From Solobacterium sp. (lineage in GTDB: Bacteria > Bacillota_I > Bacilli_A > Erysipelotrichales > Erysipelotrichaceae), in assembly GCA_017469885.1 (NCBI GenBank), contig JAFUFO010000042.1:1-36091 (forward strand): DNA of 36,091 nucleotides. Reading direction: 5' to 3'. Below, one piece after another: positions 1-36,091 of this stretch. The translations under genes and the position numbers were made by a program. The notes beneath the pieces are model-generated. The model was not told the origin of the DNA and did not search any database. It worked only from the letters and a program-made list of their open reading frames with translations. Every line of letters starts with the position of its first letter. Position 1 is the stretch's first letter.

Positions 1-232
1 GAAGGCCGCCTCTCCGTGGTGCCACCTGACTTGCTTCTCGAGGGTTCCGACAAACCCGTGCGGTGATAACGTGCCGCATGCACGCCTTCCCTACTTGGCC
101 CCATTGCTGTTCAGGTCAGACTTGGAAGTGTTATTCCTCACGGTGCTTCATACGGGATTTCACCTCTTCCCGCTCTCTGTTAATGACGTTGGCCGCAGTA
201 CTTCTCTTCCGCTTCGCTTTCGTATTTCAATA
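1..232 (-). promoter_or_regulatory. T-box riboswitch leader (3' end beyond window)
   Basis: Read on the minus strand this is a tRNA-sensing T-box leader for a gene lying left of the window. The T-box core AGGTGGCACCACGG is at 14-27. A Stem III hairpin (GGGTT loop AACCC) is at 42-57. The distal Stem I with the GAGAG and GGUGAAA elements is around 145-175. After the distal stem comes GAA-U-AAC-ACUUCC, which makes AAC (130-132) the likeliest specifier (Asn). The UGGC of the T-box would pair with a tRNA whose discriminator base is G, which tRNA-Asn has. The downstream gene is therefore probably an asparaginyl-tRNA synthetase or asparagine gene; that is inference. The terminator lies outside the window. 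The T-box class is secure, the specifier tentative. Confidence 0.85.
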
Positions 233-237
233 CATGC

Positions 238-267
238 ATCATACGCTTCGGAATTTCTTCCGGTCAA
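238..267 (-). promoter_or_regulatory. Sigma-A-type promoter of the T-box transcript
   Basis: On the minus strand TTGACC (262-267) and TATGAT (238-243) are separated by 18 bases. Initiation would fall about where the T-box Stem I begins. It separates the T-box unit from the end of the ammonium transporter gene. Confidence 0.7.
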
Positions 268-330
268 CACGTTTTCATTCATTTTCTGTAAATTATTTGC
301 GTAATTTACAAATTGTGCAACATTTTTCAA

Positions 331-2082
331 TCATTCCACGTCCTGCAGGGCGTCATATCCCTCTTCCGAAGTTCTGACTTTGATTACGTTCTCCACATCA
401 TACACAAAGATCTTTCCGTCACCGATATGACCGGTATGCAGGACCTTCTTTGCGGTTTCAATTACCGTACGCACCGGCACCTTTGCGACAACAATGCTGA
501 ACTGCACTTTCGGAAGAAGATTCGCTTCCACCTGGACGCCGCGGTAGTACTCCGGTCTTCCCTTCTGCGCCCCGCAGCCGAGCACATGCGTAATGGTCAT
601 ACCGGTAATTCCGATACTGACCAGCGCATTCTTGAGTGCCTCGACCTTCGATTCACGGCAGACAATGTCAATGCGCGTAAGTTTCCTTGATCCGGGTGCC
701 GGCGTCTTTGCGGGTACTGTGACAGCCGGTTCAGCTTCCGGCATGTCTGCGACCGCATCCGGTTCAAATACCGGTACGGTTTCTCCAAGATACTCCGGGG
801 TCATCGCAAAACCCGCATAGGCGCTGACCAGTCCGTGCTCACTGATATCAAGACCGGTCACTTCATCTTCACGGCTCGCGCGAAGACCGAACAGTTTCCG
901 GATTCCAAGGAATACCGGAATCATCGTAAGCACCGTCCATAAGGCCACCGAGCCAAAGCCAAGCAGCTGAATCCCCATCAGTTTGAATCCGCCGCCGTAA
1001 AAGAGACCTGCCATCGGGGCACCTGAGGCATCCGCAATGGAATAACCAGGCGCAGTGGGGGACGCGAGAAGTCCCACCGCCAGTGTTCCCCAGACTCCGT
1101 TAAGACAGTGCACCGCAACCGCACCGACTGGATCATCAACCCGCAGTCTGTAATCCAGCAGCCAGACGCCGAATACGACGAGCAGTCCGGATACCGTACC
1201 GATGATCAGAGATCCCAGCGCATCCGTCACATCACAGCCTGCCGTAATACCGACCAGTCCGGCAAGCGATGCATTCAGACACATTGACACATCCGGCTTT
1301 CCATAGCGGAGCCAGGTGAATATCATACATGATACGGTTGCGGCAGCCGGCGCAATTGTCGTTGTGACAAAGATGGATCCCATCTGATCCACGCTTGTGG
1401 CGGCAGCGCCGTTGAAGCCGTACCAGCCCAGCCAGAGGATAAACACACCGAGTGCGCCGACCGTAATGTTATGGCCGGGAATTGCATTGACCTTTGCGAT
1501 TGTACCGTCACTGTTCTTCACAAACTTGCCGATACGCGGTCCCAGCATCCAAGCGCCGATCAGCGCACTGATTCCGCCGACCATATGAATGGCGCAGGAT
1601 CCCGCAAAATCATGGAAGCCAAGCTGACTCAGCCAGCCTCCGCCCCAGATCCAGTGCGCCTCAATCGGATAAATCAATGCGGATATGACAGCGGAGTACA
1701 CGCAGTACGAAAGAAATTTTGTGCGCTCTGCCATGGCGCCGGAAACGATCGTCGCCGTTGTTGCGCAGAAGACGAGATTGAAGACAAAACCTGAATAATC
1801 GAAGTTTCCGTATGCGGTAAAAATGTCGAATCCGGGTTTCCCGATCAGACCGGCAAGATCTTCGCCAAGCAGAAGACCGTAGCCGATCAGAATGAAGACA
1901 ACGGTCCCGATACAGAAATCCATCAGGTTCTTCATCAGGATGTTTCCGGTGTTCTTCGCACGCGTGAATCCCGCTTCGACCATCGCAAATCCCGCCTGCA
2001 TCCAGAAGACGAGCGCTGCGCCGATCAGAAACCAGACGCTGAATACCTCCCGACTGACAAGTTCTGATACTGTTCCATTCAT
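331..2082 (-). CDS. amt: Ammonium transporter with C-terminal P-II domain
   Basis: A 583-residue Amt/MEP/Rh channel for ammonium uptake fused to its own P-II-type regulatory domain. Residues 1 to about 430 carry the membrane bundle, with the two pore histidines visible in IHMVGG and AVHCLNG. A Pro/Ala-rich linker follows. Residues 466-583 are a complete P-II fold with the T-loop motif QKGRPEYYRG and the nucleotide motif TGHIGDGKIFV. The position of the classical uridylylated tyrosine (Tyr51 in GlnB AEYMV) is Val here, so UMP modification looks unlikely. The start at 2082 was chosen because GGGGAGG precedes it at good spacing; an upstream in-frame ATG at 2130 lacks one. The covalent fusion would put the sensor permanently at the cytoplasmic mouth of the channel (inference). 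Confidence 0.93.
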   Translation of the reverse strand: MNGTVSELVSREVFSVWFLIGAALVFWMQAGFAMVEAGFTRAKNTGNILMKNLMDFCIGTVVFILIGYGLLLGEDLAGLIGKPGFDIFTAYGNFDYSGFVFNLVFCATTATIVSGAMAERTKFLSYCVYSAVISALIYPIEAHWIWGGGWLSQLGFHDFAGSCAIHMVGGISALIGAWMLGPRIGKFVKNSDGTIAKVNAIPGHNITVGALGVFILWLGWYGFNGAAATSVDQMGSIFVTTTIAPAAATVSCMIFTWLRYGKPDVSMCLNASLAGLVGITAGCDVTDALGSLIIGTVSGLLVVFGVWLLDYRLRVDDPVGAVAVHCLNGVWGTLAVGLLASPTAPGYSIADASGAPMAGLFYGGGFKLMGIQLLGFGSVALWTVLTMIPVFLGIRKLFGLRASREDEVTGLDISEHGLVSAYAGFAMTPEYLGETVPVFEPDAVADMPEAEPAVTVPAKTPAPGSRKLTRIDIVCRESKVEALKNALVSIGITGMTITHVLGCGAQKGRPEYYRGVQVEANLLPKVQFSIVVAKVPVRTVIETAKKVLHTGHIGDGKIFVYDVENVIKVRTSEEGYDALQDVE

Positions 2083-2152
2083 ATTCCTTACCTCCCCGTA
2101 AACAGCCGGGCAGGAAATGCCTGAAAACACCCCTCCGGATTGTGACAGATAA

Positions 2153-2187
2153 GGAAAAAGGCAGGGGCGCCGTCAGGCACCCTTGCC
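2153..2187 (-). terminator. Strong hairpin terminator downstream of SirTM, in the amt leader
   Basis: On the minus strand a 12-bp arm (2176-2187) pairs with 2160-2171 around a four-base loop. One mismatch and one G-U pair occur, and TTTTTCC follows. It ends the macrodomain-SirTM transcript. Because a promoter-like pair lies upstream at 2197-2226, it could also attenuate amt. Confidence 0.75.
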
Positions 2188-2196
2188 CATGCATGC

Positions 2197-2226
2197 AGTT
2201 TACGGCTGAATTCATCTCTGTGTCAA
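2197..2226 (-). promoter_or_regulatory. Candidate amt promoter
   Basis: On the minus strand a perfect TTGACA (2221-2226) lies 18 bases from TAAACT (2197-2202), a 4/6 match to the -10 consensus. It sits between the SirTM stop and the hairpin at 2153-2187, so the transcript would begin just before that terminator. Confidence 0.45.
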
Positions 2227-2268
2227 CCAGAAAATAAGCTACAGTTTTCTGCGGATGTACTGCTTTTC

Positions 2269-3261
2269 TCACATGATACCGGCGAGTACTTCTCCGATAT
2301 CTCCGTCAATGCAGATACTGCGGTCTCGGATCTCTTCCGGGCAGAATGCCTCTCCGTAATTGATACAGGCGTAAACCGCATTCGGATTGACCATCGTCAT
2401 CTGCCAGAACGGATATTTGATGATCACCGGCGTATTGGCCCCGACTCCAAGTTCCAGATACAGTACATGCATGCCTTCGTGTCTGCGCAGAAAATCCGCG
2501 TAAGCCGCAGAGGCTTTATGCCACCCCTCATCTTCGACAAACGAATCATCCGAGCGAAGATTCATCATCACATCGGATCCGTCATCCGGGCATTTCGGAA
2601 TCAGTTCCGTCGGAATGCGCATTTTCAGCCTTCCGTCCTCCGGAATCTGAAAGATGCCGTTATCATCCTTCACAAAGCCCTGTGCTTCCATTGCCTTCAT
2701 GACCCATTCCGCATTGTCATAGGTTTTCTGAATTGCAGGATTCACGCTCTGAAACATACCGTAATCCCCCTGTGTATAGAACAGACGTTTCTTATCGAAG
2801 CCTGCCTTCTGAAACTGATGATCCACATTTGTGGTGATCACGAAATAATCGTTATCCTTTACCGCTTCCAGCAGTTTCTCATACACCGGTTTTGGCGCCG
2901 GCATATACCGGTTGATATAGCTGTTTCTCGCCCAGTATGCCCATAACACCTCCGGTGATTCCTTTATCATGTGAAAACCGCCGGAATACATATCATGGAA
3001 TCCGTACTTCTCTTCAAAGTCGAAGAAATACTTCCGGAACCGGTCACCGTTGTAGGTAAACCCGGCAGACGTCGAGAGTCCTGCGCCGGCACCAATCACA
3101 ACCGCATCCGCGCTTTCCAGTTCTTCTTTCAGCCGGGCAATCTGTTCATCCCGGGTCCCGTTTCCGCGGGCGGTTCTTCCGCTGAAATAACGCACGGCAT
3201 GGATGCCTTTTTCAATCGTTTCCCGATAGCCGTCCGGCTGTTCACGATAATAATGTTTCAT
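2269..3261 (-). CDS. SirTM-class sirtuin, protein ADP-ribosyltransferase
   Basis: A 330-residue Sir2-fold protein of the macrodomain-linked SirTM class, whose characterised members transfer ADP-ribose from NAD to a lipoyl-carrier protein rather than deacetylate. Seen directly: NAD-binding GAGAGLS (57-63), TTNVDHQFQKAGF (143-155), and TQGDYG (163-168), where Gln sits at the usual sirtuin catalytic His position, a hallmark of this class. The region resembling a zinc knuckle reads CPDDG instead of CPxCG. The gene overlaps the 3' end of the macrodomain gene by 20 bases, so the two are co-translated. No lipoyl carrier (GcvH-L) or lipoate ligase gene is nearby, unlike the described pathogen operons. 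The cellular target is unknown here. Confidence 0.9.
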   Translation of the reverse strand: MKHYYREQPDGYRETIEKGIHAVRYFSGRTARGNGTRDEQIARLKEELESADAVVIGAGAGLSTSAGFTYNGDRFRKYFFDFEEKYGFHDMYSGGFHMIKESPEVLWAYWARNSYINRYMPAPKPVYEKLLEAVKDNDYFVITTNVDHQFQKAGFDKKRLFYTQGDYGMFQSVNPAIQKTYDNAEWVMKAMEAQGFVKDDNGIFQIPEDGRLKMRIPTELIPKCPDDGSDVMMNLRSDDSFVEDEGWHKASAAYADFLRRHEGMHVLYLELGVGANTPVIIKYPFWQMTMVNPNAVYACINYGEAFCPEEIRDRSICIDGDIGEVLAGIM

Positions 3262-4045
3262 AGATTTCCCTGTCCTCGTCTTTAAATACGTTGAATATGA
3301 TCCGGTCCATCCTGCCGGGATGTTCCTGTATCCACTGCGTCACTTCATGTACCGCGATCTCTGCCGCTCTGCGGTTCGGAAAGTGAAAGACGCCGGTGGA
3401 AATACAGCAGAAGGCAACGCTCTTCAGCTGATTCTCTGCGCACATGTCCAGCGTATTGCGGTAACAGTCCGCAAGCTGCCGTTCATGATCTGAAGTCAGC
3501 TGTCCCTCCACGATGGGACCAACGATATGAATCACCTTCTTTGCGGGAAGGTTGTAGGCGTTCGTTAACATCGGAACTGCCGTCGGCTGTTCATAATCGC
3601 TGCCGTATCTGATCCGCAGCTGATTCATCTTCTGTGCGCATTCGGCACGCAGCTGGATGCCCGCATAGGTATGAATGCAGTTATCAATGCATGTATGCAT
3701 CGGCACAAAACATCCCAGCATCTGCGAATTCGCCGCATTCACGATCGCATCAGCATTCAGCCTTGTAATATCCCCCTGCCAGACGGACAGTCCTGATCGT
3801 ATCTCCGGAATATCTGACACAGCGACGATTCCCTTTTCGCCTGCACGCTCCTTCAGATAGGCATTCTGAACCGCAAGCACATCATCCGCCATTCTCCGCG
3901 GCATGCGTATATTCATCAGCGAGCGCAGAAGCCGCCGTTTTTCCGCCGGGTCATCCGGCGTCCTGAGATTTTTATATTCTCCGGAATCCGCCTTGAATTC
4001 CTCTACCAGATAATTCAGCCGTTCATCCTGTATTTGATCTGCCAT
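3242..4045 (-). CDS. Zinc-dependent macrodomain ADP-ribosylhydrolase
   Basis: A 267-residue macrodomain of the Zn-Macro type that is co-encoded with SirTM and removes mono-ADP-ribose from the SirTM product. The first 80 residues or so are a helical N-terminal region. Then come WQGDITRLNADAIVNAANS (89-107), the class motif GCFVPMHTCIDN with AGIQLRAEC (111-136) that carries the metal-binding Cys/His set, and the phosphate loop STGVFHFP (217-224). The start at 4045 follows AGGTGAGG; an open frame runs 315 bases further upstream but through the carboxypeptidase terminator, so it was rejected. Writer (SirTM) and eraser are made from one mRNA, as in known operons. Confidence 0.92.
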   Translation of the reverse strand: MADQIQDERLNYLVEEFKADSGEYKNLRTPDDPAEKRRLLRSLMNIRMPRRMADDVLAVQNAYLKERAGEKGIVAVSDIPEIRSGLSVWQGDITRLNADAIVNAANSQMLGCFVPMHTCIDNCIHTYAGIQLRAECAQKMNQLRIRYGSDYEQPTAVPMLTNAYNLPAKKVIHIVGPIVEGQLTSDHERQLADCYRNTLDMCAENQLKSVAFCCISTGVFHFPNRRAAEIAVHEVTQWIQEHPGRMDRIIFNVFKDEDREIYETLLS

Positions 4046-4073
4046 ATCCTCACCTTCTTCCCTCGCACATAAG

Positions 4074-4102
4074 ATAAAAAAGAAGCCGGATGATTCTCCG
4101 GC
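4074..4102 (-). terminator. Terminator of the VanY-type carboxypeptidase gene
   Basis: On the minus strand GCCGGA (loop of 6) TCCGGC at 4085-4102 is followed by TTCTTTTTTATC. It isolates the macrodomain-SirTM operon from the gene upstream. Confidence 0.8.
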
Positions 4103-4121
4103 ACCTGTGTTGTCCGGCAGG

Positions 4122-4829
4122 TTAACTGGTCTCCCCGAGGTATTCTTCCAGCGTCGCACCCTGTCCGGTGATCTTCTTTGCGGTCTCAACTCCAACATAG
4201 CGGAAGTGCCACGGCTCATAGTCATAGCCGGTGATCTCTTCCTTTCCCTTCGGATACCGCAGGATGAATCCGTGATCCGCAAGATGGGGATGGATCTTCG
4301 CAAAGAGTTCCTCCGCCGCATACAGATCATCATTGTCACGGATCTCTTTTCCGTTATCAATCAGGAAGACATCAATGACCAGTCCGGTGTGATGTTCGGA
4401 ATAACCCGGCTTTGCGGCGATGTTGTCTACCTCATCGCCATAGCGCTCCTTGAACTCCTCATAGAGCACCCGCTGGTCCTCTACGGAACGGTAGGCACTG
4501 TCGATCTCAATGTCGATGCCTTCTTCCAGAAGCTCGCTGCGCAGTGCTTCAAAATGTGTGAGGGTTTCCTTTTCCACCAGATTCTCCTCCCCAAGCGAAT
4601 TCTTCGCCGGCACAAGCTCGACAATATCCAGCCATCCGTCCGGAAGACGGTGTGTCCGGTTGACAAGGGTCTGGTAGATATCCCCGTATAACAGATCTCT
4701 GCCCGGGGCATTGCACATGGTAAGACTCATGATCATCACCGCGAGAATGATAAACGTCAGGCTGCGCTTCATCTGCGCAGCGCGGGCATTGATATCCATC
4801 TCGCTGATCTGCGGTTTTTTCTTTGCCAT
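4122..4829 (-). CDS. VanY-type D-Ala-D-Ala carboxypeptidase, membrane anchored
   Basis: A 235-residue LAS-family zinc peptidase that trims the terminal D-Ala from peptidoglycan stem peptides. An uncleaved-looking membrane segment spans about residues 23-40, placing the catalytic domain outside. Seen motifs: SAYRS (111-115), SEHHTGLVIDV (144-154, zinc ligands His146 and Asp153), and EPWHFRYV (205-212, catalytic Glu205 and ligand His208). AGGAGG precedes the ATG. The gene lies 57 bases after the GH43 gene in the same direction and has its own terminator. VanY/DacY-like housekeeping wall trimming is more likely than vancomycin resistance, since no vanHAX or vanRS genes are present. Confidence 0.9.
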   Translation of the reverse strand: MAKKKPQISEMDINARAAQMKRSLTFIILAVMIMSLTMCNAPGRDLLYGDIYQTLVNRTHRLPDGWLDIVELVPAKNSLGEENLVEKETLTHFEALRSELLEEGIDIEIDSAYRSVEDQRVLYEEFKERYGDEVDNIAAKPGYSEHHTGLVIDVFLIDNGKEIRDNDDLYAAEELFAKIHPHLADHGFILRYPKGKEEITGYDYEPWHFRYVGVETAKKITGQGATLEEYLGETS

Positions 4830-4886
4830 GGAAGTCCTCCTATCTTACGTCAGGTGAAATCATCATACCGCAATCTGTCTTCAAAA

Positions 4887-6401
4887 TCAGCGGCACAGCT
4901 CGATCCGCAGAAGGTCTGCCCGTCCGCTTCCGCGATAGAAAATATACAGCGGCTTTACGCCGATAAGCGCAGATACCGGAATGGAGAGTTCCTGCCAGCC
5001 GGAAGACGGAAGCACCTCTGCACTTCCCAGTACAGGTCCATCAATGTCTGTGCATACCTCAAAGGCACCTTCCCCTTCGCCGCGTACGGTCAGGATCAGT
5101 TTTGACGTACCTTCAAACGCAAAGTACTTATATCCGATCATCGTATGGTCACGGATATCCTTAATCATCCGCTCCCCGTCTTCACTGCCGATATAGGGAA
5201 TCGGAATCTCCTGTTTTTTATTGCTGGAATGGGGCATGTGTCCGTTTGTCAGATTACAGCAGATCACAGCCGGATAGACGCCGGTTCCTTTTAACGGTCC
5301 CTCATTCAGTCCGCAGCTGGTGATTTCCACCTGATGAATGGAGCCGTCCGCTTCGATCGTGATCTTCTCCGCACATGCCTGGCGGCTGTAATCGGACTTA
5401 TGCGTCAGCCGGTGATAGAACACATACCACTGCCCGTTGACGCATGCGATACTGCCGTGTGTTGTGCCGGTTGTATTCAGGCGGTCTTCCTTTTTCCGTC
5501 CCTGATAGCCGATGTCACCGTTGGATACGATTGTTCCGCCAAAGACAAAGTCTCTGTCCGGGTAATCACTTACCGCATAGCAGAGCTCATGATTGTTCAT
5601 GGAAGAATAAATAAAATAATATTTTCCATTGATCTTACGGATGGAGCTTCCCTCAAAGAAGCCGTAACCCTTTCCGTCTTCGGCCAGCTCATACGGCGTT
5701 CCTGCCCGGTGAAGCGGGAGAACGCGTACCGGCTCGGATGTAATGGTCATCATATCGTCTGCCAGCGTCATGTGGTGCGGACCATATACCGCATCGCCTT
5801 CTGCGGTCAGTTTCTGAATATGTTCAACGGTTTTTCCGAACCGCTCTGCTTCCCAGGCATCGATCTCTGCGTCGTTCGTTCCATCCCGGAATTCTGCCTG
5901 CCGGTACCACGTGCCGGAATAGAGACGGATCGTACCTTCATCATTCATCACCGCCGGATCAAAGTTGGCATATTTCATGAATGGAGTACCGTCCGGATTT
6001 CTTACCACCCCGAGATATTCATAGTGTCCGTCAGGTGTATCACATACCGCAACACCGATCGGATTGGAATAGCCTCCCTTGCCGCGGTAGCCCGCAAGGC
6101 AGTAATACAGATAATATCTTCCGTCATTTCCCTGTACCGCATCCGGCGCATAGGCCGCATTGCGTGTTTCAGGGTCATACAGCGGATCCTGTTTCGGATC
6201 AAAGCTGACACCCGGACAGCTCCAGTCGGAAAGGTCATCCACCGGCGCGGACCATACCTCATACGGTTCGCTGCAGAAGGTGTCGCCGGCTTCCCGGTCA
6301 TGACTGCCGAACAGATATACCCGGTCCCCGAACACATGGGGTTCCCCGTCCGGGATATATACATTCAATGGAAGAAATGGATTATATGCCTGTGTTTTCA
6401 T
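4887..6401 (-). CDS. GH43-family glycosidase with C-terminal CBM6-like domain
   Basis: A 504-residue five-bladed beta-propeller glycosidase, most like GH43 arabinofuranosidases/xylosidases acting on plant arabinoxylan oligosaccharides. Catalytic residues are visible: Asp18 in IPDGEPHVF (base), Asp87 in APDAVQ (pKa modulator), Glu250 in FFEGSSIRK (acid). The last 130 residues or so (ending YRGSGRADLLRIELCR) look like a CBM6-type beta sandwich. There is no signal peptide, so it probably works on imported oligosaccharides. GGAGTG lies about 12 bases before the ATG. No sugar transporter or regulator adjoins it. Exact substrate cannot be told from sequence alone. Confidence 0.85.
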   Translation of the reverse strand: MKTQAYNPFLPLNVYIPDGEPHVFGDRVYLFGSHDREAGDTFCSEPYEVWSAPVDDLSDWSCPGVSFDPKQDPLYDPETRNAAYAPDAVQGNDGRYYLYYCLAGYRGKGGYSNPIGVAVCDTPDGHYEYLGVVRNPDGTPFMKYANFDPAVMNDEGTIRLYSGTWYRQAEFRDGTNDAEIDAWEAERFGKTVEHIQKLTAEGDAVYGPHHMTLADDMMTITSEPVRVLPLHRAGTPYELAEDGKGYGFFEGSSIRKINGKYYFIYSSMNNHELCYAVSDYPDRDFVFGGTIVSNGDIGYQGRKKEDRLNTTGTTHGSIACVNGQWYVFYHRLTHKSDYSRQACAEKITIEADGSIHQVEITSCGLNEGPLKGTGVYPAVICCNLTNGHMPHSSNKKQEIPIPYIGSEDGERMIKDIRDHTMIGYKYFAFEGTSKLILTVRGEGEGAFEVCTDIDGPVLGSAEVLPSSGWQELSIPVSALIGVKPLYIFYRGSGRADLLRIELCR

Positions 6402-6584
6402 AACTGTTTCGTCACTCCAACTGCAATTATATGACTGTGAACGGTTTAACCATCATTTTATTTATTGCATGGTTCCGGCAGTGAGAAGTTCACGAAAAGT
6501 GTCCGCTGCCCTGAAAAAGATATACGAATAAGTGGTAAAATTTGACTGTTTCGAAATATATAAAGGAGCCTGAAGAAAAACACT

Positions 6585-8435
6585 ATGGATTTCTTTAATA
6601 TACTTACCCTGTTCGGCGGACTTGCCATGTTTCTCTACGGCATGCGCCTGATGGGCGACGGACTGAAGGAGAGTTCCTCCGGCACCCTGAAAGTAGCAAT
6701 GGAGAGTGTCACAAACAACCCCATCAAGGCATTTCTGCTTGGTCTTGCGGTGACTGCCATTATCCAGTCCAGCACCGCCACAATCGTAATCACATCCGGT
6801 CTTGTCGGCGCAGGAATCATTACCCTGCGTCAGTCTCTGGGCATCATCATCGGTGCCAACGTCGGTACCACGGTAACCGGACAGATTATCCGTCTTCTTG
6901 AACTGGACGGGGCAGCCGGATGGCTTCAGATCTTCAAACCGTCCAGCCTTGCGCCGATTGCCCTGATTGCGGGAATCATCATGATCATGGGTTTCAAATT
7001 CAAGAACTCCAAAACCATCGGCAACATCCTGATCGGCTTTGGAATCCTGTTCTCCGGACTTCTGAACATGACCGGTGCGGTAAGCACCCTTCAGACAAAC
7101 GGTGCATTTGATTCCCTGTTCCGCAACCTCGGCACAAATCCCTTCATCGGTTATCTGACCGGTGCGGCGGTTGCCTTCATCCTGCAGAGCTCCTCGGCAA
7201 CGATCGGTATCCTGCAGGCATTCTCGATGTCCGGTGTGCTGACCTTCCGTGCCGTGTATGCGGTCATCGTCGGTGTCTATCTCGGTGACTGTGTCACCAC
7301 TGCCATCGTCTGTTCGATCGGCGCAGTGCCGGACGCAAAGCGGGTCGGTATCGTCAATATTCTCTACAATATCGGAAAATCCGCACTCGTTCTTGTCGGT
7401 GTTGCGCTTCTGCATCAGTTCGGCGTGCTGGACGGCCTCTGGGAGACGGTTGTCAATCCGGGCATCATTGCCAATACCAATACGATTTTCAATCTTGTCT
7501 GTGCCGCCGCGCTTCTTCCATTCATCCGGCTGCTTGAAAAAGCCGCTTACCAGATCGTAAAGCCGGAACCGGTCAGCGAAAACCGCTACAAGGACAAGCT
7601 CGAAGCACTCAACCCGGTCTTCTTCTCCACGCCGGCTCTTGCGCTGCGCTCCTGTTATGACCTGCTGTGTACGATGCTGGAAATCGCATCACGGAATATC
7701 TCTGCCTCCTTTGAACTGCTCGGCAGCTACAGTGACACAAAGTTTGAGGCAATCAATGAGGAAGAGGAAAACCTGGACCTCATGACAGACAGCTTAAGCA
7801 AATACCTTGCGGAACTCTCGGGAAAACTCCAGGCAGAGGAACACGTACAGATACTCAACGAATACTATAAGATCGTGAACGAGTTTGAACGTCTTGGTGA
7901 CCATGCAATGAATATCGCGGAAACCGGCAGAGACCTTGACCAGAAGAAGATCGCGTTCTCTTCCACCGCCCTGCATGAACTCGATGTACTGCATGATCTG
8001 ATCAATCGGATTCTCAGCCGCACTGATCAGGCATTCCGGCGCCGTGATACCAATGCGGCAATGGAAATCGAGCCGCTGGAAGAAGTTGTGGACGACCTCG
8101 TCGATGCCATGAAGGCAAACCATCTGTCCCGGCTTGCGAACGGAAAATGCAACGTATATTCCGGTTCCTATTTCATCGATACGCTCGGCAATATCGAGCG
8201 TATCTCCGATACCTGTTCGAACGTCGGACTGGCGACCCTTGCCCGGGTATCTCCGGAACTTGCGGCAAACGGACACGATTACATCGGTTTCCTGCACAGC
8301 GGGCAGGACGCTTCCTTCAACCGCCTGTATCACAGTGCGCATGAAGAATACTTCTCCCGTCTGAACAAACTGATCGACGCACAGAGCAGACAGGACAATC
8401 TCGCCCTGGAAAAAACGGAGCACAATAATGTCTGA
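6585..8435 (+). CDS. Na+/phosphate cotransporter family protein (NptA/YjbB type)
   Basis: A 616-residue inner-membrane transporter of the Na/Pi cotransporter II family. The two inverted half-repeats each carry the signature QSS element: QSSTAT (61-66) and QSSSAT (201-206). After the membrane region (to about 325) comes a cytoplasmic PhoU-like four-helix domain (about 350-600). Proteins of this build in bacteria have been linked to phosphate movement across the membrane, in either direction. AAGGAG precedes the ATG at a rather long spacing of about 16 bases. The last 8 bases overlap the Nudix gene, suggesting translational coupling and perhaps a shared role in phosphate or nucleotide balance (inference). 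Confidence 0.9.
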   Translation: MDFFNILTLFGGLAMFLYGMRLMGDGLKESSSGTLKVAMESVTNNPIKAFLLGLAVTAIIQSSTATIVITSGLVGAGIITLRQSLGIIIGANVGTTVTGQIIRLLELDGAAGWLQIFKPSSLAPIALIAGIIMIMGFKFKNSKTIGNILIGFGILFSGLLNMTGAVSTLQTNGAFDSLFRNLGTNPFIGYLTGAAVAFILQSSSATIGILQAFSMSGVLTFRAVYAVIVGVYLGDCVTTAIVCSIGAVPDAKRVGIVNILYNIGKSALVLVGVALLHQFGVLDGLWETVVNPGIIANTNTIFNLVCAAALLPFIRLLEKAAYQIVKPEPVSENRYKDKLEALNPVFFSTPALALRSCYDLLCTMLEIASRNISASFELLGSYSDTKFEAINEEEENLDLMTDSLSKYLAELSGKLQAEEHVQILNEYYKIVNEFERLGDHAMNIAETGRDLDQKKIAFSSTALHELDVLHDLINRILSRTDQAFRRRDTNAAMEIEPLEEVVDDLVDAMKANHLSRLANGKCNVYSGSYFIDTLGNIERISDTCSNVGLATLARVSPELAANGHDYIGFLHSGQDASFNRLYHSAHEEYFSRLNKLIDAQSRQDNLALEKTEHNNV

Positions 8436-8883
8436 TTACATCATGGATCTTCGCAGGATCGTCGGAAAACGTCCCCTTCTGCAGTGTGCAGCAAGCGTGA
8501 TCATCATCAACGAACATGGCGAGCTCCTGCTTGGAAAACGCACCGACAATCAGAAGTGGGGATATTCCGGCGGCTCGATGAACCTCGGAGAAAGCGTAGA
8601 AGACTGCGCCCGGCGGGAACTGCTGGAAGAAATGAACCTCATCGCAGATGAACTGGAATTCTTTATGATCAACTCCGGGGAGGAGACCCACTACATCTAT
8701 CCGAACGGAGATGAGGTATATAACGTCGAAATTGTCTATCTCTGCCGGAAGTATCACGGCGACATGCGTCCACAGGAGAGTGAGCTCTCAGAGCTCCGCT
8801 TCTTCTCACCGGAACAGCTTCCGGAAGTCTCCGAACCGATCATTCCGGTATTCCGGGAATATCAGAAACGGATTCCTCATTGA
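8428..8883 (+). CDS. Nudix hydrolase
   Basis: A 151-residue Nudix pyrophosphohydrolase. The Nudix box runs from Gly49 to Leu71 (GSMNLGE, then RELLEEMNL); all metal-binding Glu positions are present, but the late Gly of the consensus is Asn70. The substrate is a nucleoside-diphosphate-linked compound that cannot be named from sequence. The gene starts inside the end of the Na/Pi cotransporter gene, with GGAG upstream, and ends at a clear terminator, so the two form a two-gene operon. Confidence 0.9.
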   Translation: MSDYIMDLRRIVGKRPLLQCAASVIIINEHGELLLGKRTDNQKWGYSGGSMNLGESVEDCARRELLEEMNLIADELEFFMINSGEETHYIYPNGDEVYNVEIVYLCRKYHGDMRPQESELSELRFFSPEQLPEVSEPIIPVFREYQKRIPH

Positions 8884-8897
8884 GGAATCTGTTTTTT
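8871..8897 (+). terminator. Terminator of the Na/Pi-Nudix operon
   Basis: GATTCCTCA pairs with TGAGGAATC (8871-8889) and is followed by GTTTTTT. The left arm lies inside the last codons of the Nudix gene. Confidence 0.85.
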
Positions 8898-8988
8898 CAT
8901 GCGGAGAAGTCCGCTTCATCCCGTATAATGAGAACGCAGAAAGCCGGTTTTCCGGCATGATAATACAGCAGGAAAGGATTTAACCATT

Positions 8989-10158
8989 ATGAGCAGATAC
9001 GACACTGATTTCAGCAAGATGCGGTTCAGCACCCGTGCCGTCAAGGCCGGTGAAGGACCTGATCCCGTTACCCGGGCGATGAATACCCCGATTTATGAAA
9101 CCTCCACCTACGGCTATGAAACCGCCGAGCAGTATGATGAGATGCTGGCGAGAGGCGCAGAGTGGGAACCGGATCTGTATATTTACAGCCGCACCACCAA
9201 CCCGACCACAAACGCCCTGGAGAAAAAGGTCATGGCGCTTGAGCACGCCGAAGATGCGGTTATTACTGCCTGCGGTATGGCAGCCATCTCCAATGCCCTG
9301 CTTTCCAATCTGAATGCGGGCGATCATGTCATCTGTTCGGATGACACCTTCATGTGCACTTCCAGCATGTTTGCGGACATCCTGCCGTCCAAGGGAATTG
9401 AAACTTCCCGCGTTGAGATCCTCGATCTTTCCAACATTGAAAAAGCAATGCGTCCGAATACCAAAGTGGTCTATCTCGAGGCGCTTTCCAACCCGCAGCT
9501 GAAGCTTGCGGATATTCCGGCAATTGCGGAACTTGCGCACGCCCATGGCTGCAAGTTCATCGTCGACAACACCTTCCTCTCCCCGTGTGTCATGCGTCCG
9601 CTTGACTGGGGCGCAGACATCGTCGTCCACTCCGGCACCAAGTATTATGTCGGTCACGGTGATGCATTATGCGGCATCGTTGCCGGAAGCCGGGAAGACA
9701 TCAACCGGGTGCGCTACTACTATGACAACCTCGGTTCCCATATCAGTCCGTATGACGCATGGCTTGCGCTGCGTAGTGTACGGACCATGCCGCTGCGTCT
9801 GAAGCAGCAGTCCGAAAATGCCATGACCCTTGCGAAATGGTTTGAGGCAAGACCGGAAGTCGACTTCGTCACCTATCCGGGTCTGGAATCCCACCACCAG
9901 CATGAGATTGCGAAGAAGCTTTTCGTCAATGGCAACTTCGGCGGCATGCTGTGTGTGCATCTCAAGGGCGGCTATGAAGAAATGTGCAGATTCTGCGATG
10001 CCACAAAGATTCCGCCGATCGCGACCAGCCTTGGTGATGTGGTAACACTGATGTTCCCGAAGAAGGCATACAACAACCTGATCCGCATCTCCTGCGGATG
10101 CGAAGATGTCAACGATCTGATCGAAGACTTCGAACAGGCGTTTGCGCAGTGCAAGTAA
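8989..10158 (+). CDS. Trans-sulfuration family PLP enzyme (methionine gamma-lyase / cystathionine synthase-lyase like)
   Basis: A 389-residue Cys/Met-metabolism PLP enzyme. Seen: YSRTTNPT (66-73, phosphate-binding from the neighbouring subunit), CGMAAIS (95-101), VDNTF (192-196, Asp193 contacting the PLP nitrogen), and HSGTKYYVGHGD (214-225), with Lys218 as the Schiff-base lysine. The family includes cystathionine gamma-synthase, cystathionine gamma-lyase, O-acetylhomoserine sulfhydrylase and methionine gamma-lyase, which cannot be separated with confidence by eye. AGGAAAGG lies upstream. It is a single-gene unit between two terminators with no other sulfur-metabolism gene beside it. Confidence 0.88.
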   Translation: MSRYDTDFSKMRFSTRAVKAGEGPDPVTRAMNTPIYETSTYGYETAEQYDEMLARGAEWEPDLYIYSRTTNPTTNALEKKVMALEHAEDAVITACGMAAISNALLSNLNAGDHVICSDDTFMCTSSMFADILPSKGIETSRVEILDLSNIEKAMRPNTKVVYLEALSNPQLKLADIPAIAELAHAHGCKFIVDNTFLSPCVMRPLDWGADIVVHSGTKYYVGHGDALCGIVAGSREDINRVRYYYDNLGSHISPYDAWLALRSVRTMPLRLKQQSENAMTLAKWFEARPEVDFVTYPGLESHHQHEIAKKLFVNGNFGGMLCVHLKGGYEEMCRFCDATKIPPIATSLGDVVTLMFPKKAYNNLIRISCGCEDVNDLIEDFEQAFAQCK

Positions 10159-10181
10159 TTACTCCGTACATAACACTAAGA

Positions 10182-10220
10182 AGAGCGGATTCCCATTGCA
10201 TGAGAGTCCGCTCTCTTTTT
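10182..10220 (+). terminator. Terminator of the PLP-enzyme gene
   Basis: AGAGCGGA (10182-10189) pairs with TCCGCTCT (10207-10214) across a 17-base loop, then CTTTTTG. It may also weakly serve the convergent Rpn gene. Confidence 0.8.
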
Positions 10221-10247
10221 GTTCTGAATCGTTTTTTCGATAAACCA

Positions 10248-11264
10248 TCAAGTTTGTTTTGCCTGCGTTTCGTCTTTAATGGATGCCAGAAACCCCGGTG
10301 TTACTTTAACAACCTTCAGAACAAAAGACTCATCAACCCCTTCCTGAAGCATTGCCCGTACAACATCTGCCTTGTTTTTGTTTATGCCTTCTTCCCGGCC
10401 TTTTTCCAGACCTTTTTCCAGACCTTTCTCCAGGCCTTTTTTCAGGCCCTTTTTCAAGCCTTCCTCCCATGCTTCTTCACTAAGCTTCCGTTTCAGATTC
10501 TCGAACTGTCTTGCGTCACCCTCTGGATCCAGCAGCATTCCCACAATCCTCCCCTGTTCTGCCAGAATGCAGTCCCGTGTCACATAGTCCTCCGGAAGCT
10601 CCCGGATTGTCTGTTCGATTGCCTCTCTCAGACTTATCCCCTGTTCTTTCTTCCTGCGGATGGTTGATACGATCCATGTGTATTCTTCCAGCGGCTTACA
10701 CCTGGCCTGCATTGCTTTGTTCTTCCCGGAATTGATATTTATGACATGAACAACCACTTCCAGGTCATATGATTTACCAATTCCTTCATCACGATTATTC
10801 GTATCATAATTATTGCTTAATTTCAACACGGTGTTCTCTGAAACCTCTTTGTTAATCCCGTTGTAAAACACGTAGAACTTCGGACGCGGGATTTTCAAAA
10901 GCGCAGTGTGATATACCGCTTTCTTATCGATGATTCCCGCGATCTGCTTCGCCGCATATTCCAGCATCCGCACCGGCATATTCGGTGTCCATGTTGACTG
11001 GTGCTCAAAAAAGCTCAGAACACTTCCATAGAGAAAGACCACGTCTTCCTGTACTTTGAGAAAGAGGATATTGTTGGAATCGTGCAATTCCAGTTTCTCC
11101 GGATCCCGGTAGTCCGTACCGTTAATCGCATTGAACAGTGACAGTGTCCATTCCTTATGGTCCTTGTTTCCAAACAGGAAGCGAAACAGGCTGTCCTTGT
11201 ATTGGCGGTTTGATGTCATGGATTTTTGTGCAGTTGGTTTCTTTTTTCTTTTTCGCTGTTTCAT
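10248..11264 (-). CDS. Rpn-family PD-(D/E)XK nuclease / putative transposase
   Basis: A 338-residue protein of the Rpn (recombination-promoting nuclease, formerly transposase_31) family. After a basic N-terminus comes the typical opening SNRQYKDSLFRFLFGNKD, then FLYGSVLSFFEHQST and RMLEYAAKQI in the nuclease fold. The C-terminal tail holds the family's Lys-Gly repeats (KKGLKKGLEKGLEKGLEKG). In E. coli these proteins are DNA endonucleases that stimulate RecA-independent recombination, and some relatives act in phage defence. The start at 11264 is set by AGGAGG ten bases upstream; the frame stays open for 69 more codons but that stretch holds a terminator. It is a lone gene without other transposon parts. 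Confidence 0.82.
   Translation of the reverse strand: MKQRKRKKKPTAQKSMTSNRQYKDSLFRFLFGNKDHKEWTLSLFNAINGTDYRDPEKLELHDSNNILFLKVQEDVVFLYGSVLSFFEHQSTWTPNMPVRMLEYAAKQIAGIIDKKAVYHTALLKIPRPKFYVFYNGINKEVSENTVLKLSNNYDTNNRDEGIGKSYDLEVVVHVININSGKNKAMQARCKPLEEYTWIVSTIRRKKEQGISLREAIEQTIRELPEDYVTRDCILAEQGRIVGMLLDPEGDARQFENLKRKLSEEAWEEGLKKGLKKGLEKGLEKGLEKGREEGINKNKADVVRAMLQEGVDESFVLKVVKVTPGFLASIKDETQAKQT
10391..10470 (-). repeat. 12-base tandem repeats encoding Lys-Gly tail of the Rpn protein
   Basis: About six imperfect copies of a 12-base unit, read on the plus strand as CAGACCTTTTTC-like and encoding four residues such as GLEK. Because the unit is a multiple of three, gain or loss of copies keeps frame. 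This tail is typical of the family, so the repeats are expected, but copy number may vary between strains. Confidence 0.75.
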
Positions 11265-11354
11265 CTGAAGATTACCTCCTGTACTTCTTATTGCCTTCCA
11301 GTTTGAAAATCCCCTGCCTTCGGTTAAAACTTTTTTTATTTTTTCCGTCATATG

Positions 11355-11377
11355 AAAAACCTGCCGTTCCCGGCAGG
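11355..11377 (-). terminator. Hairpin terminator between SseB-like and Rpn genes
   Basis: On the minus strand CCTGCC, a 6-base loop and GGCAGG are followed by TTTTTC. It lies about 90 bases before the Rpn start. It most likely ends the SseB-like transcript; alternatively it is an attenuator in the Rpn leader. Confidence 0.7.
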
Positions 11378-11595
11378 CTCCATTTGAATTCAACATCATT
11401 GCTGGTTTTTCCAACTGTTTCAGAACATCCTCCGGAATCTTTGCCATGATATTTTTCCGGATTTTTTCCATTACTTCAGGGCTATTAATTATATCCAGTT
11501 TTCTTCTCCTTTGCCTATATTATATACGTCGTTCCGGTTCAAAACCCATGGTTGTAAGGGGTACTTTAACACTTCTTTCCTTCTGTAAGCTGTTC

Positions 11596-12405
11596 TCATG
11601 CGAACAGAAACCGCTTCTGTTTCCGGTAGATCGGGTTTCCTCTGGCCGCTTTCTTTCCGGTCGGACTGTTATATTCCATCATATCCACATACATTCCGTT
11701 ATGGATATGCGGCACAGCCGCATCGGCGATGCCCTTGAATACTTCATCCGGATTGCCGGTATGATCCACGATCAGAAGATAACTCTGTTCGCCGTCTTTA
11801 ATCATCAGCTTCAGCCAGATTGCGTTGATCGTTTTGTCGCTTTCCGCATGCGCATTGATTGCCTGAATCATTTCATACGGCACCTCCGCAGGATCACCGA
11901 TCTGCACGGTGGTGTCCTTTTTGATTTCCTGTTTTGACACGCCGTTCAGTGTGATCTCCTTCTGCATCTTCATATGCGCAAGATTGGGCGGTGTGATCAC
12001 AACATTATCCGTAAACGGATTGATGACCGCACCGGCGTGCCCGCCTGTGATTGCGGCGATATCATCAAAGCCGACGATCAGGGTCTGCACATTCCGGTCT
12101 TTATACATATCCCCGGCATACAGGGAAGGCCAGTCGGTAAATACCGGCATGAACGTGTTTCCCTTCTGATCATTGAACATCACAAAGGTCAGCCGGGTAT
12201 CTTTCTGAATGACGGCTTTTCCGTCTTCATGCACTTCCACCGCATTCGGATCCAGCTGTATGACCGCAAGCAGCTGTGCATGCAGTGCAACCTCCTCCGC
12301 AATCCGGTTGTTTACGGAAGCCTGCCCATCCGGGGCAGTGTTCTTCCGTTCCTCCAGCAACGCCCGCAGTTTCGGATTCTCTATGGGTTTGTTCACATCA
12401 GTCAT
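11596..12405 (-). CDS. SseB-family protein
   Basis: A 269-residue cytoplasmic protein of the SseB (enhanced serine sensitivity) family, with no membrane segment. The N-terminal half carries the SseB core (FVMFNDQKGNTFMPVFTDWPSL, then VINPFTDNVVI), and the C-terminal half (from about residue 155) resembles the SseB C-terminal domain. The molecular function of this family is not established. The start at 12405 follows GGGAGG; the nine codons upstream are unlikely. It is divergent from the small peptide gene at 12546. Confidence 0.8.
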   Translation of the reverse strand: MTDVNKPIENPKLRALLEERKNTAPDGQASVNNRIAEEVALHAQLLAVIQLDPNAVEVHEDGKAVIQKDTRLTFVMFNDQKGNTFMPVFTDWPSLYAGDMYKDRNVQTLIVGFDDIAAITGGHAGAVINPFTDNVVITPPNLAHMKMQKEITLNGVSKQEIKKDTTVQIGDPAEVPYEMIQAINAHAESDKTINAIWLKLMIKDGEQSYLLIVDHTGNPDEVFKGIADAAVPHIHNGMYVDMMEYNSPTGKKAARGNPIYRKQKRFLFA

Positions 12406-12500
12406 CGGTATTGTCCTCCCTGAGCTGTACACATCCGTTATTCAGATTCATTGTAATGCTTTTCCTCTTCCCCATTCATGGATGAAGGGACGCAATTCCG

Positions 12501-12506
12501 TATAAT
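12501..12506 (+). promoter_or_regulatory. -10 box for the small-peptide genes
   Basis: A perfect TATAAT about 40 bases before the 61-codon gene. No good -35 match is seen at 17 bases, so an activator or an extended context may be involved. Confidence 0.45.
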
Positions 12507-12545
12507 GAATATATCCGATACAACCTTTTGACAAGGAGGACAATC

Positions 12546-12731
12546 ATGGAAAAGGAAATGATCAGAGATGAATCACTGCTTGAAGTAAACGGCGGCAGCT
12601 GGACCCTCGAAACACTTACACCGGAAGAACGTGAAGAATTCATGAGGGTCAATCAGGACCTGACCGACAACTGGAACTATGTCGCATACAACGATTTCAT
12701 CCGGCGGATGAATGCGAAATACGGTGAATAA
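12546..12731 (+). CDS. Small peptide with double-glycine-leader-like N-terminus
   Basis: A 61-residue peptide of no recognised family. It begins after an ideal AAGGAGG-6-ATG. Residues 8-17 (DESLLEVNGG) look like the leader end of peptides cleaved after Gly-Gly by C39-peptidase transporters. The putative mature part (SWTLETLTPEERE onward, 44 residues) is rich in acidic and aromatic residues (two Trp, two Tyr), which is unlike most cationic bacteriocins. No peptidase-transporter or immunity gene is recognisable in the window. It is followed 32 bases later by a second small gene. An alternative is a plain cytoplasmic protein in which NGG is coincidental. A TTG start at 12528 was rejected. Confidence 0.7.
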   Translation: MEKEMIRDESLLEVNGGSWTLETLTPEEREEFMRVNQDLTDNWNYVAYNDFIRRMNAKYGE

Positions 12732-12763
12732 TTCCGGAACAGTCCTGGGAGAAGGAAACGGAT

Positions 12764-12940
12764 ATGGCGATCGCTGCGTACAAATCATTATCTGACGAGC
12801 AAATGAAGCAGCTGGGGTACAGTCACGATGCGGAAGGTCTCATAGCCTGCCTTGCGTCCGAAACAATCGAAGACAAACGATACGAAGCCACACCGGAAGA
12901 ATTCGAACAGCTTGCCAGCTACATCCGCAGTCATTACTGA
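12764..12940 (+). CDS. Hypothetical 58-residue protein
   Basis: An acidic 58-residue protein beginning MAIAAYKSLSDEQMKQLG and ending ASYIRSHY. GGGAGAAGGA stands upstream of the ATG and a terminator closes the gene 26 bases after the stop. No family is recognised. Short helix-prone segments are separated by TPEEFEQL, which resembles the TPEEREEF segment of the 61-residue neighbour, hinting at a related fold or shared origin. It is probably co-transcribed with that neighbour and could be a second peptide or a small partner/immunity protein (inference). Confidence 0.65.
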   Translation: MAIAAYKSLSDEQMKQLGYSHDAEGLIACLASETIEDKRYEATPEEFEQLASYIRSHY

Positions 12941-12965
12941 GCTCTGCAGTAAACGTTATTACCGG

Positions 12966-12992
12966 GGCGATTCTGACAGAATCGCCTTTTCC
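12966..12992 (+). terminator. Terminator of the small-peptide operon
   Basis: GGCGATTCT, a 3-base loop and AGAATCGCC (12966-12986) are followed by TTTTCC. Together with 12501 it delimits a two-gene transcript of about 470 bases. Confidence 0.8.
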
Positions 12993-13000
12993 TATGCACT

Positions 13001-13033
13001 AAAAAACGAACCTGCCATGAGGACAGATTCGTT
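13001..13033 (-). terminator. Terminator of rplK-rplA
   Basis: On the minus strand AACGAATCTG pairs with CAGGTTCGTT (one G-U pair), then TTTTAG. Since it follows rplA at once, rplJ-rplL are not in this transcript. Confidence 0.75.
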
Positions 13034-13051
13034 CTTTGCGATACTCAATGA

Positions 13052-13729
13052 TTACTCAACAGTAACCTTGATGCCCGGGCCCATCGTGGAAGCGACGGTA
13101 ACGGACTTGATGTAGGCACCCTTGACGGTAGCCGGCTTAACCTTGACGATCTGGTTGTACAGCGCCTTGAAGTTCTGAGCCAGTGCTTCATCGGAGAAGG
13201 AGCACTTTCCGATCAGAACGTTGACGTTTCCATCCTTATCGGTACGGTATTCAACTTTACCCTTCTTGATCTCTTCGATCGCCTGGGCAACGTTCGGTGT
13301 AACGGTTCCTGTCTTAGGGTTCGGCATGAGGCCTTTCGGACCGAGGAGCTTACCGAGCTTACCGAGCTGCCCCATCATATCCGGAGTCGCTACGATGATA
13401 TCGAAATCGAACCATCCGCCCTGGATCTTCTCCAGCATGTCCTTGCCGCCGACATAGTCAGCACCTGCATTCTTTGCTTCCTCTTCCTTCGGTCCCTGTG
13501 TGATAACGAGAACCTTACGGGACTTACCGGTACCGTTCGGGAGAACCATCGCACCACGGATGTTCTGTTCTGCCTGACGCGGATCGATATTCAGGTTGAA
13601 GCAAGCCTCAACTGAGGAATCAAACTTTGTAACACTTGTCTCTTTTGCAAGCTTTACCGCTTCCTGGTAATCGTATGTCTTATGACGATCGATCTTGGCA
13701 AGCGCCTCATTATACTTCTTTCCAGCCAT
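13052..13729 (-). CDS. rplA: 50S ribosomal protein L1
   Basis: A 225-residue L1, the usual bacterial length. It forms the L1 stalk that moves deacylated tRNA out of the E site and commonly represses its own operon. Family landmarks: [12 protein letters not shown] near the start, [17 protein letters not shown] in the middle, and the conserved tail [19 protein letters not shown]. The start at 13729 follows GGGAGG at 7 bases and lies two bases after the rplK stop. Downstream there is a terminator instead of the usual rplJ-rplL. Confidence 0.98.
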
Positions 13730-13731
13730 GA

Positions 13732-14154
13732 TTACGCCTCCCATCCTTCAATGGTAATACCCATGTTGCGGGCAGTACCGGCAACGATACGCATCGCTGC
13801 TTCAACATCGTTCGCATTGAGATCCGGCATCTTGTACTCAGCGATTTCGCGGAGCTGTGCTTCCGTGATCTTTCCGGCCTTGACGGTCTTCGGTGTGCCG
13901 CTTGCCTTGTCAATGCCTGCAGCCTTCTTGAGAAGAACCGCAGCCGGTGTTGTCTTGATCACAAAGTCGAATGTCTTGTCTTCATACGCTGTGATGATGA
14001 CAGGAACGATGTCGCCCTTACGATCCTTGGTAGCGTCGTTGAACGCTGTGCAGAACTGCGGCATGTTGATGCCGGCAGAAGCGAGTGCAGGTCCCGGTTT
14101 AGCGCCGCCTGCAGGGAACTGAAGCTTGCAGATTTTCGCAACTTTCTTTGCCAT
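13732..14154 (-). CDS. rplK: 50S ribosomal protein L11
   Basis: A 140-residue L11, full length, part of the GTPase-associated centre. Landmarks: [21 protein letters not shown] at the N-terminal domain and the RNA-binding domain ending [19 protein letters not shown] precedes the ATG at 14154. It is the first gene of an rplK-rplA pair, with its own promoter and structured leader; secE and nusG, its common upstream neighbours, are absent here. Confidence 0.98.
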
Positions 14155-14186
14155 GTGGCATTCCTCCTTTTCTGTTAGAAAGTCCA

Positions 14187-14229
14187 CATGCAGTGGTAAT
14201 CGGATGAGCTGCTCATCCTCCCACGCATG
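14187..14229 (-). promoter_or_regulatory. Structured rplK leader, candidate L1-binding operator
   Basis: On the minus strand CATGCGTGG closes with CCAC-U-GCATG (one bulged base) around an inner hairpin GGATGAGC/GCTCATCC, with the internal strands GGA and GATTA unpaired. An upper helix, asymmetric loop and GTGG/CCAC helix just before the rplK ribosome site is what autogenous L1 sites look like. Binding is inferred, not shown. Confidence 0.6.
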
Positions 14230-14256
14230 CGCACACAAAAAATCGTGTGCCTTTCA

Positions 14257-14285
14257 ATCATAGGCAATTTGCCCTTCTCCGTCAA
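14257..14285 (-). promoter_or_regulatory. rplK-rplA promoter
   Basis: On the minus strand TTGACG (14280-14285), a 17-base spacer and TATGAT (14257-14262). Transcription would begin near 14250, at a small hairpin (GCACAC/GTGTGC, 14231-14250), leaving a leader of about 95 bases. Confidence 0.85.
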
Positions 14286-14386
14286 CAGAAACTTATTTTA
14301 ATTTACATATAAAGGGGTTTGTTCTTCGGATTTTGTTTCCATGCACGCTGTTCCATGCAGGAATCGTTATATAATTTTAACTGTTT

Positions 14387-15172
14387 ATGACACATGACCA
14401 TCTCGAACACATAAAACATGTAAAGATCCGCGCTGTGGATCTCGAGGCATTTGAACGGCAGTTTTCCCGCCGCTACCGCATCAAGAAAATCGTGAATGCG
14501 ATTATCAGTTTTGTCATTGTTTTCTGCGGTGTCACTGCCGTACTGTATTCCATATTTATATTCCACAACAATCTGTTCAACCGCATGCGCTTTATGACCT
14601 TTGACGGAACACTGTTCACGACGGTGATCTCACTCCTCTCCGGCATTGTCTTTCTGCGTGAAGCGAAAGACGGCAGTGAAGTCACCAACCGGAACGTCTA
14701 TTTCCTGCGGCTTTCTGCGGCGACCACGGAATTTGTGATTTTCACTGTCGTTATGGTCGGCCTTACCCCGCTGGTACCGGATCTGCCGGATGTCACTTCC
14801 TATACCGGTATCATGATGCATCTGGTCATACCGACATTGATGGTGACGAGCTTTGTGATCAATGACGCACCGCTCGGCAAACTGAAGCCGCTGGAGCCGT
14901 TCTACGGCACGATGTATATCACATTGTACGCGCTGATCATGTTTGTGCTGTTCGGGCTTCGGATCCTGCCATCCAGCCTGGCACCGTATTCATTTCTGGA
15001 TTTCGACAACACCGGATGGGGCTTCAAACTGATCTGTCTTACCGGAATCTATGTTGTCGGCTACTTCATATCTCTGGCACTGGCGTCTTTGAATAACCAG
15101 CTGTCATGGATCTGGTTCTTCGATTTTCGGAAACTGCGGAACAGACAGTCCCGCAGTAAGGGGAGGAAATAA
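14387..15172 (+). CDS. Multi-pass membrane protein, Pr6Pr-like
   Basis: A 261-residue integral membrane protein with about six helices (first at about residues 37-60). The segment HLVIPTLMVTSFVIND and the late APYSFLDFDNTGWGF resemble the Pr6Pr family of bacterial six-helix proteins, whose function is unknown. The last 20 residues are strongly basic and cytoplasmic. No Shine-Dalgarno sequence precedes the ATG; a TATAAT at 14370-14375 lies only 11 bases upstream, so the mRNA may be nearly leaderless. Three bases separate it from the YwaF-like gene. Family assignment is moderate; membrane topology is clear. Confidence 0.7.
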   Translation: MTHDHLEHIKHVKIRAVDLEAFERQFSRRYRIKKIVNAIISFVIVFCGVTAVLYSIFIFHNNLFNRMRFMTFDGTLFTTVISLLSGIVFLREAKDGSEVTNRNVYFLRLSAATTEFVIFTVVMVGLTPLVPDLPDVTSYTGIMMHLVIPTLMVTSFVINDAPLGKLKPLEPFYGTMYITLYALIMFVLFGLRILPSSLAPYSFLDFDNTGWGFKLICLTGIYVVGYFISLALASLNNQLSWIWFFDFRKLRNRQSRSKGRK

Positions 15173-15175
15173 ATT

Positions 15176-15937
15176 ATGTTTTCCTGGCAGCACTTTGTAT
15201 GGCTCGGTATCTGTGCGCTGATGGTTGCCGCAATGGTTACAGCTGCGGCACGGAAGAAGCCTTCTCTCCAGCAGATTCTTACCAGCGCATGTGTCATCTC
15301 ATTTCTTTCCGAACTTACCAAGATGATCAGCGTCATCGATCTGGTTCCCTCTTCAGGCGGTGAGCTTCTTCTTCCGTATCTTCCGATGAACCACATGCCG
15401 CTTCATTTCTGTTCCATTCAGATTCTGTTTATTTTTTATACACGGTTCACAAAAAACAGGCAGAAGCGGGATGCCATGCTCAGCTTCATGTATCCCACCG
15501 CGCTGTGCGGCGCGATCCTGGCGCTCGCAATGCCTTCCATTTTTCAGACATCCATAACCCCGGACCAGGCATTTACTTCCCTGCTTTCCTATCAGTTCTT
15601 TATCTTCCATTCCATGCTGATTGCGTTAAGCATCCTGATCGTCCGCTCCGGCGAGGTTGAGTTCAGCCGGAAAACGATGATACGGACCATGCTGATTGTG
15701 ATTGCGCTCGGAATTCTGTCCATCTATCTCAACTCCCTGCTCGCAAGTCCGACCTATGATGACGGAAAGCTTGTCAGTGTGGACTTCATGACCAACTTCT
15801 TCTTCACCACCCAGAACCCGCTCGGCATCCGCCTTACCGCAATCTGGCAGTGGTGGCTGTATCTGATTATCATCACTGTCCTTGCATGCCTGGCGGTATT
15901 CCTCTGCTATGTGCCGCTGCTTCGGAAAGTGAAGTAA
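15176..15937 (+). CDS. YwaF/TMEM164-like integral membrane protein
   Basis: A 253-residue membrane protein with about seven helices. The segment MPLHFCSIQIL after the second helix is the signature of the YwaF family (the bacterial relatives of TMEM164), and the WQWWLYLIII helix near the end fits. The biochemical role of the bacterial members is not established. GGGGAGG stands before the ATG. It is co-transcribed with the Pr6Pr-like gene and ends at a terminator, so these two form a membrane-protein operon. Confidence 0.75.
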   Translation: MFSWQHFVWLGICALMVAAMVTAAARKKPSLQQILTSACVISFLSELTKMISVIDLVPSSGGELLLPYLPMNHMPLHFCSIQILFIFYTRFTKNRQKRDAMLSFMYPTALCGAILALAMPSIFQTSITPDQAFTSLLSYQFFIFHSMLIALSILIVRSGEVEFSRKTMIRTMLIVIALGILSIYLNSLLASPTYDDGKLVSVDFMTNFFFTTQNPLGIRLTAIWQWWLYLIIITVLACLAVFLCYVPLLRKVK

Positions 15938-15967
15938 TATCAGGCAGGTCCATCTCATTACGAAAGA

Positions 15968-15992
15968 AACCGCACTTGGATGCGGTTTTTCT
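15968..15992 (+). terminator. Terminator, probably used from both sides
   Basis: AACCGCA (6-base loop) TGCGGTT, then TTTCTT. On the minus strand the same stem is followed by TCTTTC, so it may also end the convergent EamA gene. Confidence 0.8.
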
Positions 15993-16001
15993 TATACGCG
16001 T

Positions 16002-16865
16002 TTATTGTCCGGCTCCGTGCAGTTCTCCCAGCAGCGCCGAACCGATGACCAGCACGGTCCCGATCCATCCGGTGATACCCATCGTCTCTCTGAGAAACAG
16101 CACCGAACAAAGAACGGAGACCACCGGCTCAAGATAGCCAAGCACGGCGATCGTCTGAACCGGCAGATTCTTTAATCCGCTGAAGTACAGACAGTAGGCA
16201 AACCCGGTATGCACAATTCCCAGCATCAGGACGATCCATACCGCATTGCCAGTGGGCAGCGGAATGGTTCCGTGATTATGAACCAGCGCATACGGCAGGA
16301 TCGTCACTGCCGATACCGCCAGCTGCACGATGGACTTGTCATAGGCATTGATATCCGTCAGTTTCCGGTTGAAGATCACGATGGCCGTAAAGCAGAGCGC
16401 TGCGGTCAGCCCAAGGAGGACACCCGGAAGATTGACCCCTTTCCCGGAAGGATTTGAGACCAGCAGAACGCCGAGGAAGGCCAGTCCGACATACGGCAGC
16501 TTTGCCTTATCCAGCGGTTCCCTTAACAACAACGGGGTCAGGCAGATCACAAAGATCGGCGCCATGTAATTACAGATTGATGCGATGGCAACAGTCGTCG
16601 TCATATATGCCGCAAACAGAAAGATCCAGTTCAGTCCGAGACTGATGCCTGACAGCACCAGCCATTTCGCATTGGCCTTTACCGCATTCATGTCCATCGG
16701 ATTCTTTGTGAGATTCCGGAACAGCAGAATAAACAGTGAGCCGAGAATCCCTCTGCACATGGCGGTCACTTCACTGGGAAGTGAGACATAGCGCAGAAAC
16801 ATGCCGATCGTTCCGTACAGAATTACCGCGGTTGTATATTTCAGTCGTTCCCCTGCATTACTCAT
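16002..16865 (-). CDS. EamA-family (DMT superfamily) exporter
   Basis: A 287-residue ten-helix transporter made of two EamA repeats. Each repeat ends with the typical pattern, YMAPIFVICLTPLLLREPL and LGYLEPVVSVLCSVLFLRE. Members export amino acids or other small metabolites; the substrate is not predictable. Starts at 16904 and 16889 are also in frame; 16865 was preferred because it leaves a normal short N-terminus before helix one, but none has a good ribosome site. It lies just after the terminator of the HTH pair. Confidence 0.87.
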   Translation of the reverse strand: MSNAGERLKYTTAVILYGTIGMFLRYVSLPSEVTAMCRGILGSLFILLFRNLTKNPMDMNAVKANAKWLVLSGISLGLNWIFLFAAYMTTTVAIASICNYMAPIFVICLTPLLLREPLDKAKLPYVGLAFLGVLLVSNPSGKGVNLPGVLLGLTAALCFTAIVIFNRKLTDINAYDKSIVQLAVSAVTILPYALVHNHGTIPLPTGNAVWIVLMLGIVHTGFAYCLYFSGLKNLPVQTIAVLGYLEPVVSVLCSVLFLRETMGITGWIGTVLVIGSALLGELHGAGQ

Positions 16866-16925
16866 AACGAGAAACAGATTACCATGCATACCCGTTCCAT
16901 GCATTCAGATATGCCCGAACGCATG

Positions 16926-16949
16926 AAAAAAGCATCCTTCACGGACGCT
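16926..16949 (-). terminator. Terminator of the paired HTH genes
   Basis: On the minus strand AGCGTCC, a 5-base loop and GGATGCT (one G-U pair) are followed by TTTTTC. Confidence 0.75.
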
Positions 16950-16957
16950 TTGGGTTG

Positions 16958-17410
16958 TTATTCCGCTTCGCTGATTTCTTCCGCATTGTCCGGAAACAGT
17001 TTTCGTATTTCCGCACTGACCAGCTGGGAAAGATAATCCTTGGACATGTCGTAGAGATCGGCAACTTCTGCGATCCGTTTTCCCTGCACATACAGCATCC
17101 ATACGATCGGCCGGAAGCTAGGATCCGGAATCCGTCCGATGGTGTTGATGATCCACAGGACCTTCTCTTCGACTTCCTGAAGCTGACGGTTGAGCTCTGT
17201 GCTGAGTTCAATATAAGCAACAAGTCTTGCGTCCTGGTTGCCGTGCGTCCTGGTACGTACGCGTTCAAAATCAATGGAGTGCACGCCGGTCATTTTGTAG
17301 TCTACCTGGCGGATCTCATCCATGCGGGTTTTGATGTCGGCGATATAGTAAAAATACTTCCGGCACTCCCGCTTGAATTCAACCGGTGTACTGGGCCGGT
17401 TCTCAGCCAT
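16958..17410 (-). CDS. Sigma-region-4-like HTH protein, second of pair
   Basis: A 150-residue protein with a long helical N-terminal part (about 1-95) and a C-terminal helix-turn-helix (about 105-140: PIVWMLYVQGKRIAEVADLYDMSKDYLSQLV). This build resembles phage-type regulators of the RinA/ArpU/DUF1492 group and sigma region 4, but no exact family is recognised. Its start overlaps the end of the next upstream gene by 8 bases, with GAGG inside that gene. The last residues are acidic. Likely a DNA-binding regulator working with its overlapping partner (inference). No phage structural genes are near. Confidence 0.6.
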   Translation of the reverse strand: MAENRPSTPVEFKRECRKYFYYIADIKTRMDEIRQVDYKMTGVHSIDFERVRTRTHGNQDARLVAYIELSTELNRQLQEVEEKVLWIINTIGRIPDPSFRPIVWMLYVQGKRIAEVADLYDMSKDYLSQLVSAEIRKLFPDNAEEISEAE

Positions 17411-17882
17411 TGGTAAATACCTCTTTCAGCCACTTGTCCACGCTGTACTGAAGCTGTCTGCGGGTGAGTCCGAACTCATCTGCGACATCGGTCTGAATGC
17501 GGTTCTCCACAAACAGTGCCCAGATCAGCACCTTCGCGTTATTTCCGCACTGTGCGGAAATTTTCTCAAAGGTCTCCTCCACAAAACGGATATCGTCCTT
17601 GAGAAACTGATACAGTTCCAGATTTCCCTGTCCATTGTCTTCGGACAGATCGACCCGGAATGTTTCCGGGTCAAACCCGGATTCCGTCAGTGCCGGATAC
17701 TTTGCCTCGAGCACCTTTACGCGTTCTTTTTCCTTAAGATACACCCGGCAGCTGTTCTTAAAAGCCGCGGCCGGCTGTTTAAATCCTTCTTTTCCCATAA
17801 CATTCGCACCTGTCCCCTCTGCAGTTTCGATTGCCTGCCATTCGTTTCGGCATATACGAATTTCCTGATACGTCCCCTTCAT
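17403..17882 (-). CDS. Sigma-region-4-like HTH protein, first of pair
   Basis: A 159-residue protein with the same layout as its downstream partner: a charged helical N-terminal part, then ALFVENRIQTDVADEFGLTRRQLQYSVDKWL (about 122-153) as a helix-turn-helix. Both proteins share the pattern hydrophobic-LFVEN/LYVQG-R-ADxF/LY, so they are probably ancient paralogues. The start is uncertain: 17882 lacks a clear ribosome site, and an ATG at 17798 (MGKEGFKQ) is the alternative. The family is not recognised with confidence. Upstream lies a 10-bp motif in tandem (17941-17960). Confidence 0.55.
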   Translation of the reverse strand: MKGTYQEIRICRNEWQAIETAEGTGANVMGKEGFKQPAAAFKNSCRVYLKEKERVKVLEAKYPALTESGFDPETFRVDLSEDNGQGNLELYQFLKDDIRFVEETFEKISAQCGNNAKVLIWALFVENRIQTDVADEFGLTRRQLQYSVDKWLKEVFTNG

Positions 17883-17940
17883 TTGCCATATCCGGGTTCT
17901 TTATACATTTATTCCGCCTTTAATTTAATATCCTGATAAT

Positions 17941-17960
17941 TACAGTTTACTACAGTTTAC
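17941..17960. repeat. Tandem 10-base direct repeat, candidate operator
   Basis: TACAGTTTAC occurs twice back to back, about 60-80 bases upstream of the first HTH gene. One helical turn per copy would place both on the same face of DNA, as for a cooperatively bound regulator. Its binding partner is unknown. Confidence 0.4.
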
Positions 17961-18252
17961 CAGTCGGCGGAGCCCAAAAATATGCCTGTCACGGCAGTTC
18001 CGAAGGTGTACAAAAAAAGTTACAGCCCATCAGATTATCATTTCCTGTGTAACCGCATACATTTTACTGTATTTTTGCGCCTCTTGGTAGCACTTCTTTT
18101 CAGCCTGGGGTTTACAATGCCTGCCCGGCAGGCAAGTGTACACTGCGCAAAACATTACAATTCGCGATATTCATACGGTGAATTACCACACCCATGCGGT
18201 GAAACTCAAAGGCGCCTATGGATGGTGTATTCTCGCAGTTAGAATAAATTGA

Positions 18253-18258
18253 TATAAT
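18253..18258 (+). promoter_or_regulatory. -10 box of the SPFH operon
   Basis: TATAAT 70 bases before the SPFH gene start. The -35 position (TTCTCG) is poor, so activation or another sigma factor is possible. Confidence 0.45.
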
Positions 18259-18328
18259 AAAAACAGATCGATTATCTGGAAAAGATCATTTAAATAGATC
18301 CGGAAGAACCGGAAAAGGAGAATTAGTT

Positions 18329-19522
18329 ATGGGACTCATTCAGGCAGCTTTATCTGCAGCGGGCAGCACCTTCGCCGATCAGTGGAAAGAGTATTTCTAC
18401 TGTGATGCCATTCCGGCTGACATTATCGCCGTCAAGGGAAGAAAAAAGGTCAGAGGTTTTGGCTCCAACAACGGTGATGACAACATCATTACCGACGGCT
18501 CCGTGATCGCAGTTGCGGACGGACAGTGCATGGTCATCGTTGAACAGGGTCAGGTTGTCGACATCTGCGCACAGCCGGGCGAATTCCGTTACGACTCCAA
18601 GACCGAACCGTCCATCTGGACCGGAAGCCTTGGCGACGGCGTAAAGAACATCTTCGCGCAGATCGGCAAGCGGTTCACGTTCGGCGGACAGCCGGCAGAA
18701 GACCAGCGTGTCTACTACTTCAACATCAAGGAGCTCCCGGGCGTCAAGTACGGAACCCCGTCTCCGGTTCCTTTCCGTGTCATTGACCGCAACATCGGTC
18801 TTGATATCGACATCGCAGTGAAGTGCTTCGGTGAATACAGCCTCAAGGTTGCCGATCCGATCAGCTTCTATACCAATGTCTGCGGAAACTTCGCAAACGT
18901 ATATCCGGTCAGCGAAATCGAAAGTCAGCTGAAGACAGAGCTGCTCACCGCGCTCTCTCCGGCATTCGCCAAGCTCTCCGCTTCCGGTGTCCGTTATTCC
19001 GAGATTCCGGCACACACGCAGGAACTCGCAGATGCGCTCAATGAACAGCTCTCCAAGAAGTGGAAAGAGCTCCGCGGTCTTGAAATCGTCAGCTTCGGCG
19101 TATCCTCCATCAAGGCATCCGAAGAAGATGAACGCATGATCAAGGAAGCACAGCGTGATGCGATGTACCGTGATCAGTCCTACGCAGCCGCTACTCTCGT
19201 CGGTGCTCAGGCACAGGCGATGAAGGATGCCGCAAAGAACGACGGCGGCGCAGCAGTCGGCTTCATGGGCGTCAATATGGCCGCTAACGCAGGCGGTGCC
19301 AACGTCGGTCAGCTCTATGCGAACGGCCAGACACAGGCAGCTCCGGCTGCGGCTCCGACAAACGGCTGGACCTGTCCGAAGTGCGGTACCGTGAATACCG
19401 GCAACTTCTGCGGCAACTGCGGTGAAAAGAAACCGGCTGACGGCAAGTGGATCTGCCCGAAGTGCGGTGCGGAAAATGCGGGCAACTTCTGCAGCACCTG
19501 CGGAGAAAAGAAGCCTGCGTAA
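18329..19522 (+). CDS. SPFH-domain protein with two C-terminal zinc ribbons (YdjI-like)
   Basis: A 397-residue cytoplasmic SPFH (virion-core-like) protein. The N-terminal two-thirds match the YdjI type (DQWKEYFYCDAIPADIIAVKG, then GRFTF and SSIKASEEDERMIKEAQRDAMYRDQ). After an Ala/Gly-rich hinge, residues 347-397 are two near-identical zinc ribbons, each CPKCGxxNxGNFCxxCGEKKPA. In Bacillus subtilis YdjI helps recruit PspA to membranes together with YdjG and YdjH in envelope stress. GGAGAATTAGTT precedes the ATG. The next two genes are the YdjG-like and YdjH-like partners. No pspA is seen in the window. Near-identity of the two ribbons suggests a recent duplication. Confidence 0.88.
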   Translation: MGLIQAALSAAGSTFADQWKEYFYCDAIPADIIAVKGRKKVRGFGSNNGDDNIITDGSVIAVADGQCMVIVEQGQVVDICAQPGEFRYDSKTEPSIWTGSLGDGVKNIFAQIGKRFTFGGQPAEDQRVYYFNIKELPGVKYGTPSPVPFRVIDRNIGLDIDIAVKCFGEYSLKVADPISFYTNVCGNFANVYPVSEIESQLKTELLTALSPAFAKLSASGVRYSEIPAHTQELADALNEQLSKKWKELRGLEIVSFGVSSIKASEEDERMIKEAQRDAMYRDQSYAAATLVGAQAQAMKDAAKNDGGAAVGFMGVNMAANAGGANVGQLYANGQTQAAPAAAPTNGWTCPKCGTVNTGNFCGNCGEKKPADGKWICPKCGAENAGNFCSTCGEKKPA

Positions 19523-19544
19523 TCCGATCCCTGAACAATTCCGA

Positions 19545-19571
19545 CACAGCCGGCTCTTTTTACCGGCTGTG
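19545..19571 (+). other. Intercistronic hairpin between SPFH and zinc-ribbon genes
   Basis: CACAGCCGG, a 9-base loop containing TTTTT, and CCGGCTGTG form a perfect 9-bp stem with no U-run after it. It is therefore more likely an mRNA-stability or partial-termination element that could keep SPFH protein in excess over its partners. Confidence 0.5.
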
Positions 19572-19597
19572 CCGTTTCACGGGAAAGGAGAGGTACT

Positions 19598-20695
19598 ATG
19601 GCCGAACAGTTATCAAACTATAAATGTCCGAACTGCGGCGGTCCGCTTCGGTTTGACCCGAAAGAGCAGAAACTGAAATGCGAATACTGTGACTCTCTCT
19701 TCACGCAGGAGGAGGTTGAGCAGTTTTACCGTCCTTCTGAACTTGCGGCGGCTTCCGGCGGAACCGATACCCAATGGGCAACCGACACCGGTGACTGGAG
19801 CGAAGAAGAGGCCGCACACATGCGTGCCTACAGCTGCCCGTCCTGCGGTGCCCAGCTGATTGCGGATGAAAATACCGCAGTCACGATCTGCCCTTACTGC
19901 AACAACCCGACGGTTGTCGCAGGACAGTTTGTCACGAAGAAACCGCAGTATCTTCTGCCTTTTCAGCTCGATAAGGATAAGGCAGTACAGATACTGACCC
20001 AGTTCTACAAAGGCAAACCGCTTCTGCCGCGGGCATTCACTTCACAGAATCATATCCGGGAGATCAAGGGTGTATATGTCCCCTTCTGGCTGTACAACGG
20101 CGTGATGGAGGCAGATATGACCTTCACCGGACAGCGTGTCCAGCAGTTCTCCCACGGTGACGACATCATCACCGAAACCAGTCATTACAACATTATCCGG
20201 CGCGGCACGGTATCCTTTTCCGGTGTCCCTGCCGATGCCTCCAGCAAGATGCCGGACCAGTACATGGATGCCATCGAACCGTTTGACTATACCAAGCTGG
20301 TCGACTTTGACACGATGTACATGGCAGGCTATCTTGCGGACAGCTATGACGTCGATGAAGAGGAAGACCGCAAGCGTGCCGATATGCGCATGACCAACTC
20401 CACGGTTTCTTCCATCAGTAATACCGTGCACGGCTATACCAGCGTTGCGCCGACCTCCGTCAATATCCGGCGGATCGACGGAGCGGCTGCGTATGCATTC
20501 CTGCCGGTATGGCTGTTATGTACGACCTGGAACGGCAACAACTATCTGTTTGCGGTAAACGGTCAGTCCGGCAAGATTGCCGGTGACCTGCCGTCTGACA
20601 AGACGCTGATGATCAGCTGGTTCCTCGGCATTGCATTCGGACTCTTTATTCTCGGCGCAGTTATTTCCTACTTTGCGGGAGGTGGATTCTTATGA
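19598..20695 (+). CDS. Zinc-ribbon membrane protein, YdjG-like
   Basis: A 365-residue protein. Two zinc ribbons open it: CPNCGG...CEYC (Cys10, 13, 28, 31) and CPSCGA...CPYC (about residues 78-100). A beta-rich central domain follows (LPFQLDKDKAVQILTQFYKGKPLLP, then VYVPFWLYNG). A single membrane helix lies at about 335-360. This matches the YdjG type (TFIIB-like zinc ribbon plus membrane anchor), which with YdjH anchors the YdjI-PspA complex in Bacillus. AAAGGAGAGG precedes the ATG. Its stop overlaps the next start by four bases (ATGA). Confidence 0.85.
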   Translation: MAEQLSNYKCPNCGGPLRFDPKEQKLKCEYCDSLFTQEEVEQFYRPSELAAASGGTDTQWATDTGDWSEEEAAHMRAYSCPSCGAQLIADENTAVTICPYCNNPTVVAGQFVTKKPQYLLPFQLDKDKAVQILTQFYKGKPLLPRAFTSQNHIREIKGVYVPFWLYNGVMEADMTFTGQRVQQFSHGDDIITETSHYNIIRRGTVSFSGVPADASSKMPDQYMDAIEPFDYTKLVDFDTMYMAGYLADSYDVDEEEDRKRADMRMTNSTVSSISNTVHGYTSVAPTSVNIRRIDGAAAYAFLPVWLLCTTWNGNNYLFAVNGQSGKIAGDLPSDKTLMISWFLGIAFGLFILGAVISYFAGGGFL

Positions 20696-21558
20696 GAAAG
20701 CTGAAGTTATTCTCCCTGTCCGCCATCCTGGCAATGGTAATGTTCCTGCTGGCACTGCCGGTTCCGGCAGAAGCCGCAGAGGCATATGTCATTGATGAGG
20801 CAGGGATGCTGACGAATGATGAACTGCTTGCCTTAAACAATCTGGCAGAAGAAATCTCCCTCCGTCAGGAATGCGGTGTCTATGTAATCATCACAAAAGA
20901 CATGCATGGATACAGCGAGTCAAAGTTCGCACAGGGAATCTTCATGAACTATGATCTCGGTTATGACCGGGGTGATTCCGAAGGCGCAAGCGGTGTCCTG
21001 CTCGCGATCTCCTACGGGGATTCCTACTATGACTCCGTTGCCTACGGCGCCGCATCCGGAACCTTTACCACCTCAAAGCTGGACCGGCTCAATGATATCG
21101 CCTATGACTATCTGAGCGCGGGCGACTGGAACGGATGTGCGGATGCATTTATCCGTGAGTGTGACAACATGCTTACACAGAGCGGATATACCTACTATGT
21201 GCCGCAGTATACCGATCCGACGATTGACCCGACGGAAGTCGTCACCTCACCTGCACAGCGCAGAGAGCGCTGGCTTGGAACACTTCCGTTTGCGGGTGCC
21301 ATCAGCGCCGGTATCGGTGCCGTTTCCGTCTTCTTCATGAAGGGCAAAAACAAAACGACCCGCATCGCGAAGGAGGCAGACCGGTACATCATCAATAACG
21401 GTATCCGTGTCACGGTATCCCAGGAGCACTTCACCCACAAAACCCGTACGGTCACCCATGTGCACCGTGATTCCGGGGGCGGAGGCGGAAGCTCCGGCGG
21501 CGGACACAGCTATCACAGCAGCGGCTTCTCACATTCCAGCGGAGGCGGCCACTTCTGA
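20692..21558 (+). CDS. TPM-domain secreted/anchored protein, YdjH-like
   Basis: A 288-residue protein with a signal peptide (about 1-28, ending PVPAEA). Then comes a TPM domain opening with AYVIDEAGMLTNDELLALNNLAEEIS and containing DRGDSEGASGVLLAIS. A membrane helix follows at about 190-210, and a cytoplasmic tail ends in a Gly/Ser/His-rich stretch. TPM domains in bacteria occur in membrane-stress and photosystem-repair proteins; the YdjH type partners YdjG. The start overlaps the YdjG-like stop, so the two are made in fixed ratio. A strong terminator ends the operon. Confidence 0.87.
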   Translation: MRKLKLFSLSAILAMVMFLLALPVPAEAAEAYVIDEAGMLTNDELLALNNLAEEISLRQECGVYVIITKDMHGYSESKFAQGIFMNYDLGYDRGDSEGASGVLLAISYGDSYYDSVAYGAASGTFTTSKLDRLNDIAYDYLSAGDWNGCADAFIRECDNMLTQSGYTYYVPQYTDPTIDPTEVVTSPAQRRERWLGTLPFAGAISAGIGAVSVFFMKGKNKTTRIAKEADRYIINNGIRVTVSQEHFTHKTRTVTHVHRDSGGGGGSSGGGHSYHSSGFSHSSGGGHF

Positions 21559-21570
21559 TCTGTTCAAACC

Positions 21571-21597
21571 AGGCATCGTGAAATACGATGCCTTTTT
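21571..21597 (+). terminator. Terminator of the YdjI-G-H-like operon
   Basis: AGGCATCGT, loop GAAAT and ACGATGCCT are followed by TTTT: a 9-bp perfect stem 12 bases after the stop. Confidence 0.9.
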
Positions 21598-21641
21598 AAA
21601 TGACGATACCCCATGACTTCCGGACACTACGCGGAAATCTT

Positions 21642-21671
21642 AAAAACACGCAGTCTCATCCGGCTGCGTGT
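21642..21671 (-). terminator. Terminator of the metallophosphoesterase gene
   Basis: On the minus strand ACACGCAG, a 10-base loop and CTGCGTGT are followed by TTTTAAG, directly after the stop codon. Confidence 0.85.
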
Positions 21672-22796
21672 TCAGTTTCCATGGAGGTGGATAAGCACCA
21701 CTTCATTTATTGCGGGGCATTTGTAATGAAAGCCCCATCCGGAGACACCGGATGTCACGATGGCAGTCATGTCATTGTACTGACGCATGCCGTAGACCAC
21801 ATTCGCCTTCCAGTACACTGCCGCAATCATCGGAATATTGAATCCATGGGTATGACCGCTCATCACGAGGTCTGTCCCAAGGTCAGCCAGTTTCTGAAAC
21901 TCTGTCGGCCGGTGTTCAAGAACCAGTACGGTATCATCGTCATCTGCCGCAGAGAGCATCTCCTCCGCGGTCATCCGCACCTGTCCGTCATCCTTGCGGC
22001 CAAGCAGAAGGAGATCATCGCGTAACCGGACGCCGCGGTCTTCCAGAGATACTGCGCCGGTTTCATCAATTGCCCTGCGCAGGATTTCGGATTCCGGGTC
22101 ATCATGATTGCCCAGGGTATAGTACACGCCAAGCGGTGCCTCAAATCCGCGCAGCACCTCTCCCAGCATCTTCATATCGCTTCTGCCGGTTGTCTCATCA
22201 AAGATATCTCCGCCGATCAGAATGACATCCGGATCTGCCTGTTTCACCAGCTCACTGAGCTTTGGATACAGGCTGTCCCAGTTGCCGGAACCGGCATGCG
22301 TATCCGCAAGCAGTACGATATCCAGCGGTTCCTTCCCGTTCATCGAGGCCGACGCAACATCATATTCCGTCAGATACAGATGGTCCGCATTGAAGAACCC
22401 GATTCCGGTAAGCAGATAGGCAAGCGAAGCCGTCAGCACTGCCCGGTGCGGTGCACCCGGAACTCTCCACGTTACTGCACGGTCCGGATGTTTCTTCAGA
22501 AACAGTCCGTAAAGGAAGCGGATCACTGCCCCGATCGCAAAGAAGATGCCCATGATCATGATCGGGACATAGTAAAACGTACTGATGATGACACTGAGAC
22601 GCGCCAGCCAGTGATACGGAATATCCTTGTACATCAGAAAGGTAAGCTCCAGGCTGAGGACACCGATCACGTGATACGCAATCAGAATCAGTTTCCTCCA
22701 CCAGGTCTCCTTCCACTCCTTCGGAAAGAAGTAATATACGAACAGGGATATGATCACAAACCCGTTGAATGCAAGAAGAAAGGAAAAACGGTTCAT
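21672..22796 (-). CDS. Membrane-anchored metallophosphoesterase (YkuE-like)
   Basis: A 374-residue protein with about four N-terminal membrane helices (residues 5-135) and a calcineurin-like phosphoesterase domain. All metal motifs are visible: DTH (165-167), GGDIFD (195-200), GNHD (229-232), EHRP (294-297) and GHTHG (314-318). The substrate is unknown; relatives act on phospholipid-linked or nucleotide substrates. The ATG at 22796 follows GAGG; a GTG two codons earlier is possible. It is a single-gene unit, divergent from the pseudouridine synthase. Confidence 0.87.
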   Translation of the reverse strand: MNRFSFLLAFNGFVIISLFVYYFFPKEWKETWWRKLILIAYHVIGVLSLELTFLMYKDIPYHWLARLSVIISTFYYVPIMIMGIFFAIGAVIRFLYGLFLKKHPDRAVTWRVPGAPHRAVLTASLAYLLTGIGFFNADHLYLTEYDVASASMNGKEPLDIVLLADTHAGSGNWDSLYPKLSELVKQADPDVILIGGDIFDETTGRSDMKMLGEVLRGFEAPLGVYYTLGNHDDPESEILRRAIDETGAVSLEDRGVRLRDDLLLLGRKDDGQVRMTAEEMLSAADDDDTVLVLEHRPTEFQKLADLGTDLVMSGHTHGFNIPMIAAVYWKANVVYGMRQYNDMTAIVTSGVSGWGFHYKCPAINEVVLIHLHGN

Positions 22797-22902
22797 CTTC
22801 ACCTCGATACAGAACTATTATAGTCTTCGTACGTTTTGCACAGGTGACAATCTTCCTCTTCCCGTTTGCGGATTTTTCCGTAAGATAATATCGGAGACTG
22901 AA

Positions 22903-23883
22903 ATGAGAAATACAAACCGTAAACCAGACCGGAACGCAAAGCCGGCAAAGAAAACAGAAACCGGACCGAAGAAACCCCTGACCACGGCAACCTTTGTCGT
23001 AAAGCGCAGTGATGAGCTTCTGAACTTTCTGCTTGGAAAATATGAGGGAAAGCTTTCCCGCAACAGCGTCAAGAAACTGCTCAGTGACCGCAAGGTTCTG
23101 ATCAACGGCTCAATGACGACCCAGTTCAACTATCCCCTGGCTAAGGATGATGAAGTTGCGATCGCAAAGAATCCGATCCGCACCAGACCCGTGCGCAGTG
23201 CCGCACCGGTTCCCCAGGTACCGTCCATCAAGCCGTACATCATCTATGAAGATGAAGAATTCCTTGCGGTGAATAAACCCGCCGGCCTGTTATCAGTTGA
23301 GTCGGATAAGGAAAATACCTGTGCCTATCAGATGGCGGTGGAATACCTGAAGAAGAATGATGTGCGCTGCCGTCCCTACATTCTTCACCGCATCGACAAG
23401 GAAACCTCCGGCGTGCTTGTCTTTGCGAAGGATATCAAGATTCATTCCATGTTAAAGATGCACTGGAATGAGGATGTGACGATGCGGGAATACTATGCGG
23501 TCGTTGACGGTCATCCGGATGAAGAATCCGGACGCCTGGTCAATTATCTGAAGGAAAACCAGAACCACATGGTCTATGTCACGACTGATCCGCGCGGAAA
23601 GAAAGCCATCACCAACTATGAGACGGTTGCCTCCTCAAAGGATTACAGCCTGCTCAGAGTGGTGATCGAGACCGGACGGAAAAACCAGATCCGTGCCCAG
23701 ATGAATGAGATCGGACATCCGATCCTCGGAGATGACAAGTATGCACGCATTCCCTCTCCGATCGGACGTCTCTGCCTACACGCCTCCGTGCTGGAATTCA
23801 TTCACCCCATCACAAAAAAACCGATGCGTTTTACCGCACCGGTTCCTTCAGAATTCAGGACGATCGTTTCGAAGAATCGATGA
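22903..23883 (+). CDS. RluA-family pseudouridine synthase
   Basis: A 326-residue RNA pseudouridine synthase. A basic tail (1-30) is followed by an S4 RNA-binding domain (about 33-90, LSRNSVKKLLSDRKVLING) and the catalytic domain, with HRIDKETSGVLVFAK (162-176) and catalytic Asp165. The target could be 23S rRNA or tRNA and is not resolved. The start at 22903 follows CGGAG; the 51 codons upstream in frame are unlikely. Its 3' end overlaps the end of the convergent ispE gene by 29 bases. Confidence 0.9.
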   Translation: MRNTNRKPDRNAKPAKKTETGPKKPLTTATFVVKRSDELLNFLLGKYEGKLSRNSVKKLLSDRKVLINGSMTTQFNYPLAKDDEVAIAKNPIRTRPVRSAAPVPQVPSIKPYIIYEDEEFLAVNKPAGLLSVESDKENTCAYQMAVEYLKKNDVRCRPYILHRIDKETSGVLVFAKDIKIHSMLKMHWNEDVTMREYYAVVDGHPDEESGRLVNYLKENQNHMVYVTTDPRGKKAITNYETVASSKDYSLLRVVIETGRKNQIRAQMNEIGHPILGDDKYARIPSPIGRLCLHASVLEFIHPITKKPMRFTAPVPSEFRTIVSKNR

Positions 23884-24712
23884 TCCGCGTCATCCGCACA
23901 AAGTAACCGTTTGCCCGCATGACTTCGCTCGCATTGTGAAGCAGATGCGGGCTTTTTGTAATGCCGAAGACCGTGCTTCCGCTTCCGGACATGAGCGCGC
24001 CGTCAAAGCCGAGATCCAGCAGAGTCTCCTTTACTTCCCGGATCTCTCCCACAAGATCCAGCGAAACCTTTTCCAGGGAATTGCCGAGCCGGGAAATCAT
24101 TCCGTTATAGTCCCCCTTCTCCAGCGCTTCCTTCATGCCGTCGACATCCGGATGTTCAATCGTGCTGAAGTCAAGTCCGCCGAAGGCTGCCTTCGTGCTG
24201 ACGCCGCGGCGCGGCTTCACCAGCAGGATGCCGAACTCTGCCGGACACTCAAATGGCGTCAGGATCTCGCCGATGCCTTCCACCAGCGCCGGCCGGTTCA
24301 CCAGACAGAACGGCACATCCGCGCCGACTTCCTTGGCGATATCGATCAGGTCCTGGTACGGAAGGTTCAGATGCAGCAGCCGGTTGATGATGCGGATCGC
24401 CGCAGCCGCATCCGCGCTGCCTCCCGCAAGTCCGGCCTGGGTCGGAATATGTTTCAGTAACGTGCAGGCAAAGTTCTGGTCAAAGCCGCACCTCTCCTGC
24501 ATGACATGAATTGCCTTGATCACGGTGTTCTTGTCATTGACCGGAAGATAGGAGCGGTTCAGAGACATCGTTGTCTCCTCTGCCGGCACAAGATCCACCA
24601 CATCATAGAAATCCACCGGAGCCATGATCATCCGCAGATCATGATAGCCGTCTTCTCTGCGCCGGACGACATCCAGGCAGAGATTGATTTTCGCATAGGC
24701 TCGTTCTCTCAT
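23855..24712 (-). CDS. ispE: 4-diphosphocytidyl-2-C-methyl-D-erythritol kinase
   Basis: A 285-residue GHMP kinase of the MEP isoprenoid pathway that phosphorylates CDP-ME at the 2-hydroxyl. Seen: AYAKINLCLDV (5-15), the ATP loop PTQAGLAGGSADAAAAI (90-106) and the catalytic Asp132 in GADVPF. The C-terminal LMSGSGSTVFG is also typical. The start overlaps the rsmA stop by four bases (ATGA), making it the last gene of the mnmE operon. It tells us this organism uses the MEP route. Confidence 0.96.
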   Translation of the reverse strand: MRERAYAKINLCLDVVRRREDGYHDLRMIMAPVDFYDVVDLVPAEETTMSLNRSYLPVNDKNTVIKAIHVMQERCGFDQNFACTLLKHIPTQAGLAGGSADAAAAIRIINRLLHLNLPYQDLIDIAKEVGADVPFCLVNRPALVEGIGEILTPFECPAEFGILLVKPRRGVSTKAAFGGLDFSTIEHPDVDGMKEALEKGDYNGMISRLGNSLEKVSLDLVGEIREVKETLLDLGFDGALMSGSGSTVFGITKSPHLLHNASEVMRANGYFVRMTRIIDSSKRSS

Positions 24713-25563
24713 TTTCCGTTCCTCTTTCGATATGCATCATACAATGCATGAAATGCATTGACATCCAGTTCCTGCGCCCGTACGCCGCTTTCCAGTCCTG
24801 CGTCAGACAGGATTTCCTGCGCATTCTCCGCACTTCCGGTATATTCCTTCAGGTTGTTGTACAGCGTCTTGCGGCGCTGCTGGAAGGCTGCCCGGATGAG
24901 CGCAAAGAATTCCGGATCGGCAGTGACATCCTTTTTCCGGTGAAACTGCACGATTGCGCTGTCCACATTCGGTGCCGGCGAAAAGGCGGTGCGGGGAACC
25001 GTAAACAGTTTCCTTACGTCATACAGGCACTGCGCTTCGACACTTAACGCGCTGTAGTCTGCCGTGCCGGGTTTTGCGCTGAAGCGGTCTGCGACTTCCT
25101 TCTGAATCATGACCGTGATGTATTCAATGTCCTTCGGTCCTTCAAACAGCTTGAAGAGAATCGGACTGGTCACATAGTACGGCAGGTTGGCGCAGACATT
25201 TACCCCGCCGTATGTATTCTTCAGTTCCGTGACGGACGCCTCCAGATCACATTCCAGAAAGTCCTGCAGGATGATCTCAATATTATCGTAATCCTTCAGT
25301 TCCTCCCTGAGCACCGGAAGAAGCCGTTCATCCACTTCATAGCTGCGCACATGGGCTGAACGCAGGGCGAGCTGTTCCGTCAGGGAACCGATGCCCGGGC
25401 CGATCTCAATGACGGCCTGTTCACAGTGTGCGGCTTCCGCAGCTCTTGCGACGACCGAAACATCAATCAGAAAATTCTGACCGAAGTTCTTCTTCGCCCG
25501 CAGGTTATACGTATTCAGGATTTCTCTTGTCCGCGCAACACTCGCGATCGGTCGTTTATCCAT
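24709..25563 (-). CDS. rsmA: 16S rRNA (adenine1518/1519-N6)-dimethyltransferase
   Basis: A 284-residue KsgA/RsmA enzyme that dimethylates two adjacent adenines at the 3' end of 16S rRNA late in 30S assembly. Seen: NFGQNFLID (26-34), the SAM loop EIGPGIGSLTEQLA (53-66) and the catalytic NLPYY (126-130). The start shares one base with the rnmV stop (TAATG), so translation is coupled. The rnmV-rsmA order is typical for Bacillota. Confidence 0.97.
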   Translation of the reverse strand: MDKRPIASVARTREILNTYNLRAKKNFGQNFLIDVSVVARAAEAAHCEQAVIEIGPGIGSLTEQLALRSAHVRSYEVDERLLPVLREELKDYDNIEIILQDFLECDLEASVTELKNTYGGVNVCANLPYYVTSPILFKLFEGPKDIEYITVMIQKEVADRFSAKPGTADYSALSVEAQCLYDVRKLFTVPRTAFSPAPNVDSAIVQFHRKKDVTADPEFFALIRAAFQQRRKTLYNNLKEYTGSAENAQEILSDAGLESGVRAQELDVNAFHALYDAYRKRNGK

Positions 25564-26102
25564 TACTGCTTCTCCAGTACTTCCTTTACCTGTTCCGCCG
25601 TAATGCCGCGGCGGGCCAGGATTGTTCTCAGATATTTTGCGTTGCCTTCCCCAAGGTGGAACGCCCGTGATACCGTCTTCCGCTTTTCCACGCTGTCAGG
25701 CTGCCCGGCAAGGCCGAGTTCATAGAATTCCGCCGGGCTGAGTTCCTTTCCGTCCGGCCGTTCCAGAACCGTCGCGTTGGCGAGTGCTTCCTGCAGGACC
25801 GCAAACGGGGCGTGTTCGACGCCGACCTTGTGTCTGGTTCTGGCATCTTCCTTCATGACAAATGCATGCATGCAGTCGGGGACTTCCGCTTCGATCTTCG
25901 CCCGGATCATCTTACCCGGACCGTCCGGATCGGTGAAGACAATAATCCCGGTCCTGCCTGCGGCTTCCCGGATCTTCTCCATCACCGCATCATCGATGCC
26001 CATTCCGCCGGTGACGATCGTCTCACAGTCAAAGTATTTCTTCAGATGTGCGCTGTCATGCATGCCCTCGACAACGATCACCTCTTTGATATACGGCTTC
26101 AT
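25563..26102 (-). CDS. rnmV: Ribonuclease M5 (5S rRNA maturation)
   Basis: A 179-residue Toprim nuclease that trims 5S rRNA precursors in Gram-positives. Seen: EVIVVEGMHDSAHLKKYF with Glu12, and FTDPDGPGK (56-64) with the metal-binding Asp pair. The C-terminal half (KVGVEHA onward) is the RNase M5-specific part. The start overlaps the TatD stop (ATGA). Confidence 0.95.
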   Translation of the reverse strand: MKPYIKEVIVVEGMHDSAHLKKYFDCETIVTGGMGIDDAVMEKIREAAGRTGIIVFTDPDGPGKMIRAKIEAEVPDCMHAFVMKEDARTRHKVGVEHAPFAVLQEALANATVLERPDGKELSPAEFYELGLAGQPDSVEKRKTVSRAFHLGEGNAKYLRTILARRGITAEQVKEVLEKQ

Positions 26103-26878
26103 CGCATCTCCAGGAACCGCTGCCAGTTATTCACAATGATCGGCGCAAGTTCCGATACTTCCATATTCCGGCATTCCGCCATGCGGGCAACGATATAGGG
26201 AATATTGCCCGGCTCATTGCGCGTGCCGCGCACCGGTTCGGGTGCCATGTACGGGCTGTCGGTTTCCGAAAGCAGATAGTTTACATCCATCGAGGAAACG
26301 ACCTCTCTGGCATGCCGTGCATTTTTAAAGGTCACCGGTCCGCCAAGCGAAAGATAATAGCCCAGTTTCACAAACTCTCTGCCCATCTCCGCACTGCCGG
26401 AAAAGGAATGCATGAGTCCATGGCAGCGGTGTTCCTTCATGATATCGAACGTATCCTGCATGGCGTCGCGGCTGTGCACACAGATCGGTTTGTGCAGTTC
26501 ATTGGCCAGATGGATCTGTTCGATGAACAGTTCCCGCTGTTTTGCGCGCATTGCCTCATCTTTTTCCCAGTAGTAATCCAGGCCGATTTCCCCCACGCAC
26601 GTGCAGCGGGGATCACGCATTACGTTAATGAATTCCTGTTTCTTCTCCGGCGTCAGATCATTGACGTCGGTCGGAAAGATGCCGCAGCTGACCTTGATAT
26701 GTGCGGGATCGGTTTCCGCATATTCCATTGCGCGGTATGCCTCCTCCGTGGAGGTGCACATGATGTTGAGCAGGGTTACGCCCCTGTCCTTTGCGCGCTG
26801 TATCATTTCCATGCGGTCTTCGTCAAAGTCATCGCTGAAGACATGCGCATGGCTGTCGAGATAAATCATGTTGTCCAT
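26099..26878 (-). CDS. TatD-family metal-dependent DNase
   Basis: A 259-residue TIM-barrel hydrolase of the TatD/YabD type. Metal ligands are visible: HAH (10-12), Glu97 in VGEIGLDYYWE, and later HSRDA, HSFSG and SETDSPYMAPEPVRG. Relatives are 3'-5' DNases/RNases or D-aminoacyl-tRNA deacylases. GGAAAG lies in the last codons of mnmE and the ATG comes four bases after its stop; the 13 codons upstream in frame overlap mnmE and were rejected. TatD-rnmV-rsmA is a classical Bacillota cluster. Confidence 0.93.
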   Translation of the reverse strand: MDNMIYLDSHAHVFSDDFDEDRMEMIQRAKDRGVTLLNIMCTSTEEAYRAMEYAETDPAHIKVSCGIFPTDVNDLTPEKKQEFINVMRDPRCTCVGEIGLDYYWEKDEAMRAKQRELFIEQIHLANELHKPICVHSRDAMQDTFDIMKEHRCHGLMHSFSGSAEMGREFVKLGYYLSLGGPVTFKNARHAREVVSSMDVNYLLSETDSPYMAPEPVRGTRNEPGNIPYIVARMAECRNMEVSELAPIIVNNWQRFLEMR

Positions 26879-26882
26879 TGTA

Positions 26883-28202
26883 TTACTTTCCAAGGCAGAA
26901 CCGGCTGAATATCTCATCCAGCAGATCTTCTCTGCCTGCTTCTCCTGTGATTTCCTTCAATGCATACCATGCATTCTGCAGATCGACCGTCACAAGGTCG
27001 ATCTCATCCCCCGCTTCCAGCGAGGCCTTTACGGCTTCCATATATCCCTTTGCCTGCAGGGCAAGACCGATCTGACGCTCGTTGTTTAACGTCTCTTCTT
27101 TCGCCGCAAGAATACCGTCCGCATACATGGAGCGGATCTTATCCAGCAGCGGTTCAATATCATGATTCAGTGCGGAGATGGACAGTTCACCCGGGATCTC
27201 TGTCTGATCGTTCTTGTTGTAAACGACGATGCGGGACATACCTTCCGTGCGGTCGAGCAGTTTCTGATCTTCTTCCGTGATGCCAGCCGTGCCGTCAATC
27301 ACCACGATGACAAGGTCCGCATTCTCCAGTGCCTTAATGGACTTTTCAATGCCGATCTGTTCGATCGAGTCCCCGGCCTCATGAATGCCGGCGGTATCGA
27401 TCAGATTCAGTGTCAGATCATCGATATGCACGGTGCCTTCGACCAGGTCTCTTGTGGTTCCCGCAATATCCGTGACGATTGCCTTGTCTTCTTCAATCAG
27501 CGCATTAAGCAGTGAAGACTTTCCGACATTGGGACGTCCCAGAATGACGGTATTGAGACCGCTGCGCACATTGACCGCCGCCTGTGCTTTTTTAATAAGT
27601 GTATCGGTTTCCGCGATCCAGTCATTGACCCTTGGCAGAAGTTCCTCTTCCGTCAGCTGATGCACATCGTCGTATTCGGGATAATCAATATTCACTTCGA
27701 TCATCGCAACGATCTGGCTCAGCGAATCCACCAGCGGTTCCAGCAGTTTCTTCACGCTTCCCTTGAGTCCGTGCACGGCCGACTTTGCATTGACTTCATC
27801 GCCTGCCTTGACGAGATCATTGACCGACTCCGCCTGTGAGAGATCCATCTTTCCGTTAAGAAATGCACGCTCGGTAAATTCCCCGCGCCGTGCCATGCGG
27901 GCGCCTGCCCCAAGCACCAGCGAGAGTACTTTCCGTGTCACGAATACACCGCCGTGTCCGCTGATCTCCACCATATTTTCTCCGGTATAGGACCGCGGGG
28001 CACGGAAGACACTGACCAGCACTTCATCGACCGGTTCATCTCCTTCCCGGATTTCACCGTAATGGAGGGAATACCCGGGCGCGTTTAAAAGATCTTTCGA
28101 AAAGATCCGGTTCACACAGGTGATGGCCTCTTCGCCGCTCACCCGGATCACGGATAATGCGCCGCCCTGGGCGGTCGCGATTGCCGCAATGGTTTCATTC
28201 AT
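26883..28202 (-). CDS. mnmE: tRNA modification GTPase MnmE
   Basis: A 439-residue MnmE that, with MnmG, installs the 5-carboxymethylaminomethyl group on U34 of certain tRNAs. Seen: the N-terminal formyl-THF domain (GEFTERAFLNGKMDLSQAE, 107-125), G1 GRPNVGKSS (222-230), G2 GTTRD (248-252), G3 DTAG (269-272), G4 NKND (329-332), and the C-terminal catalytic CLGK. It is slightly shorter than the common 450-460. No ribosome site lies directly before its ATG; translation probably comes from a six-codon mini-ORF whose stop overlaps the start. First gene of a five-gene operon; mnmG is not beside it. Confidence 0.97.
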   Translation of the reverse strand: MNETIAAIATAQGGALSVIRVSGEEAITCVNRIFSKDLLNAPGYSLHYGEIREGDEPVDEVLVSVFRAPRSYTGENMVEISGHGGVFVTRKVLSLVLGAGARMARRGEFTERAFLNGKMDLSQAESVNDLVKAGDEVNAKSAVHGLKGSVKKLLEPLVDSLSQIVAMIEVNIDYPEYDDVHQLTEEELLPRVNDWIAETDTLIKKAQAAVNVRSGLNTVILGRPNVGKSSLLNALIEEDKAIVTDIAGTTRDLVEGTVHIDDLTLNLIDTAGIHEAGDSIEQIGIEKSIKALENADLVIVVIDGTAGITEEDQKLLDRTEGMSRIVVYNKNDQTEIPGELSISALNHDIEPLLDKIRSMYADGILAAKEETLNNERQIGLALQAKGYMEAVKASLEAGDEIDLVTVDLQNAWYALKEITGEAGREDLLDEIFSRFCLGK

Positions 28203-28219
28203 CGGTTAAAGTTTAGCAC
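28199..28219 (-). CDS. Six-codon leader mini-ORF coupled to mnmE
   Basis: On the minus strand AGGAGG (28226-28231), six bases, then GTG CTA AAC TTT AAC CGA TGA. The TGA overlaps the mnmE ATG as ATGA. This is the only good ribosome site before mnmE, which is otherwise 23 bases away from it. Re-initiation at mnmE is inferred. Confidence 0.5.
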   Translation of the reverse strand: MLNFNR

Positions 28220-28225
28220 AAGTGT

Positions 28226-28239
28226 CCTCCTGCGGGAGG
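28226..28239 (-). promoter_or_regulatory. Hairpin masking the mini-ORF/mnmE ribosome site
   Basis: On the minus strand CCTCC, a 4-base loop CGCA and GGAGG: the Shine-Dalgarno sequence is the right arm of the stem. It could limit translation of the whole operon in a condition-dependent way. Confidence 0.5.
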
Positions 28240-28256
28240 TACAGCGGGGCATAGAT

Positions 28257-28287
28257 ATAAAAAAGCTGTACAGTCTGTCTGTACAGC
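28257..28287 (-). terminator. Terminator of the lipoprotein gene
   Basis: On the minus strand GCTGTACAG, a 5-base loop and CTGTACAGC are followed by TTTTTTATATC. It separates this unit from the mnmE operon. Confidence 0.9.
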
Positions 28288-28317
28288 CGGTCAGAATCTG
28301 TTCTTCCGATACGGGAA

Positions 28318-28815
28318 TTACTGTGCGGCAGGAACGAATTCAAATACCATTCCGTCCGCAATTTGTTCCTGATCTTCTTCCCAGGTCAGGGTGTTGTTTT
28401 CCGCATTGAAGATGAAGGTTCCGTGTCCGCCGACATAAACTTCCTCTTCACTGGTCACCTTGCCGTCGGAGTCGTAAACAACATTCTTCTTTACGCCGTC
28501 CTGATAGTAGACGGTATGCTTTTCCGCATCGAAGGTTCCGCTCATGGTCCATTCGGAAGACTCGGTTGCGCTGCTTCCCCAGTGTACGGTGATGAGCGCG
28601 CCGTCCTTATCCTTCGGCTCAACATGGACGCTGCAGCGGTCAGCCTGATAATCGCCGACCACATTCATGACAGGGTTCTGTCCCTGTTCCGCTGCGGCGG
28701 TTTCTGTCGGAGCTTCAGCCGGTGCTTCCGCCGGAGTCTCTGCCGGCTTGGAGCCGCATGCGGCGAGTGCCCCCGCCATAATCGCAGCTGCGAGAATCTG
28801 TTTTAACTGTTTCAT
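28318..28815 (-). CDS. Small secreted lipoprotein
   Basis: A 165-residue lipoprotein with signal peptide and lipobox LAAC (Cys20), then a flexible Pro/Ala/Glu linker (about 24-45, PAEAP repeats). The small C-terminal domain (VVGDYQADRCSVHVEPKDKDGALITVHWGSS...) looks like a beta-barrel of the kind found in lipocalin-like ligand binders. No family is firmly recognised. AGGAGG lies 12 bases before the ATG at 28815. It follows the histidine phosphatase gene by 51 bases in the same direction and may be its co-transcribed partner. Confidence 0.75.
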   Translation of the reverse strand: MKQLKQILAAAIMAGALAACGSKPAETPAEAPAEAPTETAAAEQGQNPVMNVVGDYQADRCSVHVEPKDKDGALITVHWGSSATESSEWTMSGTFDAEKHTVYYQDGVKKNVVYDSDGKVTSEEEVYVGGHGTFIFNAENNTLTWEEDQEQIADGMVFEFVPAAQ

Positions 28816-28866
28816 AAGTTTTTCTTTCCTCCTGATCACAACGTTATATACGAGTCAGAATGCGAT

Positions 28867-30186
28867 TTACCTCACCCCGGTATCCGGTATGGATCCCGCG
28901 GCGGTAATGCCGTATTCCTGCCGCAGTTCATCATAGCGGCGGATCGACTCGGTGAAGCGCGCTTCCAGCGCATCCAGCGGAATCAGTCCGTCTTCATTGA
29001 CGTCCATGTCTTCAAACTGCAGGGTCACTGACATCGGCGGATTATCCAGTGTCAGTAACGGCATGGAGCGAAGCTGTTCGGTGCTCTGATACACCAGACG
29101 GACCCGGGCATATTCTTCGCCTGCGTTGTCCGCATACTTCTCAAATACCAGCTTTGCGCCGATCGGGGTATCCGATTCAATCGCACCTGGCAAAGTATAC
29201 TCTTTTGTCCGAAGCGATGCCAGTACACTTGCCAGATTGGAGTCATGTCCGCACAGGAACGTGAACTTTCTGCCCGGATGATTCAGTTCCTTCTGAATCT
29301 CCTGCAGTAAGGGATGGGCGACATTCGGCGCAACCAGCGGCGTCGTATACAGCATATCCACATAGGCATCCTTGATTTCCGAGATGTCCTTCCACTGTTC
29401 TTCCGTAAGATCATTTCCGAAGGCTGCCTTCGTCGCATCCGGTTCTTCATAGTACTGCAGGACCAGCGCATCACTGATCGATGTCGCCTGCCGCAGGGAG
29501 CCTTTCGTGCCCGGCTCCGCATTTTCCTTCAGCACGAATTCCATGTCATCCGTTCTGAAATCTGTAAGCTCGCCGCTCTGGTATCCTTTGGATTCCGTAT
29601 AGTCGATCACATCACTTAACAGTGCATACTCGTCACTGAGATCCGTGAGGGTTTCCTGCATCTGTTTCTCTGCGTCTTTTGCATAGGCATCATTCACAAA
29701 GGTCAGCTGCGGGGTAAACACCGGATCCATTTTGTCGTATTCCTGATGGGTTTCAATGGAGATATTTCCAACCGGCAGAAAGCCGCCGCCGAAGTATTCC
29801 GCAGTTGCGATCGTGCGCTGCTTGGCGTTGGCATAAAAGCGTACTTCCTCTCCCTGCGGCCGCCAGTTTTCCGGAATGAATTCCTCACTCTCCAGCCACT
29901 TGCGGAAATACTGTCCCATTTCAGTTTCCAGCGTACCGCCCCGCAGGGAAAGTTCACTGGCGTTGGAGGACCAATCTGTCCATTCATGCGGAGTTGCGAG
30001 GTCAACCGCCGAGCCCGCCGTTGAGAGCGGTGCCCGGATGTTGTGGCGGCTGAGAATTACGACCTCTTTAAGCGTATAGTCTTCCGGCACTTCGGTTTCT
30101 TCCGCCTTCAGAGAAAGTGCGGATACATGCAAACTGCCCAGCAGGAAGACCAGGCTGGGCAGGATACGGGTATAACAATGTTTCAT
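28867..30186 (-). CDS. Secreted histidine acid phosphatase, glucose-1-phosphatase-like
   Basis: A 439-residue exported phosphatase. A signal peptide (about 1-28) is followed by the phosphate-binding SRHNIRAPLS (46-55, nucleophile His48) and the proton-donor motif GHDSN (313-317). The wider context (RAPLSTAGS, MGQYFRKWL, MDPVFTPQL, TPIGAKLVFE, YQSTEQLR) closely follows E. coli Agp. It probably releases phosphate from glucose-1-phosphate or inositol phosphates outside the cell. The start at 30186 comes four bases after the stop of the upstream membrane-protein gene, with GAAGTG as ribosome site. Histidine acid phosphatases of this type are better known from proteobacteria, so acquisition by transfer is possible. 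Confidence 0.88.
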   Translation of the reverse strand: MKHCYTRILPSLVFLLGSLHVSALSLKAEETEVPEDYTLKEVVILSRHNIRAPLSTAGSAVDLATPHEWTDWSSNASELSLRGGTLETEMGQYFRKWLESEEFIPENWRPQGEEVRFYANAKQRTIATAEYFGGGFLPVGNISIETHQEYDKMDPVFTPQLTFVNDAYAKDAEKQMQETLTDLSDEYALLSDVIDYTESKGYQSGELTDFRTDDMEFVLKENAEPGTKGSLRQATSISDALVLQYYEEPDATKAAFGNDLTEEQWKDISEIKDAYVDMLYTTPLVAPNVAHPLLQEIQKELNHPGRKFTFLCGHDSNLASVLASLRTKEYTLPGAIESDTPIGAKLVFEKYADNAGEEYARVRLVYQSTEQLRSMPLLTLDNPPMSVTLQFEDMDVNEDGLIPLDALEARFTESIRRYDELRQEYGITAAGSIPDTGVR

Positions 30187-30190
30187 CTTG

Positions 30191-30739
30191 TCACTTCTTT
30201 TCATTGCGGTACGGATCAATGGAATGCAGAGTACCTGCGCCGGAGGGCGTGATGCCGTTCACGGCAAGGGACGGATTCTTTGTATGCAGAAACTGCGCGA
30301 CACGGGCAGCCTGATCTTTTAAGGCCATTTCCACCGGCAGGGTTCCCTGATTGGTCTCAAGATTCAGAAACAGTTTCCCGCGGTTGGTTTCTTCAAAGGT
30401 TACGCTGTGAATCTCATCATATGTCAGATCAAAGACCTTGCCGGTCTTATATCCCAGCATTCTCCCTTCCAGAAAGAATGCCATGCCGATCATGACCGCA
30501 TCATTGAAGGCGTTGAGATCCGGTACCTTTTTCAGCTGGCGGGATACCATGAACTTTTCCCGGTAGTAGACGACCATGACCGCAAAGAGCACCAGGCCGA
30601 TCGCAATGCCGATATAACGCATGACGTTATTGCCGGACATCGTATAGAGAAAGGCAAAGACGAACACGCCAAGCGCAAGTCCTGGCAGCGCAAAGACATA
30701 CTTTGACGAGACGTAGGACTGAATATAGCGTTTTACCAT
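30191..30739 (-). CDS. Hypothetical two-helix membrane protein
   Basis: A 182-residue protein not recognised. Two closely spaced membrane helices (about residues 15-35 and 40-58) are followed by a cytoplasmic domain whose middle (KVFDLTYDEIHSVTFEETN, then LNLETNQGTLPVEM) has the strand pattern of bacterial PH-like domains; this is a guess from pattern. GAGG stands before the ATG. It sits six bases after the coiled-coil membrane protein gene and four bases before the phosphatase gene, so all three share a transcript. Confidence 0.65.
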   Translation of the reverse strand: MVKRYIQSYVSSKYVFALPGLALGVFVFAFLYTMSGNNVMRYIGIAIGLVLFAVMVVYYREKFMVSRQLKKVPDLNAFNDAVMIGMAFFLEGRMLGYKTGKVFDLTYDEIHSVTFEETNRGKLFLNLETNQGTLPVEMALKDQAARVAQFLHTKNPSLAVNGITPSGAGTLHSIDPYRNEKK

Positions 30740-30745
30740 AATGCC

Positions 30746-31930
30746 TCAGTCCTGTTCACGGGCAGCTTTTGCCTGCAGGTTTTTCTCATAGCTGAGGTAT
30801 TCCGCATTCTTTATCTGGTTGGTCTTCCAGGTCTCGGCCATTGCCTCAAGCTTCACATCGTTTTCGGAAATGCTGAGAAGATGCAGGATGCATTTGTCAT
30901 TGTGGAAATACCGTGCGATCTGCGCGTACAGTTCCTGAGTCAGCGGAATATGATCGCCGCCCATCATGCGGATATCCGCAAGTTCCAGTGCTGCGCCCCA
31001 GGTTTCCGCACCCATCGTTGTGACAACCTTGACGAGTTCGGAGAGCGCTGCGGGTGTATGGTACTGTTCCGGAATCAGGGAGCGGAATTTCAACAGGCTG
31101 TTATAGCGCTCCGCAAGCTTGTGATACTGCGGAAGCTGTTTTTCCAGGAAGCCGGACTCGGTGGTATTGAGTTCATCGCTTACCGATGCCGTGTCATTGG
31201 TATCCTTCAGGATCTGCTGTTCAATGCCGGAGAGTTTGTCTTCCAGCGTCTTACGGCGTTCCCGCCAGTTTTTCTGTGCTTCCTCAAACGCACGTTTTGC
31301 GCTCTTTGCGCGGAGTGCACGGATGATCAGACCGAGAATCAGAATCAGCGGCAGTAATAACATCAGCACCATCATCAGCGGGCTGGACAGGCTGTTTGTG
31401 ACGATGGTCATTCCGCCTGCCTGACTGTATACCGCCTGCGGGAATACCAGAATGGACGGCAGAGCCGCGAAGACTGCGTCAACCGCAGCGATGCCGGTAA
31501 CCGGTTTTACATTCGGATCAAATGCGATCTGTCCGCTGAGCACTGCCGCATAGATCCAGTATGCGAGCAGTAATACAGCCAGAAGGATCCAGAACCAGAG
31601 GTCCTTTTCGCCTTCCTTCGGTTTGGGTTCTTCCCCAAGTGCTTCCAGTTCCTTCCGCACTTCTTCGGCCTCATGTTCGAGCTGAATCTTTTCCTTGGCA
31701 TACGCCTCAATCTTCTGATTCAGCAGGGTCATGGACTTTGTGTGTTCGGAATATTCCGGAATACTGTCAAATGCGAAATAGTAACTGCGTACAACCCCGG
31801 TAATGCCCTGGATGATCATCTCCTTGTTCGCATAGAGTTCCGCATCCCTGCGGATCTGTCCGGTCGTAAGGTCAATGACACCGATTCCGGCGCTGGAAAA
31901 ATCAGTTCGTTTTGTCTGCGGGGCACTCAT
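30746..31930 (-). CDS. Hypothetical coiled-coil membrane protein
   Basis: A 394-residue protein not recognised. A cytoplasmic N-terminus contains a charged coiled coil (about 68-100), then a helix (about 110-132), an extracytoplasmic loop of roughly 65 residues, a second helix (about 184-207), and a long second coiled coil (about 210-275). A helical C-terminal domain follows with conserved-looking AALSELVKVVTTMGAETWGAALELADIR. GGGAGG precedes the ATG. First gene of a run with the two-helix protein, the histidine phosphatase and probably the lipoprotein. The design suggests a scaffold or sensor in the envelope (inference). Confidence 0.65.
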   Translation of the reverse strand: MSAPQTKRTDFSSAGIGVIDLTTGQIRRDAELYANKEMIIQGITGVVRSYYFAFDSIPEYSEHTKSMTLLNQKIEAYAKEKIQLEHEAEEVRKELEALGEEPKPKEGEKDLWFWILLAVLLLAYWIYAAVLSGQIAFDPNVKPVTGIAAVDAVFAALPSILVFPQAVYSQAGGMTIVTNSLSSPLMMVLMLLLPLILILGLIIRALRAKSAKRAFEEAQKNWRERRKTLEDKLSGIEQQILKDTNDTASVSDELNTTESGFLEKQLPQYHKLAERYNSLLKFRSLIPEQYHTPAALSELVKVVTTMGAETWGAALELADIRMMGGDHIPLTQELYAQIARYFHNDKCILHLLSISENDVKLEAMAETWKTNQIKNAEYLSYEKNLQAKAAREQD

Positions 31931-32135
31931 ACCTTTTCCTCCCTGCGGGCGCTCATTCTAATACCCTGTCTGCACATATATAACTTCCTCAAAATTCCCG
32001 GCAATGTGATTTCATCTGCCGGTTATAAACCGTTCAAAACAAGTCAGTGACCTGTTCTAATGCTTTATTTTACCGCATTTTAAGGCATTTCGTGCATAAT
32101 GCATGCTTTCTTCGTTCGTATCGGAATACTGAAAA

Positions 32136-32161
32136 TCCGAAAAGACCGGCAGATGCCGGTC
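32136..32161 (-). terminator. Terminator of the aldolase-dehydratase operon
   Basis: On the minus strand GACCGG, a 6-base loop and CCGGTC are followed by TTTTCGGATTTTC. Confidence 0.75.
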
Positions 32162-32189
32162 CGGTAATGCATGAATCTTCTGATTTCGG

Positions 32190-33089
32190 TTACTTTACGA
32201 GTCCTTCCCGGACAAGGAATGCATGGACGCGCGCCCGGTCGTCGACGTTCAGCACCGGGAACGGGAAAGTCGGCTCGCCGCAGGCGATCCGGCCGATCTG
32301 CACGCAGGCTTCCTTGATATACGGCACAAAGTTGGAGCCAAGGCCGTAGATATCCATGAAGCGGTTCATCTTCTGCTGGTACTGCGCAGAGAGTTCCAGA
32401 TTTCCTTCATTTACCGCTCTGACCCAGGCGCCGCAGACTTCCGGAATCACATTGGAGGTTCCGGCAATACAGCCGTCGCCGCCGGACAGCACGTTGTGCT
32501 CAAAGTTGTCGTCAAATCCGGAGAATACCTCAAAGTCCGGACGGATCGGCTTGACCGCCTTGATGACCTCACGGGTATGATCCATACCGGAAATTGTATC
32601 CTTGATTCCGACGATATTCGAATACTTCTGCGCAAGACGCTTTACGACCTCCGCGCTGATCGTATAACCCATCCGGTCCGGGAAGTTATACAGGAATACC
32701 GGTCCGTGGATTTCCTCTGCCATACGGGCAAAGTAACGGTATACATCCTCATCCGCATAGCGGAAATAATACGGCGGAACGATCATGACCGCATCCGCAC
32801 CTGCCTCCAGACAGGTATTGGAAAGTGTAATGACTTCCTGCGGAATCATACTGGCAGTGCCCGCAATGACCCGCATCCGTCCGTTTACATGTTTTACCGC
32901 AAAGCGCACCATCGCCTCACGCTGTTCGAGCGTCTGCGCAAAGAACTCTCCGATACTGCCGCCGATCAGCACTCCGTTGATACCGCCGGCAATCAGATCA
33001 TCATACAGTTTTCCTGCGCTTTCATAGTCAGGTTCCCCATTGGGAAGAAACGGCGTTACTGCCGGGCAGATCCATTTTGCGTTCATCAT
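32190..33089 (-). CDS. DapA-family aldolase, probable 2-keto-3-deoxy sugar-acid aldolase (YagE-like)
   Basis: A 299-residue class I aldolase of the DHDPS/NAL family. Seen: GGSIGEFF (43-50, in the place of the usual GTTGE loop), catalytic Tyr134 in YNFPDRMGY, and Schiff-base Lys163 in GIKDTISG. The gene follows a YagF/YjhG-type dehydratase by 26 bases. In E. coli the same pairing (YagE-YagF, YjhH-YjhG) dehydrates D-xylonate and cleaves the product to pyruvate and glycolaldehyde; by context this is the cleaving step. Lysine-biosynthetic DapA is less likely because of that neighbour. AGGAGAG precedes the ATG. Confidence 0.85.
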   Translation of the reverse strand: MMNAKWICPAVTPFLPNGEPDYESAGKLYDDLIAGGINGVLIGGSIGEFFAQTLEQREAMVRFAVKHVNGRMRVIAGTASMIPQEVITLSNTCLEAGADAVMIVPPYYFRYADEDVYRYFARMAEEIHGPVFLYNFPDRMGYTISAEVVKRLAQKYSNIVGIKDTISGMDHTREVIKAVKPIRPDFEVFSGFDDNFEHNVLSGGDGCIAGTSNVIPEVCGAWVRAVNEGNLELSAQYQQKMNRFMDIYGLGSNFVPYIKEACVQIGRIACGEPTFPFPVLNVDDRARVHAFLVREGLVK

Positions 33090-33115
33090 TGTTCTCTCCT
33101 CGCTTCGTTTTCTGA

Positions 33116-34834
33116 TTAATCCAGTCCCGCTCCCTGCATGGCACTGCGGGCATGTTCGGTATAACGGCGGAAGAATCCCTTCCGCTTCGGCCGGGGCAGA
33201 ATTCCCCGGGTACTGCGTTCTTCCAGAATCTTCCGTGCTTCTTCTTCGGATACCGGTTTTCCCTGTACCCCAACCAGATTCAGGGTTCGTTCGGGAATAT
33301 TATATTCAATGAGATCGCCCTCATCGATGAAGGCAATGGGCCCTCCGGCAGCCGCCTCCGGACTGACATGTCCGATCGCCGCACCGCGTGTGGCTCCGGA
33401 GAAGCGTCCGTCGGTAATCAGCGCAACCGTTCCGTTCAGTTCCTCATCACAGACAATTGCCTCGGTCGTCATTAACATCTCCGGCATCCCGCACCCTCTT
33501 GGCCCTTCGTAGCGGATCACGATGATGTCGCCGGGGTGAATCTGTTTATCGACGACTGCCTGATAGGCATCCTCTTCCTCATTGAACACGCGTGCCGGAC
33601 CGCGGAATACCCGCTGGGATTCCTTTACCGCGGAGTACTTCACGACACTCCCCTCCGGTGCGATATTTCCCTTCAGGATGGCAATACTGCCTTTTTCTTC
33701 TGCCTTCTCCAGCGGGAAGATGACCTCATCCCGTTCGATCTTATAGTTGGCAAGATAGCCGAGGTTCCGTTCAAAGAAGTTGTCTTCCTCCAGCATCTTC
33801 AGATTCTCGCCCAGCGTATGACCGGTGACGGTCATCACATTGAGATCAAGATAATCTTTTAACAGGTACTGCACATACGGAATGCCTCCCGCAAACCAGA
33901 AGCTTTCGGTCAGATGCTTTCCGCTCGGAAACAGATTCGCAACGTGCGGTACTTTATGGTTGATCTCATCAAATTCTTCCGGCTTCAGCTCGATGCCAAG
34001 CTCCCGTGCGATACTCGGTAAGTGCAGAGTCGCATTGGTGGAACCGCCGATTGCGCTGTGTACAACGATCGCATTGCGGAACGCCGCATGCGTCAGGATA
34101 TCCGATACCGTGATTCCCTTTTCCGCAAGGTTCATGACAGCCCGGCCGGCCTGCCGTGCATAGCGCAGAATATCCGTCATGGTTGCGGGGGCCAGGGCAG
34201 AACCCGGCAGCGCCATGCCGAGCGCTTCCGCCATGCACTGCATCGTGCTGGCAGTGCCGAGGAACGTGCAGGCACCGACTGACGGGCATCCGGTCAGGTA
34301 GTAGTCCCGGATCTCCTGTTTTGTGACGGCGTCCTTGCGCTTTTCCCGCAGGGAGATGTCGCCCGATACCAGGCTCGTGGTCATGTTTGGACCCGGACGC
34401 ATACTGCCGCCGGGAATAAATATCGTGGGTAGATTCAGCCGTGCGGCTGCCTTGAGGTGGGCAGGAATGGACTTGTCACAGCTGGAAGACAGCACCAGTC
34501 CGTCCCATGGAATCGCACTGGCATGGACTTCAACCATATCGGCGATTGCCTCTCTTGAGGCAAGCACGACGTTCATTCCGTCATGGCCCTGCGCGCATCC
34601 GTCACATACATCCGTCGTGTGGTAATGCGCCGGGAAGCCGCCACATTCGAGCACCCCCATCTCCGCCTGCTTTGCGAGCTGGTGAAGGTGCACACTGCCG
34701 GGATGGGAATCCCCGTAGACATCCTCGATCAGGATCTGTGGCTTTTCAACATCGGTTTCATCCCAGCCGCTGCCCATTTCCAGAGCGTTGAACTGGGCCC
34801 AGAGCTTCCGCTCCGGTGCGCTTTTCTGTTTCAT
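33116..34834 (-). CDS. IlvD/Edd-family sugar-acid dehydratase (YagF/YjhG-like)
   Basis: A 572-residue Fe-S dehydratase. Seen: [14 protein letters not shown] (41-54), [13 protein letters not shown] (75-87), [11 protein letters not shown] (117-127) and [17 protein letters not shown] (182-198). In ordinary IlvD and arabinonate dehydratases the first motif is NPCN with a cluster Cys; here it is HPGS, as in the YagF/YjhG xylonate dehydratases. It is shorter than the roughly 650 residues of those enzymes. AGGAG precedes the ATG. Together with the aldolase it would convert a pentonate to pyruvate plus a two-carbon aldehyde; no sugar dehydrogenase is in the window. Divergent from an AraC regulator that probably controls it. 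Confidence 0.87.
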
Positions 34835-34919
34835 AAATAGGTTCTCCTGCTATACATCGTTATCATGGCTTATATTTCCGCTGTCTTCCATTGCGGGTAT
34901 CTCCCGAAACATTGCGGTT

Positions 34920-34947
34920 CTGACACAGAATGTTCATCTGTTATACT
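34920..34947 (+). promoter_or_regulatory. Promoter of the AraC-family gene
   Basis: CTGACA (34920-34925), a 16-base spacer and TATACT (34942-34947). The -35 box lies inside the left arm of an inverted repeat, so autoregulation is plausible. Confidence 0.55.
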
Positions 34948-34980
34948 GAAAGCAGGATTATACTGCCTGTTCAGTGTCAG
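34920..34980. promoter_or_regulatory. Candidate AraC-family operator (inverted repeat)
   Basis: CTGACACAGAA at 34920-34930 is mirrored by TTCAGTGTCAG at 34970-34980 (10 of 11 positions). It lies between the divergent dehydratase and regulator genes. Two half-sites about five helical turns apart would suit a dimeric AraC-type protein. Confidence 0.45.
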
Positions 34981-35011
34981 ATTGTACAGGTTTTATTGAT
35001 AAGAGGACGCT

Positions 35012-35893
35012 ATGGAAAAGGAATGGTATGATGCGCCGAAGCTGTTTTCCCAGAAGAACAATACGGTCTTTCAGTATGGATTTGACGCGACCTTCCATAC
35101 GCAGGACCGCAATCCGGTAGGGTTCTATCACTACCACGATTTTTATGAGCTGGTCTTCTATCTTGGGGATGCGCCGATGTCCTATCGCTGCAATAATCAG
35201 ATCTACGATATACACCGCGGTGACATCATTCTCTGTGATATGTTTGCGCCGCATGTGTACATGTGCGAAGACAACATGCATTACGACCGCTTCAGTGTCG
35301 GCATTTCTCCGCGGCTTCTGACCGGCTTCTCCGTTGACCTGGATTATTCCCGCCTGTTTCAGGAAGACAACCCTTTCTGTCCGGTCTTTCATCCGGATTT
35401 CCTGACACTTTCCAGATATCTGTCTCTGATTTCCGAGTATCAGGACTACACCGCGCACAGACAGGATATTGGCGTGCGAAGAGCGATGATTCACTTACTG
35501 CTGTCCTATGTGTATGAAGACTGTTCTTCCATGTTAACGTCAAAGCACATGTCCGGCAGCGGACTGCCGTTAGTGAATGAGTTGATCAGTTATATAGACG
35601 AACATCTCAGTGAACCCATCACCTTGGAAACCCTTTCGGAACATACGCATTACAGTGTTTCCTACATCACGCGAATGTTCCGCCGCTATACCGGAGAGAC
35701 GCTGGTTCAGTACATCATGGACAAGCGGATCCTTTCCGCCAAGCAGCTGCTTGGTGAAGATATTCCGCTCAGTGAGATTGCGGAGCGTACCGGCTTTCAG
35801 GACTACAGTTACTTCTATAAGTGCTTTCTCAAAAGCGAAGGCATAAAACCCTCAGAGTTTCGCAGACAGATACAGAGCGACGCGCAGGAATAA
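35012..35893 (+). CDS. AraC-family transcriptional regulator
   Basis: A 293-residue regulator. The N-terminal cupin-like sensing domain (about 30-110) opens with YHYHDFYELVFYLG. The C-terminal pair of helix-turn-helix motifs (about 190-290) reads ITLETLSEHTHYSVSYITRMFRRYTGETLVQYI and then IPLSEIAERTGFQDYSYFYKCFLKSEGIKPSEFRR. AGAGGA precedes the ATG. It is divergent from the dehydratase-aldolase operon and most likely activates it in response to a sugar or sugar acid (inference from position). Confidence 0.92.
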   Translation: MEKEWYDAPKLFSQKNNTVFQYGFDATFHTQDRNPVGFYHYHDFYELVFYLGDAPMSYRCNNQIYDIHRGDIILCDMFAPHVYMCEDNMHYDRFSVGISPRLLTGFSVDLDYSRLFQEDNPFCPVFHPDFLTLSRYLSLISEYQDYTAHRQDIGVRRAMIHLLLSYVYEDCSSMLTSKHMSGSGLPLVNELISYIDEHLSEPITLETLSEHTHYSVSYITRMFRRYTGETLVQYIMDKRILSAKQLLGEDIPLSEIAERTGFQDYSYFYKCFLKSEGIKPSEFRRQIQSDAQE

Positions 35894-35915
35894 ATACATC
35901 GAATACGCATCACTA

Positions 35916-35948
35916 TAAAAAGAAGGCTTCGGCGCTGCGCCGAAGTCT
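35916..35948 (-). terminator. Terminator of a minus-strand unit from beyond the right edge
   Basis: On the minus strand AGAAGACTTCGGCG and CGCCGAAGCCTTCT form a 14-bp stem with a 3-base loop (one G-T pair), followed by TTTTATAG. It points away from the AraC gene, so its client must come from the right. It may act weakly for araC from the other side, although no U-run exists there. Confidence 0.75.
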
Positions 35949-35956
35949 TCTGGTAT

Positions 35957-36036
35957 TGTTCACAGACGTAGGGTGCCACCCCCACCTGTTCACAGATGTA
36001 GGGTCTGAACAATTTCGCTGTTCATGAACGTAGGGT
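35957..36036. repeat. Three direct repeats of about 18 bases
   Basis: TGTTCACAGACGTAGGGT (35957-35974), TGTTCACAGATGTAGGGT (35987-36004) and TGTTCATGAACGTAGGGT (36019-36036), spaced 30 and 32 bases start to start. They lie between the terminator at 35916-35948 and an AAGGAGG-like minus-strand site near 36060. Too degenerate and closely spaced for CRISPR. Function unknown; the array may continue outside the window. Confidence 0.65.
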
Positions 36037-36091
36037 CTTCCCGACAAATAGTAAAAAGCCTCCTTTCTTTAGAATGGGTTTATGCGAATCC

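Follow-up and report, generated by a model that had tools for sequence, protein, structure and literature searches.

A probable Gly-Gly-cleaved secreted mini-protein from Solobacterium and its candidate place in a scattered, co-regulated gene set

The window (the whole stretch of 36,091 nucleotides of Solobacterium sp. DNA that was analysed) contains two short genes in tandem on the forward strand, flanked by an SseB-like gene and the gene for ribosomal protein L1, both on the opposite strand. Gene 1 lies at 12546–12731 (61 aa), behind the ribosome binding site AAGGAGG (12533–12539, forward strand), and gene 2 at 12764–12940 (58 aa), in agreement with the original prediction. Gene 1 codes for MEKEMIRDESLLEVNGG and then for a tail of 44 residues; as predicted, DESLLEVNGG is encoded and the tail is acidic (pI 4.5). 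The locus raises the question of whether these genes specify a secreted peptide with its partner or a small cytosolic pair, and, if a product is secreted, which exporter and which promoter serve it. Judged from the sequence, gene 1 very probably encodes a small protein that is cut after Gly-Gly and exported. The explanation that we favour for the locus as a whole, with good confidence, is that of a secreted 44-residue mini-protein whose exporter is encoded elsewhere in the genome and which belongs to a co-regulated set of genes.

Gene 1, its relatives and its leader

By its codons and its substitutions gene 1 is a real gene under purifying selection. Its coding score of 0.631 is strong compared with a median of 0.463 for true 58-codon pieces, and dN lies far under dS between species (0.11 versus 2.22 for the window and L011). 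A genus subset of 60 genomes was first searched with the single gene 1 protein, and a family-wide profile search of 272 genomes (E up to 0.01) gave matches in 14. Full-length relatives (E below 1e-20) amounted to 12 genes in 11 of the 272 family genomes, nine from the genus of the window and two from another; the remaining profile matches were leader-only or weak, and a weak match in G178 (E 0.0019, residues 20–55, in a 407-aa frame) was left out of the family count. A Dialister candidate (L016) was dropped since the match covered 25 residues within a long coding frame. The named relatives are metagenome-assembled genomes labelled Solobacterium or Erysipelotrichaceae, several of them from cattle, reindeer, goat and sheep. 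The flanking genes vary across most gene 1 loci; gene 1 is thus not bound to the neighbourhood of rplA. Phage or plasmid cargo was rejected because gene 1 had no match among viral contigs or plasmids. Neither a Pfam family nor, up to E 10, an NCBIfam model matched gene 1.

The leader comprises residues 1–17 (12546–12596, forward strand) and ends in Gly16-Gly17. This Gly-Gly pair is invariant in 12 of the 12 family sequences compared, and homologues lacking it, which the original prediction had named as evidence against a leader, were absent from these relatives. All 12 sequences also carry hydrophobic residues at position −12 (I/L), −7 (L/I) and −4 (V/I), while position −15 (Lys3) is not hydrophobic. 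Two papers describe −4, −7, −12 and the Gly-Gly pair as the positions read by LahT and other C39 exporters (PMC6363468; PMC7018657). The same type of leader was found on unrelated cores, zinc-ribbon-like in two loci (L034, L045) and other small proteins in three (L036, L042, L044), and a GG-leader gene lies within 1 kb of 4 of the 12 family genes (L008, L029, L034, L035). Gene 1 thus has the characteristics of double-glycine leader peptides, with glycines at −2/−1, the hydrophobic pattern and recurrence of the leader on unrelated cores, which together with the exporter described below strongly supports the predicted double-glycine leader and orphan secreted peptide.

With a profile of the 17 leader positions nine places were identified in the genome of the window itself (E up to 10), and for four of these E was below 0.002. 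Eight of the places, among them gene 1, read as GG-leader genes, and the one remaining, on contig C23, has no readable leader. A further GG-leader frame, with Cys motifs and with no ATG in view, is located on C15. Taken together, the scattered small proteins with GG leaders seem, from sequence, to have a leader type and an exporter type in common and, in some of the genomes, a promoter type as well.

Several related loci deserve separate mention. Between L014 (5001–5183) and L007 (1501–1683) or L033 (1501–1677) the DNA of the leader hardly differs (dS about 0.1) while the core is synonymously saturated; genes may exchange their leaders, or a constraint on DNA or RNA may keep these alike. The GG-leader genes of L034 (48–724) and L045 (8111–8443) encode zinc-ribbon-like cores, which match Lar-type and other zinc ribbons at sub-threshold scores, and their products are possibly secreted metal-binding mini-proteins. 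Several GG-leader genes are clustered beside the gene 1 relative in L045 (6655–7953, genome G010), the first of them with an apparent Nif11-type leader as judged by eye.

Exporters and a shared promoter motif

No exporter adjoins gene 1. The original prediction had proposed a search for a C39-type peptidase transporter in the genome, and one was found on another contig. The genome contains two NHLP-type loci (TIGR03796 and TIGR03797), on contigs C49 (exporter A) and C17 (exporter B), and only the TIGR03796 match on C49 passed the curated cut-off. Of 143 positions in the C39 domain of exporter A, 106 (74%) are identical in the LahT domain (6mpz), and the catalytic Cys is kept, as would be expected of the exporter of a double-glycine leader peptide. 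Exporter B should not cut by the known mechanism because Asn replaces the catalytic Cys and Tyr replaces the His. It was rejected as the processing enzyme of gene 1 on account of this Asn and since it was not found in three gene 1-bearing draft genomes (G016, G066, G069). A second NHLP-type exporter with ENG for ECG in its C39 domain was seen in all four loci read (L022, 7923–10181; L065, 2174–4357; L066, 10543–12723; L067, 2465–4645). From its sequence this Asn-type exporter seems to be intact but to lack peptidase activity; in L065 it has a GG-leader gene about 1.7 kb upstream.

Across the genus, matches to PF03412 at E up to 1e-4 were detected in 23 of 70 genomes, and 19 of these were strong (E below 1e-20); four short weak matches were dropped from the count of C39 exporters. 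A strong match was present in all nine genus genomes with full-length gene 1 and in 10 of the 61 without gene 1 (Fisher p 1.4e-6, a value that is too good, as the genomes are related). It is highly likely that the NHLP-type exporter on C49 uses its C39 domain to bind the leader, removes it by a cut after Gly17 and carries the core out of the cell.

Upstream of the GG-leader genes we observed a motif consisting of G(T/A)GGA, 15–17 bases and CGTATA. We take CGTATA to be an ECF-type −10 element, and liken it to those of Bacillus sigma-W promoters. The copy before gene 1 reads ATGGA-N16-CGTATA (12478–12504, forward strand), and a scan for an ordinary sigma-70 promoter at the locus was empty. In its loose form (GGA-N15-17-C(G/A)TATA) the motif stands upstream of 10 of 33 GG-leader genes and of 2 of 312 other genes, a count that is biased because the motif was derived from these same GG-leader genes. 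The two other genes correspond to each other: they are the PLP-enzyme gene of the window and its counterpart in L010. In the window the motif lies within 8889–8988, before this Cys/Met-metabolism enzyme gene (8989–10158). The window also encodes, at 10248–11471, a protein of 407 aa that matches nothing in Pfam and has a series of GLKKGLEKGLEKG-like repeats close to its end.

The stricter pattern GTGGA-N15-17-CGTATA occurred at 37 sites in four genomes (G000, G049, G021, G028), compared with 9 for the reversed pattern. Thirty of the 37 sites came with loci; the readable sites amounted to 9 of 15 in G021 and 7 of 7 in G028, the two genomes whose GG-leader genes played no part in defining the motif. 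In these two genomes 8 of the 16 sites precede a GG-leader gene by a fixed rule, and ten do by eye, so that only half of the readable sites precede such a gene by the rule. Random positions in the same 30 loci preceded a GG-leader gene in 106 of 3600 cases (2.9%; binomial 6e-9). The motif is missing from 4 of the 8 GG-leader genes of the window's own genome. A shared ECF-like promoter before the genes, as an ECF-controlled regulon would have, is nevertheless what these searches recovered.

A gene for a sigma-70-family factor of the ECF type (TIGR02937, 99 bits against a cut-off of 42.9) stands before exporter A in the window's own genome, G000, and by shared sequence the same gene stands before exporter A in G032, G049, G021, G001 and G028. 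No such gene was seen just upstream of exporter A at ten loci, within the stretches examined, some of which were short. Directly upstream of the sigma gene itself, read in the direction of that gene, only loose matches to the motif turned up, in L070. The motif is carried by the gene divergent from the sigma gene in G000, G049 and, by eye, G001, and this divergent gene codes for a long GG-type leader of its own. The long-leader family (ADFSxE...ELFxKPxPV...GG) was observed in L021 (10327–10656), L073 (1473–1802), L083 (4754–5005), L108 and L115; in three genomes its gene is the one divergent from the sigma gene and has the ECF-like promoter. In genomes without a sigma gene beside the exporter (G010, G044, G016, G066) the motif preceded none of 10 GG-leader genes, compared with 8 of 12 in the sigma-bearing genomes (p 0.0015, a hand count in which the sigma gene was judged beside the exporter only). 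In G049 and G000 the motif also precedes genes with no GG leader, for a lipoprotein (L090/L095) and a membrane protein (L086/L114), which are possible further members of the regulon. Control of gene 1 by an ECF sigma factor is what we infer from these sequences, and the sigma factor encoded in the operon of exporter A probably drives the set of GG-leader genes.

Gene 2 and the downstream hairpin

The original prediction treated the two genes as a unit closed by a terminator. A hairpin followed by TTTT, at 12964–12986 and common to the sister locus L010, is a probable terminator; the stretch around it folds at z −2.0, and a pattern scan did not list it. The two-gene unit of the original prediction does not hold as a conserved unit. 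In L010 gene 1 is present at 95% identity and a stretch of about 213–215 bases holding gene 2 (12736–12950, forward strand) is missing; the two loci do not tell which state is ancestral. Gene 2 was not found in the other 69 of the 70 genus genomes, and the proposed search for homologues of both peptides side by side did not place it next to gene 1 in the relatives. The segment of the type TPEE(R/F)E is indeed present in both proteins, but BLASTP gave no alignment between them even at E 100. On these three grounds (one genome of 70, a sister locus without gene 2 and no alignment) a conserved pair of gene 1 and gene 2 was rejected.

Gene 2 lacks a GG leader. Its coding score of 0.201 is about the 5th percentile of true pieces (0.199), and its frame is the best of its own six. 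No match to it was detected in viral contigs or plasmids. A family search returned one weak relative, L052, at E 0.0227 per genome, which could arise by chance over 272 genomes. L064, a protein of 89 residues whose leader is MNDKINKYALSDDDMSRVDGG, was recovered (E 8.8e-10) by a profile that included L052. The core-only profile of L064 and L052 gave gene 2 a score of 21.1 bits, whereas 2000 shuffles and other small ORFs reached at most 6.6 and 5.9. We accepted L052 as a relative because this score lies far above the shuffles, and the same score identifies gene 2 as a leaderless relative of a different GG-leader core. The L052 relative (1404–1686) extends over two frames, the core lying in the frame after that of the leader-like start MSDHTTNSISDELLSK, which reflects either a real break or an assembly error. 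The structural model of gene 2 contains four helices (mean pLDDT 80), and a folded product is conceivable. Since gene 2 has no leader, weak codon use and a distribution of one genome only, it is likelier to be a relic or cytosolic stray than a partner of gene 1. On balance we regard it as a leaderless gene that is specific to its lineage and related to another family of GG-leader cores; it is probably a relic whose product is not exported.

The core, its possible role and known systems

The gene 1 core (44 residues, 12597–12728, forward strand) contains no Cys and has a computed unmodified mass of 5446.9 Da, pI of 4.5, charge of −4.5 and GRAVY of −1.1, which makes it acidic and hydrophilic. 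AlphaFold predicts a two-helix hairpin with helices at residues 26–42 and 45–59 (block pLDDT 87–91 over residues 21–60) and a loose leader (block pLDDT 49 and 66). No significant PDB match to a known fold was obtained, the top Foldseek match having E 4.5. Sequence matches in the PDB to two Bacillus-type proteins (residues 16–40, E 0.0023 and 0.0028) and to calmodulin-like proteins (E 0.07 or worse) were treated as chance.

After export the core would take the form of a soluble, acidic two-helix hairpin. What it does outside the cell is the weakest step of the proposed mechanism: the leading candidate, held tentatively, is a folded protein that acts on neighbouring cells as a signal or binding effector, and a membrane-permeabilising bacteriocin is a less likely one. 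The latter would be a class II bacteriocin of the one- or two-peptide kind, exported in the same way and permeabilising neighbours, with gene 2 as the partner or immunity protein. The GG leader, the C39 exporter and a small gene downstream whose relatives are also GG-leader proteins all suit it, but as computed and modelled the core is unlike a membrane-permeabilising class II peptide, being hydrophilic, predicted to fold and strongly conserved, not diversifying, and it matches no bacteriocin family in Pfam or NCBIfam. Gene 2, without a GG leader and absent from all other genus genomes, does not supply the two adjacent GG-leader peptides of class IIb. The class IIb core motif is given as AxxxA, GxxxG or SxxxS in PMC13289728, and the gene 1 core, read by eye, has no motif of the GxxxG type. 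We consider a bacteriocin unlikely. Less likely still is a RiPP precursor, the core of which would be chemically modified before export. According to PMC2887384, NHLP-type exporters were first tied to modified precursors, and according to PMC6363468 LahT serves LahA peptides with Nif11-type leaders; however, the gene 1 core has no Cys and is predicted to be a folded hairpin, and no modification family appeared in a Pfam scan of 10 proteins encoded in the window or at the exporter loci.

The original prediction also allowed for a small cytosolic protein in which the GG motif is not a cleavage site, and it had named an N-terminal half as conserved as the rest as evidence against cleavage. Mean pairwise identity in the family is indeed equal over residues 1–17 and 18–61 (0.62 versus 0.64), which formally speaks against cleavage and, together with the distance to the exporter, for a cytosolic protein. 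We hold this equality to be outweighed because the same leader recurs on unrelated cores. The clustering with other GG-leader genes, the co-occurrence with the exporter and the predicted contrast of loose leader and ordered core also count against a cytosolic product, which is very improbable. A toxin–antitoxin or other obligate pair, suggested by two short tandem genes ahead of one hairpin, is refuted as a conserved gene pair by the distribution of gene 2 (a single genus genome out of 70, and not the sister, whose gene 1 is 95% identical) and can be practically dismissed.

The secreted mini-protein that we favour may be part of something larger. We give about even chances to a dedicated secretory regulon in Solobacterium-like gut bacteria, in which an ECF sigma factor encoded next to a LahT-like exporter would switch on many scattered genes for folded, unmodified mini-proteins (helical hairpins, zinc ribbons and others) with only the short GG leader and the promoter type in common. 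If true, such a regulon would be a secreted protein repertoire and not a bacteriocin cluster. Orphan GG peptides are described in PMC7018657 as hard to assign to an exporter. Here exporter, leader and promoter motif together make the assignment testable, and with the motif all members could be catalogued in genomes whose GG-leader genes are short, dispersed and readily overlooked. The resemblance of the cores to folded mini-proteins, and not to pore formers, raises the question of their role in the rumen or gut community. Among the titles and abstract openings of the open-licence literature on NHLP and GG leaders, rumen bacteriocins, orphan GG peptides, ECF sigma factors and export, and Solobacterium bacteriocins, none described such a set, and the main text of the Hungate1000 bacteriocin paper (PMC13289728), in the part covered, has no Erysipelotrich-, Solobacterium, Kandleria or Sharpea.

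Known systems resemble the proposed one in part. Class II bacteriocins have the short GG leader and C39 export in common with gene 1, but differ from its acidic, hydrophilic, conserved core, which matches none of their families. The NHLP and Nif11 families (PMC2887384) share the TIGR03796/TIGR03797 exporters, the GG site and the possibility of numerous precursors per genome, whereas gene 1, with a leader of 17 residues and no NCBIfam match at E up to 10, has neither the long nitrile-hydratase-like nor the Nif11-like leader. LahT/LahA of a Lachnospiraceae isolate (PMC6363468) is close to exporter A in its C39 domain (the 106 of 143 identical positions to 6mpz), and there too several precursors with diverse cores have GG leaders of the same −4/−7/−12 pattern. 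The LahA precursors have Nif11-type leaders and are clustered, whereas gene 1 has its short leader, lies far from the exporter and encodes a core without Cys. The pneumococcal rtg peptides and RtgAB (PMC7018657) likewise form a co-regulated set of GG peptides with one exporter; their regulation is Rgg/SHP-like and they occupy a single locus, whereas the genes described here are scattered and share an ECF-like promoter.
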